From Peloplasma aerotolerans (GTDB taxonomy: Bacteria > Bacillota_I > Bacilli_A > Acholeplasmatales > Acholeplasmataceae): 64,000 nt of DNA. The notes beneath the pieces were generated by a model that was not told the origin of the DNA, did no database searches, and was given only the letters and a program-made list of their open reading frames with translations. The stretch spans positions 1 to 64,000 of the forward strand of contig NZ_JASCXW010000001.1 in NCBI RefSeq assembly GCF_030012175.1. The letters run 5' to 3'. Of the stretch, positions 1-64,000 are shown piece after piece (within the stretch, counting starts at the first letter, position 1; each line of letters begins with the position of its first letter). The position numbers were made by a program, and so were the translations under genes.

Positions 1-7
1 ATGTTAT

Positions 8-1138
8 ATGAAAAATAGTAATTTAAAAAAAAGTAGAAAAGTAAAAGTAGAACCTGATAAGCAACTCGTTTATGTTTTGCTTGGATTCATTATGTTTCTT
101 ATGATGATAGATGCTTTTATTCAAGGTAGTAAAGATGTTATCTTCATTAAGTATGTTATTTCAATATTTATGATACCCGTCTTTTTTGGGCTTATTGGTT
201 ATACTATGCCTTATGAGAATTTCAAAGATTTATCTTTTAAACAATGGTTTCTTAAGTTTGGATTAAGACCGCTTATTGCTTATTTGGTTGCGCTTATTAT
301 TTATACCTTCTTAATTTATTCGAATTATATAAAAGTATATGGTCTGTGGGAATACTTAAGTAGGTTTTATTTTAGATTGCTACTTAATCGCACTTATGAT
401 GCTTATTTTAGATTATCTCTTTTATTGGCGATTCCATTTTATAGTTTAATAGCTTATTTATTTTCTAAATATGGAAAAGATAAGAAAACATATTTTAAAT
501 GGGTTTTAGTTATAAGCATCGTTTCATTAGTTTTAATCTTATTACCATCGACATTTACATCACTATTCGGTGTTTTATATGTTTATTTAATTGAAAAAAA
601 TTTGATGTTATATAATATGATTTTTTTCGCTCTTGGATCTATATTAAGAAATCATATCTTCAATCAAAATCAATTATCAACTCGAATCATCATTAGAAAT
701 GGTACTTATACTTTGTTCGCTTTATTATTAACCAGCTTATTCTTCTTAATCAACAGTTCTTCATTATTTGTTGAAGGTACACAAACTTTTCAGACAATCT
801 TTTTATCAGTTCAAACCGTAATGATCTATACTTTAAATATTGCACTACTCATTCAAGTTTATATTTTGATTAAACGTGAGTTGATCATCGATTGGAAATG
901 GCTAAAACATTATGGATGCCATTATCAAGGTATTATTGTTTGGTATGGTTTACTCATATTCATATCATATCAAATGTCTGGAGAGGCAATTTTAACTTAT
1001 GATTTTTCTAAGTTTTATATCTATGTTACTCTACTGAGCATCATTTTCTTAATTCTTATACAAGCATTAAGGAATTATCCAAAATTCAATTATTATGTTT
1101 TTTTAACCGATAAAAAAAGAGATGAGGTGACTGATTGA
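8..1138 (+). CDS. Polytopic membrane protein, possibly acyltransferase-3-like
   Basis: A 376-residue protein with roughly ten hydrophobic segments (about residues 22-40, 48-66, 88-106, 136-154, 165-183, 190-210, 230-250, 264-290, 308-325 and 335-355) and basic cytoplasmic-looking loops. The segment IPVFFGLIGYTM near residue 57 recalls the PxFFxxSGY motif of membrane acyltransferase-3 (OafA-type) proteins, but the catalytic His of that family was not located, so this is only a possibility. The reading frame is open to the window edge (only two codons precede the ATG), so the true start could lie upstream. Its TGA stop overlaps the ATG of the next lipoprotein gene by one base, suggesting translational coupling. 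Function not known. Confidence 0.6.
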   Translation: MKNSNLKKSRKVKVEPDKQLVYVLLGFIMFLMMIDAFIQGSKDVIFIKYVISIFMIPVFFGLIGYTMPYENFKDLSFKQWFLKFGLRPLIAYLVALIIYTFLIYSNYIKVYGLWEYLSRFYFRLLLNRTYDAYFRLSLLLAIPFYSLIAYLFSKYGKDKKTYFKWVLVISIVSLVLILLPSTFTSLFGVLYVYLIEKNLMLYNMIFFALGSILRNHIFNQNQLSTRIIIRNGTYTLFALLLTSLFFLINSSSLFVEGTQTFQTIFLSVQTVMIYTLNIALLIQVYILIKRELIIDWKWLKHYGCHYQGIIVWYGLLIFISYQMSGEAILTYDFSKFYIYVTLLSIIFLILIQALRNYPKFNYYVFLTDKKRDEVTD

Positions 1139-2145
1139 TGCGTAAAATGACGTTTATATTATTACTTTTTGGTTTAATCTTTAGTTTGATTTCTTGTGGC
1201 GCTACACCAAAGAAAAAATCTAATGAAGAATTAGCAACCATAGCTTTCGGACTTGCTGTTGGTAAGCTAGACACTTTATTTGAAGACAAGACAAATATAG
1301 AGAAAAATATAAGCCTTCCGTTAAATTTTACAGATATATGGGGTTTAGAAATCATATGGACAAGTAGTGAGCGTAGTATTATAAGTGATTCAGGTATTTT
1401 TACTCGACCTAATGCAGATATAGATATTACGTTAAAAGCAACAATGATTTATGGAACACTTGTATACACAAAAGAATACATCGTCACAGCAAAAGCTTTA
1501 GACGACGATGACGATGATGATATAGAAATACCAATTGTTGACTACCAAGATGTATTTTCAATCATCAGTGAGTTTGCTTCAATATCAGATCAAGTGGATG
1601 AAAATGGCAACTACTTAAGTGAATACTTTTATGGTGTTGAAGGTATTGTTATTGCACAGAATGGCATGAATCAAATTTTGATGTATAGTGAAGGTGCAAT
1701 GATACAAATTGAAGGACTACATGGCGTTTTTACAATTAATATAGGAGATGCATACCAGATATCTGGAAAGTTAATGTATCAACAATATGTTCCTAAAATA
1801 AAAGTTGTCAATAAGTTATCAACTGCTACAATTTTAGAGACACACTCATATGAAGAACCTGTGTATGAAGAAGTATCTCTAGATTTTTTAAAGGAATCAA
1901 ATGCTCAATCAATTTTATTACATGTTGCAGCAATAACGATTGAAGGTTACCTAAATCAAGGTAGAATCACTGATTCTGATGCATTGATAACCATAGATTT
2001 ATCATTCGATTATGATGAAGATTTTGAAGGAAGATACGTTGAAATACAGTCTATTGTTTATTTTGATTCATTGTCTAAAGAGTGGATATTTGTTGAAGAT
2101 TCAATGCAAATTGTTGAAACGATGGCACCTTGTCCATTATGCTAA
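1138..2145 (+). CDS. Lipoprotein with atrophied bacterial Ig domain
   Basis: A 335-residue predicted surface lipoprotein. ATG 1138 is chosen because GAGGTGA lies seven bases upstream; an in-frame TTG at 1135 is a weaker alternative. The signal peptide ends in a lipobox with Cys20 (SLISCG). Residues about 30-120 look like an atrophied bacterial Ig (aBig) domain, with the WTSSE...SGIFTRP pattern typical of that family. An acidic Asp-rich linker follows, then a beta-rich OB-fold-like region (about 135-230) resembling small domains often found in secreted nuclease-like or surface proteins of Firmicutes. It overlaps the upstream gene by one base and is followed by the GH85 lipoprotein. The same aBig-type domain recurs in the lipoprotein at 5846. 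No catalytic motif was seen; a binding or structural role is inferred. Confidence 0.7.
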   Translation: MRKMTFILLLFGLIFSLISCGATPKKKSNEELATIAFGLAVGKLDTLFEDKTNIEKNISLPLNFTDIWGLEIIWTSSERSIISDSGIFTRPNADIDITLKATMIYGTLVYTKEYIVTAKALDDDDDDDIEIPIVDYQDVFSIISEFASISDQVDENGNYLSEYFYGVEGIVIAQNGMNQILMYSEGAMIQIEGLHGVFTINIGDAYQISGKLMYQQYVPKIKVVNKLSTATILETHSYEEPVYEEVSLDFLKESNAQSILLHVAAITIEGYLNQGRITDSDALITIDLSFDYDEDFEGRYVEIQSIVYFDSLSKEWIFVEDSMQIVETMAPCPLC

Positions 2146-2200
2146 TAAAAGAAGGTTATAATCATTATTTAAAATATATTAGATTTGAAGGGAGAAAAAA

Positions 2201-5200
2201 ATGAAAAAAATATTATTAGTTGTTATTTTGTTATTTGGAGCTTTAACATTAATTGCCTGTGGGCAAGAAGAATCAAGTGATCCAACACCAACACAAGATC
2301 CTACACCGACTGTTGAGAAAACATTAGAAGAGATTATTAGTGAGGCGAAAATTGAACTAGCTAATCATCACACTATCAATAGTTATGATACGGAATATCA
2401 AGAGTATTATAATCAATTACTTGATACTTGGTTAGAAACACTAGATGAACAGTTATCAGAAGCAGCAGTTAATACCATGAAAAGTCAAGCAGTTGTTAGA
2501 CTCAATGAACTTAAAGTTGCAATGGATGGTGGAGACACTCCAGATTGGATTTGTGAATCCAAAAACCCATTAACTCAATGTCAACCTATCATCCATGGGT
2601 TACCTGAAAATTTCGAATTATCAGTTGAGAGAGGTTTTAGTGGCAATGTCATGTCTTATTTTGATATTACTGCTACAGATGCTAAAGGAAACAATATCAC
2701 TTCATTAATGAGAATACATGGTGAACCAATTTTCGGTTTGTCAAATACATATGAGATTACTTTTGAAGCTCAAGATGAATATGGAAATATCACAACATCT
2801 GTGCCTTTTCAATTGATTGTCGAACCCGTCATCGGTGAGCCAGTGATTGTTATTGCCGAGGCTGAATCGGTCATTAACGTTAGAAATGTTAATAACTTTG
2901 ATTTTATGGATGGCGTTAATGTTACTGATGTTTTAGGTATGGATTTATCAGATCAAGTTGAGATTACTGTCCTTGATGGTAAAGGTGATGTTGTCGAATA
3001 TGCAGGACTTCCTGGATACTACAAGATTGTTTTTGAAGTAACCGATGTTGATGGAAACTTTAGCACAAAATTTAGAGAAGTTACTGTTATGCCTAGTTCA
3101 GCTACACTTGATACTGGTCTTTCTGAAGTCATGAGAGTGACCCCAACATTGATGTTTTTCAATGCTGTTAGTGTTAAAAACTGGGTGCCAGTTCATAATG
3201 ATCCATATGTTAATACTGGTGTTATCCCACTTCAACCTAGAATAACTGGAGAAAGTGTTAACCCAAATGCGAATCCAGATGTTAAAGTTGCGATTCTAGA
3301 TCAAATTACTGAAATTGAAAGTGGTGTCCCATCATTCCAAGGATTTGATCAATATACGATCGAGTATTTTCAATATATGGATTTAGCAGTAACATGGAGT
3401 GGTGCTGGTAACATCGTCTCACCAACTCAAGATGTCATTAATGTATTCCATAAAAATGGTGTCAAAATTTTAGGTAATATTTTTATGAAACCTGTTGTCT
3501 ATGGTGGCGATTTAGCTGAAACAAGAGCTTTAATAGAAAAAGATGAAAACGGTGATTACATCGTAGGTAAAATATTAATAGATATCGCTGAGTACTATGG
3601 TTTTGATGGTTGGTTTATTAATCTTGAAACTTCAGGTGCAAATGCCGATATTGCTCAAGATTTTAGTTTGATGGGTTTATATATGCAACAACTGATCAAT
3701 GATCGAGGTCTTGATATGGAAATTCAATGGTATGATTCCATGGTAACATCTGGTAATATCAGTTGGCAAGGTACTTTAAATAATAACAATATGATGTTTT
3801 TCCAAGATGAAGATCAAATTGTTCATAATAGTATGTTTTTGGATTTCAGATGGGATGGACGCTATGGAGCTGGTCGTCAAATGAGCCAGGCAGCAGCAAC
3901 CGCTATTTCTGTTGGAAGAAGTCCATATGATTTATATGCAGGTTTTGATACACAACAATACGGAATAGAAAAATCGAGTGGTACACAAACGCCATGGAGA
4001 TGGGAAAGATATTTTGACGAAAATAATCAACCCTATGTATCAATGGGTATTTATATGTCAAGTTGGACTTTTTTCCAAGATGGACTTCCACCTAATCCAA
4101 GAACCTACAATAGATTTACAATTAATGCAAATAAGATGTGGGTTGGACCTGAAGGAGATCCAAGACTGTCAACAGTTGATATGGTAGGTAGACCCAATGA
4201 ATGGTATGGTATTTCTAGTTTCGTAAATGAAAAGACAGCAATCATTGGCGATTATTTTCACACAAATTTCAGTACTGGTAATGGTCATCAATACTATCTA
4301 GATGGAGAAGTTGTAACGAACTATCAAAATGGTTGGAATAACTTAAGTGTCCAAGACTTATTGCCTACATGGCGTTGGATTAGAGATAGTCATGGTAGTG
4401 GTGATCCATTGAAAATTAACTTTGATTTTACCGATGCATTTCAAAAAGGTGGTAATCTGAATATTCATGGTGAGTTAGATGAAAATAACGCAACTGAATT
4501 CCAAGTTTACATGACATATCTAGATATTTATAGTGATTCAAATTTCCAATTGACTTACAAAACTAATGATATGAGTGTAACGAATCAAGTTCGTATAACT
4601 TTCGAAAATGAAAACGGTTGGTATGATGATGTTCATTATTTTGATTTAGAACCATCACAAGAAAATGAATGGGTAACTGATGCATTCAGCTTAGCAGCAT
4701 TCGAAGGTAAAAAAATGACTTCAATAGGCTATTATGTTGAATCTGATGTCTTTGTTGATTATGATCTTAAGTTAGGAGAAATGACGTTCTACCGACAAAA
4801 AGATGTCGTTACAGAGTTAACTCCAATTGAGAATCTGACAATAGTTGAACAAGCATTCCAATACGGAATTTATGGTGATGCGAGATTATCGTGGAGCCCA
4901 CTTGAAATTGATGTTACCGGATATATACTATATGAAATTTTCTATGAAAATGTAGAAGGTGAACTCATCTATTTAACCTCTACATATAGTAACTATGCTT
5001 ATGTTAAAGACATCAATAGATTAGTCGATGGTGAATTTTTAGATGTTTCGAATATTATATTACGTGCAGTTGATGGTTTAGGACAAGTTATAGGGATGTC
5101 GGAAATTATCTTTACTTGGGATGATCCAATTGTTGGTGGTAGAGCACGCTTCAGTGTAAACACTTCATTGATTCGCGCAGGACAAACAGTAACTTTCACA

Positions 5201-5836
5201 CCACAAAAATCACCTATAGCAGATACATTGATTTGGGATTTCCCTGGTGTTGACGCAGAAAATATCGTATACAATCAAAATGGTTCAGTAACTGTTACTT
5301 ATCCATATCAAGGTGTTTATGGTGTAAAATTAACATCGGTCAATCAATTTGGTGAGGATGTTTTAGACCTTGATAGTGTCATTGTTGTATCTGAAGCAGC
5401 ATCTAGAGTGACAAACATAACTGGAAATGCTAGAGTGATTGACTTTTCAGGTTTTGTCGTTCCAGCAGAACATCCAAGATATTTGATTGATGGAAATTTC
5501 TTTGGTACAAAATGGTGTGAAACAACTGCAAGTACACCAGGGAACAAACATGTTACGCTTGACTTTACAGATGTTTTCTATATGAGTCATTTTAGAATTT
5601 ATCATGCAGGAGCAGTTGAACAAAAGAGTTATAATACTGTTGAGTTCCAAATTCAAGTAAGTGTTGATAATATCAATTGGCAGACCGTCGTACACGTAAC
5701 CAATAATACTGATGATAGAACTGATCATTCGATTACACCAACCGAAGCTAGATACGTTAAATTGGTGGTTATAAATGGTGGTTCAGATAATGCAGCACGT
5801 ATTTATGAAATCGTTGTATCTGGTCGAATTGCTTAA
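2201..5836 (+). CDS. Endo-beta-N-acetylglucosaminidase, GH85 lipoprotein
   Basis: A 1211-residue multidomain lipoprotein predicted to cut the chitobiose core of N-linked glycans outside the cell. A good ribosome site (AAGGGAG) precedes ATG 2201. The lipobox Cys is residue 20, followed by a Pro/Thr-rich linker. Residues about 35-110 look helical, and about 130-300 hold two Ig/cadherin-like repeats. The GH85 catalytic domain spans about 305-650: the motif FDGWFINLE at 468-476 supplies the Asn474 and Glu476 pair used by this family for substrate-assisted catalysis. Then come a beta-sandwich, a fibronectin-III-like domain (about 869-975), a PKD-like domain (about 982-1063) and a C-terminal F5/8-type (CBM32-like) domain (about 1067-1211). 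The downstream sugar oxidoreductase genes suggest that released sugars are used. Confidence 0.9.
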   Translation: MKKILLVVILLFGALTLIACGQEESSDPTPTQDPTPTVEKTLEEIISEAKIELANHHTINSYDTEYQEYYNQLLDTWLETLDEQLSEAAVNTMKSQAVVRLNELKVAMDGGDTPDWICESKNPLTQCQPIIHGLPENFELSVERGFSGNVMSYFDITATDAKGNNITSLMRIHGEPIFGLSNTYEITFEAQDEYGNITTSVPFQLIVEPVIGEPVIVIAEAESVINVRNVNNFDFMDGVNVTDVLGMDLSDQVEITVLDGKGDVVEYAGLPGYYKIVFEVTDVDGNFSTKFREVTVMPSSATLDTGLSEVMRVTPTLMFFNAVSVKNWVPVHNDPYVNTGVIPLQPRITGESVNPNANPDVKVAILDQITEIESGVPSFQGFDQYTIEYFQYMDLAVTWSGAGNIVSPTQDVINVFHKNGVKILGNIFMKPVVYGGDLAETRALIEKDENGDYIVGKILIDIAEYYGFDGWFINLETSGANADIAQDFSLMGLYMQQLINDRGLDMEIQWYDSMVTSGNISWQGTLNNNNMMFFQDEDQIVHNSMFLDFRWDGRYGAGRQMSQAAATAISVGRSPYDLYAGFDTQQYGIEKSSGTQTPWRWERYFDENNQPYVSMGIYMSSWTFFQDGLPPNPRTYNRFTINANKMWVGPEGDPRLSTVDMVGRPNEWYGISSFVNEKTAIIGDYFHTNFSTGNGHQYYLDGEVVTNYQNGWNNLSVQDLLPTWRWIRDSHGSGDPLKINFDFTDAFQKGGNLNIHGELDENNATEFQVYMTYLDIYSDSNFQLTYKTNDMSVTNQVRITFENENGWYDDVHYFDLEPSQENEWVTDAFSLAAFEGKKMTSIGYYVESDVFVDYDLKLGEMTFYRQKDVVTELTPIENLTIVEQAFQYGIYGDARLSWSPLEIDVTGYILYEIFYENVEGELIYLTSTYSNYAYVKDINRLVDGEFLDVSNIILRAVDGLGQVIGMSEIIFTWDDPIVGGRARFSVNTSLIRAGQTVTFTPQKSPIADTLIWDFPGVDAENIVYNQNGSVTVTYPYQGVYGVKLTSVNQFGEDVLDLDSVIVVSEAASRVTNITGNARVIDFSGFVVPAEHPRYLIDGNFFGTKWCETTASTPGNKHVTLDFTDVFYMSHFRIYHAGAVEQKSYNTVEFQIQVSVDNINWQTVVHVTNNTDDRTDHSITPTEARYVKLVVINGGSDNAARIYEIVVSGRIA

Positions 5837-5845
5837 CAAACAAAA

Positions 5846-6664
5846 ATGAAAAAAAATATCTTATTCAACTTAATTATTACACTTTTCATCGTGATGTCTA
5901 GTTGTCAAACAAATGATCAAGGTAGTGAACTTTATCAATTGACATATGGAGACTCAAGAAATAATGTTCGAAATAATATATCACTTGTAACAGAGACCGA
6001 AACACATGTTGTGTTTTGGTCTTCAAGTGATGAAAATGTAATATCTGTGACCGGAGAAGTAACAAGACCATTATTAGGAGAATCCAATAAAAAAGTTACT
6101 TTAACAGCGAATTATGACGATGAAGTAATCAAAATTGTATTTACGGTTATAGCTTTAACTGGAGATGAGGTTTACGATAAAAATCCATGGTTAAACGATA
6201 AGGACCATATAATTATTGAAATTAATTATAATCAGTTATTGAATTTGTTTGACCAAGAAAAATCATTATTAGTTTATCTAGGGTTTGAACAATGTCCATA
6301 TTGTAGAGAGTATTTACCTACTTTCAATAAAATTGCGAAAGAGTATGGATTCACTGAAATATTTTATTTCAATTTTTTATCCACAAGAGGTGTAGAACTT
6401 GATGAAGATGAGAACCCAGTACTTAAAGCTGAATTTCAAGAAATCATTCATCGAATTGACACATCATTTTTAGCAAGCCATTCCACATATTCAGAGTTAA
6501 ACTGGTTGTTTGCTCCAACATTTATGGCTTTAAATGATGGTATTGTCGTTGATTTGTTTACTGGTGCGGTTGAAGGACATAATGCGTCACGATCTACTTT
6601 AACAGAAGAACAACAAACCGAGTTAGAAGAAATATTAACAAGAATAATCAATAAAATAACGTAG
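5846..6664 (+). CDS. Lipoprotein: aBig domain plus CPYC thioredoxin-like domain
   Basis: A 272-residue predicted lipoprotein (lipobox MSSCQ, Cys20). Residues about 30-105 form an atrophied bacterial Ig-like domain (WSSSDENVIS...GEVTRP), closely similar in pattern to the lipoprotein at 1138. Residues about 125-272 are thioredoxin-like, with a redox motif CPYC at Cys150-Cys153 preceded by a hydrophobic strand (LLVYLGFEQ) and followed by a likely cis-Pro segment (LFAPTF). CPYC is the glutaredoxin-type dithiol, here on what should be the outer face of the membrane. Only nine bases separate it from the GH85 stop codon and no clear Shine-Dalgarno is visible, so translation may be coupled. A thiol oxidoreductase for surface proteins is inferred; partner unknown. 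Confidence 0.75.
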   Translation: MKKNILFNLIITLFIVMSSCQTNDQGSELYQLTYGDSRNNVRNNISLVTETETHVVFWSSSDENVISVTGEVTRPLLGESNKKVTLTANYDDEVIKIVFTVIALTGDEVYDKNPWLNDKDHIIIEINYNQLLNLFDQEKSLLVYLGFEQCPYCREYLPTFNKIAKEYGFTEIFYFNFLSTRGVELDEDENPVLKAEFQEIIHRIDTSFLASHSTYSELNWLFAPTFMALNDGIVVDLFTGAVEGHNASRSTLTEEQQTELEEILTRIINKIT

Positions 6665-6679
6665 AGATAGGTGAAGTTG

Positions 6680-7753
6680 ATGAAACTAAAAATTGGAATT
6701 ATCGGTTGTGGAGCAATAGCAACTGCGAAACATTTGCCTGCACTTTCTAAACTTAAAAATGTTGAAGTTGTGGCTTTTTGTGATTTAATACTAGAAAAAG
6801 CAAGTCATCTTGCAAAAAAATATGGAACCAAAAATGCAATGATTACAACAGATTATCAGCAAGTGATGAACAACTCGGAAATTGATGTCATTCATGTTTG
6901 TACACCAAACAATTCACACGCAGAAATATCAATAGCTGCACTTAATCATGGAAAGCATGTGATGTGTGAAAAGCCAATGGCAAAGACGTATGAAGAAGCA
7001 AAAGCTATGTATGAAGCAAGTTTAAAAAACAATAAGCAATTATCAGTATCGTATCAAAATCGTTTTAGAGCAGATACGATTTATTTAAAAAAACTTTGCG
7101 AATCTAATTATCTAGGGGAAATATACTACGCAAAAGCAAAGGCTTTGAGAAGAAGAGCTGTTCCAACATGGGGTGTGTTTCTTGATGAACAAAAGCAAGG
7201 TGGAGGGCCACTTATTGATGTAGCCACTCATGCACTCGATCTAACTTTATGGTTGATGAATAATTATGAGGTAGATTATGTAGTAGGAACGACATATCAC
7301 AAACTTTCTCGGATAGAAAATGCAGCAAATGAATGGGGTTCTTGGGACCCTAAGAAATTCACCGTTGAAGATTCGGGATTTGGTTTTGTTAAAATGAGAA
7401 ATGGTGCCACGATTGTCATTGAATCTAGTTGGGCTTTGAATACACTTGACATCGGTGAAGCAAAGACAACACTTTGTGGAACTCAAGCTGGTGCGGATAT
7501 GGAAAATGGCTTAAGCATAAATGGAGAAGAACATGGCCAACTCTATACAAAAAAAATAGAGTTTGGTTCAGCAGGTATCGATTTTAATGATGGTGGTTCA
7601 AAAGAACCACATGATGTTGAAGCAAAATTATGGATTGACTCAATTGTGAATCAAACGAAATGTGTTGTTCAACCTTATGAAGCCTTGGTTGTTACTCAAA
7701 TTTTGGAAGCAATATATAAATCTTCAAAAACTGGTAAACCAGTATACTTTTAA
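6680..7753 (+). CDS. Gfo/Idh/MocA family oxidoreductase
   Basis: A 357-residue NAD(P)-dependent sugar (or inositol-like) oxidoreductase. ATG 6680 is preferred over the in-frame GTG at 6671 because AGGTGA sits six bases before it. The N-terminal Rossmann fold begins IGIIGCGAIA (dinucleotide-binding GxGxxA), and the family EKP motif is at residues 97-99. The C-terminal substrate domain has DVATHALDL, carrying the conserved His/Asp pair. It starts the trio oxidoreductase - TIM-barrel isomerase - oxidoreductase with short spacings (18 and 3 bases). Such pairs are known from inositol and 3-keto-sugar pathways, but substrate cannot be read from sequence. Co-location with GH85 suggests, by inference only, a role in handling glycan-derived sugars. 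Confidence 0.88.
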   Translation: MKLKIGIIGCGAIATAKHLPALSKLKNVEVVAFCDLILEKASHLAKKYGTKNAMITTDYQQVMNNSEIDVIHVCTPNNSHAEISIAALNHGKHVMCEKPMAKTYEEAKAMYEASLKNNKQLSVSYQNRFRADTIYLKKLCESNYLGEIYYAKAKALRRRAVPTWGVFLDEQKQGGGPLIDVATHALDLTLWLMNNYEVDYVVGTTYHKLSRIENAANEWGSWDPKKFTVEDSGFGFVKMRNGATIVIESSWALNTLDIGEAKTTLCGTQAGADMENGLSINGEEHGQLYTKKIEFGSAGIDFNDGGSKEPHDVEAKLWIDSIVNQTKCVVQPYEALVVTQILEAIYKSSKTGKPVYF

Positions 7754-7771
7754 CATAAGGAGATATACGAT

Positions 7772-8740
7772 ATGAAATTAGGTGTTTTTACAACTCTATT
7801 TGGACATTTAAGCTTAGATGAGATGTTAGATAAGGTACAAAAAGCGGGATTAGAAGCTGTTGAGATTGGTACAGGAGGCAATCCAGGTAATCATCATTGT
7901 CCAATTGATTTGTTACTTGACAATGAAGCTGAAAGGATGAATTATCTTGATAAATTTAAAAAAAGAGGACTTATTATTAGTGCTTTTTCTTGTCACAATA
8001 ACCCAGTTTCACCAGACCCTGAAGAAGCAAGAATCGCTGATGAGACACTTAGGAAAACCCTCTTACTCGCTTCACTATGCAATGTTGAAGTCGTTAATAC
8101 ATTCTCTGGTACCCCAGGAGATCATGAAAATGCAAAATATCCAAATTGGCCAGTTGCAACGTGGCCAACAGTATATCGTGATATATATCAATGGCAATGG
8201 GAAAAAAAACTTATACCTTATTGGAAAGAAATTGGCAAGTTAGCAGAGAAACTGCATGTGAAAATTGCTATTGAACTTCATGGAGGTTTTTCTTGCCATA
8301 CACCTCACACAATTCTTAAACTTCGTCAAAATACATCAAAAAACATTGGTGTTAATTTTGATCCTAGCCATCTTTGGTGGCAAGGCATAGACCCGGTTGC
8401 CGCTATTAAGATACTTGGGAAAGAAAAGGCTATATTTCATTTTCATGCAAAAGATACCTATCTAGATCAAGAGGCAATTAACATGTATGGATTGACAGAT
8501 ATGCAATCTTATGGAGAGATTCAAACAAGATCATGGAACTTTAGAACCGTTGGTCATGGACACAGTATGTTTGATTGGGCAAAAATGCTAGATACACTTA
8601 GGATTTATGGTTATGACCATGTGATCAGTATTGAACATGAAGATCCTATAATGACGATTGATGAAGGCTTTCATAAAGCAGTTTCAAACCTAAAAACAAT
8701 TTTGATTAGCGATAAACTTGATCATATGTGGTGGATTTAA
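7772..8740 (+). CDS. Sugar phosphate isomerase/epimerase-like TIM barrel
   Basis: A 322-residue protein of the xylose-isomerase-like TIM-barrel superfamily (AP endonuclease 2 family fold), cytoplasmic. AAGGAGATATACG precedes ATG 7772. Likely metal-binding residues appear in expected strand ends: IELHGG (Glu168), NFDPSH, HFHAKD, and the C-terminal ISIEHED. The opening (LFGHLSLDEMLDKVQKAGLEAVEIG) is typical of these enzymes. It lies between two Gfo/Idh/MocA oxidoreductases in one transcription unit, the same pairing used in inositol degradation (IolE/IolI with IolG) and in oxidation-elimination pathways acting through 3-keto-glycosides. Isomerase, epimerase and lyase activities are all possible in this fold. 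Confidence 0.88.
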   Translation: MKLGVFTTLFGHLSLDEMLDKVQKAGLEAVEIGTGGNPGNHHCPIDLLLDNEAERMNYLDKFKKRGLIISAFSCHNNPVSPDPEEARIADETLRKTLLLASLCNVEVVNTFSGTPGDHENAKYPNWPVATWPTVYRDIYQWQWEKKLIPYWKEIGKLAEKLHVKIAIELHGGFSCHTPHTILKLRQNTSKNIGVNFDPSHLWWQGIDPVAAIKILGKEKAIFHFHAKDTYLDQEAINMYGLTDMQSYGEIQTRSWNFRTVGHGHSMFDWAKMLDTLRIYGYDHVISIEHEDPIMTIDEGFHKAVSNLKTILISDKLDHMWWI

Positions 8741-8743
8741 AAC

Positions 8744-9769
8744 ATGGCTAATTATGGTATAGCAATTATTGGTTATGGTGGTATCGGTGCATATCATGCA
8801 GAACATATTATAAATACAAAAAGCTTAAGGTTGAAAGGTATTTTCGATATTAAAAAAGACAGAAATGATTTAGCCAAGTCTAAAAACATTCATGTTTATG
8901 AATCACTCGATCATTTGTTGCATGATTTAACTGTTGATATAGTGCTAATTGCTACACCAAATGATTCTCATTATGAGCTTGTCATGCATTCGCTCCATGC
9001 GAATAAACACGTCATATGTGAAAAACCAGTCACTTTATCAACCAAATTATTCGATGAAATGTCTTTTTTATCACAAAAGCAAAAAAGGGAGCTCATCGTT
9101 CATCAAAATAGAAGATGGGACTCTGATTTCTTAACCGTAAAAAAAATAATAGATTCTCACTTAATAGGTGAGGTTTTTCATATTGAATCTCGTGTACATG
9201 GGGGCAATGGTATTCCTGGCGACTGGAGACGTAAAAGAGATCAAGGTGGGGGAATGCTTTATGATTGGGGTGTTCACCTCATTGACCAAATCATGTTATT
9301 GAAAGATGCAAAGATAATAAAATATTCAATTGATTTCTCAACAATTTTGGGACATGAAGTAGATGATGGATTTTTATTACATCTTTATTTCGATGATTCA
9401 ACAGATGTTCTTATTGAAGTTCAAACAACTAATTTTATTAAGTTACCGAGATGGTATGTTAAAGGATTGAATGGGACTGCAATAATAAACGATTGGAACT
9501 TAGATGGATATATCAATCAACTTATTTTACCACTTGAAGAAACCCATAGCCAAACTGTAAAAGCAGGTAATGGATTAACAAAAACAATGGCACCCCCTTC
9601 TGAGGATGCCATCAATAAGATGAAATTACCACCTATATTAGTTGAACCTAATGTTTTTTATGAACATGTTTGTAATGTGTTGGAAAAAAAAGAATCACTA
9701 TCTATTACACATGGACAAATTAGAGTAGTACTTTCTTTAATCGAAAATCTGATGAATACTAGAGTTTAA
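8744..9769 (+). CDS. Gfo/Idh/MocA family oxidoreductase (second paralogue)
   Basis: A 341-residue oxidoreductase with an N-terminal Rossmann fold (IAIIGYGGIGAYHA), EKP motif at residues 93-95, and a C-terminal domain with YDWGVHLID carrying the conserved His and Asp. It follows the TIM-barrel gene by three bases. It has clearly diverged from the paralogue at 6680, so the two probably act at different steps (for instance oxidation of one sugar carbon and re-reduction later). A hairpin terminator follows its stop codon, closing the unit. Substrate unknown. Confidence 0.87.
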   Translation: MANYGIAIIGYGGIGAYHAEHIINTKSLRLKGIFDIKKDRNDLAKSKNIHVYESLDHLLHDLTVDIVLIATPNDSHYELVMHSLHANKHVICEKPVTLSTKLFDEMSFLSQKQKRELIVHQNRRWDSDFLTVKKIIDSHLIGEVFHIESRVHGGNGIPGDWRRKRDQGGGMLYDWGVHLIDQIMLLKDAKIIKYSIDFSTILGHEVDDGFLLHLYFDDSTDVLIEVQTTNFIKLPRWYVKGLNGTAIINDWNLDGYINQLILPLEETHSQTVKAGNGLTKTMAPPSEDAINKMKLPPILVEPNVFYEHVCNVLEKKESLSITHGQIRVVLSLIENLMNTRV

Positions 9770-9771
9770 AC

Positions 9772-9800
9772 GATAAGATGCTCGTGGCATCTTATTTTTT
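9772..9800 (+). terminator. Bidirectional intrinsic terminator
   Basis: Stem GATAAGATGC pairs with GCATCTTAT around a short loop, followed by a T-run on the plus strand. It sits between convergent genes (oxidoreductase on plus, P-loop protein on minus), and the stem has some A bases on the other side, so it may serve both. Confidence 0.8.
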
Positions 9801-11507
9801 AAAACTTGTCTTCAAGTATTCCATTAACTTTCTAGCTGCCTTGACTGTGCCAATGCCTTCTTGACCAGGTACTGCAAGTTGTGTGTATATTTCTCCAACT
9901 TTAACTTTTTGTTGATAAAGGACATTGAAATACTCAACTAAAATCTTATCAGTTTGTTCCATGCGTTGCACTGGACCAAAAGGATTTGCGAAGTAACTTT
10001 CAACTAAACCAACTTCGCTTGTTGTTCCCTTAGCAAATCTTTGACCACGTCTAAAGACTTCTAGTGCATCTTCAATATGATCAAAGAATCTAACACCTTC
10101 ATCAGTTTCATTGTAATTATTTGCATATAATAAGTAATCTACTTTGTGGTTCATCATAATAAACTTATAATAGGAAACCGGAAGAATGACTCTTGCATTC
10201 GTTTGATCAGGATTCATAAAGATAGAGCGATCAATTTCTTGATATGCATAGCCACTATCTAGGTCATCTAATCTAACAAATGCACCGATTTCTGTACCAT
10301 GAGCATATAATTTCTTACCATCGATGATAAAGGTTCCCATATCATCGAAAATAACATTCATGGTTTTAATATATTCTTTACCAATTTGTCTTAAGGCTTC
10401 AAGTGTTTCAGATTTACCTGCACCACTATCACCAATCACGACGATATTTCTTTCTTCATCATTATTTAATACAACATTTACCATTGCACCATGGATTGGT
10501 AAATAGTTACGATCTATCATTCTAACGTTATGTAGGGTGAGTAACATTTTCTTTAAATAACCAAAATAATCGTTTTTTGTGTTTCTTGAAACAAAGCCGA
10601 TATATAAATCTTCTTCCTTGTCATGATAATACTTGCCATCAAATTGTTCTTCTCTAATTCCGTAAACATAAACTAACTCAGGTTTACGATCTTTATAGTC
10701 ATCATAAATAGCAGGTTCAAATAAATTACTTAAGGCTACGCCATGATGCATAAAGTCACGGTGGAAATAAACAAAAGTGAGTAGAGGTCCTACCCAGACA
10801 GGGTAACAGAAGTAATGCAACTTATTAATACTTAAATCTTTCAATGGATTTTCGAAGATTTCTTGGAAAATCCCCTGTCTTGTATTACTTTGTGAGTAAA
10901 CCATAAAGGGTGGTCTAGTTAGTAGTCTTGTAATAAACCCAACATTTTGAAGACTCGCATACGCTTCACTATACGTAAACCGGTGCGGAACTAACATAAC
11001 ATTCGCATTTACACCTGCAGGAAGCTGACGATAGACCTTAAAATCTTCTCCTAAGAGGTTTTGAGATAATGTTCTATATAGATATAGAATCCGCTCATTA
11101 AAACGGTCAGAGATTGAAATTAGATCAGGTGCTTTTACACTTTGTGCGTAGTTCTTAGAACTACTCATGACACCAAAGCGTTCAAGCTTTCTCCAATAAT
11201 CATAAAACTTTTCAGTAAAATGATAAAAAGTGTCTCTTTGATTTAATAACGTATTTAAGTTGGGATGTTTTTTCTTAACATCTTCATAAGGATAGATGAG
11301 TAAAAGCTTATAAGCATCCAACATCATGGATGCTCTTATGCCTTTTAATCTATCCATCATAGGATCTTTTTCATTCCTTAGTTTTCTAACATATTGGACT
11401 AAGAGTTGTTCAAAACTTTTCGAAGAAATAATTTTGACTTCAGAGTCACATATTGCTGCATCAAAATTTATGATTGCATAGTTTTTTTGTAAATGAAATT
11501 TTTTCAT
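9792..11507 (-). CDS. HPr-kinase/PEPCK-like P-loop protein
   Basis: A 571-residue cytoplasmic protein. The start is placed at 11507 because GGAGGT lies just upstream of MKKFHLQK; seven extra in-frame codons upstream are unlikely. A Walker A motif GDSGAGKS (residues 359-366) and the downstream VIFDDMGTF segment match the HPr kinase/phosphorylase and PEP-carboxykinase-like P-loop fold, in which GDSGxGKSE is characteristic. The N-terminal 350 residues were not recognised and have no counterpart in ordinary HprK (about 310 residues). A kinase for an unknown substrate, or an ATP-type PEPCK relative, are both possible. HPr itself is encoded at 46662, but a functional link is only a guess. A minus-strand promoter lies at 11530-11557. 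Confidence 0.65.
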   Translation of the reverse strand: MKKFHLQKNYAIINFDAAICDSEVKIISSKSFEQLLVQYVRKLRNEKDPMMDRLKGIRASMMLDAYKLLLIYPYEDVKKKHPNLNTLLNQRDTFYHFTEKFYDYWRKLERFGVMSSSKNYAQSVKAPDLISISDRFNERILYLYRTLSQNLLGEDFKVYRQLPAGVNANVMLVPHRFTYSEAYASLQNVGFITRLLTRPPFMVYSQSNTRQGIFQEIFENPLKDLSINKLHYFCYPVWVGPLLTFVYFHRDFMHHGVALSNLFEPAIYDDYKDRKPELVYVYGIREEQFDGKYYHDKEEDLYIGFVSRNTKNDYFGYLKKMLLTLHNVRMIDRNYLPIHGAMVNVVLNNDEERNIVVIGDSGAGKSETLEALRQIGKEYIKTMNVIFDDMGTFIIDGKKLYAHGTEIGAFVRLDDLDSGYAYQEIDRSIFMNPDQTNARVILPVSYYKFIMMNHKVDYLLYANNYNETDEGVRFFDHIEDALEVFRRGQRFAKGTTSEVGLVESYFANPFGPVQRMEQTDKILVEYFNVLYQQKVKVGEIYTQLAVPGQEGIGTVKAARKLMEYLKTSFKK

Positions 11508-11529
11508 GCGATACCTCCACATTAGCATT

Positions 11530-11557
11530 ATTATACCATAGTTAAAACAAGGTTAAA
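11530..11557 (-). promoter_or_regulatory. Promoter of the P-loop gene
   Basis: On the minus strand a TATAAT box (11530-11535) follows a TTTAAC -35 element (11552-11557) with 16 bases between, just upstream of the GGAGGT ribosome site. Confidence 0.6.
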
Positions 11558-11581
11558 TAATATGGGGATATTTACATCATT

Positions 11582-11607
11582 AAAAAAAAGAAGTGCTTTC
11601 GCACCTC
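11582..11607 (-). terminator. Terminator of the GNAT-like gene
   Basis: On the minus strand GAGGTGC-GAAA-GCACTTC forms a hairpin with a GAAA loop followed by a run of Ts, immediately after the stop codon at 11608. Confidence 0.85.
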
Positions 11608-12726
11608 TTAAATTGATTTTGTATAACAACGTCTACGCTTATGTTCAACCCATTCAAAATCTTTCCATTGGTTTTGAATTGCTACGTTTAATTCAAGCTC
11701 TGGACCGGTTTCTGCATATTTTACATTGTGTTTAATTCCGGTTTCAATACCATCTTCCCAAATCATCGCGATAATACCATGTCCTTGATGTTTAGGGTCG
11801 ATTGCGATGAAGTAGAGATCAATGACATCGTATTTCTTTAAACCTCTTAAAACTCTGAACCAACCAAATGGAAATAATTTTCCTTTGTTCTTTTTGTTTG
11901 CTTCAGCTAAGCTCGGCATCACGACTGTTAATGCCACCACTTTATCTTCTTTATCTAGGACTAACCAAATATATTCTAGTTGAACCATAGAGATGACTTG
12001 CTTAATGTAGTAGTCCATGACTTTATTGGTGATCGGATAAAATCCATATAATTCATTAAATGCGACATTAAACATATCGAAAGCTTCATAAATATATTTA
12101 AAGATTTCTTTTTTCTTTTTAAACTTAAGCAAACGATATCCATATCTACGTCTTGCGATTTCTGCACCACGTCTAACTTTTTCGGAAACCTCACTTGGCC
12201 ATTTGATTTGTTTTTCTGTCCAATCAACATCTTTAACAAATCCTAAGGCTTCTAAATGTTTCATATAATAAGGATGATTATAAATCGTAATAAACATATT
12301 TAATTGATCAAATCCATCAACGAGCATGCCCTGGCGATCCAAATCCGTAAATCCAATCGGTCCAATTAAAGTATCCATTCCTTTTTCTTTTGCCCAAGTA
12401 GTTACTTGTTCAATTAAAGCTTTCGTTACTTCAAGATCATCAATCATATCGATTCTGGTAAATCTAGCTTTTTTAATGTTATAGGCGTTATTCCATTTGT
12501 GGTTAATAATACCAGCAATACGACCTACGATTTTCTTTCCATCATATGCTAAATATCTAACAGCATCACAGTACTCAAAGACTGGGTTTTTCTTAGGATT
12601 AAATACTGTTCTTTCATCAAGCGATAACGCTGGAACAAATGCTGGAACTTTCTTGTAAAGTTTATTAGGAAATTCTGTAAAGCGCCAAGCATCACGATTC
12701 GTCTTGACTTCTTTGATTGTTATCAT
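11608..12726 (-). CDS. GNAT-like N-acetyltransferase (YghO-type, about 370 aa)
   Basis: A 372-residue cytoplasmic protein resembling a conserved bacterial family of GNAT-fold proteins (N-terminal FxxxPxxLYKxxPxxVPAL motif, then a region RIAGIINHKWNN, and a C-terminal acetyltransferase half with IDPKHQGHGI as the acyl-CoA-binding loop and ETGPELELN). GAGGTG lies seven bases before ATG 12726. The fold is recognised from the RxxGxG/A-like element QGHGI; substrate is unknown for the family. It is a single-gene unit with its own promoter (12755-12783) divergent from tig and a terminator at its end. Confidence 0.7.
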   Translation of the reverse strand: MITIKEVKTNRDAWRFTEFPNKLYKKVPAFVPALSLDERTVFNPKKNPVFEYCDAVRYLAYDGKKIVGRIAGIINHKWNNAYNIKKARFTRIDMIDDLEVTKALIEQVTTWAKEKGMDTLIGPIGFTDLDRQGMLVDGFDQLNMFITIYNHPYYMKHLEALGFVKDVDWTEKQIKWPSEVSEKVRRGAEIARRRYGYRLLKFKKKKEIFKYIYEAFDMFNVAFNELYGFYPITNKVMDYYIKQVISMVQLEYIWLVLDKEDKVVALTVVMPSLAEANKKNKGKLFPFGWFRVLRGLKKYDVIDLYFIAIDPKHQGHGIIAMIWEDGIETGIKHNVKYAETGPELELNVAIQNQWKDFEWVEHKRRRCYTKSI

Positions 12727-12754
12727 CTAAGGACACCTCATTTCAATTAAGTAT

Positions 12755-12783
12755 ATTTTATCTTAATTTTACAAAATATACAA
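12755..12783 (-). promoter_or_regulatory. Promoter of the GNAT-like gene
   Basis: Minus-strand TTGTAT (12778-12783) and TAAAAT (12755-12760) separated by 17 bases. Confidence 0.55.
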
Positions 12784-12799
12784 TGTTTTGCCAAATGTC

Positions 12800-12827
12800 T
12801 TTAACTAAAAATAAATTATGTTATAAT
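12800..12827 (+). promoter_or_regulatory. Promoter of tig
   Basis: TATAAT at 12822-12827 with a weak TTTAAC -35 element 16 bases upstream; AAAGGAG follows before the tig ATG. Confidence 0.6.
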
Positions 12828-12876
12828 ATAAAAGGTCTATCCACACAAATACGCACGATATAAAGGAGAATTAAAA

Positions 12877-14157
12877 ATGAAAGTAGAACAAACAAAAGAC
12901 AATAAAGTACGTTATACATTCGATGTAACGCCAGAAGAATTTGAACACGGTCTTGACCATGCATTTGAGCATGTTGTCAAAGATGTGGAATTAAAAGGAT
13001 TTAGAAAAGGAAAAGTACCTAGAAATATTTATGAAACGAAATTTGGTGTTGAAACACTCTATGAAGATGCACTCAATCACGTTTTACATCATAAGTATCA
13101 TGAAGCTCAAGAGCATCCAGATTATGAAATCGTAGGTCAACCAGATATTGATGTTGATGTTAAAAGCATTAAACGCGGAGAAACATTTTCAGTAAGTATC
13201 GTTGCTGAAGTTAAACCTGAAGTAACATTAGGCGCATACAAAGGTGTGGAAATCAAAAAAATAGATGCGACTGTTACTGATGAAGATGTTGCAGCAGAAA
13301 TTAAAAAACAAGTTTCTCAAAGCGGTCAATTAGAGCCTAAAGATGGTGTCATTGAACTTGGAGATACAGCAATCTTTGATTTTGAAGGATTTTTGGAAGG
13401 TGTTCCTTTTGAAGGTGGCAAAGCTGAAAATCATTCATTAGAAATTGGTTCAAACCAATTTATTCCAGGATTTGAAGAACAAATGGTAGGCATGAAGTCA
13501 GGTGAAGAAAAAGATATTAACGTTAAATTCCCTGAGCAATACCAAGCAGAAAACTTAGCTGGAAAAGAAGTTGTCTTTAAAATTAAACTTCATGAAGTTA
13601 AAGCTAAAGTTGAAAGTGAATTAAATGATGAATTCGTTCAATCACTTAAAAAAGAAGGTATAACGACTGTTGAACAGTTTAGAGAAGCAACCAAAAAAGA
13701 ATTAGAAGAAAAAAGACAAGCAGATGCAGATAATCAAATGACAAACGAATTATTAACAAAAGTTATTGATGGAGCAAATGTTGAAATTCCTCAAGTGATG
13801 ATTGATGAAGAAATTAAGCAAGCAAAAGCAAACGTTGAACAACAAGCAAAACAATATGGACTAGAAATGGATATGTTCTTATCGATGTCAGGTGTGACAC
13901 CTGAACAGTTTGAAGTACAAATCGCTGAAGAATCTAAAAAACGTGTACAAACGACTTTAGTCATTGAAGCCATTGCAAAAGCTGAAGGCTTATCTGCAAC
14001 TGAAGCAGAAGTTAATGAAAAGTATGAAGAACTTGCAAAACGCTACAACATGCCTGTTGAAGAAGTTAAAAAGTATCTACCTGCAAACATCTTAACAAGT
14101 GATGTTGTCTTGAATAAAGCATACAAATTTGTTATTGATTCTGCAGTAAAAGTTTAA
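12877..14157 (+). CDS. tig: Trigger factor (ribosome-associated chaperone)
   Basis: A 426-residue trigger factor, the usual length. The N-terminal ribosome-binding domain contains the GFRKGKVPR signature loop (residues about 42-50) that docks on ribosomal protein L23. The FKBP-type peptidyl-prolyl isomerase domain follows (about 155-240: GDTAIFDFEGFLEG, GSNQFIPGFEEQMVGM), then the helical C-terminal chaperone arms. It starts at ATG 12877 after AAAGGAG. It is followed by a hairpin and then by lon, the common tig-lon-engB arrangement of Firmicutes. It folds nascent chains at the ribosome exit tunnel. Confidence 0.97.
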   Translation: MKVEQTKDNKVRYTFDVTPEEFEHGLDHAFEHVVKDVELKGFRKGKVPRNIYETKFGVETLYEDALNHVLHHKYHEAQEHPDYEIVGQPDIDVDVKSIKRGETFSVSIVAEVKPEVTLGAYKGVEIKKIDATVTDEDVAAEIKKQVSQSGQLEPKDGVIELGDTAIFDFEGFLEGVPFEGGKAENHSLEIGSNQFIPGFEEQMVGMKSGEEKDINVKFPEQYQAENLAGKEVVFKIKLHEVKAKVESELNDEFVQSLKKEGITTVEQFREATKKELEEKRQADADNQMTNELLTKVIDGANVEIPQVMIDEEIKQAKANVEQQAKQYGLEMDMFLSMSGVTPEQFEVQIAEESKKRVQTTLVIEAIAKAEGLSATEAEVNEKYEELAKRYNMPVEEVKKYLPANILTSDVVLNKAYKFVIDSAVKV

Positions 14158-14187
14158 AAAAGGGGACTTCGTTCCCTTCTTTAAAAA
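14157..14187 (+). terminator. Terminator after tig
   Basis: An AAGGGGA / TCCCTT hairpin closed by a CTTCG-type loop directly after the tig stop codon, with a short weak T-rich tail. Confidence 0.7.
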
Positions 14188-14194
14188 AAATGAA

Positions 14195-14221
14195 TTGGCA
14201 CTCATGTGTTATGATTGCAAA
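14195..14221 (+). promoter_or_regulatory. CIRCE operator (HrcA site) upstream of lon
   Basis: TTGGCACTC, nine bases, GATTGCAAA. This matches the CIRCE consensus TTAGCACTC-N9-GAGTGCTAA at eight of nine positions in the left arm and seven of nine in the right. It overlaps the -35 box of the lon promoter (14215-14220), a position at which bound HrcA repressor would block transcription. HrcA-controlled lon is known from mycoplasmas. Confidence 0.75.
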
Positions 14222-14242
14222 TTTATCAATATATGCTATAAT
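14215..14242 (+). promoter_or_regulatory. Promoter of lon
   Basis: TTGCAA (14215-14220), 16-base spacer, TATAAT (14237-14242). The -35 box lies inside the right arm of the CIRCE element. Confidence 0.75.
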
Positions 14243-14274
14243 ATGATTGAATAATGTGAAGGATGTGAAAAGAC

Positions 14275-16584
14275 ATGGAACTATCAAAAAGCCTACCTGC
14301 GATTATCGTTCGTGGAACGGTACCAATCCCAAATAACGACTTTAGAATTGAAGTCGGTAGAAAAGTATCACTTAAAGCAGTTGAAGAGGCTGAAAAAAAC
14401 TTCGGATCCTATGCAATTGTCTTAATTCAAAAAAACCCGATGATTGAAAACCCTACTGTTGAAGATATCGAAGAGTATGGGACACTCGTTAAGGTACAAA
14501 TGAAGATTAAATTGCCTAATGATGCCTATAAAGTAAAATTATCAGTCATCCAACGTATAAAGGTCAAAGAGTATTTTCTTACAGACCCTTATTTCGTTGT
14601 GGAATATGAGGAAAAAAATACGATTAATGGTGATGTTGACGAAGAAGTTACTTTAGTCAAGATGATTGTTACTGAAGTTGCTAATCATGCACAAACCATT
14701 TTAAACCCTAATAATCAAGTTCTAGAGAAAGTACAACAAGGACTAACGAGTGAAAAAGTTTGTGACTTGGTGATTTTCAACTTAAAATCACCAGAACAAA
14801 CCAAATATCGTTATTTAGAAGAACTTCATTTGAATAAACGCTTAAGAATGCTGTTAGAAGATATTAATAAACAAAAGATGATTGTTGATCTTGAACAAAA
14901 GATTAATGATGAAATCAAAAAGTCTATTGATGAAAACCAAAAAGAGTATTACTTAAGAGAAAAAATGAGAGCCATTCAAAATGAATTAGGCGATAAAGCG
15001 AAAAAAGAAGAAGAAATTGATGAATTAAGAAAAAAGATTTTGGCAGCGAAGATGCCAAAAGCAATTGAAGAAAAAGCGCTTCAGGAACTTAGTCGCTTTC
15101 AAAGTACACCAGCAGCAATGGCAGAATCTAGTATTATCAAAACTTACTTAGATTTATTGGTCGAACTTCCTTGGAAAAAATCATCTAAAGATACTGCTGA
15201 TTTAAATAAAGTACAACAAAAGCTAGATGAAAACCATTATGGCTTAGAAAAAGTTAAAGAAAGAATTATAGAATATCTTGCTGTTAAAGTAATGACGAAG
15301 AGAAATCCACAGACGATTTTATGTCTTGTAGGACCTCCAGGTGTCGGAAAGACGTCATTAGCAATTAGTATTGCTGAAGCCTTAAATAGAAAATTTGTGA
15401 AGCAATCACTTGGTGGTGTTAGAGATGAATCAGAGATTCGTGGGCATAGAAGAACTTATATTGGCGCAATGCCTGGACGCATTATTAAAGGTATGAAAGA
15501 TGCGAAGACAGTTAACCCTGTTTTCTTATTAGATGAAATTGATAAGATGTCATCAGATTTCAAGGGAGACCCTGCATCAGCAATGCTTGAAGTCTTAGAT
15601 CCAGAGCAAAATGCTAATTTTAGTGATCACTATCTTGAAGAACCTTATGATTTATCACAAGTTTTATTTATTACAACAGCAAACTATTTAGAAAATGTAC
15701 CTGCACCACTTAGAGATAGAATGGAAATCGTTGAACTATCATCTTATACAGAACAAGAAAAATTCCAAATTGCCCGTCGTCATTTACTTGCGAAGCAATT
15801 AAAGAGTCACGGAATCAATGATAAGCAATTTTCAATTGATGATAAATCTATTTTCTATATTATCCAACACTATACAAGAGAAGCTGGTGTTCGTGAACTT
15901 AATCGCTTTATTGGAGCGTTAGTTCGTAAAGCAATTAAAGAGATATTATTAACGAAGAAACCTAGTATTGCAGTTACACCTGAAAATATTGAATCTTATA
16001 TTGGTAAACCTAAATATGTTCATAATATCGCAGATAAGAAAGAACAAATTGGGGTAGCTACTGGTTTAGCTTATACACAATTTGGTGGAGATACACTGCC
16101 TGTTGAAGTCACCTATTACAAAGGTAAAGGTAACTTAGTGTTAACTGGTAAACTCGGTGATGTTATGAAGGAAAGTGCTCAAACAGCATTAAGCTTTATT
16201 AAATCAAAAGCTTTAGAGTTTGATATCGATCCAGATATCTTTAACAATAACGACTTCCATATTCACGTACCTGAAGGTGCAATTCCAAAAGATGGACCTT
16301 CTGCAGGGATAACAATCGCAACAGCTATTGTATCCGCTGCTACTCAAAAGTATGTGAAAAAAGATGTTGGTATGACCGGAGAAATCACACTACGTGGATA
16401 TGTTCTACCTATAGGTGGATTAAAAGAAAAAGCGATTGCAGCACACAGAAGTGGATTAAAAGTTATACTCATTCCTAAAGATAATGAAAAGGATATCGAT
16501 GATATCCCTCAAGAAGTTAGAGATGAGTTAGAAATCATCACTGTTCAAAATGTGAATGATGTCTTCCAATACGCGATTAAATAA
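14275..16584 (+). CDS. lon: ATP-dependent protease Lon
   Basis: A 769-residue LonA-type protease. The N-terminal substrate-binding domain (about 1-200) is followed by a coiled helical region. The AAA+ module has Walker A GPPGVGKT (353-360) and Walker B VFLLDEIDKM. The proteolytic domain carries the Ser-Lys dyad: Ser676 in DGPSAG and Lys719 in IGGLKEK. It degrades misfolded and regulatory proteins in the cytoplasm. The promoter overlaps a CIRCE operator, so heat-shock control by HrcA is likely. A strong intrinsic terminator follows. Confidence 0.98.
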   Translation: MELSKSLPAIIVRGTVPIPNNDFRIEVGRKVSLKAVEEAEKNFGSYAIVLIQKNPMIENPTVEDIEEYGTLVKVQMKIKLPNDAYKVKLSVIQRIKVKEYFLTDPYFVVEYEEKNTINGDVDEEVTLVKMIVTEVANHAQTILNPNNQVLEKVQQGLTSEKVCDLVIFNLKSPEQTKYRYLEELHLNKRLRMLLEDINKQKMIVDLEQKINDEIKKSIDENQKEYYLREKMRAIQNELGDKAKKEEEIDELRKKILAAKMPKAIEEKALQELSRFQSTPAAMAESSIIKTYLDLLVELPWKKSSKDTADLNKVQQKLDENHYGLEKVKERIIEYLAVKVMTKRNPQTILCLVGPPGVGKTSLAISIAEALNRKFVKQSLGGVRDESEIRGHRRTYIGAMPGRIIKGMKDAKTVNPVFLLDEIDKMSSDFKGDPASAMLEVLDPEQNANFSDHYLEEPYDLSQVLFITTANYLENVPAPLRDRMEIVELSSYTEQEKFQIARRHLLAKQLKSHGINDKQFSIDDKSIFYIIQHYTREAGVRELNRFIGALVRKAIKEILLTKKPSIAVTPENIESYIGKPKYVHNIADKKEQIGVATGLAYTQFGGDTLPVEVTYYKGKGNLVLTGKLGDVMKESAQTALSFIKSKALEFDIDPDIFNNNDFHIHVPEGAIPKDGPSAGITIATAIVSAATQKYVKKDVGMTGEITLRGYVLPIGGLKEKAIAAHRSGLKVILIPKDNEKDIDDIPQEVRDELEIITVQNVNDVFQYAIK

Positions 16585-16593
16585 GTTATAATT

Positions 16594-16620
16594 AAAGTAG
16601 TCTTCGGACTACTTTTTTCT
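16594..16620 (+). terminator. Terminator after lon
   Basis: AGTAGTC-TTCG-GACTACT hairpin with a TTCG tetraloop followed by a T-run; a textbook intrinsic terminator. Confidence 0.92.
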
Positions 16621-16638
16621 TAGAAAAGGAATGATGAT

Positions 16639-17214
16639 ATGATTAAACAAGCTGAATATATTAAAAGTATCGTAGATTTGAAGGATGAACCAGAACAATT
16701 ACCTCAAATTTTATTGTTAGGCAGAAGCAATGTTGGTAAATCAACATTTATTAATACATTAACGAATCGAAAGAATTTAGCAAGAACATCGAATACACCA
16801 GGTAAGACAATTGCCTTGAATTTTTATTTAATCGATGAGTCTTTTTATTTTGTTGACGCACCTGGCTACGGCTATGCAAAGCGCTCAAAAAGTCAAAAAG
16901 ATGAGTTTGTTATTATGCTTGAGAACTTTTTGATATACTCGAAAAATTTGGTAGCTGTCTGTTTATTGATAGATTTTAAGGTAGGACCTACGGTTGATGA
17001 TATTGAAACTTATGAATTCCTGAAGAATTTAGGTAAAGATATTATTATAGTAGCAACTAAAAAAGATAAGATTCAAAAAACAAAACAACAAAAACAGGAA
17101 CAAGATATAAAGAAAAGATTAGGAAACCCTGGTACTTTTTACGCTTATTCAAGTGTGACGAAACAAAATATCGATCAAATTGAAGCAGAGTTTAGAAGTA
17201 GAATCAAATTATAG
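16639..17214 (+). CDS. engB: Ribosome biogenesis GTPase EngB (YsxC/YihA)
   Basis: A 191-residue TrmE-Era-EngA-like GTPase of normal length. G1 is GRSNVGKS (28-35), G2 includes the SNTPGKT segment, G3 is DAPGYG, and G4 is TKKDK. AAAGGAATGATGAT precedes ATG 16639. It helps assemble the large ribosomal subunit. The tig-lon-engB order is a common Firmicutes cluster. A hairpin (17220-17262) follows. Confidence 0.96.
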   Translation: MIKQAEYIKSIVDLKDEPEQLPQILLLGRSNVGKSTFINTLTNRKNLARTSNTPGKTIALNFYLIDESFYFVDAPGYGYAKRSKSQKDEFVIMLENFLIYSKNLVAVCLLIDFKVGPTVDDIETYEFLKNLGKDIIIVATKKDKIQKTKQQKQEQDIKKRLGNPGTFYAYSSVTKQNIDQIEAEFRSRIKL

Positions 17215-17219
17215 AAATA

Positions 17220-17262
17220 TTAATGATGCAAGGTTGTATATGTTGTATCATTTAACATTTTT
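17220..17262 (+). terminator. Putative terminator after engB
   Basis: AATGATGCAA pairs with TTGTATCATT (one G-T wobble) around an 11-base loop, followed shortly by a T-run. Confidence 0.6.
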
Positions 17263-17354
17263 TATAATCATAATATCAAAGAGATAGTATAAAATTTGAA
17301 ACAAACCAAATTCAGCATAAAACTATTTATTTAGCATAACTAAAGGAGATTGTT

Positions 17355-18167
17355 ATGTTTTTTCCATATTCTTTTATGTGTAAAGTCAAGCTATTTTTTA
17401 ATCAAATTGATTACGACTATTCAAAACAAGTTACTCTTCATGACCTATATGATTCAACTGTGAATACATTAGTAAAATTAAAATATATCACTGATATCAA
17501 TCTGGTCATAAATGATTATAAATATATCATAAAAAAAATCCGTAGAATAAATCGTGTATTAAAAAACAATCGAGAGAAATTCAATTTGATTGAAACCAAT
17601 GAAACGCAAACTTTATTTGAAAGATTTGACAGTAAAGAAAACATAGTAGTAACTAATATTTTGAACAAAAATATTAAAAAATTCAGTTTTTTTGAAGCAA
17701 ACGAATATAATATGACTGACAAATTTGATTTCATATTTTCTAAAAAGAGATACTATGTGTATAGCGACTATGAGTATTTTGGAACATTTAGAAAAGGTAA
17801 ATATATAATACATGATATTAATAAAAACTGTATTTTTAAAATACGGATCAAAAAACATATGAGTGATAACTCACTAAAACTAGAAAATTTGATTAATAAT
17901 GAATATTCACTTAAAGAAAAAAATGATTTCATTGATCTATATGACAAAACATTTGATGACAAAGATGAATTTGCAACCATTCAATGTGATATTTTAAAAG
18001 AAAAGTTATATCATAAAATTTCAGCATCATTGTGGTTGTATGATAATAATTACTACGAAATCTCAATGTTGTTAACCCTAGGAATATGTTTACTCTACAT
18101 TGATTACTTCAAGACTTTAGATATGAAAATCAAAATGATAATGGCTACAGCAATTTCAAATAATTAA
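17355..18167 (+). CDS. Hypothetical protein, very AT-rich
   Basis: A 270-residue protein of unknown function. TAAAGGAGATTGTT before ATG 17355 is a good ribosome site. The composition is unusually Asn/Lys/Tyr/Ile-rich compared with neighbours. Residues about 125-190 contain a run of short strands (YYVYSDYEYFGTF, KYIIHDINKN) that faintly recall tubby-like/scramblase (LURP-type) proteins, and the C-terminus has a hydrophobic helix (ISMLLTLGICLLYIDYF). Neither is enough for a family call. It sits with the Imm5-like gene between engB and the valS T-box, a short stretch with accessory character. Confidence 0.55.
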   Translation: MFFPYSFMCKVKLFFNQIDYDYSKQVTLHDLYDSTVNTLVKLKYITDINLVINDYKYIIKKIRRINRVLKNNREKFNLIETNETQTLFERFDSKENIVVTNILNKNIKKFSFFEANEYNMTDKFDFIFSKKRYYVYSDYEYFGTFRKGKYIIHDINKNCIFKIRIKKHMSDNSLKLENLINNEYSLKEKNDFIDLYDKTFDDKDEFATIQCDILKEKLYHKISASLWLYDNNYYEISMLLTLGICLLYIDYFKTLDMKIKMIMATAISNN

Positions 18168-18272
18168 CTTAGAAATCTTCACAAGGGAAGTCAAGAGTCA
18201 AAAGCAATCTGAAATTATGAGCTTATTGACTCTAACTAAAATCACAAATCGAAAAGTAAAAGTGGGATAATT

Positions 18273-18719
18273 ATGAAAAATTCAAATAACCACGACTTAA
18301 ATAAACAAATGGAAGAACTCATCAAAAATATTGATCATAAGACTTGTATAACGTGGGCAGCACTTTGTGCTAACCATGTTCTTTTCTATTTCACTCAAGC
18401 TTATCCAGATGATAAAAGACCTGAAGAAGCTATCTTAGCTGCAAATCATTTTGTCGCTAATGAAATAAAAGTACCCGAAGCAAGAGATAAAGCATTTGCA
18501 GCACATGCAGCAGCAAGATCATCATCAAATCCTTCCGCAACTTTCGCAGCTAGGGCTTGTGGACATGCTGCAGCAACATCTCATGTCAAAACACATGCCA
18601 TCAATGCTGCTAAATATGCCCTTAGGGCAGTTGCTGCAACCAAAGACTCAGTCTTACTCCTTGAAGAACTTAAATGGCAACTAGAAACCATAAACGAACT
18701 TAAAAACAGTACTCAATAA
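18273..18719 (+). CDS. Imm5-like putative immunity protein
   Basis: A 148-residue, Ala/His-rich, all-helical protein. The string of short motifs ITWAALCANHVL, EARDKAFAAHAAAR, AARACGHAAATSHV and HAINAAKYALRA is characteristic of the Imm5-like putative immunity proteins found with polymorphic toxins. AGTGGGATAATT precedes ATG 18273. No toxin gene, WXG100 or LXG protein lies nearby, so it looks like an orphan; such genes also occur alone in many Firmicutes and the immunity role of stand-alone copies is unproven. Confidence 0.75.
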   Translation: MKNSNNHDLNKQMEELIKNIDHKTCITWAALCANHVLFYFTQAYPDDKRPEEAILAANHFVANEIKVPEARDKAFAAHAAARSSSNPSATFAARACGHAAATSHVKTHAINAAKYALRAVAATKDSVLLLEELKWQLETINELKNSTQ

Positions 18720-18731
18720 TTGCTCTATACC

Positions 18732-18760
18732 TTTACTTTATCCTTTTATTATGATAAAAT
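18732..18760 (+). promoter_or_regulatory. Promoter of the valine T-box unit
   Basis: TTTACT (18732-18737), 17-base spacer, TAAAAT (18755-18760), just upstream of the T-box leader. Confidence 0.6.
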
Positions 18761-18767
18761 ACCTTCA

Positions 18768-19000
18768 GTAGCAATGAAGAGGAAGAGTAATAACTCGCTT
18801 GATTTAAGAGACAGATTGGTTGGTGAAAAATCTGATAAGCCGTTATGAAGGTAGCCTTGGAGCTGATGTTCTGAAACTTTTAGTAGGTTCATCCGTATAT
18901 CTGCGTTAAAGACAATGAAGTGCTAAAATGAATTTTTTTTTAGAACTAAGGTGGTACCGCGAACTTTTCGTCCTTAGAATTATCTAAGGGCTTTTTATTT
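18768..19000 (+). promoter_or_regulatory. T-box riboswitch, valine-specific
   Basis: A T-box leader with Stem I elements (GAAGAGGAAGAG start, GGTTGGTG apical region), the T-box core AAGGTGGTACCGCG (18948-18961), and an intrinsic terminator (CCTTAGA / TCTAAGG, then T-run, 18972-19000) mutually exclusive with the antiterminator. The specifier is read as GTA (18851-18853), aligned from the CCTTGGAG segment that follows it. The antiterminator UGGN is UGGU (18952-18955), which pairs with a tRNA ending ACCA, as in tRNA-Val. Uncharged tRNA-Val should allow read-through into the GNAT-valS-folC unit. Confidence 0.92.
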
Positions 19001-19014
19001 TGTTTGAGGTGTCT

Positions 19015-19581
19015 ATGAAAACATTAGTATCGAAAAGATTAATTTTAAGAGATTTAAATATAAACGATTTAGTTCCGTTTTATTCATATGCTAGAAAGCC
19101 TAATATTGGCCCTAACGCTGGATGGAAACCACATACCTCTATTGAAGAATCAAGTAAGATCTTAAAGATGATGATTTCAGATAAAGAAGTCTGGGGTATC
19201 GAATTAAAATCTACAAATCAATTGATAGGAACCATCGGTTTACATGTTAGAAACTTTGATAATGCAGTTAATAATGTTAAAGAAGTTGGATATGTCTTAG
19301 ATGATGCTTATTGGGGTCAAGGTTTAATGGTAGAAGCTGTCAATGCAGTTTTGGACTACGCTTTTATCAATCAGGAACTAGATGCCGTCTTTTGCGGACA
19401 TGCTAAACATAATATACAATCCAAACGTGTGATTGAAAAAACAAATTTTTTATATACACATACTGAACCAAGAGACCATTTTGATGGAACAAAAGTAGAC
19501 ATCATGATGTATGAATTAAAAAGATTAGATTATTTAGGAGGAAAAGTTAATGACAAATCTAAAAACGAAATACGACTTTAA
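19015..19581 (+). CDS. GNAT acetyltransferase, RimJ/RimL-like
   Basis: A 188-residue acetyltransferase of the RimJ/RimL/YdaF type. The N-terminus LVSKRLILRDLNINDL is the family signature, and YVLDDAYWGQGLMVEAV is the acetyl-CoA-binding segment. ATG 19015 is chosen because GAGGTG lies just upstream; a TTG at 19000 would fall in the T-run of the T-box terminator. The end overlaps valS by 32 bases. It is the first gene under the valine T-box, an unusual position for an acetyltransferase. Substrate unknown (ribosomal protein N-terminus or small molecule). Confidence 0.85.
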   Translation: MKTLVSKRLILRDLNINDLVPFYSYARKPNIGPNAGWKPHTSIEESSKILKMMISDKEVWGIELKSTNQLIGTIGLHVRNFDNAVNNVKEVGYVLDDAYWGQGLMVEAVNAVLDYAFINQELDAVFCGHAKHNIQSKRVIEKTNFLYTHTEPRDHFDGTKVDIMMYELKRLDYLGGKVNDKSKNEIRL

Positions 19582-22123
19582 AGAAGTTGAAGAAGGTCGT
19601 TACCAAATATGGTTAAAAAACAATTACTTTAAAACTGGTGACAAGAGTAAAAAACCTTTTACTGTTGTGATACCACCACCCAATGTAACCGGTAAGCTAC
19701 ATTTAGGGCATGCATGGGATAATACGCTTCAAGATATTATTATCAGAAGAAAAAGAATGATGGGATATGATGCTTTATACCTACCTGGTAAAGACCATGC
19801 AGGGATTGCTACGCAAGCAAAGGTTGATGAACGTTTGCGCGCTCAAGGTATTTCTCGTTATGACTTAGGTAGAGAAGGCTTTCTTAAACAAGCTTGGGCT
19901 TGGAAAGATGAATATGCAAATCATATTAATGATCAATGGGCTGCATTAGGTAATTCATTAGATTATTCTAAAGAAAGATTTACTTTAGATGATGACTTAA
20001 ATAAAGCGGTCAACCATGTTTTTTTAAAGATGTATGAAAAAGGTTATATTTATCGTGGACACCGTATTATTAACTGGGATGTTGAAGCGAAGACTGCTTT
20101 ATCAAATATCGAAGTAGAACATGAAGAAACACAAGGGAAGTTATACTACTTTAGATATCCATTCGTTGATGGTTCTGGATTTTTAGTTATCGCGACAACG
20201 CGTCCTGAAACGATGTTTGCTGATCAAGCTTTAATGATTCATCCAGAAGATCAACGTTATGCACAAATGATTGCTAAAAAGGTATACATTCCAGGAACAA
20301 AAAGAGAAATACCAGTTATTTTAGATAGTTATGTTGATATGAGTTTTGGTACTGGTGTTGTTAAAGTTACACCTGCACATGATGCAAATGACTTTGAGGT
20401 TGCTAAACGCCACCGCTTAGCAATGCCTTTATGTATGCATGAAGACGGCACAATGAATGAGCTAGCTCATCAATATGAAGGTTTAGATCGCTTTGAGTGT
20501 AGACATCAACTCGTTCAAGACTTAACGGTGATGAATCTTGTTGATAAAATTGAAGATTATACTAATAATTTAGGATATAGTGAACGAACAGGTGTTGTAG
20601 TAGAACCAAGATTATCACTTCAATGGTTTGTAAAAATGGATCAAATCGCTAAAGAAGCTTTAGAGAAGTCTAAATCGAAGTTTATTCCATCAAGATTTAA
20701 AAAGATTTTTGCAAATTGGATGACAGATACACAAGATTGGTGTATTTCTAGACAGTTATGGTGGGGTCACCGCATACCTGCATGGTATAAAGGAGATCAA
20801 GTTAAGGTTCAAATTGAATCACCTGGTGAAGGATGGCTTCAAGATGATGATGTATTAGATACTTGGTTTTCATCAGCCTTATGGCCATTTAGTACCTTAG
20901 GATGGCCAAAGGAAACAGAAGACTTTAAGCGTTACTATCCAACGGATGTTATGGTTACAGGATATGATATTATCTTTTTCTGGGTTGCTAGAATGATTTT
21001 CCAAGGTCTAGAGTTTACTGGAAAAGATCCTTTTGATAAAGTTCTTATTCACGGATTAATCCGTGATAAAGAAGGTAGAAAAATGAGTAAGTCTTTAGGT
21101 AATGGTGTTGACCCTATGGACGTGATAGCTGAGTATGGTGTTGATGCATTAAGATACTTTTTAACAACTAATTCTGCACCTGGTGCAGATCTAAGATATG
21201 AAGAAGAAAAAGTTGAATCAAGTTGGAACTTTATCAATAAGCTTTGGAACATTACCCGTTTTATCACGATGAATATTGATGATATTCATGTAAAAATGGA
21301 AGATGATTTAGCACTTCATGATCGTTGGATACTATCTAGATTATCTGAAGTCATTACTGAAGCAGATTATAATTATGAGAAATTTGAGTTTGGTGAAGCA
21401 TCACGCACTTTATATAATTTCATTTGGGAAGAGTTTGCGAATTGGTATGTTGAATTCGCTAAATTAAGCCTTCAAAATGAAAAAACTAGAAAAAATACAC
21501 AAGCTATTTTATTATATGTCTTAAAAGCTGTCTTAAAGATGATGCATCCATTTATTCCATTTGTTACCGATAAGTTATTCTTAGAAATAAGTGATGAACC
21601 ATCAATTATGATCAGTGATTGGCCAAAAGCTGGTTTACTAGATAAAGCATCGATTGAATATTTTAAAGAGTTGATGGATACGATTGTTAAGGTTAGAAAC
21701 TTAAGAAGTGAAAATAATGTTGTTCCATCAAAACCGCTTGATATTCATTTGGTTATCGAAGATCCTAAATATTTTGAGATCCTAAGCGAAGAAGGTGAAT
21801 ACTTTAAAAAATTCTTAAATGCTGAACATTTAGTGATTGAAAAGGAACTATCAAGTCAAAAAGAAACGATCCTACTTGTTGGTTCAAAAGTTTTGACTTA
21901 TGTTGATAAATCTGGGATTATAGACCCTGAAAAGGAAAAAGAAGCTTTATTGAAACAAAAAGTAACTTTAGAAAATGAAATTAAGCGAAGCGAAGCTTTA
22001 TTAAGCAATCAAGCATTTATCTCTAAAGCACTTAAGCAAAAGCTTGATTTGGAAAAAGAGAAGTTTAAAGATTATCAAAAACAATATGAAATCGTGGTAG
22101 AAAAATTAAAATCTTATGTATAA
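19550..22123 (+). CDS. valS: Valyl-tRNA synthetase
   Basis: An 857-residue class I synthetase that charges tRNA-Val. The HIGH-type signature lies in PPPNVTGKLHLGHAW (42-56), the KMSKS loop is KMSKS (511-515), the editing domain (about 190-330) includes ATTRPETMF, and the C-terminal coiled arm occupies about the last 65 residues. GGAGG lies before ATG 19550, inside the end of the GNAT gene. It is controlled by the T-box at 18768. It overlaps folC by eight bases. Confidence 0.98.
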   Translation: MTNLKTKYDFKEVEEGRYQIWLKNNYFKTGDKSKKPFTVVIPPPNVTGKLHLGHAWDNTLQDIIIRRKRMMGYDALYLPGKDHAGIATQAKVDERLRAQGISRYDLGREGFLKQAWAWKDEYANHINDQWAALGNSLDYSKERFTLDDDLNKAVNHVFLKMYEKGYIYRGHRIINWDVEAKTALSNIEVEHEETQGKLYYFRYPFVDGSGFLVIATTRPETMFADQALMIHPEDQRYAQMIAKKVYIPGTKREIPVILDSYVDMSFGTGVVKVTPAHDANDFEVAKRHRLAMPLCMHEDGTMNELAHQYEGLDRFECRHQLVQDLTVMNLVDKIEDYTNNLGYSERTGVVVEPRLSLQWFVKMDQIAKEALEKSKSKFIPSRFKKIFANWMTDTQDWCISRQLWWGHRIPAWYKGDQVKVQIESPGEGWLQDDDVLDTWFSSALWPFSTLGWPKETEDFKRYYPTDVMVTGYDIIFFWVARMIFQGLEFTGKDPFDKVLIHGLIRDKEGRKMSKSLGNGVDPMDVIAEYGVDALRYFLTTNSAPGADLRYEEEKVESSWNFINKLWNITRFITMNIDDIHVKMEDDLALHDRWILSRLSEVITEADYNYEKFEFGEASRTLYNFIWEEFANWYVEFAKLSLQNEKTRKNTQAILLYVLKAVLKMMHPFIPFVTDKLFLEISDEPSIMISDWPKAGLLDKASIEYFKELMDTIVKVRNLRSENNVVPSKPLDIHLVIEDPKYFEILSEEGEYFKKFLNAEHLVIEKELSSQKETILLVGSKVLTYVDKSGIIDPEKEKEALLKQKVTLENEIKRSEALLSNQAFISKALKQKLDLEKEKFKDYQKQYEIVVEKLKSYV

Positions 22124-23348
22124 AGATCTCAAAGAAGCAATCCATTGGATTGAAACACAACTAAAATTTAGACCCAAAGAAAATTTGAGTCGGATGCATG
22201 AAGCTTATAAACTTTTAGGTGTTGATTTATCAAACATCAAAAAGATTCATGTCGCTGGAACAAACGGAAAAGGATCTGTTTGTGCATATATCTCAAATAT
22301 CTTAATTGAAGCAGGATATAAGGTGGGTACATTTACCTCACCTTATTTGCTGCGTTTTAATGAGCGTATACGTTATCAATTTCAAGATATTGAAGATGAT
22401 GAATTATTAGAACTTATCAATATCATTTATGAATTTAATCAAACGTTTGAAAAAACATTTGGTGAGAATTTATCATTTTTTGAGTTAATCACCTTAATGA
22501 GTTTCTTATATTTTAAAAATAAAGAAGTTGATGTTATGGTTGTCGAAGTTGGATTAGGTGGATTATTAGATTCAACCAACGTCTTATATTATGATGCATC
22601 GCTCATAACATCAATAGGATTTGATCACATGAAACAATTAGGCAATACAAAAGAAAGCATTGCTTATAATAAGTTAGGTATTTTAAAAGAAGGGAATCAT
22701 CTACTGACAACGGTCAGTAAAGATATGTATCCCTATTTCAAAGATTATATTAAAAAAGCCAATGTAACCTCATCATTTTATTCAACAGATGATATCAAGC
22801 GTATTAACCATCGTCCTTTAATATTTGGAGCTTTTAGTGAAATTTATGAACTACCTTTACTTGGTGATTATCAGCTATTAAACGCTTTATTATCTATTAA
22901 AACGATTCATTTTCTTTTTCCTGAAATCAATCAAAATGTCATTCAAAAGGGACTTTTAAAAACCAAATGGGCAGGACGATTTGAAGAAATTGCTCATCAT
23001 GTCTTTATTGATGGTGCGCATAACACACACGCAATAGAAGCGCTTAAGCAAACCGTTGAATCTTCATTTAAAAACTATAAAGTTTGGGTTTTATTTAGTG
23101 CCCTAGGCGATAAAGATGTTTCAGGTATGCTTGAGATTATCAAATCATTTGCAAGTCGTTTGATACTGACTCAATTTCCGGATCCAAGATTTTTAGGATT
23201 AAAAGAGTTTTTGGATGATGATAGTGAATGGGCAGATAATGCTAAGCAAGCTATTTTATCTTTAAAAGAAGAGGTAGATGATCAAACCATTTTAATCATT
23301 ACCGGATCACTACACTTTATTGGTTATATTAAATCAACTATACATTAA
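22116..23348 (+). CDS. folC: Folylpolyglutamate / dihydrofolate synthase
   Basis: A 410-residue Mur-ligase-family enzyme that adds glutamates to folates. The P-loop is GTNGKGS (48-54); the omega-like loop FTSPYLLRFNERI and the later VVEVGLGGLLDSTN and FIDGAHNTHA motifs are diagnostic. The start overlaps the valS end by eight bases, a valS-folC order common in Firmicutes. A hairpin terminator follows. Confidence 0.96.
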   Translation: MYKDLKEAIHWIETQLKFRPKENLSRMHEAYKLLGVDLSNIKKIHVAGTNGKGSVCAYISNILIEAGYKVGTFTSPYLLRFNERIRYQFQDIEDDELLELINIIYEFNQTFEKTFGENLSFFELITLMSFLYFKNKEVDVMVVEVGLGGLLDSTNVLYYDASLITSIGFDHMKQLGNTKESIAYNKLGILKEGNHLLTTVSKDMYPYFKDYIKKANVTSSFYSTDDIKRINHRPLIFGAFSEIYELPLLGDYQLLNALLSIKTIHFLFPEINQNVIQKGLLKTKWAGRFEEIAHHVFIDGAHNTHAIEALKQTVESSFKNYKVWVLFSALGDKDVSGMLEIIKSFASRLILTQFPDPRFLGLKEFLDDDSEWADNAKQAILSLKEEVDDQTILIITGSLHFIGYIKSTIH

Positions 23349-23377
23349 TACATTTATTGGTTCACTTCTATCAAACC

Positions 23378-23410
23378 AAACACCGTCAAACATAATTTCG
23401 GTGTTTTATT
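23378..23410 (+). terminator. Terminator after folC
   Basis: AAACACCG pairs with CGGTGTTT around a 13-base loop, followed by TTATTG. Confidence 0.75.
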
Positions 23411-23411
23411 G

Positions 23412-23439
23412 TTGCATTATTACGATATGATGGTATAAT
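23412..23439 (+). promoter_or_regulatory. Promoter of the ATPase/CEGxxE cassette
   Basis: TTGCAT (23412-23417), 16-base spacer, TATAAT (23434-23439). It gives the two-gene cassette its own transcription start after the folC terminator. Confidence 0.65.
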
Positions 23440-23497
23440 ATGCATATATATACAGATTTTGCGTATTTTTGCGAATTTTATAATTGGGGTGTGAGTT

Positions 23498-24751
23498 ATG
23501 GAAAATTATACAAATCTACTATTTGTGGAGATTAAGGGATTGTCCTCTTATAAGGATGATGTTTTTACTTTTGATTTTTTGAATAAAAAGAATGCTACAT
23601 TTAATGATGGTGAATTAAAGACAATTATTAACAATATATATGTTCCTACAGTCATAGGTATAATAGGTAGTAATGCTTCAGGAAAAACCACAGCAATTAA
23701 CATTCTAAAATGGATAGTTGATCTCTATATCAATGGTAAAGATGTCCTTCAGAGGATTAAAGATATCACCTCTACTAATTCAACACTTTATGTAGATGTG
23801 ATCTTGGCAAGACATGAAATATTTAATCATGTCGCGAACTACAAAACTACGATTAAACACGATGAAGATGGTTTATACATCAAAGATGAAGCTGTATATT
23901 TTAAAGATTTAAGTTCTAGATTTACACGTCACTCAATTCTTGATTTTGACGAATCTTACGGTACAAAATTTAATCGTGATATATTCAAAAAGCTGAAACT
24001 AGATGGTAAAACCATAACCGACGAAAACATACTAAAATCTATGGTTTTGCAAAAAACTGAAAGCATAGCCAGACGATTTTCAAGTCCAGATAATATTGCA
24101 TCACATTTTATAACTGCACTTAACAAAGATAAGTTACCATCATTTGATACAATCTCTAACAAACTGATTCAATACTTGGATCAATCCATTAAAAACATTG
24201 AACTCATAGACACGGGAAACCCTAAATTGGATGGTTCTATTTATAAAGCAACTTTTGTTGATGGAAGAGAATATATTGATACTGCACAAAATTTGTCGAG
24301 AATCCTATCATCTGGAACAAATCGAGGAATTCGTCTATTTATGGCAGCAGAACAAACTTTAAAAACTGGTGGTTATCTCTTTGTTGATGAAATAGAAGTC
24401 AGTTTTCATAAAACTCTTGTTATAGATTTAATTAAACTTTTCTATTCAAGACAAACAAATCCCTTTGGTTCAACATTAGTTCTTACGACTCACTACACCG
24501 AAATCATTGACTCCATAAGGAGAACAGATTCTATTTATTTATGTAATAAGTGTGAAAAAGGGAAACTAGAATTAAACTCATATTCTAAATATATAACTAG
24601 AAATGACATAAAGAAAAGCGATCCATATCTTGCAAATTTGATAGAAGTACCAACCACACCAAGTTATGAAAAGTTCATGTTATACCGTAATACTTTAATA
24701 CAAGAATTAACTCGTGACAAAGATAATCGTGTTGATTCTACTCAACGGTAA
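23498..24751 (+). CDS. AAA_15/OLD-like ATPase, candidate defence protein
   Basis: A 417-residue ABC/SMC-type ATPase of the AAA_15/AAA_21 group used in OLD, RloA/AbiLi, PARIS AriA and related systems. The Walker A motif GSNASGKT is at 57-64 after an N-terminal strand; LSSGTNRGIRLF is the ABC signature-like segment (about 268-279); Walker B is GGYLFVDEIE with Asp297-Glu298; TTHYTEI is the switch His. There is no C-terminal TOPRIM nuclease domain, unlike OLD. The next gene starts seven bases after its stop and probably supplies the effector. GGGGTGTGAG precedes ATG 23498. Codon usage is AT-rich. A role in phage defence is inferred from architecture. Confidence 0.8.
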   Translation: MENYTNLLFVEIKGLSSYKDDVFTFDFLNKKNATFNDGELKTIINNIYVPTVIGIIGSNASGKTTAINILKWIVDLYINGKDVLQRIKDITSTNSTLYVDVILARHEIFNHVANYKTTIKHDEDGLYIKDEAVYFKDLSSRFTRHSILDFDESYGTKFNRDIFKKLKLDGKTITDENILKSMVLQKTESIARRFSSPDNIASHFITALNKDKLPSFDTISNKLIQYLDQSIKNIELIDTGNPKLDGSIYKATFVDGREYIDTAQNLSRILSSGTNRGIRLFMAAEQTLKTGGYLFVDEIEVSFHKTLVIDLIKLFYSRQTNPFGSTLVLTTHYTEIIDSIRRTDSIYLCNKCEKGKLELNSYSKYITRNDIKKSDPYLANLIEVPTTPSYEKFMLYRNTLIQELTRDKDNRVDSTQR

Positions 24752-24757
24752 ATATTT

Positions 24758-25306
24758 ATGAAGGAAATTATAGCTTGCATATGTGAAGGAAGTGCAGAAA
24801 CAGCAATCATAGAGATTTTACTTGATCATGAATTCTTAATATTTAATCGAGATCAATTACTTGATAACGAAATTTTGTCTCAAACATATCGTAATCCAAA
24901 AAACTTTAGAAGGGACTACTTAATTAGACAATTTGAAGAAGACGATGAACTAAAAGTCTATTTAATAGTTGATAGAGTAACCTCATTTAAAATTAAAGAG
25001 CAAATAAGTATCAAGATGACAGTTGAACAGATAATAACAAAACCAGAAATAGAAATTCTTTATATTATCTCAGTTGAAAAGTATAACGAATATACTACAA
25101 AGTATAGTTCAAAAATGACACCAAACGAATATATTAAGCGAATACTAAAAATAAAAGATATCAAGAAGTACGATTTTGTTAAGATGCATTCTAGTGATAT
25201 AGACTTTTTGATAAAAACAATCATTAAGTATCACAGTTACAAAAAAAGCAAGAATAAAGATTTACTGACTCTAATAAGAGCAGAAAAAATAAAGGGTGTC
25301 AGATAA
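24758..25306 (+). CDS. Small CEGxxE (RloB/TOPRIM-like) partner protein
   Basis: A 182-residue protein. The N-terminal strand and motif IACICEGSAE (Cys9, Glu10, Glu14) resembles the CEGxxTE start of RloB/AbiLii-type proteins, and KVYLIVDRV (Asp72) sits where the DxD of a TOPRIM-like fold would be, although the second Asp is Val74 here. The rest is helical and Lys-rich. It follows the ATPase by six bases without a clear ribosome site of its own, so the two are co-translated. It is shorter than known RloB or AriB. It is a plausible effector or nuclease subunit, but the assignment rests on motifs only. Confidence 0.6.
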   Translation: MKEIIACICEGSAETAIIEILLDHEFLIFNRDQLLDNEILSQTYRNPKNFRRDYLIRQFEEDDELKVYLIVDRVTSFKIKEQISIKMTVEQIITKPEIEILYIISVEKYNEYTTKYSSKMTPNEYIKRILKIKDIKKYDFVKMHSSDIDFLIKTIIKYHSYKKSKNKDLLTLIRAEKIKGVR

Positions 25307-25324
25307 TAAATTATCGTTAATTTG

Positions 25325-25352
25325 TTGACATCCTAATAAAAACGTGTATAAT
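25325..25352 (+). promoter_or_regulatory. Promoter of the tryptophan T-box unit
   Basis: TTGACA (25325-25330), 16-base spacer, TATAAT (25347-25352): a near-consensus promoter. Confidence 0.8.
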
Positions 25353-25361
25353 CAAAGTTAA

Positions 25362-25622
25362 ATTCAATGATAAAGAAGAGTACTCTTGAAAAAAGTAGTT
25401 AGCGAACTCGTGATGGTGAAAGACGAGTCTACAACATTTCTTGACGAATGGTCTTTTGAGAAGCAAGGTGAACTATAGTAGCCTTTGCCGTATGCCTACG
25501 TTATCGGGCAAAAATATAAAAGTCTTAAATGATGGAGTATTTTGTTAAAGAAGAAATTCTTATTTCTTAAAAATTGGGTGGCACCACGAGCGATTCGTCC
25601 CATGTAGGCAATCGCTTTTTTT
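25362..25622 (+). promoter_or_regulatory. T-box riboswitch, tryptophan-specific
   Basis: A T-box leader with the specifier TGG (25449-25451) in the context ACGAATGGTC, the T-box core GGGTGGCACCACG, and a terminator GCGATT / AATCGC followed by seven Ts (25590-25622). The discriminator-pairing sequence is UGGC (25579-25582), which pairs with G73, the base found in bacterial tRNA-Trp. Both specificity elements therefore read Trp, matching the trpB gene that follows. Confidence 0.95.
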
Positions 25623-25679
25623 GTTATTCAAAATTAAGATAGACAATTTACATCCCAAGACTAGAAAAGGGGTAGTAAA

Positions 25680-26855
25680 ATGGAATTCGGTAAGTTTGGT
25701 GGACAATTTGTCCCAGGGCCAATTTTAGTGGCTGTTAAAGAAGTAGAGGATGCTTATAACAAGTATAAGGATGATCCAGAGTTTTTAGAGGAGTTTGCGT
25801 TTTACTTGAAAGAATATGCGAATAGACCATCTTTGTTATATGAAGCAAAAAATATGACAAAAAACCTTGGTGGTGCGAAAATATTCCTAAAAAGAGAAGA
25901 TTTAAACCACACAGGAGCGCATAAGATTAATAATGTCTTAGGGCAAGCTTTGCTTGCAAAACGCATGGGTAAGACGAAATTAATCGCAGAAACAGGTGCG
26001 GGACAACATGGCGTAGCTACCGCTACAGCTGCTGCATTATTTGGCATGGATTGTGAGATTCATATGGGTGCTGTTGATGTAATCAAGCAAAGTTTAAATG
26101 TTTATCGTATGGAACTTTTAGGTGCGAAAGTCGTTGCTGTTGAAGCAGGACTAAAGACATTAAAAGAAGCTGTTGATAGTGCTTTAATGAAATGGAGTAC
26201 TGAATTAGATAAAACATTTTATTTAATTGGTTCAGTTGTTGGTCCACATCCTTATCCAACGATGGTTAGAAACTTCCAAAAAGTGATAGGTAAAGAAATT
26301 AAGGAACAGTTAGCACAAAAAGAAAAAAGACTTCCTGATTATGTCATTGCATGTGCTGGTGGAGGATCAAATGCAATGGGTGCATTTTATGAATTTATTG
26401 AAGACAAGCATGTTAAGCTTGTTGGCGTAGAAGCTGCAGGTAAAGGATTGAATACGAAAGAACATGCAGCAACCATGACATTGGGTCAAGATGGTGTCAT
26501 CCATGGGATGAACACCAGAGTGCTCTTAGAAGATAATGGTGATATTTCTCCAGTGCATTCCATATCAGCGGGACTTGATTATCCGGGTATAGGACCAGAA
26601 CATGCTTACTTACAAGAGATTAAACGTGTCAAATATGTTAGTGCAACTGACGAAGAAGCAGTTCTAGCTTTTGAGTATTTATCAAAAGTTGAAGGGATTA
26701 TTCCAGCAATTGAAAGTGCACATGCAGTTGCATATGCGATGAAGTTAGCACCAACATTAAGTCAAGATCAAGTGATTGTTATTAATTTATCAGGTCGTGG
26801 TGATAAAGATGTTAGACAAATCGCACGTTATCGAAATCGAAAATTAATAGATTAA
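25680..26855 (+). CDS. trpB: Tryptophan synthase beta chain
   Basis: A 391-residue PLP enzyme of the TrpB1 length class that makes tryptophan from indole and serine. The Schiff-base lysine is Lys82 in HTGAHKINN, followed by [10 protein letters not shown], the phosphate-binding GGGSNA, and C-terminal GRGDKDV. AAAGGGGT precedes ATG 25680. It stands alone: no trpA, trpC, trpD, trpE or trpF is visible in the window, so indole salvage rather than full biosynthesis is suggested. It is controlled by the Trp T-box immediately upstream. Confidence 0.97.
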
Positions 26856-26918
26856 AAAAGATACTTCACAGTTATAATATAGTTAATTAAGCCAAATCCT
26901 AAATTGTGAGGTAGTTCT

Positions 26919-27629
26919 ATGTTCTTTTTTGATCCTAACCTTGAAACATTTGAAATGTTTACGATGGCACATTTAATACCCTGGTTGATTGTTTTTATAG
27001 TTATTGCTTTCATGGTTGTTTTTAAAGATAGAATATCGACTAAACTTGATCTTTATTTAAGAAGATCAACAGCTATATTGATGATTTTCTTAGAATGGAT
27101 GTTTTACTATTGGGTGTTTTCAACAGGTACACCTGATTTAACATTACTACCTTTAGGTGTTTGTGCATTATCGATGTATATCACATCTTATGCGTTGTGG
27201 ACAAAAAATGAGAAAGTATTTCAACTCATCTTTCCTTGGGCAATCAGTGGTGCATTAATATCTTTAGTGGTTGCTAATATGTCTTTTTCATTTCCACACT
27301 TTAGATATATTCATTACTTTGGAAATCATGGTTTGTTTATGCTTGGCAATTTATATTTACTGATTGTTTGTAAATTCAGTTTTAATTATAAGCATTTACT
27401 TAAATCGAGTTTGGTGTTATTCATTTATGTTGTGATCATATATCCAATCAATTTTGTATTAGATACAAATCACTTATTTTTAAGAGAAGTTCCTCATGAA
27501 GCTGCACCATTATACTCATTTTTAGGAACTTTTTGGGTTTTAGGCTTTATTTTTTCAATCTTCATGTTATTCCATGTCGTTTATCTCCCAGTATTTTTTT
27601 ACAACAAAAAACGACAGTTCAATCCATAA
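26919..27629 (+). CDS. YwaF/TIGR02206-type membrane protein
   Basis: A 236-residue integral membrane protein with about seven hydrophobic helices. The pattern (MAHLIPWL start, LLPLGVCALSMYI in the middle, HYFGNHGLFMLGNLYLL and FLGTFWVLGF) fits the conserved YwaF / TIGR02206 family of unknown function. GTGAGGTAG precedes ATG 26919, and a TATAAT sits near 26873. It appears to be a single-gene unit with a terminator before guaB. Confidence 0.75.
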   Translation: MFFFDPNLETFEMFTMAHLIPWLIVFIVIAFMVVFKDRISTKLDLYLRRSTAILMIFLEWMFYYWVFSTGTPDLTLLPLGVCALSMYITSYALWTKNEKVFQLIFPWAISGALISLVVANMSFSFPHFRYIHYFGNHGLFMLGNLYLLIVCKFSFNYKHLLKSSLVLFIYVVIIYPINFVLDTNHLFLREVPHEAAPLYSFLGTFWVLGFIFSIFMLFHVVYLPVFFYNKKRQFNP

Positions 27630-27636
27630 TTTTTTA

Positions 27637-27668
27637 GGAACCGGTGGAGTTTTCATCGGTTTTTATTT
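27637..27668 (+). terminator. Terminator before guaB
   Basis: AACCGGTG / CATCGGTT hairpin with a T-run, seven bases after the preceding stop codon. Confidence 0.8.
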
Positions 27669-27753
27669 ATTAAATAATAAAAATATCGATTTTGTCTTTC
27701 AATCAATTGTAAAAACTGGTAAACTAAAGAAAACTTATAAGGGGTATAGGTCT

Positions 27754-28887
27754 ATGATGAATGGTAAAGTAACGAAAGAAGCATTTACGTTTGATGATTT
27801 ATTATTGGTCCCAGCTTTTTCAAAAGTGGTTCCTGTAGATGTCAAAGTCAATACAAAGTTGACGAAAAAGATTGAGTTAAACATTCCTATTTTATCGGCA
27901 GCAATGGATACTGTTACTGAAGATGAGATGGCGATTGCTTTAGCAAAAATAGGTGGAATGGGTATTATCCATAAGAACCTAAGCATCCAAGAGCAAACTG
28001 ATATGGTTAAAAAAGTAAAATCAACACCTCTTGATGTATCTGATAAAGATGCTTGCGTTGATTTGAATAAGAAGCTAAGAGTTGGTGCTGCAGTTGGTGT
28101 CTCTAAAGATACGATGGACCGCGTCAAAGCTTTGGTTTCTGCAAATGTTGATATCATTGCTGTTGATAGTGCACATGGCCATTCAAAAGGCGTTATCGAA
28201 ACCGTTAAACAAATTCATGCCCTTTATCCAGATTTAGATATTATCGGTGGTAATGTTGTTACTGCACAAGCAGCAATCGATTTGATTTATGCAGGTGCTT
28301 CAGCTATAAAAGTTGGGGTTGGTCCTGGATCGATTTGTACAACTCGCGTTGTTTCAGGTGTCGGAGTTCCACAATTAACCGCGATTAATGATGTTTATCA
28401 AGTAACTAGACAATATGAAATCGGTATTATTGCTGATGGCGGAATTAAGTTATCAGGTGATATTCCAAAAGCCTTAGCGGCTGGTGCTGATTGTGTGATG
28501 TTAGGTGGATTACTCGCCGGAACAAAAGAAACCCCTGGTGATGTTTTTGTTGTTGATGGAAAAGAAGTTAAAAGTTATGTTGGTATGGGCTCATTAACAG
28601 CCATGAAAAAAGGGTCAAGTGACCGTTATTTTCAAGGTGGTGTTCAAGAACTTAAAAAACTAGTCCCTGAAGGCATTGAAGCAACCGTCAGTTATAAAGG
28701 ACCTATTTGTGATGTCATTCATCAAATGGTTGGTGGATTACGTTCTGGTATGGGATATTGTGGTTGCGAAACAATTACTGAAATGAAAGATAAAGCTCAA
28801 TTTGTAAAAATAAGTAATGCTGGATTAAAAGAATCACATCCGCATGATGTAGATAATATCAAGGAGGCTCCAAATTATCATGAATGA
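27754..28887 (+). CDS. guaB: IMP dehydrogenase lacking CBS domains
   Basis: A 377-residue IMP dehydrogenase, the first step from IMP to GMP. The start at ATG 27754 (second ATG at 27757) follows AAGGGG; the open frame continues 60 codons upstream across the terminator and is not coding. The N-terminus [13 protein letters not shown], the catalytic Cys195 in GPGSICTTR, and the [13 protein letters not shown] and [11 protein letters not shown] loops are intact. The usual Bateman (CBS pair) insert of about 110 residues is absent: [10 protein letters not shown] runs straight to [10 protein letters not shown]. It overlaps guaA by eight bases. Confidence 0.95.
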
Positions 28888-30406
28888 TTATATTGTCGTT
28901 TTAGATTATGGGAGCCAGTATAACCAATTAATCGTCAGAAGAATTAGAGATTTAGGCGTTTACGCTGAACTCGTTCATCCTGATGATTTCTTTTCGTGTG
29001 ATTTACCTCAAGTTAAAGGGGTTATATTATCTGGTGGACCGAATTCTGTTTATGATGAAAATGCACCTAAGCTAGAAACTAAATTACTAGACTTAAAGAT
29101 ACCTATATTAGGAATATGCTATGGGATGCAATTACTTGTTCATACTTTAGGTGGTGTTGTTGAATCCAACGACTTAAGAGAGTATGGAAACACGGAACTC
29201 AATATTACAAAAGATAATCCCTTAACGAAAGGGTTAGCATTTTCATTTAATGTCTGGATGAGTCATGGTGATGTTGTTAAAACATTACCGAAAGGTTTTA
29301 TATCAGTTGCTTCATCAAAGACGACAGATCATGCGATGATGATGCATGAAACTCAACCAATATATGGGATACAATTCCATCCTGAAGTTAGAAATACAGT
29401 ACATGGTATCGAAATTTTAGATCACTTTGTTAAAGATATATGCAAAATGGATAAAAACTGGTCGATACCAGCTTTTATCGAACAAAAGACATTAGAAATA
29501 AGAGAATTGGTTAAAGATGGTCATGTGATTTGCGCATTATCTGGTGGTGTTGATTCATCGGTTGTTACTGCTTTATTAGCTCATATCTTAAAAGATCAGT
29601 TTACACCTATTTTTGTTGATCACGGACTCTTAAGGAAAGATGAAGCACTAGATGTTCAAAATACGTTTAAAAGAGATTTTGAAACGAATTTGATTACCGT
29701 TGATGCTAAAGATCGCTTTTTCGCAAAACTGAAAGGTATCTCTGACCCTGAGCAAAAAAGAAAAATCATCGGTAATGAGTTTATCAAAGTCTTTGAAGAA
29801 CAAATCAAAAACTTTAAAGATGCTAAATATCTTGCTCAAGGTACACTATATACAGATGTCATAGAATCAGGAACGAAAACCGCACAAACCATTAAGTCCC
29901 ATCATAATGTCGGTGGCCTACCTAAAAATATGAAACTCATTTTAATAGAACCTTTAAACACCTTATTTAAAGACGAAGTCAGAGATTTAGGCATTCGCCT
30001 AGGATTACCTGAGTCGATTGTTAACCGTCAACCTTTTCCAGGTCCTGGTCTAGCCATTCGTATCTTAGGTGATATTACACCTGATAAGATAAGAATCGTT
30101 CAAGAAAGTGATTTTATATTAAGAGAAGAAATTAAAAATCATGGTCTTGATAAATCAATTTGGCAATATTTTACTGTCTTAACACCTTTAAAGACTGTTG
30201 GTGTGATGGGTGATAATAGGACATATGATTATGTCTTAGTCATTCGCGCAGTAACATCTATTGATGGTATGACTGCTGACTTTGCACAAATACCTTATGA
30301 AACCTTGCAAAAGATATCTAATCGAATGACCAATGAGGTAAAAGGGATCAATCGAGTTGTCTATGATATTACCTCAAAACCTCCAGGAACGATTGAATGG
30401 GAATGA
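28880..30406 (+). CDS. guaA: GMP synthase (glutamine-hydrolysing)
   Basis: A 508-residue GMP synthase of normal length. The class I glutaminase domain has Cys80 in GICYGMQ and the later FHPEV; the ATP-pyrophosphatase domain has SGGVDSS (221-227); the dimerisation domain ends KPPGTIEWE. ATG 28880 lies inside the end of guaB, with AAGGAGG 13 bases upstream. It converts XMP to GMP. A terminator hairpin follows that also covers the radC ribosome site. Confidence 0.98.
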   Translation: MNDYIVVLDYGSQYNQLIVRRIRDLGVYAELVHPDDFFSCDLPQVKGVILSGGPNSVYDENAPKLETKLLDLKIPILGICYGMQLLVHTLGGVVESNDLREYGNTELNITKDNPLTKGLAFSFNVWMSHGDVVKTLPKGFISVASSKTTDHAMMMHETQPIYGIQFHPEVRNTVHGIEILDHFVKDICKMDKNWSIPAFIEQKTLEIRELVKDGHVICALSGGVDSSVVTALLAHILKDQFTPIFVDHGLLRKDEALDVQNTFKRDFETNLITVDAKDRFFAKLKGISDPEQKRKIIGNEFIKVFEEQIKNFKDAKYLAQGTLYTDVIESGTKTAQTIKSHHNVGGLPKNMKLILIEPLNTLFKDEVRDLGIRLGLPESIVNRQPFPGPGLAIRILGDITPDKIRIVQESDFILREEIKNHGLDKSIWQYFTVLTPLKTVGVMGDNRTYDYVLVIRAVTSIDGMTADFAQIPYETLQKISNRMTNEVKGINRVVYDITSKPPGTIEWE

Positions 30407-30428
30407 AATTAAAGTAAAAATCAAACAT

Positions 30429-30462
30429 CTCTTCTATATTTAGATATAAGGAGGTGTTTTTT
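30429..30462 (+). terminator. Terminator hairpin overlapping the radC ribosome site
   Basis: ACATCTCTT pairs with AAGGAGGTGT and is followed by six Ts and then the radC ATG. The 3' arm of the stem contains the radC Shine-Dalgarno (AAGGAGGT). Confidence 0.75.
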
Positions 30463-30463
30463 A

Positions 30464-31147
30464 ATGTATTTAGTTAAAGAAATGCCAAAAGAAGAACGAC
30501 CAAGAGAACGTTTATTAGCCTATGGAGCAAACGCACTATCGAATGAAGAGTTACTTGCTATATTACTTAGAACAGGCAGAAAAGATTTATCGGTTTTAGA
30601 ATTATCAAAAAATGTTTTATATCATTTAGAGTCTTTAGAAGATTTAAAAAGAATGACAGTGCAAGAACTCTTGCAAGTCAAAGGAATTAAAGAAGCTAAA
30701 GCAACAACTATTATTGCAGCTATTGAATTAGGTAAAAGGTTATCCAATCTTAATCGTGAAAAAAAATCTTTAATTCAGTCACCTTATGATGTTTATATGC
30801 TCTTACATCACGAGTTATCTCACTTAGAACAAGAACACTTTATTTGTATCTACTTAAATACAAAAAGTGAAGTGATTAAAAAAGATACTATCTTCATAGG
30901 AACGATAAATCAAACTTTAATCCATCCAAGAGAAATATATAAACATGCAATTAAACTATCAGCTGCTGCTGTACTATTTGTTCATAATCACCCATCAGGT
31001 GACTCAACACCAAGTAAGGCCGATATTAAAGCAACAACTTCCTTAATGGAAGCAAGTACCATTATGGGTATTGACTTAATCGATCATATTATTATCGGTC
31101 ATCATGAGTACTATAGTTTGAAAGAACAAAAGAAAACAAAAATATAA
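30464..31147 (+). CDS. radC: RadC family JAMM-fold protein
   Basis: A 227-residue RadC protein. An N-terminal helix-hairpin-helix region (LLQVKGIKEAKATTI) is followed by the MPN/JAMM domain with the metal motif HNHPSGDSTPS (His174, His176, Asp near 187). Despite its name its role is not settled; DNA-repair and processing roles have been proposed for the family. ATG 30464 follows AAGGAGGT, which is embedded in the guaA terminator stem. Confidence 0.93.
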   Translation: MYLVKEMPKEERPRERLLAYGANALSNEELLAILLRTGRKDLSVLELSKNVLYHLESLEDLKRMTVQELLQVKGIKEAKATTIIAAIELGKRLSNLNREKKSLIQSPYDVYMLLHHELSHLEQEHFICIYLNTKSEVIKKDTIFIGTINQTLIHPREIYKHAIKLSAAAVLFVHNHPSGDSTPSKADIKATTSLMEASTIMGIDLIDHIIIGHHEYYSLKEQKKTKI

Positions 31148-31204
31148 TCACATCATATCGATTATTGCTTTATCATGCTATAATCAAAATAAGGAAGTGA
31201 TGAT

Positions 31205-32140
31205 ATGAAGAAAAAAGACAATACCAAATTGTTCTGGTATGCGATAGCTTTAGGATTTATCCTACTGTTTGTCTTAATTTTATTAAGTAGTATATTAGAT
31301 GTAGGAGATCGCTTAAGAACGATTCATCCATATGTTGAATATGGTTTTTATGGTTTGTCTGCATTACTTGTCTATGCCCTCATCTTAAGACCTGTGCATA
31401 TCATTTTGTTTTCTCCAGCATTTTCAGTTGAGACAACACTTGATGAAGCATCAAGAAAAAACTATTTGGTTTATAAAAGGGTTGCTAAAAGATTAATGGC
31501 ATTTGAAGATTTACCTGAAGCAGAAAGTGAAAGTTTAAAAAATGCAATGGGTAATGCACAAGAATTAAGAGAAGCATTAAATCATACCTTTACAAAGCAT
31601 ATAAAAAAGAAGATGAACAAAGTCATTAAGAAAAATGCTAAAACAGTAATGATCTCAACCGCGATTTCACAAAACGGAAAATTAGATTTTTATACAGTGG
31701 TTGTCGTTAACTTAAAAATGATTAAAGAATTAGTTGTCATGTGTGGCTTTAGGCCATCTTATAAAAATCTTTCTAGACTTACGGTCAATGTTTTTACAAC
31801 AGCATTGATTGCTGAAGGATTAGAAAATATGGACATTAATGAGATTTTACCAACATCAACCATTAATACATTAGGTGACATCCCATTCATTAGACCAATG
31901 CTTTCGTCAGTAACTCAAGGTATATCGAATGCGCTATTAACATTAAGAATTGGTATTGTTACTCGTAAATTCTTATTTAGTGATGCAAAAGAGATTACGA
32001 AAGAAGAAATAAGAAGAGGTGCTTTATTTGAAGCAGCTAAAATGCTTCCTTCAGTTTTGGCAGATGCTTTTATGATTTTACCAAAAAGAATTGCAAACCT
32101 GTTTAAAAAACCACCAAAAGAAAGTTTTGAAGAACTCTAA
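31205..32140 (+). CDS. DUF697-like membrane protein
   Basis: A 311-residue protein with two N-terminal membrane helices (about 10-30 and 45-66), a basic helical linker and a DUF697/YcjF-like C-terminal half (about 145-290). AAGGAAGTGATGAT precedes ATG 31205. Family function is unknown; some members accompany GTPases, but none is adjacent here. A strong terminator follows. Confidence 0.65.
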   Translation: MKKKDNTKLFWYAIALGFILLFVLILLSSILDVGDRLRTIHPYVEYGFYGLSALLVYALILRPVHIILFSPAFSVETTLDEASRKNYLVYKRVAKRLMAFEDLPEAESESLKNAMGNAQELREALNHTFTKHIKKKMNKVIKKNAKTVMISTAISQNGKLDFYTVVVVNLKMIKELVVMCGFRPSYKNLSRLTVNVFTTALIAEGLENMDINEILPTSTINTLGDIPFIRPMLSSVTQGISNALLTLRIGIVTRKFLFSDAKEITKEEIRRGALFEAAKMLPSVLADAFMILPKRIANLFKKPPKESFEEL

Positions 32141-32146
32141 AATCAA

Positions 32147-32172
32147 GAAGATGCTTTTCGCATCTTTTTTTT
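32147..32172 (+). terminator. Terminator after the DUF697-like gene
   Basis: AAGATGC-TTTTC-GCATCTT hairpin followed by a run of Ts. Confidence 0.9.
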
Positions 32173-32292
32173 AACTTCAAAACGGCAAATATTGGTTCTA
32201 ACACTTGCAATATGCATCATTTTTGAGTAAACTATAACTGTTAAGTTCGGAAATCATATTTTTGATTTCAAAAAAAAATAGAGGAGAAAAAA

Positions 32293-33438
32293 ATGAAGAA
32301 GATTTTAGGTTTATTTTTGATGGTCGTTGCTGTATTTACTTTAGCAGCATGCGGACCAAGAGTATATCAAATTGCTATGATTACAGACTCTGGTGATATT
32401 GATGACCGTTCATTCAACCAAGGTACTTGGGAAGGTATTGTTGACTTTGCTCAAGAAAACAATATTACTTACAAGTACTACAAGCCAACTGCAGTTACTT
32501 TAGATGCATATATTGCAGCTATTGACTTAGCAGTTAAAGGTGGAGCTGAAATTGTTGTAACACCTGGTTTCTTATTTGAAAACAGTGTACACAAAGCTCA
32601 AACAGAGTACCCTGATGTTAAATTTGTTATTCTAGACGGTTCACCACATAATGTGGCTGACTGGGGAACTATGGAAACTTATGATGGAGAAGACATAGAT
32701 TTTACTGTTGCATCAAACACATTATCTATATTCTTCCAAGAAGAACAATCAGGATTCCTTGCTGGTTATGCTTCAGTCAGAGAAGGTCATAGAACATTAG
32801 GTTTCATGGGTGGTATGGCAGTTCCTGCAGTTGTACGTTTTGGTGCAGGTTATGTAGCTGGTGCTTATTACGCAGCTGAAGAACTTGGATTAACAACAGC
32901 TCAAATGCAATTCCCAGCAAACCGTTATGTCTACTTAAATTCATTTGCTCAAGACGATGCATGGGTTACTCAAGCAACTTCTTGGTATAATGCAGGCGTT
33001 GATATTATTCATGCTGCTGCTGGTGGTGCTGGTATTTCAGTTATGACTGCTGCAGAAAATACAAACAAATGGATGGTTGGTGTTGACGTTGACCAATCTA
33101 ATATTAACGACAAAGTTTTAACATCAGCAATGAAAGGTTTAGCAGTTGCTGTTCAAGAAGCATTAGATGATTTCTTTAATGCAACATTTAATGGCGGAAG
33201 AAGTATTACTTTAGGTGCTGCAGAAGATGCAGTTGGTCTACCTACAGCTACTGAATCTTGGAGATTTTCTAACTTTACAGTCGCACAATATCAAGTTATT
33301 TTTGATGCTGTTGCTGACGGTGATGTAGTTGTTCCAGCGGATCGTGCTGCAATGGATGCATTCTTAGATGATTTATATCCAGACTTTGATTTTACAGCTA
33401 TCTTAAACGCAATCTTTGGTGTTCCTGAAGCTGAATAA
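32293..33438 (+). CDS. BMP-family nucleoside-binding lipoprotein
   Basis: A 381-residue solute-binding lipoprotein (lipobox LAACG, Cys20) of the BMP/PnrA-like family that delivers purine nucleosides to an ABC importer. Family motifs include DSGDIDDRSFNQGTWEG near the N-terminus, EEQSGFLAGYAS, GFMGGMAVPAV and HAAAGGAG. GAGGAG precedes ATG 32293. It opens a four-gene importer unit; a hairpin at 33468-33493 separates it from the ATPase gene, which would give more binding protein than membrane components. Confidence 0.93.
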   Translation: MKKILGLFLMVVAVFTLAACGPRVYQIAMITDSGDIDDRSFNQGTWEGIVDFAQENNITYKYYKPTAVTLDAYIAAIDLAVKGGAEIVVTPGFLFENSVHKAQTEYPDVKFVILDGSPHNVADWGTMETYDGEDIDFTVASNTLSIFFQEEQSGFLAGYASVREGHRTLGFMGGMAVPAVVRFGAGYVAGAYYAAEELGLTTAQMQFPANRYVYLNSFAQDDAWVTQATSWYNAGVDIIHAAAGGAGISVMTAAENTNKWMVGVDVDQSNINDKVLTSAMKGLAVAVQEALDDFFNATFNGGRSITLGAAEDAVGLPTATESWRFSNFTVAQYQVIFDAVADGDVVVPADRAAMDAFLDDLYPDFDFTAILNAIFGVPEAE

Positions 33439-33467
33439 TCGATGATAGAAAAAATTTAATTTGGAAT

Positions 33468-33493
33468 AATGGGGAAAGTCTTCTTTCCCCATT
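33468..33493 (+). terminator. Intra-operon hairpin after the binding-protein gene
   Basis: AATGGGGAAAG-TCTT-CTTTCCCCATT, a perfect inverted repeat followed by TTTC. It has only a weak T-tail, so partial termination or 3'-end protection is likely rather than full stop. Confidence 0.7.
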
Positions 33494-33516
33494 TTCTAAA
33501 AATAGGGGTGATTTTT

Positions 33517-35040
33517 TTGACTTATAAAATTGAAATGAAAAACATCACAAAACGATTTGGAACACTTGTAGCAAATGATGATATAACACTACAAGTTAAA
33601 CCAGGTGAGATTCATGCATTATTAGGAGAAAATGGTGCAGGAAAATCAACGCTGATGTCCATCTTGTTTGGGTTATATGTGCCTGATGAAGGTGATATTT
33701 TTATTGATGGAAAAAAAGTAGACATTCATTCGCCTAATGATGCAAATAAACTTAATATAGGTATGGTTCATCAACATTTTAAACTTGTTGAGCCTTTTTC
33801 TGTTTTAGACAATATTGTATTAGGTTCTGAAGATAGTCATCATGGTTTTATGACCTATGAAAAATCTATTGAAAAAATATTGAATATCATAGCTACATAT
33901 AATCTCAAAGTTGATATTGATGCAATCATCAGTGAAATCACTGTTGGTCAACAACAAAGAGTTGAGATCTTAAAGATGCTTTATCGAGATAGCGAAATAA
34001 TGATTTTTGATGAGCCAACTGCTGTATTAACACCTCAAGAGATTAAAGAGTTAATGCAGATTATGAAAAACTTTGCTAAAGAAGGCAAAACCATTATTTT
34101 AATTACACATAAACTAAATGAGATTAAAGCTGTGGCTGATCGTTGTACCATTTTAAGAAGAGGTAAATGTGTTGGTACTGTGGATGTTGCAAAAACCTCT
34201 ACCGATCAACTTGCTGAAATGATGGTTGGACGTGAAGTTAGTTTTACGGTTGATAAAAAAGATATAAAACCTGGAAAAAGTGTTTTTGAAGTTAAAAACT
34301 TATCAATTCAAGGACGCGGAAGAAATTCTGTAACTGATGTGAGTTTTAACGTGCATCAACATGAGATCTTAGGCATAGCGGGTATTGATGGTAATGGGCA
34401 AACAGAGCTTGTTCAAGCCATTACTGGATTAATTCCTGCAATTCAAGGCGAGGTTGAAATCAATGGCAAACCTGTTACAAAAATGACGATTAGAGAAAAA
34501 TATGAACATGGAATGTCTCATATTCCTGAAGATCGTCATAAACATGCAGTTGTCCTTGATTTTGATTTACAAAGTAACTTAGTCATTCAAAATTATTATA
34601 GAAGTCCATTTCAAAAAACAAAATTGCTTCAGTTTGATGCAATCAAAACTCATGCTGAAGAACTTATAGAAAAATTTGATATTAGATCTGAAAAAGGTGC
34701 GAAAACGACTGTTAGATCGATGTCAGGTGGAAATCAACAAAAAGCGATCTTAGGTCGTGAGATTTCAAGAGCACATGATATTTTAATAGCAGTACAACCA
34801 ACAAGAGGTTTAGATGTTGGTGCGATTGAATATATCCATAGTCAATTACTAGAAGAGCGAAGAAAAGGCAAAGCTGTTTTACTCGTATCACTTGAAATAG
34901 AGGAGATTATGAATTTATCAGATCGAATTCTTGTGATGTATGAAGGTGAAATGGTTGGCGAGTTTGATCCTAAGAAAGTAACGATTAATGAGTTAGGATT
35001 ATACATGTCAGGTGCAAAACGAGGTGCAAAAAATGAATAA
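33517..35040 (+). CDS. Nucleoside ABC importer, double ATP-binding protein
   Basis: A 507-residue protein with two fused ABC domains (NupO/YufO type). A TTG start at 33517 is proposed: AGGGGTGA lies six bases upstream, whereas the in-frame ATG at 33469 falls inside the hairpin. Domain 1 has intact Walker A GENGAGKST and VGQQQRVEI signature with FDEPTAVLTP. Domain 2 has a degenerate Walker A (GIDGNGQTE) and MSGGNQQKAILG signature, as usual in this family. It powers purine nucleoside uptake with the two permeases downstream. It overlaps the next gene by eight bases. Confidence 0.94.
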   Translation: MTYKIEMKNITKRFGTLVANDDITLQVKPGEIHALLGENGAGKSTLMSILFGLYVPDEGDIFIDGKKVDIHSPNDANKLNIGMVHQHFKLVEPFSVLDNIVLGSEDSHHGFMTYEKSIEKILNIIATYNLKVDIDAIISEITVGQQQRVEILKMLYRDSEIMIFDEPTAVLTPQEIKELMQIMKNFAKEGKTIILITHKLNEIKAVADRCTILRRGKCVGTVDVAKTSTDQLAEMMVGREVSFTVDKKDIKPGKSVFEVKNLSIQGRGRNSVTDVSFNVHQHEILGIAGIDGNGQTELVQAITGLIPAIQGEVEINGKPVTKMTIREKYEHGMSHIPEDRHKHAVVLDFDLQSNLVIQNYYRSPFQKTKLLQFDAIKTHAEELIEKFDIRSEKGAKTTVRSMSGGNQQKAILGREISRAHDILIAVQPTRGLDVGAIEYIHSQLLEERRKGKAVLLVSLEIEEIMNLSDRILVMYEGEMVGEFDPKKVTINELGLYMSGAKRGAKNE

Positions 35041-36187
35041 TCAAAATCAAAAAGAAGTAAGCAAATTCAAAAAACATTTCACTTCATTTTTCCGAGTCAT
35101 TAAACCTTCATTAATCTCGATTGGAACCGGACTATTTATTGGATTAATTATTATGATTATCTTTGACCCACGTGATGCTTTTCCCGCATTATTTACCTTA
35201 ATAGGCGGTGGCTTTATTGGAGGCATCAAAGGTGTTGGTGATATGCTTGAAATGGCAGCACCAATTATGTTAGCAGGTTTAGCTGTAGCATTTGCATTTA
35301 AAACAGGATTATTTAACATCGGTGCTTCAGGACAAATGATGATGGGTGCACTCGCATCGTTATTTGTAGGGATATTGGTCCAACTTCCACCATTTCAACA
35401 CTTAATGCTCGCATTATTTGTTGGGATTGTAGCTGGTGCAATATGGGGATTTATCCCTGGTATATTAAAAGCTACTAGGCATGTAAATGAAGTTGTCGCA
35501 TCTATTATGATGAACTATATTGCTTTATATATTTTTACAACCTTAGTAACAACTTACTTATCACAAGGTACAGGCTCAAATTCAACATCTAGACCTGTTC
35601 AAATATCTGCAGCTCTACCAAGATTATCGACACTCTTTCCGGGATCTACAGCAAATATTGGGATCTTTATTGCTATTGGTGTGATTATTATTGCGCATAT
35701 TATTATTCATAAAACGACTTTAGGTTTTTCACTAAGAGCTTCTGGATTTAGTTTTGAAGGAAGTCGTTACGCAGGGATGAACACTAAAGCTAATATTGTC
35801 ATCGCGATGACTTTATCTGGTCTGTTTGCAGGACTGGGTGGTTCGATTTTATACTTAGTAAGAGGAAAGACAATTGCTGACTTCCATATCTTTACTGAAG
35901 GTTTTGATGGGATTTCAGTTGCCTTATTAGGCTTAGGAGAACCTATTGGTGCATTGTTTGCTGGTTTATTTTTAGCAAATATTCGTATGGGTGGTTTTTA
36001 TATGCAACTCTATTCTTATTCTAGAGAGCTTATTGATATGATTGTTGCAATCATTATTTACTCGATTGCAATTACTGCAGCAATCCAAATGTTGCTCAAA
36101 CGCTTTGGATATACCGTAAAAACATTCGTTTCTCAAAAGATTTTGAGAAGACCAGCTCCGAGTGGAGGTGACAACGATGAAGTATAA
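35033..36187 (+). CDS. Nucleoside ABC importer permease 1
   Basis: A 384-residue BPD-2-type permease (NupP/YufP-like) with about eight to ten membrane helices. ATG 35033 is used, with GAGGTG upstream within the ATPase gene; an in-frame GTG at 35012 is unlikely. The segment FNIGASGQMMMGA and LLGLGEPIGALFAGLFLANIRMGG match the family. It overlaps the next permease by eleven bases. Confidence 0.92.
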   Translation: MNNQNQKEVSKFKKHFTSFFRVIKPSLISIGTGLFIGLIIMIIFDPRDAFPALFTLIGGGFIGGIKGVGDMLEMAAPIMLAGLAVAFAFKTGLFNIGASGQMMMGALASLFVGILVQLPPFQHLMLALFVGIVAGAIWGFIPGILKATRHVNEVVASIMMNYIALYIFTTLVTTYLSQGTGSNSTSRPVQISAALPRLSTLFPGSTANIGIFIAIGVIIIAHIIIHKTTLGFSLRASGFSFEGSRYAGMNTKANIVIAMTLSGLFAGLGGSILYLVRGKTIADFHIFTEGFDGISVALLGLGEPIGALFAGLFLANIRMGGFYMQLYSYSRELIDMIVAIIIYSIAITAAIQMLLKRFGYTVKTFVSQKILRRPAPSGGDNDEV

Positions 36188-37412
36188 ATCACTCATTAAG
36201 TGGGGTATAATCATTGTAGCCATTTACGCAGTATTACTTTTACTCTACTATACAACTGGAATTAAACTATTCTTAGAAATGTTTCAAAGCATGCACACAT
36301 CATTTCCAATCTTACTCATTGTTGCTTTAGGTGGTTTAATCTCTGAACGAAGTGGTGTGACGAATATTGCACTCGAAGGTATTATGATTATGGGTGCATT
36401 CTTAGGTATTTGGTTTGTTTTAGGGTTGGAAGCTTATCCTTATTCAAACTTTACAGTCTTTGTCATTTTCTTAGTAAGTATTATGTTTGCAATAGCTTTG
36501 GTTTTATTGACATTGTTTATCATTGACATCATTAGGGAAAAGAAACAAAAAGAAAAGTTCAAGGTTAACCTCTACATCAAAGCTGGTATCGTCTTAGCAC
36601 TTGCTGTTTTAATGACTTTAATCCTTAGAGGTATTCAACCTCAAAAATACTTTATATTCTTAATGGCAATGATGGTTGGTGCAGGTGTTGGTTCGGTTTA
36701 TGCCATGATTCATGCGTATGCAGCAGTTTATTTGAAGTCAAATCAAATTATATCTGCAACCGCACTTAATATTTTTGCCCCTGCATTTTCAATCTTTACC
36801 TCAAGATTTGTTAGAAATAGTTCAAATTATAATATTAGAACCAATGTTAGAATTGCAGAAGTTCCTGTATTATCAAAAATACCTGTTATTGGTGAACTCT
36901 TCTTTACAAACACTTACTTAACACTTTATATTTCATTACTGCTATTAGGCTTAGTTACCATTTTCTTATATAAAACGAAATTCGGTTTAAGACTAAGAGC
37001 TTGTGGAGAAAACCCACAAGCAGCAGATAGTTTAGGTGTTAATATTTATCGGACAAGATTTATTGCAGTAACGTTATCTGGTACACTTGCTGGAATGGGT
37101 GGTATCTTATATGTTCTACCATCAAAAGCATATAGTACAACCGTTGCTGGATTCGGGTTCTTAGCACTAGCAGTTATGATTTTTGGTAACTGGAAACCTA
37201 AAGGTATATTATATGGTGCATTATTCTTTGGATTTATGCGTACACTCGCCCTATATTACCGAGAAGTACCATTCTTAGCAAATCTTGAATTGACATCAGA
37301 TATTTATAATGCAATACCATTTATTGCAACCTTAGTCATCTTAGCGATTTTCTCTAAGAAATCGAATGTTCCGAGAGCACTTGGTCAAATCTATGATCAA
37401 GGAAAACGATAA
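36177..37412 (+). CDS. Nucleoside ABC importer permease 2
   Basis: A 411-residue permease (NupQ/YufQ-like). GGAGGTG lies nine bases before ATG 36177. Family features include RSGVTNIALEGIMIMGAF and LRACGENPQAADSLGVNI. A loop with many charged residues (about 125-140, REKKQKEKFK) splits the membrane helices. It ends the importer operon; a strong terminator follows. Confidence 0.92.
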   Translation: MKYKSLIKWGIIIVAIYAVLLLLYYTTGIKLFLEMFQSMHTSFPILLIVALGGLISERSGVTNIALEGIMIMGAFLGIWFVLGLEAYPYSNFTVFVIFLVSIMFAIALVLLTLFIIDIIREKKQKEKFKVNLYIKAGIVLALAVLMTLILRGIQPQKYFIFLMAMMVGAGVGSVYAMIHAYAAVYLKSNQIISATALNIFAPAFSIFTSRFVRNSSNYNIRTNVRIAEVPVLSKIPVIGELFFTNTYLTLYISLLLLGLVTIFLYKTKFGLRLRACGENPQAADSLGVNIYRTRFIAVTLSGTLAGMGGILYVLPSKAYSTTVAGFGFLALAVMIFGNWKPKGILYGALFFGFMRTLALYYREVPFLANLELTSDIYNAIPFIATLVILAIFSKKSNVPRALGQIYDQGKR

Positions 37413-37440
37413 GCGGTTGACTACAACCGCTTTTTCTTTG
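37411..37440 (+). terminator. Terminator of the nucleoside importer operon
   Basis: AAGCGGTTG-ACTA-CAACCGCTT hairpin followed by TTTC and T-rich sequence. Confidence 0.9.
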
Positions 37441-37553
37441 TAAAAATGAATCGATTAATATACCAAAATATAAGGGTTTATATATATAAATGCCTGAATA
37501 TGACACAAAATCATCCAATCAAGCTTATAATCGGATAAACATGCATATTTTGA

Positions 37554-37582
37554 TTGACTTTTGTAGTCACATAAGATAAAAT
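37554..37582 (+). promoter_or_regulatory. Promoter of the rplU operon
   Basis: TTGACT (37554-37559), 17-base spacer, TAAAAT (37577-37582). The region 37441-37550 before it is AT-rich with no other feature recognised. Confidence 0.75.
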
Positions 37583-37588
37583 ATCTAT

Positions 37589-37660
37589 GTTGTACCACAT
37601 AGGACAGGTTATAAACGCTTATACATAAGCTACCTTAGATAGTGAGTCTTCAGAAAAATA
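37589..37660 (+). promoter_or_regulatory. Probable ribosomal protein L21 leader
   Basis: The 5' untranslated region between promoter and the rplU ribosome site contains TACCACATAGGACAGGTT and later TACCTTAGATAGTGAGTCTTC, a layout like the L21 leader motif of Firmicutes that is thought to bind L21 for feedback control. The match is by memory of the motif, not an alignment. Confidence 0.45.
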
Positions 37661-37675
37661 AGGAGGTGTAGCAAC

Positions 37676-37984
37676 ATGTATGCAGTTATTAAAACAGGCG
37701 GTAAGCAAGTTAGAGTTAGCGAAGGTCAAGAAATTTACGTTGAAAAATTAGACGTTGAGGCTGGAGAAAATTATGAGTTTACTGAAGTCTTAATGATCGG
37801 TGGAGAAAAAACCGTTATCGGAACTCCAGTTGTAGACGGAGCAAAAGTCGTTGCCAAAGTATTGAAACACGGTCGTGGTAAAAAAATCATCGTTTTCAAG
37901 TACAAGGTCAGAAAAAAATATCGTCTAAAACAAGGCCATCGTCAATCATATACAAAACTTGTGATCGAATCTATTAAAGCTTAA
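37676..37984 (+). CDS. rplU: 50S ribosomal protein L21
   Basis: A 102-residue L21 of normal length ([14 protein letters not shown] start; [17 protein letters not shown]-terminal region). AAGGAGGTG precedes ATG 37676. First gene of the rplU-prp-rpmA-obgE cluster, conserved across Firmicutes. Confidence 0.98.
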
Positions 37985-37988
37985 GGCA

Positions 37989-38303
37989 ATGATTACATCA
38001 AAGTTTACGTATATGAATCAAAAGCTTAATCAAATTACAGTATCAGGTCATGCCAATTATAAACAACATGGCGAAGACATCGTGTGTGCCGCTGTTTCAG
38101 CAGCAACCCTCGTTACTGCGAACGCGATTGAGCATTTAAAGTTAAACCATAAAATCGGTTTAACCGTATCTGAAGGTTATTTCAAACTAACACTTAATGA
38201 AGAAGACCCAATTGTATTGGGATTACTTGAGAATTTGGAATATACTTTAAATGAATTAGAAAAAAATTATCCTAAATACATTAAAAATCAGAAGGAGGGA
38301 TAA
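37989..38303 (+). CDS. prp: Ribosomal-processing cysteine protease Prp
   Basis: A 104-residue protease (YsxB family) with the catalytic His21 in SGHA and Cys33 in DIVCAAVSA. Prp removes the N-terminal extension of ribosomal protein L27 in Firmicutes and related groups. It lies between rplU and rpmA, four bases after rplU. The adjacent L27 carries the matching cleavable extension, so the enzyme and its substrate are both intact here. Confidence 0.95.
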
Positions 38304-38304
38304 C

Positions 38305-38583
38305 ATGTTAAAGTTAAATATACAGTTATTCGCATCGAAAAAAGGAACCGGGTCATCTCGTAATGGTCGCGATTCACAATCTAAGCGTCTTGGTCTGAAA
38401 TTATCCGACGGACAATATGCAACTGCAGGTTCAATTATTTATCGTCAAAGAGGAACTAAAATTCACCCAGGCAACAACGTAGGTCGTGGTGGCGATGATA
38501 CATTATTTGCAACAGTGACAGGAACGGTTAAGTACGAAAGAAAAGGCCGCAACAATACACAGGTATCAGTTTACGAAGGATAA
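38305..38583 (+). CDS. rpmA: 50S ribosomal protein L27 (with Prp-cleaved extension)
   Basis: A 92-residue L27. The N-terminus [14 protein letters not shown] contains the Prp processing motif; by analogy with Staphylococcus the cut falls after Phe9, leaving the mature protein whose N-terminus reaches the peptidyl-transferase centre. GAAGGAGGG precedes ATG 38305. A hairpin terminator overlaps its stop codon. Confidence 0.97.
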
Positions 38584-38601
38584 TCCAATTATCCTTTTTT
38601 T
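38577..38601 (+). terminator. Terminator or attenuator between rpmA and obgE
   Basis: AAGGATAA / TTATCCTT hairpin including the rpmA stop codon, followed by a T-run. It would reduce read-through into obgE. Confidence 0.8.
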
Positions 38602-38624
38602 GTGTCAGAAAATGAGGTGTTCTT

Positions 38625-39878
38625 ATGTTTGTAGATGAAATCGTAGTAGAGGTTTACGGAGGAAAAGGCGGTAATGGTGTCGCTGTTTTTCGTCATGAGA
38701 AATATGTTGAGTTCGGTGGACCTTGGGGCGGAAACGGTGGCCGCGGTGGCTCAGTCATCTTTGTTGGTGATGAAGGTAAACACACGTTAATGGATCTACG
38801 ATATAAAAGACATATTAAAGCACATGCAGGCGTCAATGGGAAAACCAAAGGTATGCATGGAGCAAATGCTGAACACACTTATGTAAGAGTACCATTAGGT
38901 ACGATTGTTTATACAGAAGATAAATCTTTAAAAATCGGTGAGATTACTGAGCATAATCAAGAACTTGTGGTTGCTCATGGTGGCAAAGGTGGTCGTGGCA
39001 ACATGGCGTTTGCTACGCATAAAAACCCAGCACCTAATTTTGCTGAAAATGGTGATCCCGGTGTTCAAAGAAAAATATTAGTAGAATTAAAAGTATTGGC
39101 CGATATTGGATTAATTGGCTATCCTAGTGTCGGTAAATCGACTTTAATTAGCGTTGTTTCCAATGCAAGACCAAAGATTGCTGAATACCCTTTTACGACC
39201 TTACAACCGAATTTAGGTATGGTATCTATTGGTGAATCATCATTTGTTTTGGCTGACTTACCAGGTTTAATTGAAAATGCACATCAAGGTCTAGGTTTAG
39301 GTATTCGTTTCTTAAAACATATTGAAAGATGTAAAGTTTTTTTACATGTACTTGATTTAACAAGAGAAAATCCGTATGAGGATTTTGTTAAAATTAATCA
39401 TGAATTAGAAATGTATAACGAGACTTTATTAGAAAGACCTCAAATCGTTGTAGCAAATAAGATTGATATGCCAGATACTGAAGAAAAACTTGAATATCTA
39501 AGAAAACATATTGAAGTTCCTATTATAGCAATTTCAGCACTTGAAAAAAGAGATATTGATCAACTCTTGTATAAAATCATAGAGTTATTGAAATCAGCAC
39601 CAGTGATTAAAGATGAAACACCAGACTATATTAAAAACTATACATTCGAAGAAGATGAACCAGACTTTATCATTACGAAAGTTGATGACGTCTTTGAATT
39701 AACAGGAAGAAAGTTAAAACTGATCTTTGATCGTACTGACTTTACAAAAGATGAAGCGGTCAGACGTTTTGCAAGACAACTTAGAAGTATGGGTGTTGAT
39801 GAGGCCCTACGAAATAAAGGCGCGAAAAATAAAGATACAATTCGCATCTTTGATTTTGAATTTGAATTTATTGAATAA
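38625..39878 (+). CDS. obgE: GTPase Obg
   Basis: A 417-residue Obg GTPase. The glycine-rich N-terminal Obg domain (about 1-158) is followed by the G domain with G1 GYPSVGKS (165-172), G3 DLPG and G4 NKID, and a C-terminal OCT domain (about 345-417) typical of Firmicutes Obg. GAGGTG precedes ATG 38625. It acts in large-subunit assembly and stress response. Confidence 0.97.
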   Translation: MFVDEIVVEVYGGKGGNGVAVFRHEKYVEFGGPWGGNGGRGGSVIFVGDEGKHTLMDLRYKRHIKAHAGVNGKTKGMHGANAEHTYVRVPLGTIVYTEDKSLKIGEITEHNQELVVAHGGKGGRGNMAFATHKNPAPNFAENGDPGVQRKILVELKVLADIGLIGYPSVGKSTLISVVSNARPKIAEYPFTTLQPNLGMVSIGESSFVLADLPGLIENAHQGLGLGIRFLKHIERCKVFLHVLDLTRENPYEDFVKINHELEMYNETLLERPQIVVANKIDMPDTEEKLEYLRKHIEVPIIAISALEKRDIDQLLYKIIELLKSAPVIKDETPDYIKNYTFEEDEPDFIITKVDDVFELTGRKLKLIFDRTDFTKDEAVRRFARQLRSMGVDEALRNKGAKNKDTIRIFDFEFEFIE

Positions 39879-39898
39879 AGGGCTTAGCCCTTTTTTTA
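39877..39898 (+). terminator. Terminator after obgE
   Basis: AAAGGGC-TTA-GCCCTTT hairpin with a T-run, starting in the obgE stop codon. Confidence 0.9.
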
Positions 39899-39909
39899 AT
39901 GTAAAAAAA

Positions 39910-39937
39910 TAAAAAAAAGGAAAGAAAATTCTTTCCT
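39910..39937 (-). terminator. Terminator of the coiled-coil gene
   Basis: On the minus strand AGGAAAGAA-TTT-TCTTTCCT is followed by a long T-run; it overlaps the TAG stop codon. Confidence 0.85.
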
Positions 39938-42900
39938 AATTTAAGTGTAACAATCTCAATTTTGACCGATGTGCTTTTTTAAGAATTCGATAATCTCTAT
40001 GCAGGACACGGTTTTGACTGTTTTTGGTTTGTTGGCTAAATTTTTCTAAGTGTGCTTTAATATTGTTTAATTCAGCTTCACGTCTTTGATTCATACGTTT
40101 TAAGTTTTGATCGTATTGATTGTTTCGCTCAATGTTTGATTGATCTTGTTTTGCAATTAAATCTTCATAATGTTTTGTTTTTTGCTTCAATGCAAGAAGG
40201 TTTTTATCATGACTTGCTTGATATCTTGTTAAGATAACTTGGTTTTTATTGCCGATTGATGCCTCAAGACCTGTATGATTTTTATCAGCATTCATAATAC
40301 TTGAATCAATTTGAGCTTTTGTTTTATTAAAGAGATCCTCAAGTTGACGTGTTTTTTGTTGGTGTTCAAAAGCATATTGTGTAGCAATTGAGAGTTGATT
40401 TTCATTTAATAATTTTAATTCTTGTTCCTGTTTGTCTTTATTTTCTGATATTTTTTGCTCCAAAGAACGAATCACTGATTGATCAAGGACAAGTTTTTTC
40501 TTATGTGATATCGACTCGAGTTCAAGTTTTTTCTTAATCTTATCGTTTTGTGCAGTAATTTGTCTTTCTTTATCTCGTAATTTCTTTTTGCGTTCAGATT
40601 CATGATACTTCATATTGTTTTCATAATTCGCATTTAAACTATGAATCAGTTGATATGTTGTTTTTTTGAATCCACGAATCATTGCTTCTTGTTCTTTTTG
40701 ATTGGTTTGATAGAACTTGAGCATCACATCTAAAAATCTTTGATGGTGGATGGTTAAGTTTTTATCAAAGATTAAAAAATTCTTTTTAAGCTTTTTAAGC
40801 TCCAATGTCAAAAAGGCATCCGAGACGTAAACTTCCGAATATAAAGATTGATAGAATTGATTGATACCATCAAAATGTTGTTTGAGTTGATGAATGAATG
40901 ATAAATAAACTTTTTGATTGCGGTTCAAGTAACGGTAGAAGAAGGAAGCTTCATCATGTTTTGTTTTTTCTAAATCTTTTTCAGAGTCTTTTTGTTTTGT
41001 TTCTAATTTGATGATTTCCTCATCTAATGGGGTAATCTGAGCATGTTTTTCATCAATCGATTTTTCAATACGAGTTAAATTTTGCTTAATACGCTTAACT
41101 TCATGTTCATGATTACTTAACAACTTTTGATTTTCTTTTAAATCATGATGACGATGTTCACTTTTTGATTCGTTTGATTTAATGTCTTGATTGATTTTTC
41201 CTAATTGATTGATAAATGCATGATTACGTTCTAATTCTGTTTGATTTGCGAAAAATTGCTCTTCGAGTAAACTGATTTCTTTTTGTATAAGTTTTTTTTG
41301 CTCATTAATCTTTTCAATTTCTTGTTCATAATAGTTCATCATATCTTCGTGTTTGAGCATATACTTATATCCAGTTAAATCATCGATTTTCTTTAAATAG
41401 AAATCTTGATCTATTTTTTGATAATATTCAGTAACTTGAATCGTAGAATTTAAGAGCTCTTGATTTAAATCAATAAGAATCTTTAGTGTTGCTTTAAAGA
41501 CTTCGGGATGTGATGGGACATGATAAAGTTCAGAAACAGCTTTTTCAATTGTTTGATGATTTTGATAAAGTAATCTCATGATATTTAGATACATTTCTGT
41601 TTGTTCTTGTTGCAACTCTAACTCACATTGATATGTCTTTAATAAGCGGTTAGCTTTTTCGTTGTTAACACGTTGTTGGTGCTTGTATTTGGCTTCATTA
41701 ACGAAGAAAGTACGTTTGTCCTCTTCAGCTTTTGCCTTTTCTTTAATCAGTTCAAGCGTATATTTGTTATCAATATAAATAATTTCTCGATCCGATTCTA
41801 TTGAAAATGTTGCTTCATTAAGTTTGTTTTGAATTTGTTGTTTGGATTTATTAAATATTGCTTGACTCAATTCACTTCTTAAATCTTGTTCCTTAAGGGA
41901 GTAATCACGTTTTGCTTTTTCTTTTTCGAGTTCAAGTTGTGTTGTTGTATTTAATACTTGAGTATCAGCGTTGAATAACGCCTTAATCTTTTCTCTTTCC
42001 ATTTCGATTAAAGCAAGATTTTTTTTATGTTCAAATTCTAAAGTCTGTTCTTCGTGTTTAAAACTAGCAATCGTTAAGTGTGCATCATTGGCTAAAAGAT
42101 TTAATTCTCGTTCTTGGATGGATGCTGCAATTGCAAGTTGATATTCTAAAGGAAGTAGATCTTTGTTGTGATTGAGAAGAAGCACTTCTTTTTGAGATTG
42201 CTGATAAATTTCTTGAAGTTTTAGAAGTGATTCAGATGCACTAATATTATGATTGTAATTGAGATCTATTTTTGCAAATTCTTGTTTTTTCTCGTACTCA
42301 TATAATGATTTTTTAAGTCTCCACTCATTGATTTCTCTTAAATGTTTTTGATCAAGTTCAAAAAGTTTCTTTTGTGTTTCTCTTTTCTTAACTAAAATAT
42401 CTTTATTGGTTCGAATGATTTGCTTATTAAGTTCTTGATCAAAACTATTTAATTCTCTAGTTAACTGGTGATTTTTCTTATCTTTTTCGTATTCAGATTC
42501 TAGACTTTTCATTTCATCGCGCATTTCACGTGATTTAAGTAGTTTTTCTTTTTGCGTTGACTCACGATATGCAGATAGTTTCGAATTGAATAGTGTAATT
42601 GAATCGTTACCCTCATGGATAATGCGTTCACGCTTCGTTTCATACCCTTGTTTTTGAACGTCAAAAACGACATTTAAACTGTTTAGTTTTTCACTATACG
42701 TTATAAGTGCCTTTTTTTGAGTTTCTTGATATTCCTTTTTTAAATCTTCAATTGATTTTTGGATTGGTTTAATTTTTGTTTGATAACTTTTATCTAGTGA
42801 AACTAATGATTGTTGGTACTTTTTCTTAATATCATTAATCTTTTTGTTAAGGGAAATACTCAATTCAGTATATGTATTTTTAATGGTTAAATAACTATCA

Positions 42901-43544
42901 TCATGATCAGAAGAAGCTTTTTGACTGTTTTCTTTAATAACCATTAATTTTTTTTCGAAGTCAGTTTCAAACTTTTTAAGTTTTTTTTCGACTGCTTTAA
43001 CTTTTAAATCATATGATTTTGCAATGACTTTAGTTGTCTCAGTTTTTTCTTTTTCGATTTCTAATGTCGTTTCTTGATATACTTTTTTAGCTTCAATCAT
43101 AACTTTACGGATTTGTGATAAATCACGTTTTAAGACTTGATCTGCCTTATCTAAGCTTGCCTCTGCATCTAGATTGATTTGATTAATTTTTTGTTCAATG
43201 ACTTCAAGTTCTGATTTTAGATTTCCATTAAGTTCATGTGTTTTATGAACTTTTTCTTTTTGACTTTTTTCAATTTCATCATGGTTTTTTTCAATAATAA
43301 GATCCAAAGAACGTTTGTAATTTTCCATGTTTTCAGCATAATCTTTGTTAATCTCAACCATGGTTTGAAAAAACTTTTCTTTAACTTGATTGTGTTTTTC
43401 AATTGTTTGAGCAAGAAATGGATTGACATCACGCAAAACAGCTACCAATTTTTTTGAGATTGGTAGGTATTTCTTGTCTACGCTTAGTTGTTCTTTCAAG
43501 TCTGTTTCAAAAGACTTCATATATTCAAACTTTTGGATATCCAT
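39936..43544 (-). CDS. Giant coiled-coil protein, function unknown
   Basis: A 1202-residue protein that is almost entirely Lys/Glu/Gln-rich heptad-like helix, with no signal peptide, no membrane segment and no Walker motifs, so it is not an SMC protein. ATG 43544 follows AGGGCG; the GTG one codon earlier is too close to it. A short globular-looking stretch lies near the N-terminus (residues about 10-45). Length suggests a rod of well over 100 nm if fully helical. In a wall-less cell a cytoskeletal or scaffold role is plausible, but that is inference. It is a single gene flanked by obgE (convergent) and ruvA (divergent). Confidence 0.8.
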   Translation of the reverse strand: MDIQKFEYMKSFETDLKEQLSVDKKYLPISKKLVAVLRDVNPFLAQTIEKHNQVKEKFFQTMVEINKDYAENMENYKRSLDLIIEKNHDEIEKSQKEKVHKTHELNGNLKSELEVIEQKINQINLDAEASLDKADQVLKRDLSQIRKVMIEAKKVYQETTLEIEKEKTETTKVIAKSYDLKVKAVEKKLKKFETDFEKKLMVIKENSQKASSDHDDSYLTIKNTYTELSISLNKKINDIKKKYQQSLVSLDKSYQTKIKPIQKSIEDLKKEYQETQKKALITYSEKLNSLNVVFDVQKQGYETKRERIIHEGNDSITLFNSKLSAYRESTQKEKLLKSREMRDEMKSLESEYEKDKKNHQLTRELNSFDQELNKQIIRTNKDILVKKRETQKKLFELDQKHLREINEWRLKKSLYEYEKKQEFAKIDLNYNHNISASESLLKLQEIYQQSQKEVLLLNHNKDLLPLEYQLAIAASIQERELNLLANDAHLTIASFKHEEQTLEFEHKKNLALIEMEREKIKALFNADTQVLNTTTQLELEKEKAKRDYSLKEQDLRSELSQAIFNKSKQQIQNKLNEATFSIESDREIIYIDNKYTLELIKEKAKAEEDKRTFFVNEAKYKHQQRVNNEKANRLLKTYQCELELQQEQTEMYLNIMRLLYQNHQTIEKAVSELYHVPSHPEVFKATLKILIDLNQELLNSTIQVTEYYQKIDQDFYLKKIDDLTGYKYMLKHEDMMNYYEQEIEKINEQKKLIQKEISLLEEQFFANQTELERNHAFINQLGKINQDIKSNESKSEHRHHDLKENQKLLSNHEHEVKRIKQNLTRIEKSIDEKHAQITPLDEEIIKLETKQKDSEKDLEKTKHDEASFFYRYLNRNQKVYLSFIHQLKQHFDGINQFYQSLYSEVYVSDAFLTLELKKLKKNFLIFDKNLTIHHQRFLDVMLKFYQTNQKEQEAMIRGFKKTTYQLIHSLNANYENNMKYHESERKKKLRDKERQITAQNDKIKKKLELESISHKKKLVLDQSVIRSLEQKISENKDKQEQELKLLNENQLSIATQYAFEHQQKTRQLEDLFNKTKAQIDSSIMNADKNHTGLEASIGNKNQVILTRYQASHDKNLLALKQKTKHYEDLIAKQDQSNIERNNQYDQNLKRMNQRREAELNNIKAHLEKFSQQTKNSQNRVLHRDYRILKKAHRSKLRLLHLN

Positions 43545-43645
43545 CACGCCCTAAAATAATTATATCATATTAAGAAGATATGATAGAAAAAACTAGAGGA
43601 AAATGGTATAATAAAAAGTAATATATAAAAGGTGTGGTGAAGAAC

Positions 43646-44200
43646 ATGTATGCATATATCGATGGAACGATTAAAGAAATCAAACCAAGCTATTTAGTGA
43701 TAGAAAACAATGGCATTGGTTTTTTGATTATTTCACCGAATCCATACAGTTATCATTTAGGTGAGGCAACAAGAATTTATACCCATCATTATGTCCGTGA
43801 AGATTTAGATAATCTTTACGGTTTTAAGAGTCTTGAAAGTAAAGACCTGTTTATTCGCCTTATTGGCGTATCCGGTATTGGCCCAAAAAGTGCATTAAGT
43901 ATTCTTGCTACTGAGAACTTAAATGAAACGATTTTCGCAATTGAAGAAGGTAACATTAAGTATTTAACTAAGTTTCCAGGTATTGGTTTAAAGAGTGCTC
44001 AACAAATTATATTAGATCTTAAAGGCAAGTTGGTTGATGATGATACTGAACTTGTTCCAACACATAAAAGTGATGTAGAAGCTGCACTTTCAGCTTTAGG
44101 TTATTCTAAAGTTGAGATTAGAAAAGTCATGAAAAAAATCGACCAAGATCAAGAGGTTGAAACCATGATTAAAGCTGCATTACAATTGCTAATAAAGTAG
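43646..44200 (+). CDS. ruvA: Holliday junction helicase subunit RuvA
   Basis: A 184-residue RuvA that binds Holliday junctions. ATG 43646 (MYAYIDGTIKEI) matches the family start; an upstream GTG at 43634 is unlikely. The helix-hairpin-helix motifs appear in GVSGIGPKSAL and FPGIGLKSAQQI; domain III is the last 45 residues. A TATAAT box lies near 43604. It is followed by ruvB after seven bases. Confidence 0.97.
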   Translation: MYAYIDGTIKEIKPSYLVIENNGIGFLIISPNPYSYHLGEATRIYTHHYVREDLDNLYGFKSLESKDLFIRLIGVSGIGPKSALSILATENLNETIFAIEEGNIKYLTKFPGIGLKSAQQIILDLKGKLVDDDTELVPTHKSDVEAALSALGYSKVEIRKVMKKIDQDQEVETMIKAALQLLIK

Positions 44201-44207
44201 GTAATTT

Positions 44208-45224
44208 ATGGATAAAGAACGTATTGTAACGGCAATGTCAATCAAAGAAGATGAAGATCAAACGCTTCGTCCTCAGACCTTAGACCAATATATCGGACAA
44301 AACGATATTAAGGAAATGCTTGATGTCTATATTAAAGCAGCTTTGAAGAGAAAAGAAGCATTAGATCATATTTTGTTGTATGGTCCTCCTGGTCTTGGAA
44401 AGACAACACTTGCACAAATTATCGCCAATGAGCTTGGTGTACAAATTAAAATAACGAGTGGTCCTGCCATTGAAAGAAGTGGCGATTTGGCTGCTGTTTT
44501 AAGTTCATTAAATCCTGGTGATGTTTTATTTATTGATGAAATTCATCGTCTTCCAAGATTTGTAGAAGAAGTTTTATATGCAGCGATGGAAGATTATGTT
44601 TTAGATATTGTGATTGGCAAAGATCATGAATCAAGATCGATTAGAATCGATTTACCGCCGTTTACTTTAATTGGAGCAACCACTCGTTTTGGGGATTTAT
44701 CAGCACCGTTAAGAGAACGCTTTGGCGTTGTCTTAAGGTTGAGTTATTATGATGTTGATGATTTGAAAAAAATCGTTAAAAGAACATCAACAGTTTATCA
44801 AAACGAGATTGAAGAAGATGCCGTTAACGCTTTAGCTAAAAGAAGTAGAGGTACGCCTAGGATAGCAAACCGTTTGTTTAGACGGGTTAGAGATTTCGCA
44901 GAAATTATTGGTGATGGTGTGATTAATGAAAAAATTACGAATCACGCATTATCTAAATTAGGTATTGATCATAATGGTTTAGATCATACTGATTATAGAT
45001 ATTTAAGAAGTATTGTTGAAAAGTTTGCTGGAGGACCTGTTGGTATTGAAACCATAGCAGCTACCATCGGTGAAGAAATAACAACAGTTGAAGATGTTTA
45101 TGAACCTTATTTATTAATGGAAGGTTATATTAAAAGAACACCTAGAGGAAGAATGGCGACTGAAAAAGCTTATCAATCCTTAGGCATCAAATATTATAAA
45201 GGATTGTTTAATGATGAAAGTTAG
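44208..45224 (+). CDS. ruvB: Holliday junction helicase subunit RuvB
   Basis: A 338-residue AAA+ motor. Walker [10 protein letters not shown] (59-67), Walker [10 protein letters not shown], sensor 1 GATTR and the arginine-finger region LRERFG are intact, with the C-terminal winged helix (RTPRGRMAT). AGGTAATTT precedes ATG 44208. It overlaps queA by fourteen bases. Confidence 0.98.
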
Positions 45225-46230
45225 TGATTTTGATTTTAATTTACCAAAAGATAGAATAGCACAACATCCCAGCGAGAAAAGAGATCATTCAAGATTAATG
45301 ATTTTAAACAGAAATGATGAAAGTATTGAACATCAACATTTTTATGATATTACTAAGTATTTAGGTCATCATGATGTGTTGGTGATTAATAACACAAAAG
45401 TCATTCCTGCTAGACTAATGGGAGTTAAAGCAGAAACAGATGCTTTAATAGAAGTGTTATTATTAAAAGAGCTTGAAAAAGATCTTTGGGAAGCGATGAC
45501 GAAACCTGCAAAACGGGTCAAAATAGGGACGAAAGTCTTATTTGGTGACCTTTTGATTGCTGAATGTATCGAGATCAAAGATGAAGGTTTACGTGTCTTT
45601 AAGATGCATTATTCAGGTTTGTTTATTGAAATCCTAGAACAATTAGGTACTATGCCACTTCCACCTTACATTACTGAAAAATTAGAAGAAAAAGACCGTT
45701 ACCAAACGGTTTATGCAAAAGACTTAGGAAGTGCAGCAGCACCAACTGCTGGTCTACATTTCACAAAAGCATTATTAAAACAACTTGAATCTCAAGGTGT
45801 TGAAATCATTCCTATTACACTTCATGTTGGTCTTGGCACATTTAAACCTGTTTCAGTAGATAACGTCTTAGATCATCATATGCATGAAGAAACCTATACG
45901 TTAACTAAAGAAAGTACAGATCGCTTAAATCAAGCTGTTAAAAACAAGAAAAACATCGTCTGCGTCGGAACAACTTCACTAAGAACCATTGAAAGTAATT
46001 TTGACAATGGATTTCATGAAGGTACATACGAAACGGGTATATTTATTTACCCGGGATACCAATTTAAAGCAGCCAATCAATTGATAACAAACTTTCATTT
46101 ACCTAAATCAACATTAATGATGTTAGTCAGTGCAATAGCTGGTACTGATTTTATTAAAAAAGCATACCAAGAAGCAATTGATCAACACTACAGATTCTTT
46201 TCATTTGGTGATGCCATGTTTATTAAATGA
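45211..46230 (+). CDS. queA: SAM:tRNA ribosyltransferase-isomerase QueA
   Basis: A 339-residue enzyme that builds epoxyqueuosine in tRNA from S-adenosylmethionine. The N-terminus [15 protein letters not shown] and the conserved [10 protein letters not shown] and [14 protein letters not shown] segments identify it. Two ATGs occur at 45211 and 45214; the first has the better AGGA spacing and the second matches homologues. ruvA-ruvB-queA is the usual Firmicutes order. No tgt follows within the window. Confidence 0.97.
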
Positions 46231-46259
46231 TTGAAAAAATAACATAAAATAGATATAAT
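46231..46259 (+). promoter_or_regulatory. Promoter of the EIIB-like/HPr unit
   Basis: TTGAAA (46231-46236), 17-base spacer, TATAAT (46254-46259), directly after the queA stop codon. Confidence 0.75.
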
Positions 46260-46281
46260 CTATATAGATGGAGGATATGAT

Positions 46282-46662
46282 ATGGGGTATCTACTAGGAA
46301 TTGAACCACAATATGTAATTTACTTCGATGTTGCATTTATCTTTCTAATCTTTTTAATTGCATTCATCTTTATATCCATCAAAAGAAAAAAAAGAGTTAA
46401 GCTTAAAGTCGTACCTTTAGGTGATGCGTATCTCGACCAATTGTTTGAAGCTGTTGGAAAAAGAAAAAACATCATTGAAATATCAAGTGAACATCAAAGA
46501 TTAAAAATTGTGTTGTCTCAAGTCAGAGAAGTTGACACACTTAAATTGAAGCAATTAAATATTCCAGCATTTTTAAAAGGAAAAGAACTTACGTTATTGA
46601 TCAAAAATCATACAAAAGAAGTCGTATCATATTTTAATGATAAGATGAGAGAGGACAAATAA
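46282..46662 (+). CDS. Membrane-tethered EIIB-like domain without active-site Cys
   Basis: A 126-residue protein: one N-terminal membrane helix (about 13-32), a basic stop-transfer (KRKKR), then a domain resembling the PTS glucose-type EIIB fold (about 44-122; LGDAYLDQLFEAVG...ENxx, EHQRLKIVL, FLKGKELTLLI). In active EIIB the motif CxTRL supplies the phosphorylated Cys; here the position is Glu70 in EHQRL and the whole protein has no Cys, so it cannot carry phosphate that way. GGAGGATATG precedes ATG 46282. It overlaps the HPr start by one base. A sensor or regulatory role is inferred. Confidence 0.65.
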   Translation: MGYLLGIEPQYVIYFDVAFIFLIFLIAFIFISIKRKKRVKLKVVPLGDAYLDQLFEAVGKRKNIIEISSEHQRLKIVLSQVREVDTLKLKQLNIPAFLKGKELTLLIKNHTKEVVSYFNDKMREDK

Positions 46663-46931
46663 TGGAACAAACATTTCTAATTATTTCAGAATATGGAGTA
46701 CATGCTAGACCTGCAACTAGGCTTGTTAATCTTGCGATGAGTTTTAATTCTGACATCAGTTTGACCGCTTTAGGAAAAACAGTAAATCTTAAATCAATCA
46801 TGGGTTTAATGTCTTTAGGTATTTATAAAGGAGAAATCGTTAAAATATCAGTGACTGGTAGCGATGCTGAAAAAGCAATCGTTGCATTAAGTGACTTTAT
46901 GATTACAGAAGGTTTAGGAAGATTGGCGTAA
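46662..46931 (+). CDS. ptsH: Phosphocarrier protein HPr
   Basis: An 89-residue HPr. The phospho-acceptor His14 lies in GVHARPATRL and the regulatory Ser45 in NLKSIMGLM, so it can be phosphorylated by enzyme I and by HPr kinase. GAGAGGAC lies before ATG 46662, which overlaps the previous stop. ptsI is not adjacent, unlike in most Firmicutes. Whether this is the sole HPr of the genome or a second (Crh-like) copy cannot be told here; the His argues for a normal HPr. Confidence 0.93.
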   Translation: MEQTFLIISEYGVHARPATRLVNLAMSFNSDISLTALGKTVNLKSIMGLMSLGIYKGEIVKISVTGSDAEKAIVALSDFMITEGLGRLA

Positions 46932-46948
46932 TGCTTGATAACGAAAAC

Positions 46949-46973
46949 TAAAGTGGTAAAATTTACCGCTTTA
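46949..46973 (+). terminator. Hairpin between ptsH and trmB
   Basis: TAAAGTGGTAAA pairs with TTTACCGCTTTA (one wobble pair), followed by TGTTTAT. It resembles a weak terminator. Confidence 0.6.
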
Positions 46974-46996
46974 TGTTTATAGATTGGATGAAACTT

Positions 46997-47614
46997 ATGC
47001 GACAAAAGAAAATTAAATCAGCAACGATTGAAAACTTGGCATCAGAAGGTGTTATCGTTGAAATTCAAAAACTTAAACTGGACAATCGAAAACGATTTTT
47101 AGAAATCGGTAGTGGAAAAGGCCAGTTTATTACTGCCAAAGCTAAAGATTATCCTGATGATTTATGGATTGCCATGGAAGTTAATATCAATGTGTGTTAT
47201 CGAATCTTAGAAAAAAAGAATGAGATGCAATTAGATAATTTGATCATTGTGCATGGAGATGCACAATATTTAGAACAATATTTTGAAGCTGATTCAATTG
47301 ATGGTTTATATCTTAACTTTTCTGACCCTTGGCCAAAGAAAAGACATCATAAAAGAAGACTAACATCCCCATCATTTTTAAAACAGTATTGTAACATATT
47401 AAAACAAAATGCATTTATTCAATTTAGAACTGATCATTTAGATTTATTTCAAGACAGTTTGGAATATATTGAACCCTATTTAAATATTAAATCAGTTGAT
47501 TACGATTTAGATGAATCACCTTATATGACAGAATATGAAATCAAAAAAAGAGCGTTAGGACCTATTTATCAGCTTATTGGAGAGGTAGAAAAACATGTTG
47601 AAGAAAATTTATAA
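46997..47614 (+). CDS. trmB: tRNA (guanine-N7)-methyltransferase TrmB
   Basis: A 205-residue methyltransferase for G46 of tRNA. The SAM-binding motif is FLEIGSGKGQF, followed by NFSDPWPKKRHHKRRL, the family signature. The start at 46997 (MRQKK) fits homologues; ATGs at 46973 and 46988 are possible but the first lies in the hairpin. It overlaps the M42 peptidase gene by twenty bases. Confidence 0.95.
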   Translation: MRQKKIKSATIENLASEGVIVEIQKLKLDNRKRFLEIGSGKGQFITAKAKDYPDDLWIAMEVNINVCYRILEKKNEMQLDNLIIVHGDAQYLEQYFEADSIDGLYLNFSDPWPKKRHHKRRLTSPSFLKQYCNILKQNAFIQFRTDHLDLFQDSLEYIEPYLNIKSVDYDLDESPYMTEYEIKKRALGPIYQLIGEVEKHVEENL

Positions 47615-48653
47615 AGAGTTATTTCATTTAATGGGAACCAGTGGATACGAAAAGGAAGTTCGAACATATATGCGAAACTTTATGCAAAAATATCCAAATT
47701 ATACTGTAGAAACAGATCGCTTAGGATCTATTTTTGCTGTAAAAAAATCTAAGGTTGAAAATGCTCCTGTCGTGATGATTGCAGGACATATGGATGAAGT
47801 TGGCTTGATTGTTTGTGGGTTTACCGATTTAGGCATGTTAAAGATTCAGCCCATTGGTGGCCTAAACGGTGATGTGTTCGTATCTCAAGTTTTAAACATC
47901 CATACAAAAAATGGAGTGATTCATGGTGTTGTAGGTACGATTCCACCACACTTTAGAACAGAGCAAAGTACAGCTATTAGTGATTTAATCTTAGATATCG
48001 GTGCAAGTTCTAAAGAAGAAGCTAAAGCATTTGGTGTAGAACTTGGTGATATGGTTTTATATGATAATCCATTTAAATATACAAGAAATCCGAATCGTAT
48101 TATTTCAAAAGCAATCGATAATCGTTTTGGTTGTGGTCTAGCTTTAGAAGTGATTCAAAAGTTTCATGATGTTGACCTACCGTTTACATTAGTCAGTGGA
48201 GCAACCGTTCAAGAAGAAGTTGGCTTACGTGGTGCTGAAACTGCTGTTAACGCTTTTAATCCTGATGTTTTTCTAGCACTTGATGCATCACCAGTTAATG
48301 ATGCAATCGATAAAGATGCTTTAGGTGGATTAAATAAGGGCTTCTTATTAAGAATGTATGACCCAAGAAATGTTATGCATCAAGGCACTTTAGAGTTTTT
48401 TGTTAAACTCGCAAAAAAACATAAAATACCTCATCAACACTTTACATCGAAAGGTGGAACAGATGCAGCTAAAGCACTTGATATGGGTGCTGGTGTGATT
48501 GCTACAACGATTGGTCTACCTGCTAGATATATTCACAGTACAGCAGCGATGATGGATGTTAGAGATTTAGATGCAGCCAGAAAGATGTTATTTACTGTTC
48601 TTCGTACGTTAAATCCAGAAATAATTAAAAATTTAAAGGAGAGTAACAGATGA
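47595..48653 (+). CDS. M42 family metallo-aminopeptidase
   Basis: A 352-residue M42 peptidase (glutamyl aminopeptidase / tetrahedral aminopeptidase type). Metal ligands appear in AGHMDEVG, the KAIDNRFGC segment, VQEEVGLRGAE (catalytic Glu pair), ALDASP and a C-terminal His in RYIHS. GGAGAGG precedes ATG 47595 inside the trmB end. It trims peptides in the cytoplasm. A paralogue is encoded at 60974. It overlaps the aldo/keto reductase by four bases. Confidence 0.93.
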   Translation: MLKKIYKELFHLMGTSGYEKEVRTYMRNFMQKYPNYTVETDRLGSIFAVKKSKVENAPVVMIAGHMDEVGLIVCGFTDLGMLKIQPIGGLNGDVFVSQVLNIHTKNGVIHGVVGTIPPHFRTEQSTAISDLILDIGASSKEEAKAFGVELGDMVLYDNPFKYTRNPNRIISKAIDNRFGCGLALEVIQKFHDVDLPFTLVSGATVQEEVGLRGAETAVNAFNPDVFLALDASPVNDAIDKDALGGLNKGFLLRMYDPRNVMHQGTLEFFVKLAKKHKIPHQHFTSKGGTDAAKALDMGAGVIATTIGLPARYIHSTAAMMDVRDLDAARKMLFTVLRTLNPEIIKNLKESNR

Positions 48654-49492
48654 AAACAATTCAATTACACAATGGCGTAGAAATGCCACAATTCGGCTTA
48701 GGAACATTTAGAATGGCAGATGGAGAAAGTGCTTATGAAAGCGTGAAATACGCTTTATCATTAGGTTATAGACATATTGATACTGCACAAATGTATAAGA
48801 ATGAAGAAAGTGTCGGAGACGCGATTAGAGATTCTAAAGTTCCAAGAGAAGAAATCTTTATTACAACCAAGCAGGGTGGACACTCAACGGTTGAGAATAT
48901 GGAAAAGTTATTTGATGAATCATTAAAGAAGTTACAAACAGATTATGTTGATTTATTTTTGATTCATTGGCCAAACCATGATAAAACGATTAATCAACAA
49001 ACTTGGAAGTTTTTTGAGTCCTTATATGAGCAAAAAAAGGTTAGAGCAATCGGTGTTTCTAACTTCCAAAAACATCATTTACTAGATTTATATGAAACAG
49101 CACGCGTTAAACCGATGGTCAATCAAGTTGAATGTCATCCTGGTTTATCACAAGTTCCTTTAAAAAAATACTTAGATGAGCAAAAGATTGCTTTAGAATC
49201 TTATGGACCTTTTATGAAAGGTGGCATCTTTGAAGGTATTTGGGAAGAAGGATTAGGAAAAATTGCGAAAAAACATCATGCAACCATTCCTCAAATCGTG
49301 ATTGCTTGGGGACTAGCTAGAGGCATCATCATGATACCTAAAACTGTCACTCCAGCGCGTTTAGAAGAAAACTTTAAGGCAACCAGAATAAATTTGTCAG
49401 AAAAAGAAGTTGAAGAAATAAATAGCTTAAACCGCGGAAATAGAATTTATACAGATCCAGATAATAGTCCATGGGGAGCATATTTCGAATAG
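48650..49492 (+). CDS. Aldo/keto reductase
   Basis: A 280-residue NADPH-dependent aldo/keto reductase. The catalytic tetrad appears as DTAQMY (Asp, Tyr), ITTKQ (Lys) and LIHWPN (His); the cofactor-binding C-terminal loop includes IPKTVTPARLEEN. AAGGAGAG precedes the ATG, which overlaps the peptidase stop (ATGA). It matches the broad-specificity group that includes YtbE/YvgN of Bacillus (glyoxal reductases). A strong terminator follows. Confidence 0.93.
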   Translation: MKTIQLHNGVEMPQFGLGTFRMADGESAYESVKYALSLGYRHIDTAQMYKNEESVGDAIRDSKVPREEIFITTKQGGHSTVENMEKLFDESLKKLQTDYVDLFLIHWPNHDKTINQQTWKFFESLYEQKKVRAIGVSNFQKHHLLDLYETARVKPMVNQVECHPGLSQVPLKKYLDEQKIALESYGPFMKGGIFEGIWEEGLGKIAKKHHATIPQIVIAWGLARGIIMIPKTVTPARLEENFKATRINLSEKEVEEINSLNRGNRIYTDPDNSPWGAYFE

Positions 49493-49519
49493 TCCTAGGT
49501 TTTTAGGACTTTTTTTCTT
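49491..49519 (+). terminator. Terminator after the aldo/keto reductase
   Basis: AGTCCTA / TAGGACT hairpin followed by seven Ts. Confidence 0.9.
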
Positions 49520-49546
49520 GTGTTTTTTGATTAAAAGTATTATAAT
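49518..49546 (+). promoter_or_regulatory. Promoter of the ECF S-component / coaX unit
   Basis: TTGTGT (49518-49523), 17-base spacer, TATAAT (49541-49546). A short CCATAACTTATGG palindrome (about 49551-49563) sits in the leader. Confidence 0.55.
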
Positions 49547-49593
49547 AAAGCCATAACTTATGGGACCCTTTGTGGCCTAAAAAGGAGAAAAAA

Positions 49594-50358
49594 ATGAAAA
49601 AAAGTGATATTCAAGATTTAACGTTAACGTCGGTTTTTGCAGCAATTATTTTAGTGATGACATTCGTACCTCAAATTGGTTATATAACCATTGGAACGGT
49701 TGCCTTAACGCTGATTCATATTCCTGTACTGATTGGTGTTTTTTTATTGCCAAAGAAATATAGTTTGATTTTAGGTTTATTCTTTGGATTAGGTTCTTTA
49801 ATACGTGCAGCTACAACACCTACTGGACCGCTTGACCCTGCGTTTGTTAACCCTCTGGTTTCAGTACTTCCAAGATTACTATTTGTATTAGCAGCAATCT
49901 ATATTATTAAGTTATTTAAAGTGTTCGATGAAAAAGTGAAAAATTCAAATATTTATATTTTTGCAATTGTTACTTTAATTACATCTTTAGGTATTTACTA
50001 TGCTGGCCAAGCGATTGTAGATTTTTCTGGATGGAATCGGACTTGGGTTACGATATTGTTTTTGCTGATTAATGTCGGTTTTATTACTGGATACTATGCA
50101 TTTATTAAGAAAGATGATAACAGACGTATCTTAGTTCCATCAACCTTAATTCTAGCTACTGTCATACATACGATAGTTGTATTAACTGCTTTAGTTATCT
50201 TTGAAAGAGCATTAGTAACAACCTTAATTCCAAGTGATCAACTCTTTGGATTGATTGTGACTATTGCGGTATCTAATGGCTTAGTTGAAGCAATTTTAGC
50301 AGCATTTATTGGGACACCAATATTATTTGCCCTTGAACAAGTAAGAGAAAAAAACTAA
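49594..50358 (+). CDS. ECF transporter S component, probably for pantothenate
   Basis: A 254-residue integral membrane protein with six to seven helices. The start DLTLTSVFAAIILVMTFVP and the GTVALTLIHIPVLIG segment are typical of energy-coupling-factor S components. ATG 49594 follows AAAGGAG; an upstream GTG at 49570 has no ribosome site. The A/T module is not encoded here, so it would share a common one. Pairing with coaX, the next gene, suggests pantothenate as substrate (inference). It is longer than most S components. Confidence 0.8.
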   Translation: MKKSDIQDLTLTSVFAAIILVMTFVPQIGYITIGTVALTLIHIPVLIGVFLLPKKYSLILGLFFGLGSLIRAATTPTGPLDPAFVNPLVSVLPRLLFVLAAIYIIKLFKVFDEKVKNSNIYIFAIVTLITSLGIYYAGQAIVDFSGWNRTWVTILFLLINVGFITGYYAFIKKDDNRRILVPSTLILATVIHTIVVLTALVIFERALVTTLIPSDQLFGLIVTIAVSNGLVEAILAAFIGTPILFALEQVREKN

Positions 50359-50380
50359 AACAAGAAATGAGTGATTTTTG

Positions 50381-51127
50381 ATGATTTTATTATTTGATGT
50401 AGGCAACACCAACGTATCGATTGGACTTGCTGATGATAAAGGTTTAGTTGAAACATATAGGTTAAACACTGAAGTTAACAAAACTGCAGATGAATATTAT
50501 GTATCGATGAGAGATTTGTTTGACGTTAAGTTAATTAAAGAAATAGCGATTTCATCTGTTGTTCCAAGAATTACAGAAAAACTTAAAGAAATTTCAAAGA
50601 AGTTCTTTAAAATTGATCCATTAATCATTGGTCCAGGTGTTAAAACAGGGTTAAACATAAAAACAGATCATCCAAAAGAAGTAGGTGGTGATTTGATTTG
50701 TGCAGCTGTTGCTGTAGAAGATACAAAAAACCCAACTTTAGTTGTTGACTTAGGTACAGCAATTAAATATATCTACATCAAAAATAAAACCATTTTAGGC
50801 GTCATCATTACGCCAGGTGTCGGTATTTCTATTAAAGCATTAGTGGGAAATACAGCTTTACTACCGGATATTGATATCGAAGTTCCTAAAAAAGTGTTGG
50901 GAACCAATACGATTGCATGCATGCAATCAGGGGTAACATATGGTGTTGCAGCACAAGTCGATGGTTTAGTTGAACGCGTCAGAGATGAGGTTCAAGAAGA
51001 TTTCGATTTAATCTTAACAGGAGGATTATCAGAAACGATTGCTCCTTTATGTAAACATCCATTAACTAGAGATCCTGATGTCGTCTTGAATGGATTACTT
51101 AAAATATTTAAAAGAAACGTCAATTAA
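50381..51127 (+). CDS. coaX: Type III pantothenate kinase
   Basis: A 248-residue kinase of the ASKHA fold that starts coenzyme A synthesis. Motifs: LLFDVGNTNVSIG (phosphate 1), DLGTAIKYIYI (phosphate 2), and GVGISIKALVGNTALLP. ATG 50381 is chosen (a TTG precedes it). It follows the S-component gene by 22 bases, so uptake and phosphorylation are probably coupled. A terminator follows. Confidence 0.95.
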   Translation: MILLFDVGNTNVSIGLADDKGLVETYRLNTEVNKTADEYYVSMRDLFDVKLIKEIAISSVVPRITEKLKEISKKFFKIDPLIIGPGVKTGLNIKTDHPKEVGGDLICAAVAVEDTKNPTLVVDLGTAIKYIYIKNKTILGVIITPGVGISIKALVGNTALLPDIDIEVPKKVLGTNTIACMQSGVTYGVAAQVDGLVERVRDEVQEDFDLILTGGLSETIAPLCKHPLTRDPDVVLNGLLKIFKRNVN

Positions 51128-51132
51128 TCAAT

Positions 51133-51160
51133 AAATAGCCAGAAATTTCTGGCTATTTTA
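51133..51160 (+). terminator. Terminator after coaX
   Basis: AAATAGCCAGAAA / TTTCTGGCTATTT, a perfect inverted repeat ending in Ts. Confidence 0.88.
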
Positions 51161-51196
51161 ATGTTAATTATTATATAATAACAACAGGTGGTAAAT

Positions 51197-52861
51197 ATGT
51201 CATATTTAAAAAAGTATCAATTTTGGCTTAATCAAAAAGATTTAGACCCAACATTATTGAATGAGCTGATTAGTTTAAACGAAGAGCAAATTGAAGAAGT
51301 ATTTGGAACTGACTTATCTTTTGGAACCGGTGGTTTAAGAGGTCTTTTAGGTGTAGGTTCTAATCGAGTTAATATTTATACAATTCGCAAAGCAACTTTG
51401 GGTTTTGCTAGATATATTAAAAAGAATCATATTCCAGGGAATGTTGCAATTGCATATGATAATCGCCACTTCTCAAAAGAGTTCGCAAAAGAAGCAGCAA
51501 TGGTTTTAGCAGCTCAAGGTATTGGCTCATATGTTTATCAAGATTTAAGACCAACACCGATGTTATCTTATGCTGTACGCTATTTTAAGTGTGCAGGTGG
51601 CATTATGATTACAGCTTCACATAATCCGAAATCTTATAATGGATATAAGGCTTATGATCAAACAGGTGCACAACTCAATCCTAAAGATGCTGATAGAGTT
51701 ATTGATGAGATCAATCAAGTTGATAATCCATTTGAAATTGAAACGATTGAAAATGATTTGATTCAATATATAGATCTATCGATGGATGATGTTTATTTAA
51801 ATGAAGTGAAAACCATTCAACTAAATAAGGTTGATAAACCTGTTAAGATCGTCTATTCTCCGCTTCATGGAACGGGTAAAGATATTATTCCTAAGCTGTT
51901 AAAAGATGAAGGATATCTCGTTTATCCCTATACACCTCAAATGATTGCTGATCCGAATTTTTCTAATACGGATTCATCGAATCCTGAAGAAAAAGAAGCC
52001 TATATTGGGTCGATATCCTATGCGAAAGAAATTAATGCTCCAGTTGTGATGGTAACAGATCCTGATGCAGACCGTTTAGGGATTGCAGTTTATCATGATG
52101 GTGAGTACCACTTATTAAGTGGGAATCAGACAGCTACGATTGAGCTTTATTACATTCTTACACAATTAAAAGCTCAGAATAAACTTCCCAAAAACGGATT
52201 TGTTTATACAACCAATGTAACAACAGATATGATTAAAACAATAGCAACCGATTTTAATATAGAAGTTCAAACAACATTAACTGGATTTAAATTTATAGGT
52301 GAATTGGCTGAATTGAATCAAGATAAGGGACCTTACATTTTCGGATGTGAAGAATCTTATGGTAGTTTGATTAAAGACTTTGTTAGAGATAAAGACGCTG
52401 TTCAAGCTGTTTATATGTTAGCAGAGATTGTAAACTACGTTGATGCCAAAGGTCAAACATTAATCGATTACTTAGATGAAATCTATCAAACTTATGGATA
52501 CTACTACGAATATACTGCAAGCTTTATGTTCCAAGGCTTATCGGGGATTGAAAAGATGAATCAGATGATGGATCATTATCGAAAGAACCCACCTCAAATC
52601 GAGTCTAAAAAACTTTTAGCTTATGATGATATCATTTCAAGTATTCGTTTCGAAAATGGTGTAGAAACGAAATTAGACTACCCAAAATCAAATGTACTCA
52701 AATACTACTATGAAGATAACACTTGGATAGTATTTAGACCGAGTGGTACTGAACCAAAACTTAAAGTCTATTTAGGAACCAAAGACCAATCGATGGAAAA
52801 AGCAAAAACTTTTGTTCATCAAACGAGTGATCAATTGAAAAAACAAATTGATGCACTCTAG
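51197..52861 (+). CDS. Phosphoglucomutase / phosphomannomutase
   Basis: A 554-residue alpha-D-phosphohexomutase of the PgcA/ManB type. The phosphoserine is Ser141 in TASHNPKSYNGYK, the Mg-binding loop is DPDADR, the sugar-binding loop is CEESYG, and the C-terminal phosphate site is RPSGTEPKLK. AGGTGG lies five bases before ATG 51197; an upstream GTG at 51188 is unlikely. It interconverts glucose-1-phosphate (or mannose-1-phosphate) and the 6-phosphate. It is followed closely by the aminopeptidase. Confidence 0.95.
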   Translation: MSYLKKYQFWLNQKDLDPTLLNELISLNEEQIEEVFGTDLSFGTGGLRGLLGVGSNRVNIYTIRKATLGFARYIKKNHIPGNVAIAYDNRHFSKEFAKEAAMVLAAQGIGSYVYQDLRPTPMLSYAVRYFKCAGGIMITASHNPKSYNGYKAYDQTGAQLNPKDADRVIDEINQVDNPFEIETIENDLIQYIDLSMDDVYLNEVKTIQLNKVDKPVKIVYSPLHGTGKDIIPKLLKDEGYLVYPYTPQMIADPNFSNTDSSNPEEKEAYIGSISYAKEINAPVVMVTDPDADRLGIAVYHDGEYHLLSGNQTATIELYYILTQLKAQNKLPKNGFVYTTNVTTDMIKTIATDFNIEVQTTLTGFKFIGELAELNQDKGPYIFGCEESYGSLIKDFVRDKDAVQAVYMLAEIVNYVDAKGQTLIDYLDEIYQTYGYYYEYTASFMFQGLSGIEKMNQMMDHYRKNPPQIESKKLLAYDDIISSIRFENGVETKLDYPKSNVLKYYYEDNTWIVFRPSGTEPKLKVYLGTKDQSMEKAKTFVHQTSDQLKKQIDAL

Positions 52862-52872
52862 AAAGGGAACTT

Positions 52873-54135
52873 ATGTATAAAAAAAGAAGAGAACAGTATT
52901 TAAACAAAATCGAGTCACATTCATTATCGTTATTTTTCTCAGGAAAAGCACCACAACGCTCTAATGATCAAAACTATCCTTTTTCAGTCAATAGAAATTT
53001 CTTTTACTTAACTGGTATAGATCAACAAAACGTTTGTTTGTTGGTTGCTAAAGGAGAAAAAGATGCAGCGTGTTACTTATTTATCGAAAAAGTTGATCCA
53101 GTCAAGGCATTATGGGATGGTGCAGGTCATACATTTGAAGAAGCTGCAAAGATTGCTGACCTAGAATTAAAAGATATCAAAGATATCACAACTCTAGACC
53201 AAACCATTTCACAGCTTTTATCAACTTCAAGAAGAGCACTATTTGGTTCAATCGAACAAATCTATCTTGATTTAGAAAGACAAAGCAACCTATCAGAACC
53301 AACGATTCCAATTCAATATGCACAAAAACTAAAAGAACTATATCCATTTATACAAACCAAAACAAACCAAATGATTTTAGCAGAACTTAGAATGGTTAAA
53401 GATCAAGACGAAATCGAAAAAGTTAAGCGTGCATTAGCAATCACTCAAATGGGATTAAACCAAATCATGTTTACCCTACAACCAGATAAATACGAATATC
53501 AAATACAAGCTGAATATAATTTTGTCTTAAATGCAAATCGTACCATACCATCATTTGATACAATCGCTGCATCAGGAAAAAACGCAACCGTTCTTCATTA
53601 TGTCGAAAATAAAGATCAAATTAAAAATGGTGATCTTATCTTATTTGACTTAGGTGTAGAATATGAACATTATTGTTCAGATATTACGAGAGTTTATCCT
53701 GCAAATGGTAAATTTACCAAACGACAAAAAGAAATCTATGAAGTTGTTTTAAAAGCTAATAAAGAAACAATCAAATGGTTAAAACCAGGTGTTTCTGTTC
53801 AAGAGTTTTTTGATTATGGAAAAAATATATTAATCGAAGGTGCGAAGCAACTTGGATTAATTAAAGAAGATGCAGAAATTAATAAGTATTATTATCATAG
53901 CTTAGGTCATTATCTTGGCCTAGATGTTCATGATGTTGGAAACTATAGCCTACCTATTCCAGAAGGTGCTTTAATTACCATCGAACCTGGATTGTATATT
54001 GCTGAAGAAGGTATTGGCATTCGTATTGAAGATGATGTTGTTGTTACTAGTAAAGGCTGTATTAACCTATCTAAAGACATTATTAAAGAAGTTACAGACA
54101 TTGAAGCTTTTATGACTAGCAAGAAAAATAAATAA
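52873..54135 (+). CDS. pepP: Xaa-Pro aminopeptidase (aminopeptidase P)
   Basis: A 420-residue M24B peptidase. The N-terminal creatinase-like domain (NFFYLTGIDQQNVCLLV) is followed by the pita-bread catalytic domain with metal ligands in LFDLGVEYEHYCSDITRVYP, HSLGHYLGLDVHD, TIEPGLYI and RIEDDVVV. AAAGGGAACTT precedes ATG 52873. It removes residues N-terminal to proline. A hairpin follows. Confidence 0.95.
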   Translation: MYKKRREQYLNKIESHSLSLFFSGKAPQRSNDQNYPFSVNRNFFYLTGIDQQNVCLLVAKGEKDAACYLFIEKVDPVKALWDGAGHTFEEAAKIADLELKDIKDITTLDQTISQLLSTSRRALFGSIEQIYLDLERQSNLSEPTIPIQYAQKLKELYPFIQTKTNQMILAELRMVKDQDEIEKVKRALAITQMGLNQIMFTLQPDKYEYQIQAEYNFVLNANRTIPSFDTIAASGKNATVLHYVENKDQIKNGDLILFDLGVEYEHYCSDITRVYPANGKFTKRQKEIYEVVLKANKETIKWLKPGVSVQEFFDYGKNILIEGAKQLGLIKEDAEINKYYYHSLGHYLGLDVHDVGNYSLPIPEGALITIEPGLYIAEEGIGIRIEDDVVVTSKGCINLSKDIIKEVTDIEAFMTSKKNK

Positions 54136-54140
54136 GAAAT

Positions 54141-54167
54141 CGGGAAGATGTTTTTCTTCCCTTTTCT
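54141..54167 (+). terminator. Terminator after pepP
   Basis: GGGAAGA / TCTTCCC hairpin followed by TTTTCT. Confidence 0.8.
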
Positions 54168-54189
54168 ATTCGTATAACAAGGAGGATCT

Positions 54190-54870
54190 ATGACAAAAGA
54201 AGATTATGCACATAAAATTAAGCAAATATATAAGTCAAGACCAGAATATAAAAGACTAGAGCTTATTAAAATAGCTTTGTGGATTATTTCACTTGCTAGC
54301 TTAGTTGTCGTATTATTGATGTTTCCTAATGCGATTCTACCTTATGGATTAGTCGTTATACTACCGGTTATAGGTGGTGTTGTTATTCATTTATCTCAAC
54401 TCACACAAATGAATCTTTATACCCGCAGGGTTATTTCTCCTAATCATTTAATACCTTTAAATACCTTGATGCTAAACTATATGCTCTTCGATTCAAAAAC
54501 ATATCGTTTTCAAATCATTAAATCTGGCATACCTACTCCACCTTATCAACTTGATCATTTACTCAATATTCATTTTTCTGATGAACACAAACTAGAAATA
54601 TCTGCTAGACAAATATCAATGCCAAGTGCGCTTGGCAGTCGTTCATCAGCGATTAAAATGGGTAGATATACTATTGATGAATCTGTGAAAAAGAAATATT
54701 TAAAAAGATCTTATTATGAAGTTAAGTTTAAAATTGAAACAGAAAAATCAGATATTGCATTAGAAGGTACCAAATTTGGTATTGAACAACTTAAACAAGT
54801 GATTCAACAGTTGCAAGGTCAAGATTTAGTCAAATCAAATTTAATAACCGGATCTATAGATCATAGTTAA
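54190..54870 (+). CDS. Membrane protein of unknown function
   Basis: A 226-residue protein with two adjacent membrane helices (about 25-46 and 52-72) and a beta-rich cytoplasmic part (about 85-226) with a helical C-terminus. AAGGAGGATCT precedes ATG 54190. The shape resembles small PH-like or YcxB-like membrane proteins, without a firm match. It is a single-gene unit closed by a strong terminator. Confidence 0.6.
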   Translation: MTKEDYAHKIKQIYKSRPEYKRLELIKIALWIISLASLVVVLLMFPNAILPYGLVVILPVIGGVVIHLSQLTQMNLYTRRVISPNHLIPLNTLMLNYMLFDSKTYRFQIIKSGIPTPPYQLDHLLNIHFSDEHKLEISARQISMPSALGSRSSAIKMGRYTIDESVKKKYLKRSYYEVKFKIETEKSDIALEGTKFGIEQLKQVIQQLQGQDLVKSNLITGSIDHS

Positions 54871-54893
54871 GAAGACCTTCGGGTCTTTTTTTT
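54871..54893 (+). terminator. Terminator with TTCG loop
   Basis: AAGACC-TTCG-GGTCTT hairpin followed by a T-run, directly after the stop codon at 54870. Confidence 0.92.
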
Positions 54894-54942
54894 AAAGTAA
54901 AAATGTCATGTCACATCTATCATAAGGCAGGAGGATAGATAA

Positions 54943-55569
54943 ATGAAAAAACTATTGTTTACGGTATTATGTTTGATGATGGTGTATTTGATACCGAATA
55001 CATCATATGGTGGGACTAATTATCAAAGTTATGAACATATCGTGGTTGCTAATGGAAAGCTATTAGAAGACTTTACATCGAAAGATTACACAGCTTATTA
55101 TAAAAATGTAGATAAAAGACAGTTTTCTGGTTGGAAAGTCTATAAAGTTCATTCCAATGCAAAAGCGACATATGTTTCAGAAACACTCTTTTCATATTAT
55201 AACGATGGCTATACACCGATAGACTATAAATACAAATTAGACCGCAAGGTCAACACGAAATTAGGGATATCAGCTTCTGGAACAATCGGCATTAAAAATC
55301 AAAAAGGTGCTGCTGCATTTAAAAATAATCTAGATGCTTCTTTGAAGTTATCTGCAGATTATACAAGAACATCTGAGGATAAAGAAACTTATGAAATCAG
55401 TTTAAAGGTTGATCCAGGCACTCAAGTTGATTTATATGTTTATGGTGAAGCGAAAGTTACGAATGGGGTTGCAGCTCGTTATCTTTTTTGGATAAGAACG
55501 GAACGTGGTGGTTTTGAACTCTTTTTAATTACAACACAATACCAACGACTTGAGAAAAAGCGCATATGA
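54943..55569 (+). CDS. Secreted beta-rich protein, first gene of an ABC cassette
   Basis: A 208-residue protein with a cleavable signal peptide (about 1-24, ending YGG) and no lipobox. The mature part is rich in Ser, Thr, Lys and alternating strands; a central segment (about 105-150, KLGISASGTIGIKNQ onward) has the amphipathic Ser/Thr/Gly look of beta-hairpins in pore-forming or surface-binding proteins. No named family was recognised. GGCAGGAGG precedes ATG 54943. Its end overlaps the next gene by four bases, so the four genes 54943-57563 form one unit. A secreted effector or bacteriocin-like product is one possibility. Confidence 0.6.
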   Translation: MKKLLFTVLCLMMVYLIPNTSYGGTNYQSYEHIVVANGKLLEDFTSKDYTAYYKNVDKRQFSGWKVYKVHSNAKATYVSETLFSYYNDGYTPIDYKYKLDRKVNTKLGISASGTIGIKNQKGAAAFKNNLDASLKLSADYTRTSEDKETYEISLKVDPGTQVDLYVYGEAKVTNGVAARYLFWIRTERGGFELFLITTQYQRLEKKRI

Positions 55570-56345
55570 AAAACATGATTTTTTATATAACGGTGATTAT
55601 GTTGTCTGGGTTAATGATTGTGGTGATGATGAATAACCAAGAAAAAGTATCACCAAAAGTGATTACAGTTTCTAAATCCTATGCGTACCATTATGACTCT
55701 AATCAATCGATAGAAATACCGATTTATCTTAATCAAGCAGATCATCCCTTAAGCGATTTATCAAGTTATTCTATGGTCTACATTGCTAATGAGGATGCTA
55801 CTAAAAAACTGGAGTTAGATTTAATTAAAGTGCTTGAAGGACATCATGAAAGTTACTTGAATGAAACTTACCTTTTATATACACTTATTTTTAATATGCC
55901 TTACTTAGATAATCTCTTTGAAATAGCTGACTGTTTTATCCATATAGATTTGATTAATGATGATTCATATGAACTTATGATTGGTACGTTTTCTTTATAT
56001 CACATTCAAACATCATCGAAAAACCTAGAATGGACATCACTGAGTGGCATGAAACAAGAACACTCTTTTTTATCAAGATTGAATAAAATCATTATTGAAT
56101 ATGCGACTATAACCGAAACCATTGACTATATTGAGATTAGCCCTCACATAGAAACAACATTTGAACTAAAAGACAATCAACTGATTATTTATATTGAAAA
56201 TGATAACTATTTATTAGATAATGTGCCAGTGATTATTCATTATGCGAATAACGAACAACAGGTGATTGAAAACTTTAGGTATATTATCGATTATCACATT
56301 TTAAAGGAAAGCGGAATGCTGATTAACTTATATGCCCTTAATTAA
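55566..56345 (+). CDS. Membrane-anchored extracytoplasmic protein
   Basis: A 259-residue protein with one N-terminal membrane helix (about 4-22) and a beta-rich outer domain; no lipobox and no known motif. ATGA overlap with the preceding secreted-protein gene, and fourteen bases overlap with the following ABC ATPase gene, tie it to the cassette. It could be an adaptor or immunity component of the export system. Function unknown. Confidence 0.55.
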   Translation: MKNMIFYITVIMLSGLMIVVMMNNQEKVSPKVITVSKSYAYHYDSNQSIEIPIYLNQADHPLSDLSSYSMVYIANEDATKKLELDLIKVLEGHHESYLNETYLLYTLIFNMPYLDNLFEIADCFIHIDLINDDSYELMIGTFSLYHIQTSSKNLEWTSLSGMKQEHSFLSRLNKIIIEYATITETIDYIEISPHIETTFELKDNQLIIYIENDNYLLDNVPVIIHYANNEQQVIENFRYIIDYHILKESGMLINLYALN

Positions 56346-56886
56346 GCTTAATAATGCTGGTAAGCATTACTTGAATAAACAATTTAATCTTGAAATAAAT
56401 CGCAGTGATTTTATATTAGTCAGTGGTGAAAATGGTAATGGTAAAACAACTTTAATTCAACTTATTTTAGGTTTTACGCATCCTGATACAGGGTGCGTAG
56501 AATCTTCTAAGATTAAAATAGGATATTTACCTGAAAAAGCGATGTTACCATTATTTATTAAAGTGCTAACTTATCTTGAAACGTTAGCTAAAATCAAAAA
56601 AGCAAAGATTGATCAAAATTTATTGCTTGCTTTTAATATTCCATTGTTTAAAAGTATTCATGAACTTTCTAAAGGTAACCAACAAAAACTAGCAATCCTT
56701 TCAACATTTTTAGGGAATCCTGATTTAATTATCTTAGATGAACCTCTATCGGGACTCGATACAGAAAGTACATTGGTCTTAAAGTCGTTTATTGAGCAAA
56801 AGAAAGCAGAAGGCATGAGCTTTATGATTTCAACGCATCAACCAGAAATGTTTATACATATGGCATCGACACATTTAAAGCTATGA
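56332..56886 (+). CDS. Short ABC transporter ATP-binding protein
   Basis: A 184-residue ABC ATPase, shorter than the usual 210-240. Walker A GENGNGKTT, signature LSKGNQQKLAIL, Walker B LIILDEPLSGLD and the switch His in STHQP are all present, so it should be active. The missing length is in the helical subdomain and C-terminus. The start ATG 56332 lies in the end of the preceding gene; its stop overlaps the permease start (ATGA). Confidence 0.88.
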   Translation: MPLIKLNNAGKHYLNKQFNLEINRSDFILVSGENGNGKTTLIQLILGFTHPDTGCVESSKIKIGYLPEKAMLPLFIKVLTYLETLAKIKKAKIDQNLLLAFNIPLFKSIHELSKGNQQKLAILSTFLGNPDLIILDEPLSGLDTESTLVLKSFIEQKKAEGMSFMISTHQPEMFIHMASTHLKL

Positions 56887-57563
56887 TCTACTTTTTATAT
56901 CTTAATCTGTTTTATAGTAAAAAAAGGAAGATTCTAGTTTTTAGCTTTATCGTTTTTATCATCATCATGGCTTTATTAAGTTATACAGCTGACTCAATCA
57001 ATGAACAGCTTTTATATATTGAATATCATAACAACTATTATCACCAAATGATGCAGAGCATTCTTTCGATGATCTTACCTTTTTATGTGATTTTGTTAGT
57101 TATGGATCATGACCAACCTTATCATAAACCTTTAATGAGTTACTTTGGAAGCAATAAAATTATTATTTCTAAGTTAATTTTATATATCTTAATTCTTACA
57201 TGGGTTTACTTAATGACAGCCATTTTATATCATCTGTTACCATCTTTTCTAGCATCTTATTTTCTCTTCAATCTCGATGCATTACCGTTTTTAATAGAAA
57301 TCTATTTGGATGGATTCATCATAATCATCTTAGCGATGCTCTTCATCAAAGATCGATACAAGTCATTATCTGTAGCAATACCCTTATTTTATGTATTATT
57401 TAGTTTTGTTATAGAAGACTATCAACAAGTAGCATTTTATTATCTTTTTCCTATCTATTCTAAGCATTTTTCAGCTTTTACACTTGCCAAATATTATAAA
57501 CTATGTTATATTTGTCTAGGATTCGCCATTGCATATCAAAAAATGCTGAAAGAAGAGCAATAA
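56883..57563 (+). CDS. ABC transporter membrane subunit
   Basis: A 226-residue polytopic protein with six predicted helices (about 15-33, 52-72, 88-110, 113-132, 140-158 and 165-190) that resembles ABC-2-type permease halves. It overlaps the ATPase gene by four bases and is the last gene of the unit. Together they probably form a small exporter. Confidence 0.7.
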   Translation: MIYFLYLNLFYSKKRKILVFSFIVFIIIMALLSYTADSINEQLLYIEYHNNYYHQMMQSILSMILPFYVILLVMDHDQPYHKPLMSYFGSNKIIISKLILYILILTWVYLMTAILYHLLPSFLASYFLFNLDALPFLIEIYLDGFIIIILAMLFIKDRYKSLSVAIPLFYVLFSFVIEDYQQVAFYYLFPIYSKHFSAFTLAKYYKLCYICLGFAIAYQKMLKEEQ

Positions 57564-57577
57564 TTCAATGTTAATGC

Positions 57578-57605
57578 TTGACTTAATCATCAAAAATGGT
57601 ATAAT
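57578..57605 (+). promoter_or_regulatory. Promoter of infC-rpmI-rplT
   Basis: TTGACT (57578-57583), 16-base spacer, TATAAT (57600-57605). Confidence 0.8.
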
Positions 57606-57611
57606 CTTCAT

Positions 57612-57732
57612 GAAACAAAATAGTGAAAAGAAGAGGTACCCTCTCGCCTGATGGACAAATTCATGGGCAAATGTGTCACGATCAATCATTTGACGTTACT
57701 AGTGGGTGCTATATGTACACACTTTTTTATTT
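57612..57732 (+). promoter_or_regulatory. L20-type leader (attenuator) of infC
   Basis: About 120 untranslated bases between promoter and infC that end in a hairpin AGTGGGT / ACACACT followed by a T-run, an intrinsic terminator ahead of the genes. This is the position and layout of the L20 leader in Bacillus, where L20 binds the transcript and terminates it. The inner fold was not matched base by base. Confidence 0.65.
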
Positions 57733-57762
57733 TAAAAATTGCCACAAACGGAGGTGGACTGT

Positions 57763-58293
57763 ATTAAACAAAACAAAGGGAAATCTACTGAACTCGTAAA
57801 CGAAAACATTCCAAACGTAAATCTTCTAGTGATCGATGATGCTGGAACTAAACTAGGTATTATATCTAGAAAAGAAGCATTAGACATTGCTGAAGAAAAA
57901 GAGTTGGATCTTGTTGTTGTTTCTCCTGAATCTAAGCCAATGGTTGCTAAACTTATGGACTATTCAAAATATCGTTATGAGCAACAAAGAAAACTTAGAG
58001 AAATAAAGAAAAACCAACAAACTGTTGAACTTAAAGAAATTCGTTTAAGCCCAACTATTGATAAACATGACTTAGACACTAAGCTTAAACATGCAATCAA
58101 ATTTTTAGACAAAGGACATAAAGTTAAACTAAGTATTCGTTTCTTTGGTAGAATGATCACGCACATAGACGTCGGTAGAGGCGTTATGGAGAAGTTTATT
58201 GAAAATGTCGGACCTAAAGCCAACGTTGAATTAAGACCAAAAATGGACGGTAGAAGTTTAATCGCAATACTTGCACCAAACACAAACATTTAG
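57763..58293 (+). CDS. infC: Translation initiation factor IF-3 (AUU start)
   Basis: A 176-residue IF-3. The start is taken as ATT 57763: GGAGGTGG (57750-57757) lies at good spacing, while the only upstream alternative in frame, TTG 57739, has no ribosome site. An AUU start is the known auto-control signal of infC in other bacteria, since IF-3 discriminates against it. N domain about 1-80, linker, C domain with LSPTIDKHDLDTKLKHA and PKMDGRSLIAILAP. First gene of infC-rpmI-rplT. Confidence 0.95.
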   Translation: MKQNKGKSTELVNENIPNVNLLVIDDAGTKLGIISRKEALDIAEEKELDLVVVSPESKPMVAKLMDYSKYRYEQQRKLREIKKNQQTVELKEIRLSPTIDKHDLDTKLKHAIKFLDKGHKVKLSIRFFGRMITHIDVGRGVMEKFIENVGPKANVELRPKMDGRSLIAILAPNTNI

Positions 58294-58310
58294 AAAGAAG
58301 GATAACAGAA

Positions 58311-58511
58311 ATGCCAAAACAAAAAACACATAGTGGTTTAAAGAAAAGAATTAAAGTTACTGGTACTGGAAAATTAATGCGTGGACACGCTTATAAAAAC
58401 CATTTAGCAGCATCGAAAACAACAAAACAAAATAGACAATTAAGAGGATCAACAGAAGTGCACCCTTCAGATAAGAAGCGCATTAAATCATTGATTTCTA
58501 ACTTAATGTAA
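58311..58511 (+). CDS. rpmI: 50S ribosomal protein L35
   Basis: A 66-residue L35 of normal length (MPKQKTHSGLKKRIKVTGTGK start). AGAAAGAAGG lies before ATG 58311, 17 bases after infC. Confidence 0.98.
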   Translation: MPKQKTHSGLKKRIKVTGTGKLMRGHAYKNHLAASKTTKQNRQLRGSTEVHPSDKKRIKSLISNLM

Positions 58512-58526
58512 TCGGAGGGAAAACAT

Positions 58527-59135
58527 ATGCCAAGAGTTAAAGGTGGAGGCGTAGCTAGACGTCGTCGTAAAAAAATATTAAAATTAGCAAAAGGTTATTT
58601 TGGATCAAAAAGAACATTATATAGAACAGCTCATGAACAAGTAATGCGTTCATTAAGCTATGCTTATAGAGATAGAAAGCAAAGAAAAAGAGAATTCAGA
58701 AAACTTTGGATTACACGTATCAATGCAGCTGCAAAGCAAAATGGAATGAAATATTCTACATTGATTCACGGTTTATCATTAGCAAATGTTGCAGTTAACC
58801 GTAAAATGTTAGCTGATATCGCAGTGTTTCAACCTGAAGATTTCACATCATATTGCAAGTTGGCTAAAGATGCATTAGCAGGAAATCTTCCTAAAGCATC
58901 TAAACCAGTTGTAAAAGAAACACCACAACCTAAAAAAGCTGAACCTAAAAAAGAAGTCAAAGCTGAAAAGGTAGAAAAAGCAGAAGTTAAAAAAGAAACA
59001 AAAAAAGTTGAAAAAGTTGACTATTCAAGCATGCTCGTTAAGGAATTAAAAGAACTTGCGAAAGAAAAAGGTATTGAAGGTTACAGTTCAATGCTTAAGG
59101 CAGATTTAGTTGAGGCTTTAACAAACTTAAAATAA
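58527..59135 (+). CDS. rplT: 50S ribosomal protein L20 with C-terminal SAP/Rho-N-like extension
   Basis: A 202-residue L20. Residues 1 to about 118 are a complete L20 ([19 protein letters not shown] onward). The usual protein stops there; here about 84 residues follow: a Lys/Glu/Pro-rich linker (about 125-163) and a helical module (about 166-202) with [18 protein letters not shown] and [13 protein letters not shown] that resembles SAP, LEM or Rho N-terminal nucleic-acid-binding motifs. The linker codons are repetitive. GGAGGG precedes ATG 58527. A terminator follows. Confidence 0.96.
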
Positions 59136-59141
59136 AAGTTA

Positions 59142-59171
59142 AAAAGAGTGGAAAAACCTACTCTTTTTTTG
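59142..59171 (+). terminator. Terminator after rplT
   Basis: AAAGAGT / ACTCTTT hairpin followed by Ts. Confidence 0.85.
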
Positions 59172-59199
59172 TATAATATAACCATATAGGAGCTTATAT

Positions 59200-60657
59200 A
59201 TGAAACGTCGTGTTGCAATTGCTGGATCATTGACCATTTTAATCTTTGTTTTGATGCCGATTGCTTTGATATTACTCGAATTACGAGGTCAAGGCATTTT
59301 TATGATTACTGCAATTTTAACACTGGTTTATGTTGGTGTTTATGTCTTTGGTGGTGTGCCTAAGCTGATTATCGCTTTTATTTATGGGTTTATCACATTT
59401 ATGTTTTTATACTTACTAGAAGAACCCTATCATTTACCTTTTATTATTATTGGTACTTTATTATTTGTTTTGAATCCTTTATCAGGATTTGAAAGTTATA
59501 TGGAATCAAAAATGAATGATGAAGATGTATTACCAATCAGAATCAGTATTCGTGGATCTTTTTGGCCATTTTTCTCTTACCAAAAAGAAATGAAGAACTT
59601 TTATCATTTGCCACAAGCAAGAAAACTTTATACGAAGAAATGGTATTTACAATTAAGACAATTAACGACATTGTTCTTGATTACTTTGGGTATCTTTTTA
59701 TTCATCTTAGGAATTAACAATATCGCGAACTCATTAGATAACTTTGATTGGATTAACTTCTTTATATTTTATAATGTTGTTATTATCTTTATTCTGGCAT
59801 TCTTTCTTTATAAGAAAGGATTTACATCCACGTTTAGAACGCTTGTGATTTCTTTGTTTTTACCTATTATCTTCTTAATCTTTATATCTACCTTTCCAAT
59901 TGCCTTAAAGTTCAGCTTAGCTGGAGCAATGTTTTTAATTGGAATTATCGTAGGTGTTATTGAATTAATCAAGTATTTCCAGCGTGTTGCATATGATGTT
60001 TATCATTATCATGATGTTGATTTGCAAAAAGAAGTTTTCGCAAATGCTTTATTTGAGCCTTTAGTTTATAATGAATCCTACATTTTATGTGCACAATATA
60101 AAATTAAAGTTGATTTAGATACATTCCAAAAACATTTTCACGATATTCTAGTCTACGCAAATTATTTTAAATTCATTATTACAGCTTATACATATGATAA
60201 ACAATTTGTTGAATTACATGCAGATTTTCATTACCGAAAGAAAAAACGTGCTGAAAAATTTAAAGCTTTTTTAGAAACAAAGTTTAAATCTGAAATTCCA
60301 CTACAAGTAGAAGAAGATCCTAATAAAGAATTCTATGAAAAAAACTTTTTCCATCGACCTGATTACATTATTGCACGTGCTCAAAATCTAGCTTCTTTAT
60401 TAAAGGAATTAGAAATAAAAACTAAAATCATTGTTTCTATGATTGTTTACTTTGAATTAGAAGAAGAACTTGAAGCATTTAGTGAAGATCATCCTGTTAT
60501 TCGTCTTGATGATTTAAGTGAGGAAGATTACTTAACTGTACGTGTTAATATTCCAACAATTAACGTCGATTATATGATCGAATCTAAGATTCGAGAAGTC
60601 TTATTATCCTTAATGATCAATCACGGAAAATTTGTTAGAATTTCTGTTTATTACTAA
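59200..60657 (+). CDS. Polytopic membrane protein with large cytoplasmic C-terminus
   Basis: A 485-residue protein with about eight membrane helices (four at about 8-98 and four at about 150-262) separated by a cytoplasmic loop, followed by a soluble region of about 220 residues rich in charged residues. AGGAGC precedes ATG 59200, and a TATAAT box lies near 59174. No family recognised. Terminated by a strong hairpin. Confidence 0.65.
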   Translation: MKRRVAIAGSLTILIFVLMPIALILLELRGQGIFMITAILTLVYVGVYVFGGVPKLIIAFIYGFITFMFLYLLEEPYHLPFIIIGTLLFVLNPLSGFESYMESKMNDEDVLPIRISIRGSFWPFFSYQKEMKNFYHLPQARKLYTKKWYLQLRQLTTLFLITLGIFLFILGINNIANSLDNFDWINFFIFYNVVIIFILAFFLYKKGFTSTFRTLVISLFLPIIFLIFISTFPIALKFSLAGAMFLIGIIVGVIELIKYFQRVAYDVYHYHDVDLQKEVFANALFEPLVYNESYILCAQYKIKVDLDTFQKHFHDILVYANYFKFIITAYTYDKQFVELHADFHYRKKKRAEKFKAFLETKFKSEIPLQVEEDPNKEFYEKNFFHRPDYIIARAQNLASLLKELEIKTKIIVSMIVYFELEEELEAFSEDHPVIRLDDLSEEDYLTVRVNIPTINVDYMIESKIREVLLSLMINHGKFVRISVYY

Positions 60658-60701
60658 TCATTCTAGATAATAGCCAAATAAAGAGATTTAAAAGAGTAAA
60701 T

Positions 60702-60730
60702 AGCGCTTTCAATACTTGAAAGCGCTTTTA
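60702..60730 (+). terminator. Terminator before the 6S RNA gene
   Basis: AGCGCTTTCAA-TAC-TTGAAAGCGCT, a perfect 11-base-pair stem followed by TTTAAAT. Confidence 0.88.
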
Positions 60731-60736
60731 AATGTC

Positions 60737-60765
60737 TTGACATAATGCATATTTAGTGATAAATT
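60737..60765 (+). promoter_or_regulatory. Promoter of the 6S RNA gene
   Basis: TTGACA (60737-60742), 17-base spacer, TAAATT (60760-60765): consensus -35, good spacing. Confidence 0.8.
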
Positions 60766-60771
60766 GAAGAT

Positions 60772-60917
60772 GAACCTAGGAAGCAGCCGTGGAACCCAAA
60801 CCATTATTTTGGATACTAAAACAATGCGGGTGTGAAAGCCAAGCAATTGGAATCCCAAAGCATTGACAAGATAGTACCCCCGTGAACTATTTCGTTCTCA
60901 CAGCTTTCTAGGCTTTT
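60772..60917 (+). ncRNA. ssrS: Probable 6S RNA
   Basis: About 146 non-coding bases that fold by hand into the 6S RNA architecture. Closing stem: 60775-60784 pairs with 60903-60912 (CCTAGGAAGC with GCTTTCTAGG). Second helix: GTGGAAC (60789-60795) with GTTCTCAC (60894-60901). A large central bubble with 15 bases on each side (60796-60810 and 60879-60893). Inner helices: GGATACTA with TAGTACC (60811-60818 / 60872-60878) and CAATGC with GCATTG (60822-60827 / 60860-60865), then an apical loop. The open bubble mimicking melted promoter DNA is the hallmark of 6S RNA, which binds RNA polymerase holoenzyme. A strong promoter precedes it and a T-rich tail follows. Confidence 0.72.
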
Positions 60918-60973
60918 ATTATGCCTAAAAATATGATATAATTTCATCAACTAAAGTAAAGGAAATGGTACTT

Positions 60974-62032
60974 ATGAATAAACAACTTGAAATCTTAAAA
61001 AAATTATCGTCTTTACCTGGTGTTCCAGGCAATGAAAAACTAGTAAGTCAATACATTGTTTCAGAAATTAAAGATCATGTTGATCAAATCGAATATGATA
61101 ATTTAGGATCTGTTATTGGTGTGAAAAAACAAAATGGACCAAAAGTGATGATTGCCGGGCATATGGATGAAATTGGATTGCTTGTCACTCAAATCACTAA
61201 AGAAGGATTTGTGAAGTTTCAAACATTGGGTGGTTGGTTTTCACAAGTGATGCTTGCTCAAATATGGGAAATCCATACAAAAAAAGGTGTTGTTCATGCT
61301 GTAACAGGCGTCAAGCCACCTCATATTATTCCTAAAGATAAAAGAAATGTTGCCATCGAAATTGAAACGATGTATTTAGATTTAGGTGTTTCTTCTAAAG
61401 AAGAGGCAGAGAAGTTAGGTGTTGAACCAGGTAATATGGTAACACCACACGCAGAATTTATGGTTTTAGGTAATGAAAAATATTTGCTCAATAAAGCTTG
61501 GGATAACCGTATTGGTAGTGCAGTGGTTATGGAAGTCTTGAAGAGGTTAGATCAGCATCCTAATGCTTTATATGGAACATTTACTGTTCAAGAAGAAGTT
61601 GGATTAAGAGGTGCTAAAACTAGTTCTTATGTTGTAGAACCTGAAATCGCACTCGCTATTGATACCGGATTAGCAAATGATGTGCCTGGTGGTGAAGCTA
61701 GTGAGCAGTCACTAGGTAAAGGACCTCAAATCTTATTGTATGATGGGGGACTTGTTCCTCATCAAGCATTGAGAAGATTTGTTATTGAAGTTGCTAAAGA
61801 AGAAAAAATTCCTTATCAGGAAGCATTTATTGTTGGTGGAAGAACAGATGCAGGGCATATGCATTTAGCACATCGTGGTGCAGCAGCTCTATCGATTGGC
61901 GTTCCTACAAGATATATGCACTCTCATACATCCATTATCCATTATGATGATTATGAGAATACAGTGAAGCTTGTTTTAGCAGTTATTAAAAAACTAGATC
62001 GTCAAACGGTAGATCAGATATTGGCTCAGTAA
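60974..62032 (+). CDS. M42 family metallo-aminopeptidase (second copy)
   Basis: A 352-residue M42 peptidase, paralogue of the one at 47595 and of the same length. Metal and catalytic residues are in AGHMDEIG, NKAWDNRIG, VQEEVGLRGAK, AIDTG and RYMHSHTS. ATG 60974 is preferred over ATG 60965, which lies almost against the AAAGGA ribosome site. A TATAAT box near 60936 suggests its own promoter after the 6S gene. A terminator follows. Confidence 0.93.
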   Translation: MNKQLEILKKLSSLPGVPGNEKLVSQYIVSEIKDHVDQIEYDNLGSVIGVKKQNGPKVMIAGHMDEIGLLVTQITKEGFVKFQTLGGWFSQVMLAQIWEIHTKKGVVHAVTGVKPPHIIPKDKRNVAIEIETMYLDLGVSSKEEAEKLGVEPGNMVTPHAEFMVLGNEKYLLNKAWDNRIGSAVVMEVLKRLDQHPNALYGTFTVQEEVGLRGAKTSSYVVEPEIALAIDTGLANDVPGGEASEQSLGKGPQILLYDGGLVPHQALRRFVIEVAKEEKIPYQEAFIVGGRTDAGHMHLAHRGAAALSIGVPTRYMHSHTSIIHYDDYENTVKLVLAVIKKLDRQTVDQILAQ

Positions 62033-62055
62033 GCACTCTATGAGTGCTTTTTTTA
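62030..62055 (+). terminator. Terminator after the second M42 gene
   Basis: AAGCACTC-TAT-GAGTGCTT hairpin followed by a T-run. Confidence 0.9.
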
Positions 62056-62075
62056 TTAAAGATGGTGTTAATGGT

Positions 62076-62103
62076 TTAACATTTAAATATGTTTTGATAT
62101 AAT
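62076..62103 (+). promoter_or_regulatory. Promoter of the HMA-protein / rsmD unit
   Basis: TTAACA (62076-62081), 16-base spacer, TATAAT (62098-62103). Confidence 0.65.
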
Positions 62104-62153
62104 AATGGTGCAGCCAGATTAGATAAATCTTTACCATTTAAGGAGGTTTACAT

Positions 62154-62345
62154 ATGAAAGTAGAAGTTCCAGACATGACATGTAAACGTTGCGTGAAAAA
62201 AATTGAAGAAGCTTTACTTGAAGAAGGATTGAAAGCAAAAGTCGAGTTGACTGATAAGAGTATTAGCTTTGAAGGAGAACACGAATTAGATCGTATTCGA
62301 GACACTGTTGCTAAGGCTGGTTATTCAATTCGAGTATGCGTATAG
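62154..62345 (+). CDS. HMA-domain metal chaperone-like protein (CopZ type)
   Basis: A 63-residue protein consisting of one heavy-metal-associated domain. The metal-binding motif is MTCKRC (Cys10, Cys13). The usual length for CopZ is 66-70. AAGGAGG precedes ATG 62154. No copper ATPase or CsoR/CopY regulator is adjacent. Its end overlaps rsmD by ten bases, so both are translated from one message. Copper or another soft metal is the likely ligand. Confidence 0.88.
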   Translation: MKVEVPDMTCKRCVKKIEEALLEEGLKAKVELTDKSISFEGEHELDRIRDTVAKAGYSIRVCV

Positions 62346-62869
62346 TTGGTGGAAAACATCGCGGTAGAAATCTCTTAAGAGTAAACAAACCGACAACAAG
62401 AGAAACTTCTGATTTTGTAAAAGAGTCTGTATTTGGAATATTAGGTGGTAGAACTCCTGGTATTGTTTTAGATTTGTTTGCTGGTGCAGGATCGTATGGG
62501 CTAGAAGCAATTAGTCGAGGAGCAAGTTTATTATATGCAGTTGATAGTGATATTGCAGCGATTTTGACGGTTGTTGAAAATGCAAAAAACATGGGTGAAA
62601 CCGATAAGTTAAAGGCACTACACCGTCCTTATGATCGTTTTTTAAATAAATTAAATAAAGATGTTCGATTTGATCTTGTCTTTTTAGATCCTCCCTATTT
62701 CATGAATATATGTGAAGATATATTAATCAAGCTCTACGCTTTTTTAAGTCCATCGGCGAAAGTTGTCTGCGAGACCAATAAGTTTACTGAATTAGGCGAT
62801 GTTGCTGGATACACGAAAATAAAAGAAAGAGTTTATGGGCGTAAAAAAATAACGATTTATCAAAAATAA
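62336..62869 (+). CDS. rsmD: 16S rRNA (guanine966-N2)-methyltransferase RsmD
   Basis: A 177-residue methyltransferase with the N-terminal MRIVGGKHRGRNL signature, the PTTRETSDFVKESVF segment, SAM-binding LDLFAGAGSYGLEA and catalytic DPPY in FLDPPYF. The start ATG 62336 lies inside the end of the HMA gene. coaD, often next to rsmD in Firmicutes, does not follow here. Confidence 0.95.
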   Translation: MRIVGGKHRGRNLLRVNKPTTRETSDFVKESVFGILGGRTPGIVLDLFAGAGSYGLEAISRGASLLYAVDSDIAAILTVVENAKNMGETDKLKALHRPYDRFLNKLNKDVRFDLVFLDPPYFMNICEDILIKLYAFLSPSAKVVCETNKFTELGDVAGYTKIKERVYGRKKITIYQK

Positions 62870-62915
62870 TAAAAAAAGAGAAGTTTCATCAACGGATGGA
62901 TTTTCTCTTTTTTCT
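62870..62915. terminator. Bidirectional terminator between rsmD and vanZ-like gene
   Basis: AAAAGAGAA / TTCTCTTTT stem with A-run and T-run on its two sides, placed between convergent genes and overlapping the end of the minus-strand gene. Confidence 0.75.
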
Positions 62916-63341
62916 TTGTGCAAAATGTGCTGTTATCAATATTGAGAGGGTTGCTCCTAGCTGATCGATTAAAATATCAATGACTGAAAAGACACGGCCA
63001 TCTGAATAGATTTGGATACATTCATCGATAATCGCGGTCATGTAACAAATAACGATTGCTAATAAAACTGATATGCTTATCATTCGCTTAGGTGCATGAA
63101 ATGTTTTAAACCATAGAAACCCTAAGATAAAGAATTGCACAAAGTGTGCTAGTTTCCTAATAATCAGTGATAATAAGCTTAAATCAACTTGGATGCCAAA
63201 TACATTTAAAACACTCATTACATTAGAAACAATGAAACCACTTTGAGCTCCTGAGATGTCTGCTGGTAAAAATGAGTTGAACCAGATGATGACTGTGACT
63301 AAAATCGAGGTTAGCAAATAACCTTTATTGATATTTTTCAT
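62889..63341 (-). CDS. VanZ-like membrane protein
   Basis: A 150-residue protein with four membrane helices. The pattern SLIIRKLAHFVQFFILGFLW and a later AIIDECIQIYSDGRVFSVIDILID matches the VanZ-like family (the conserved K-x-x-H and DE-x-x-Q elements). ATG 63341 is chosen because AAGAGG lies six bases before it; upstream in-frame ATGs overlap that site. The family is named after a teicoplanin-resistance gene but most members have no known role, and no other vancomycin genes are near. Confidence 0.88.
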   Translation of the reverse strand: MKNINKGYLLTSILVTVIIWFNSFLPADISGAQSGFIVSNVMSVLNVFGIQVDLSLLSLIIRKLAHFVQFFILGFLWFKTFHAPKRMISISVLLAIVICYMTAIIDECIQIYSDGRVFSVIDILIDQLGATLSILITAHFAQRKKRKSIR

Positions 63342-63444
63342 AAGCATCCTCTTAAATAGAATCAAACTTCAGTTTTATTGTATCACCGATTGTTTGATGT
63401 GAATTAAAAAAAAGACAAAAACTGTTGTTTAAGTCTTTTGCTTA

Positions 63445-64000: not shown

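Follow-up and report, generated by a model that had tools for sequence, protein, structure and literature searches.

A two-gene cassette of Peloplasma aerotolerans pairing an AbiLi-type ABC ATPase with a probable Toprim-like effector: a candidate antiphage system

We analysed a window of 64,000 nucleotides of Peloplasma aerotolerans (contig NZ_JASCXW010000001.1, positions 1 to 64,000), in which two adjacent genes lie among ordinary-looking chromosomal neighbours: valS and folC precede them, and a T-box leader and trpB follow. Both reading frames are intact, lie on the + strand and are separated by 6 nt. The features of the locus are:

23412-23439, + strand: likely cassette promoter, TTGCAT-16-TATAAT with an extended -10 (TGgTATAAT), read by eye
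23498-24751, + strand: gene for a 417-aa ABC ATPase of AAA_21 / AbiLi type, intact open reading frame
24758-25306, + strand: gene for a 182-aa partner, predicted to be a probable divergent Toprim-like nuclease effector, intact open reading frame
25325-25352, + strand: perfect consensus promoter (TTGACA-16-TATAAT) of the downstream T-box/trpB unit, found by consensus scan, outside the cassette
25358-25605, + strand: T-box leader (RF00230, 109.4 bits) before trpB, flanking and outside the cassette

A first-pass annotation of this DNA had described a compact two-gene module between housekeeping units, ending before a T-box promoter, and each of these points agrees with our results. The promoter at 25325-25352 forms the right boundary of the cassette, and the specifier of the T-box is taken to be Trp from the trpB gene that follows. 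The left boundary is less sharply defined. The claim of a dedicated promoter directly after a folC terminator stands as plausible: the promoter stretch is about 93% identical in a sister genome and a terminator-like stem lies at about 23379-23408, but the promoter is weak and neither signal was called by scan, the promoter having a weak -35 and the stem a loop that exceeds the limit of the terminator scan.

The upstream gene encodes a Rad50/PtuA/AriA-like ABC ATPase without a Toprim domain. Its chain carries all the elements of a Rad50/OLD-type ABC ATPase, namely Walker A (G57-T64), the signature LSSGT (270-274), Walker B (D297-E298) and a switch histidine (H332), and ten of these residues (G57, N59, G62, K63, S271, G273, T274, D297, E298 and H332) are invariant in eight relatives. 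While the Walker motifs and the lack of Toprim were thus correctly read at first pass, the assignment to AAA_15 was not, as that score falls below the Pfam cut-off; the domain found over cut-off is AAA_21 (1e-14), and PADLOC models match for AbiLi (2.8e-36) and AriA (6e-15). Matches of the AAA_21/AbiLi/AriA type recur in all eight ATPase relatives tested. A structure model of moderate confidence (pLDDT 64), whose sensor part is too uncertain for detail, matches structures of Rad50, PtuA, retron ATPases, OLD and AriA (4.9e-9 to 1e-3), Rad50 at 4.9e-9. The presence of both Rad50 and RecF among these matches, together with the housekeeping surroundings of the window copy, would also suit a RecF/Rad50-like pair for host DNA repair or RNA maintenance with no antiviral role. 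We regard such a role as most improbable given the patchy occurrence, empty sites, mobile-element carriage and allelic exchange described below.

Members of the partner's family, about 172-189 aa long, share a conserved set of residues, E10, G11, E14, D72, T94, P96, E97, E99 and L101 being invariant or nearly so. The features previously noted in the 182-aa window member, a CEGSAE start, E10 and a single Asp72, are all present. E10, which follows a modelled strand at residues 3-9, is invariant in an 18-row family alignment (A3), and all 23 partners compared have D72. The second aspartate of the DxD motif is missing in nearly all partners, the Bifidobacterium copies (DSD) excepted; loss of one DxD aspartate is a trait of the whole family rather than a peculiarity of the window protein.

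Library searches returned little for this family. Across the 18 members of alignment A3 there was no convincing match in Pfam or PADLOC, ten rows of a second alignment (A7) had no match in PHROG, and the window protein had none in NCBIfam or in Pfam, RloB (PF13707) included. DUF4435 (PF14491) is absent from the partner family and from genome G000, which also has no match to PF20469; HNH models do not match the effector, sequence searches of solved structures yielded no relative of it, and 50,697 phage genome records queried with three different family members gave no match. On sequence grounds, the partner appears to form a family of its own, unnamed in the libraries searched, although this family may already be part of node D60 of NetFlax or of the survey of ABC-ATPase conflict systems by Aravind and colleagues (as cited in PMC12839542). 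One Ligilactobacillus member (L008:11989-12531, NZ_CP089851.1) is labelled 'N-6 DNA methylase', a probable misannotation.

Several lines of evidence link the family to Toprim. A profile of the effector scored 33.7 against RloB/AbiLii, with column shuffles reaching at most 19.0 (n=100), and 26.2 against the Toprim domain of OLD, with shuffles of at most 14.5 (n=60). An AlphaFold model of high confidence (pLDDT 93, pTM 0.88) has its strands and helices arranged in a sequence that would suit a short Toprim fold. The fold comparison proposed at first pass gave no Foldseek match at E 1e-3 (best E 0.079 in PDB and 0.11 in BFVD); second place in the two libraries went to the Toprim effector of retron Eco2 and to an RloB-like protein (E 0.15-0.17). 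Viral contigs contained no eligible relative of the true RloB kind to serve as a comparison fold. Toprim ancestry is accordingly held to be only probable, since so confident a model lacks a significant structural match, though the profile links exceed all shuffled controls. The placement of D72 differs between methods: profile alignments set it opposite the second DxD aspartate or beyond, and predicted secondary structure sets it opposite the first.

In the Toprim site of Bp OLD, metal A is bound directly by E400 and D455 and through waters by D457, while metal B is bound directly by E508 and through waters by E404 (E+4) and T506 (PMC6755086). By a mapping of residues, which is not a superposition, we infer that E10 and D72 correspond to the metal A set, and E14, T94 and E97-E99 to the metal B set, minus one aspartate. 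The shortened DxD and the lack of a close enzyme in the fold search could instead indicate a degenerate Toprim-like fold without catalysis that serves the ATPase as an adaptor or sensor subunit; Toprim folds without catalysis do exist (CWB2, as cited in PMC6755086). This seems quite unlikely to us, as five acidic residues and a threonine are kept in the expected places over deep divergence, which an adaptor would have no obvious need to do, and the second aspartate of Bp OLD touches its metal only through water (PMC6755086). We give even odds to a more specific version of the nuclease reading, in which the partners constitute a minimal Toprim-derived nuclease family with DxD cut to one aspartate and a conserved PExE compensating, acting within an ATPase-gated defence system of its own that plasmids and prophages have carried through Bacillota and Bifidobacterium.

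A simpler possibility is that the cassette is plain AbiL, its partner being an ordinary RloB/AbiLii protein. The ATPase is AbiLi-like, the AbiLii model finds the window partner weakly (E 0.025), and the layout is the same; moreover, AbiLii partners of the same class that we fetched show the motifs EG.TE..YF, VFD.D and S.PCFE.W, and the two families run parallel in EG..E, one aspartate and xPxxE. Yet all 11 AbiLii partners from related genomes match RloB (PF13707), nearly all with DxD, whereas the RloB model finds one of 18 members of the cassette-partner family, and that one weakly (E 0.011). The latter family is also shorter, as had been remarked of the window protein, at 172-189 aa against about 199-234 aa for AbiLii. 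Three genomes (G147, G260 and G293) each carry both kinds of partner. On library and motif comparison we rejected plain AbiLii/RloB membership of the partner, and a plain AbiL system is very unlikely.

The pairing of the two genes is conserved. The ATPase lies directly upstream of the partner on the same strand in 23 of 23 loci readable on both sides. The two genes overlap or stand no more than 11 nt apart except at one locus, where the 68-nt gap is due to the choice of a late start codon. Distance matrices of the two proteins agree (r 0.86, 0 of 2000 permutations), and the arrangement is kept down to 19-30% identity and is therefore not a matter of chance. In one locus (L055, G147:C62:1-4555) the ATPase is intact but the effector frame after it is broken into 81 aa and a second, later fragment, either a decayed copy or an assembly error.

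Relatives occur patchily, in 16 of 395 sampled genomes of the class (about 4%). Some are plasmid-borne, in Ligilactobacillus and Bifidobacterium, and further ones lie in viral contigs. On two prophage-like contigs (L070, L073) the pair adjoins genes for an HNH protein and a terminase small subunit, and on three others (L071, L072, L075) it lies beside genes for tape measure, integrase or phage DNA polymerase. Defence genes also occur next to it, as occurrences among neighbours chosen by eye and not as a measure of enrichment: one locus reads AbiE, the pair, SIR2-HerA (L044), another has AbiEi and KAP genes nearby (L051), and at a third the neighbours are an AbiLi-like ATPase, whose own partner is unnamed, and an AAA_13/PDC-S06 gene (L053). 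Several chromosomal copies, that of the window included, stand alone among housekeeping genes. Confinement of the homologues to sites outside defence islands, which the first-pass annotation had named, together with no effect on phage, as counting against a defensive role, is thus not what is seen.

Three of these surroundings merit description in their own right. At L053:4569-6645, the second AbiLi-like AAA_21 ATPase is accompanied by a 237-aa partner (VEGPSDENALGPIL) with no Pfam or PADLOC family match, possibly another unnamed Toprim-like effector. On two Bifidobacterium megaplasmids (L009, L010; about 8794-15918) the pair is followed by genes for DUF3841 and a DNA methyltransferase, and the whole may form a larger cluster with a defence or epigenetic role. 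One copy is immediately followed by a reading frame (L052:9185-9601) in which the unit GPGGGLYT recurs, and which is probably a tandem repeat in translation.

The same context invites a toxin-antitoxin or addiction module, in which the ATPase would neutralise a small toxin and the pair would persist by addiction rather than by defence. The presence of the pair on plasmids and prophages would fit, as would the neutralisation of Toprim_OLD toxins by such AAA proteins in E. coli (PMC10440598). We consider an addiction module unlikely: in AriAB, a comparable pair, either gene can be deleted without toxicity (PMC9122126), an antitoxin gene of this length would be unusual, and several genomes carry the pair within defence islands. 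The addiction reading also overlaps with the defence reading, since many such pairs also defend. We favour virus-triggered suicide defence of a new variety, which is probable because relatives are found on plasmids, in prophages and among antiviral genes.

Comparison with close relatives shows that the window copy is variable both in presence and in sequence. The pair occupies the same position in a sister metagenome-assembled genome (L002, M17C-02; the same locus as G040), while in at least seven congeners folC is joined directly to the T-box and trpB across about 300-400 bp without the cassette. This distribution implies either that the two closest species gained the cassette in their lineage or that the others lost it. 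In further congeners folC is followed by a PotA-like transporter gene or by genes of other, unrelated kinds, and with such contents, or none, in congeners, we rejected the idea of the folC-trpB interval as a genus-wide defence hotspot. Another variable spot of the same housekeeping region is a 270-aa reading frame at 17355-18167 of the window, between a YsxC-like GTPase gene and valS, which is missing in the sister.

Window and sister share 91-95% of nucleotides across folC, the promoter and the initial 65-85 codons of the ATPase. Identity drops to about 74% at 23692 (range 23684-23752), remains reduced as far as the effector's end (25338; range 25334-25347) and is back at 95% in the T-box. 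A model with two change points gains 151 log units, and dS is 1.3 for the ATPase against 0.33-0.53 for folC, valS and trpB. Because the identity boundary is sharp on two sides and synonymous divergence of the ATPase is raised, allelic replacement is preferred, and simple rapid evolution was rejected as the source of the divergence. The likeliest cause, judged from these alignments, is that a divergent allele replaced most of the cassette via recombination in the shared flanks, with a crossover just after Walker A, so that the entire effector would have been exchanged along with the greater part of the ATPase.

We hypothesize that the cassette is a two-gene, stand-alone, AbiL/PARIS-like antiphage system, in which a Toprim-like nuclease of a new effector family is gated by the ATPase; we assign this reading a probability of about 0.65. 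The two proteins would form a complex in which the ABC ATPase, of Rad50/PtuA/AriA type, acts as both sensor and restraint, its nucleotide-bound form keeping the effector inactive. Upon detection of a phage component or of phage-caused damage, the ATPase would release or activate the effector, a putative metal-dependent nuclease with E10 and D72 at metal A and E14, T94 and E97/E99 at metal B. The effector may then cut RNA (e.g. tRNA, like AriB) or DNA, whereby growth would stop and the infected cell would give no phage. Gated release of a suicide nuclease is the most likely working mode by analogy with AriAB and with the AAA neutralisation of Toprim_OLD toxins. If this is correct, present defence finders overlook an effector family, as PADLOC sees the ATPase only, and the family tests whether a Toprim-type nuclease works with a single aspartate for DxD. 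At about 1.8 kb, the pair is compact enough to be suited to biochemistry of how ABC ATPases restrain and release suicide nucleases.

The kind of system is already known, and it is the effector family that appears unnamed in the libraries searched. The suggestion that the pair is a divergent variant of the AbiL/PARIS theme finds good support in family context, mobility and defence-island neighbours, but the partner is neither RloB/AbiLii nor DUF4435. AbiL of Lactococcus (AbiLi ATPase plus AbiLii/RloB) shares the gene order, the AbiLi-type AAA_21 ATPase, the EG..E start and xPxxE motif of the partner and a distant profile similarity; unlike AbiLii, the cassette partner has no RloB match, is smaller, reads PE[IFLM]E in place of S.PCFE and is one DxD aspartate short. 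PARIS likewise joins an ABC ATPase to a separate nuclease-type effector, AriA and AriB both being required for defence (PMC9122126) and AriB cleaving tRNA via a two-metal Toprim site (PMC12409363). The cassette ATPase matches AriA in sequence and structure and supplies the ATPase half (AAA_21) of the PARIS definition, AAA_15/AAA_21 plus DUF4435; with no DUF4435, PARIS membership was rejected. OLD and Gabija GajA share the ATPase fold, and most OLD Toprim metal-ligand positions appear conserved, but in those proteins ATPase and Toprim are fused, whereas the cassette has two separate reading frames, an incomplete DxD and no helicase partner. Septu PtuAB and retron ATPase-HNH modules resemble it in a related ABC ATPase, by structure match, and a small effector gene downstream, and differ in that the cassette effector has no HNH match. 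Finally, in the NetFlax pair TOPRIM_OLD D60:AAA D29 of Streptococcus agalactiae (PMC10440598), an AAA ATPase neutralises a separate Toprim_OLD protein outside the RloB node D44, and D60, compared here by description only, could be the partner's own family.
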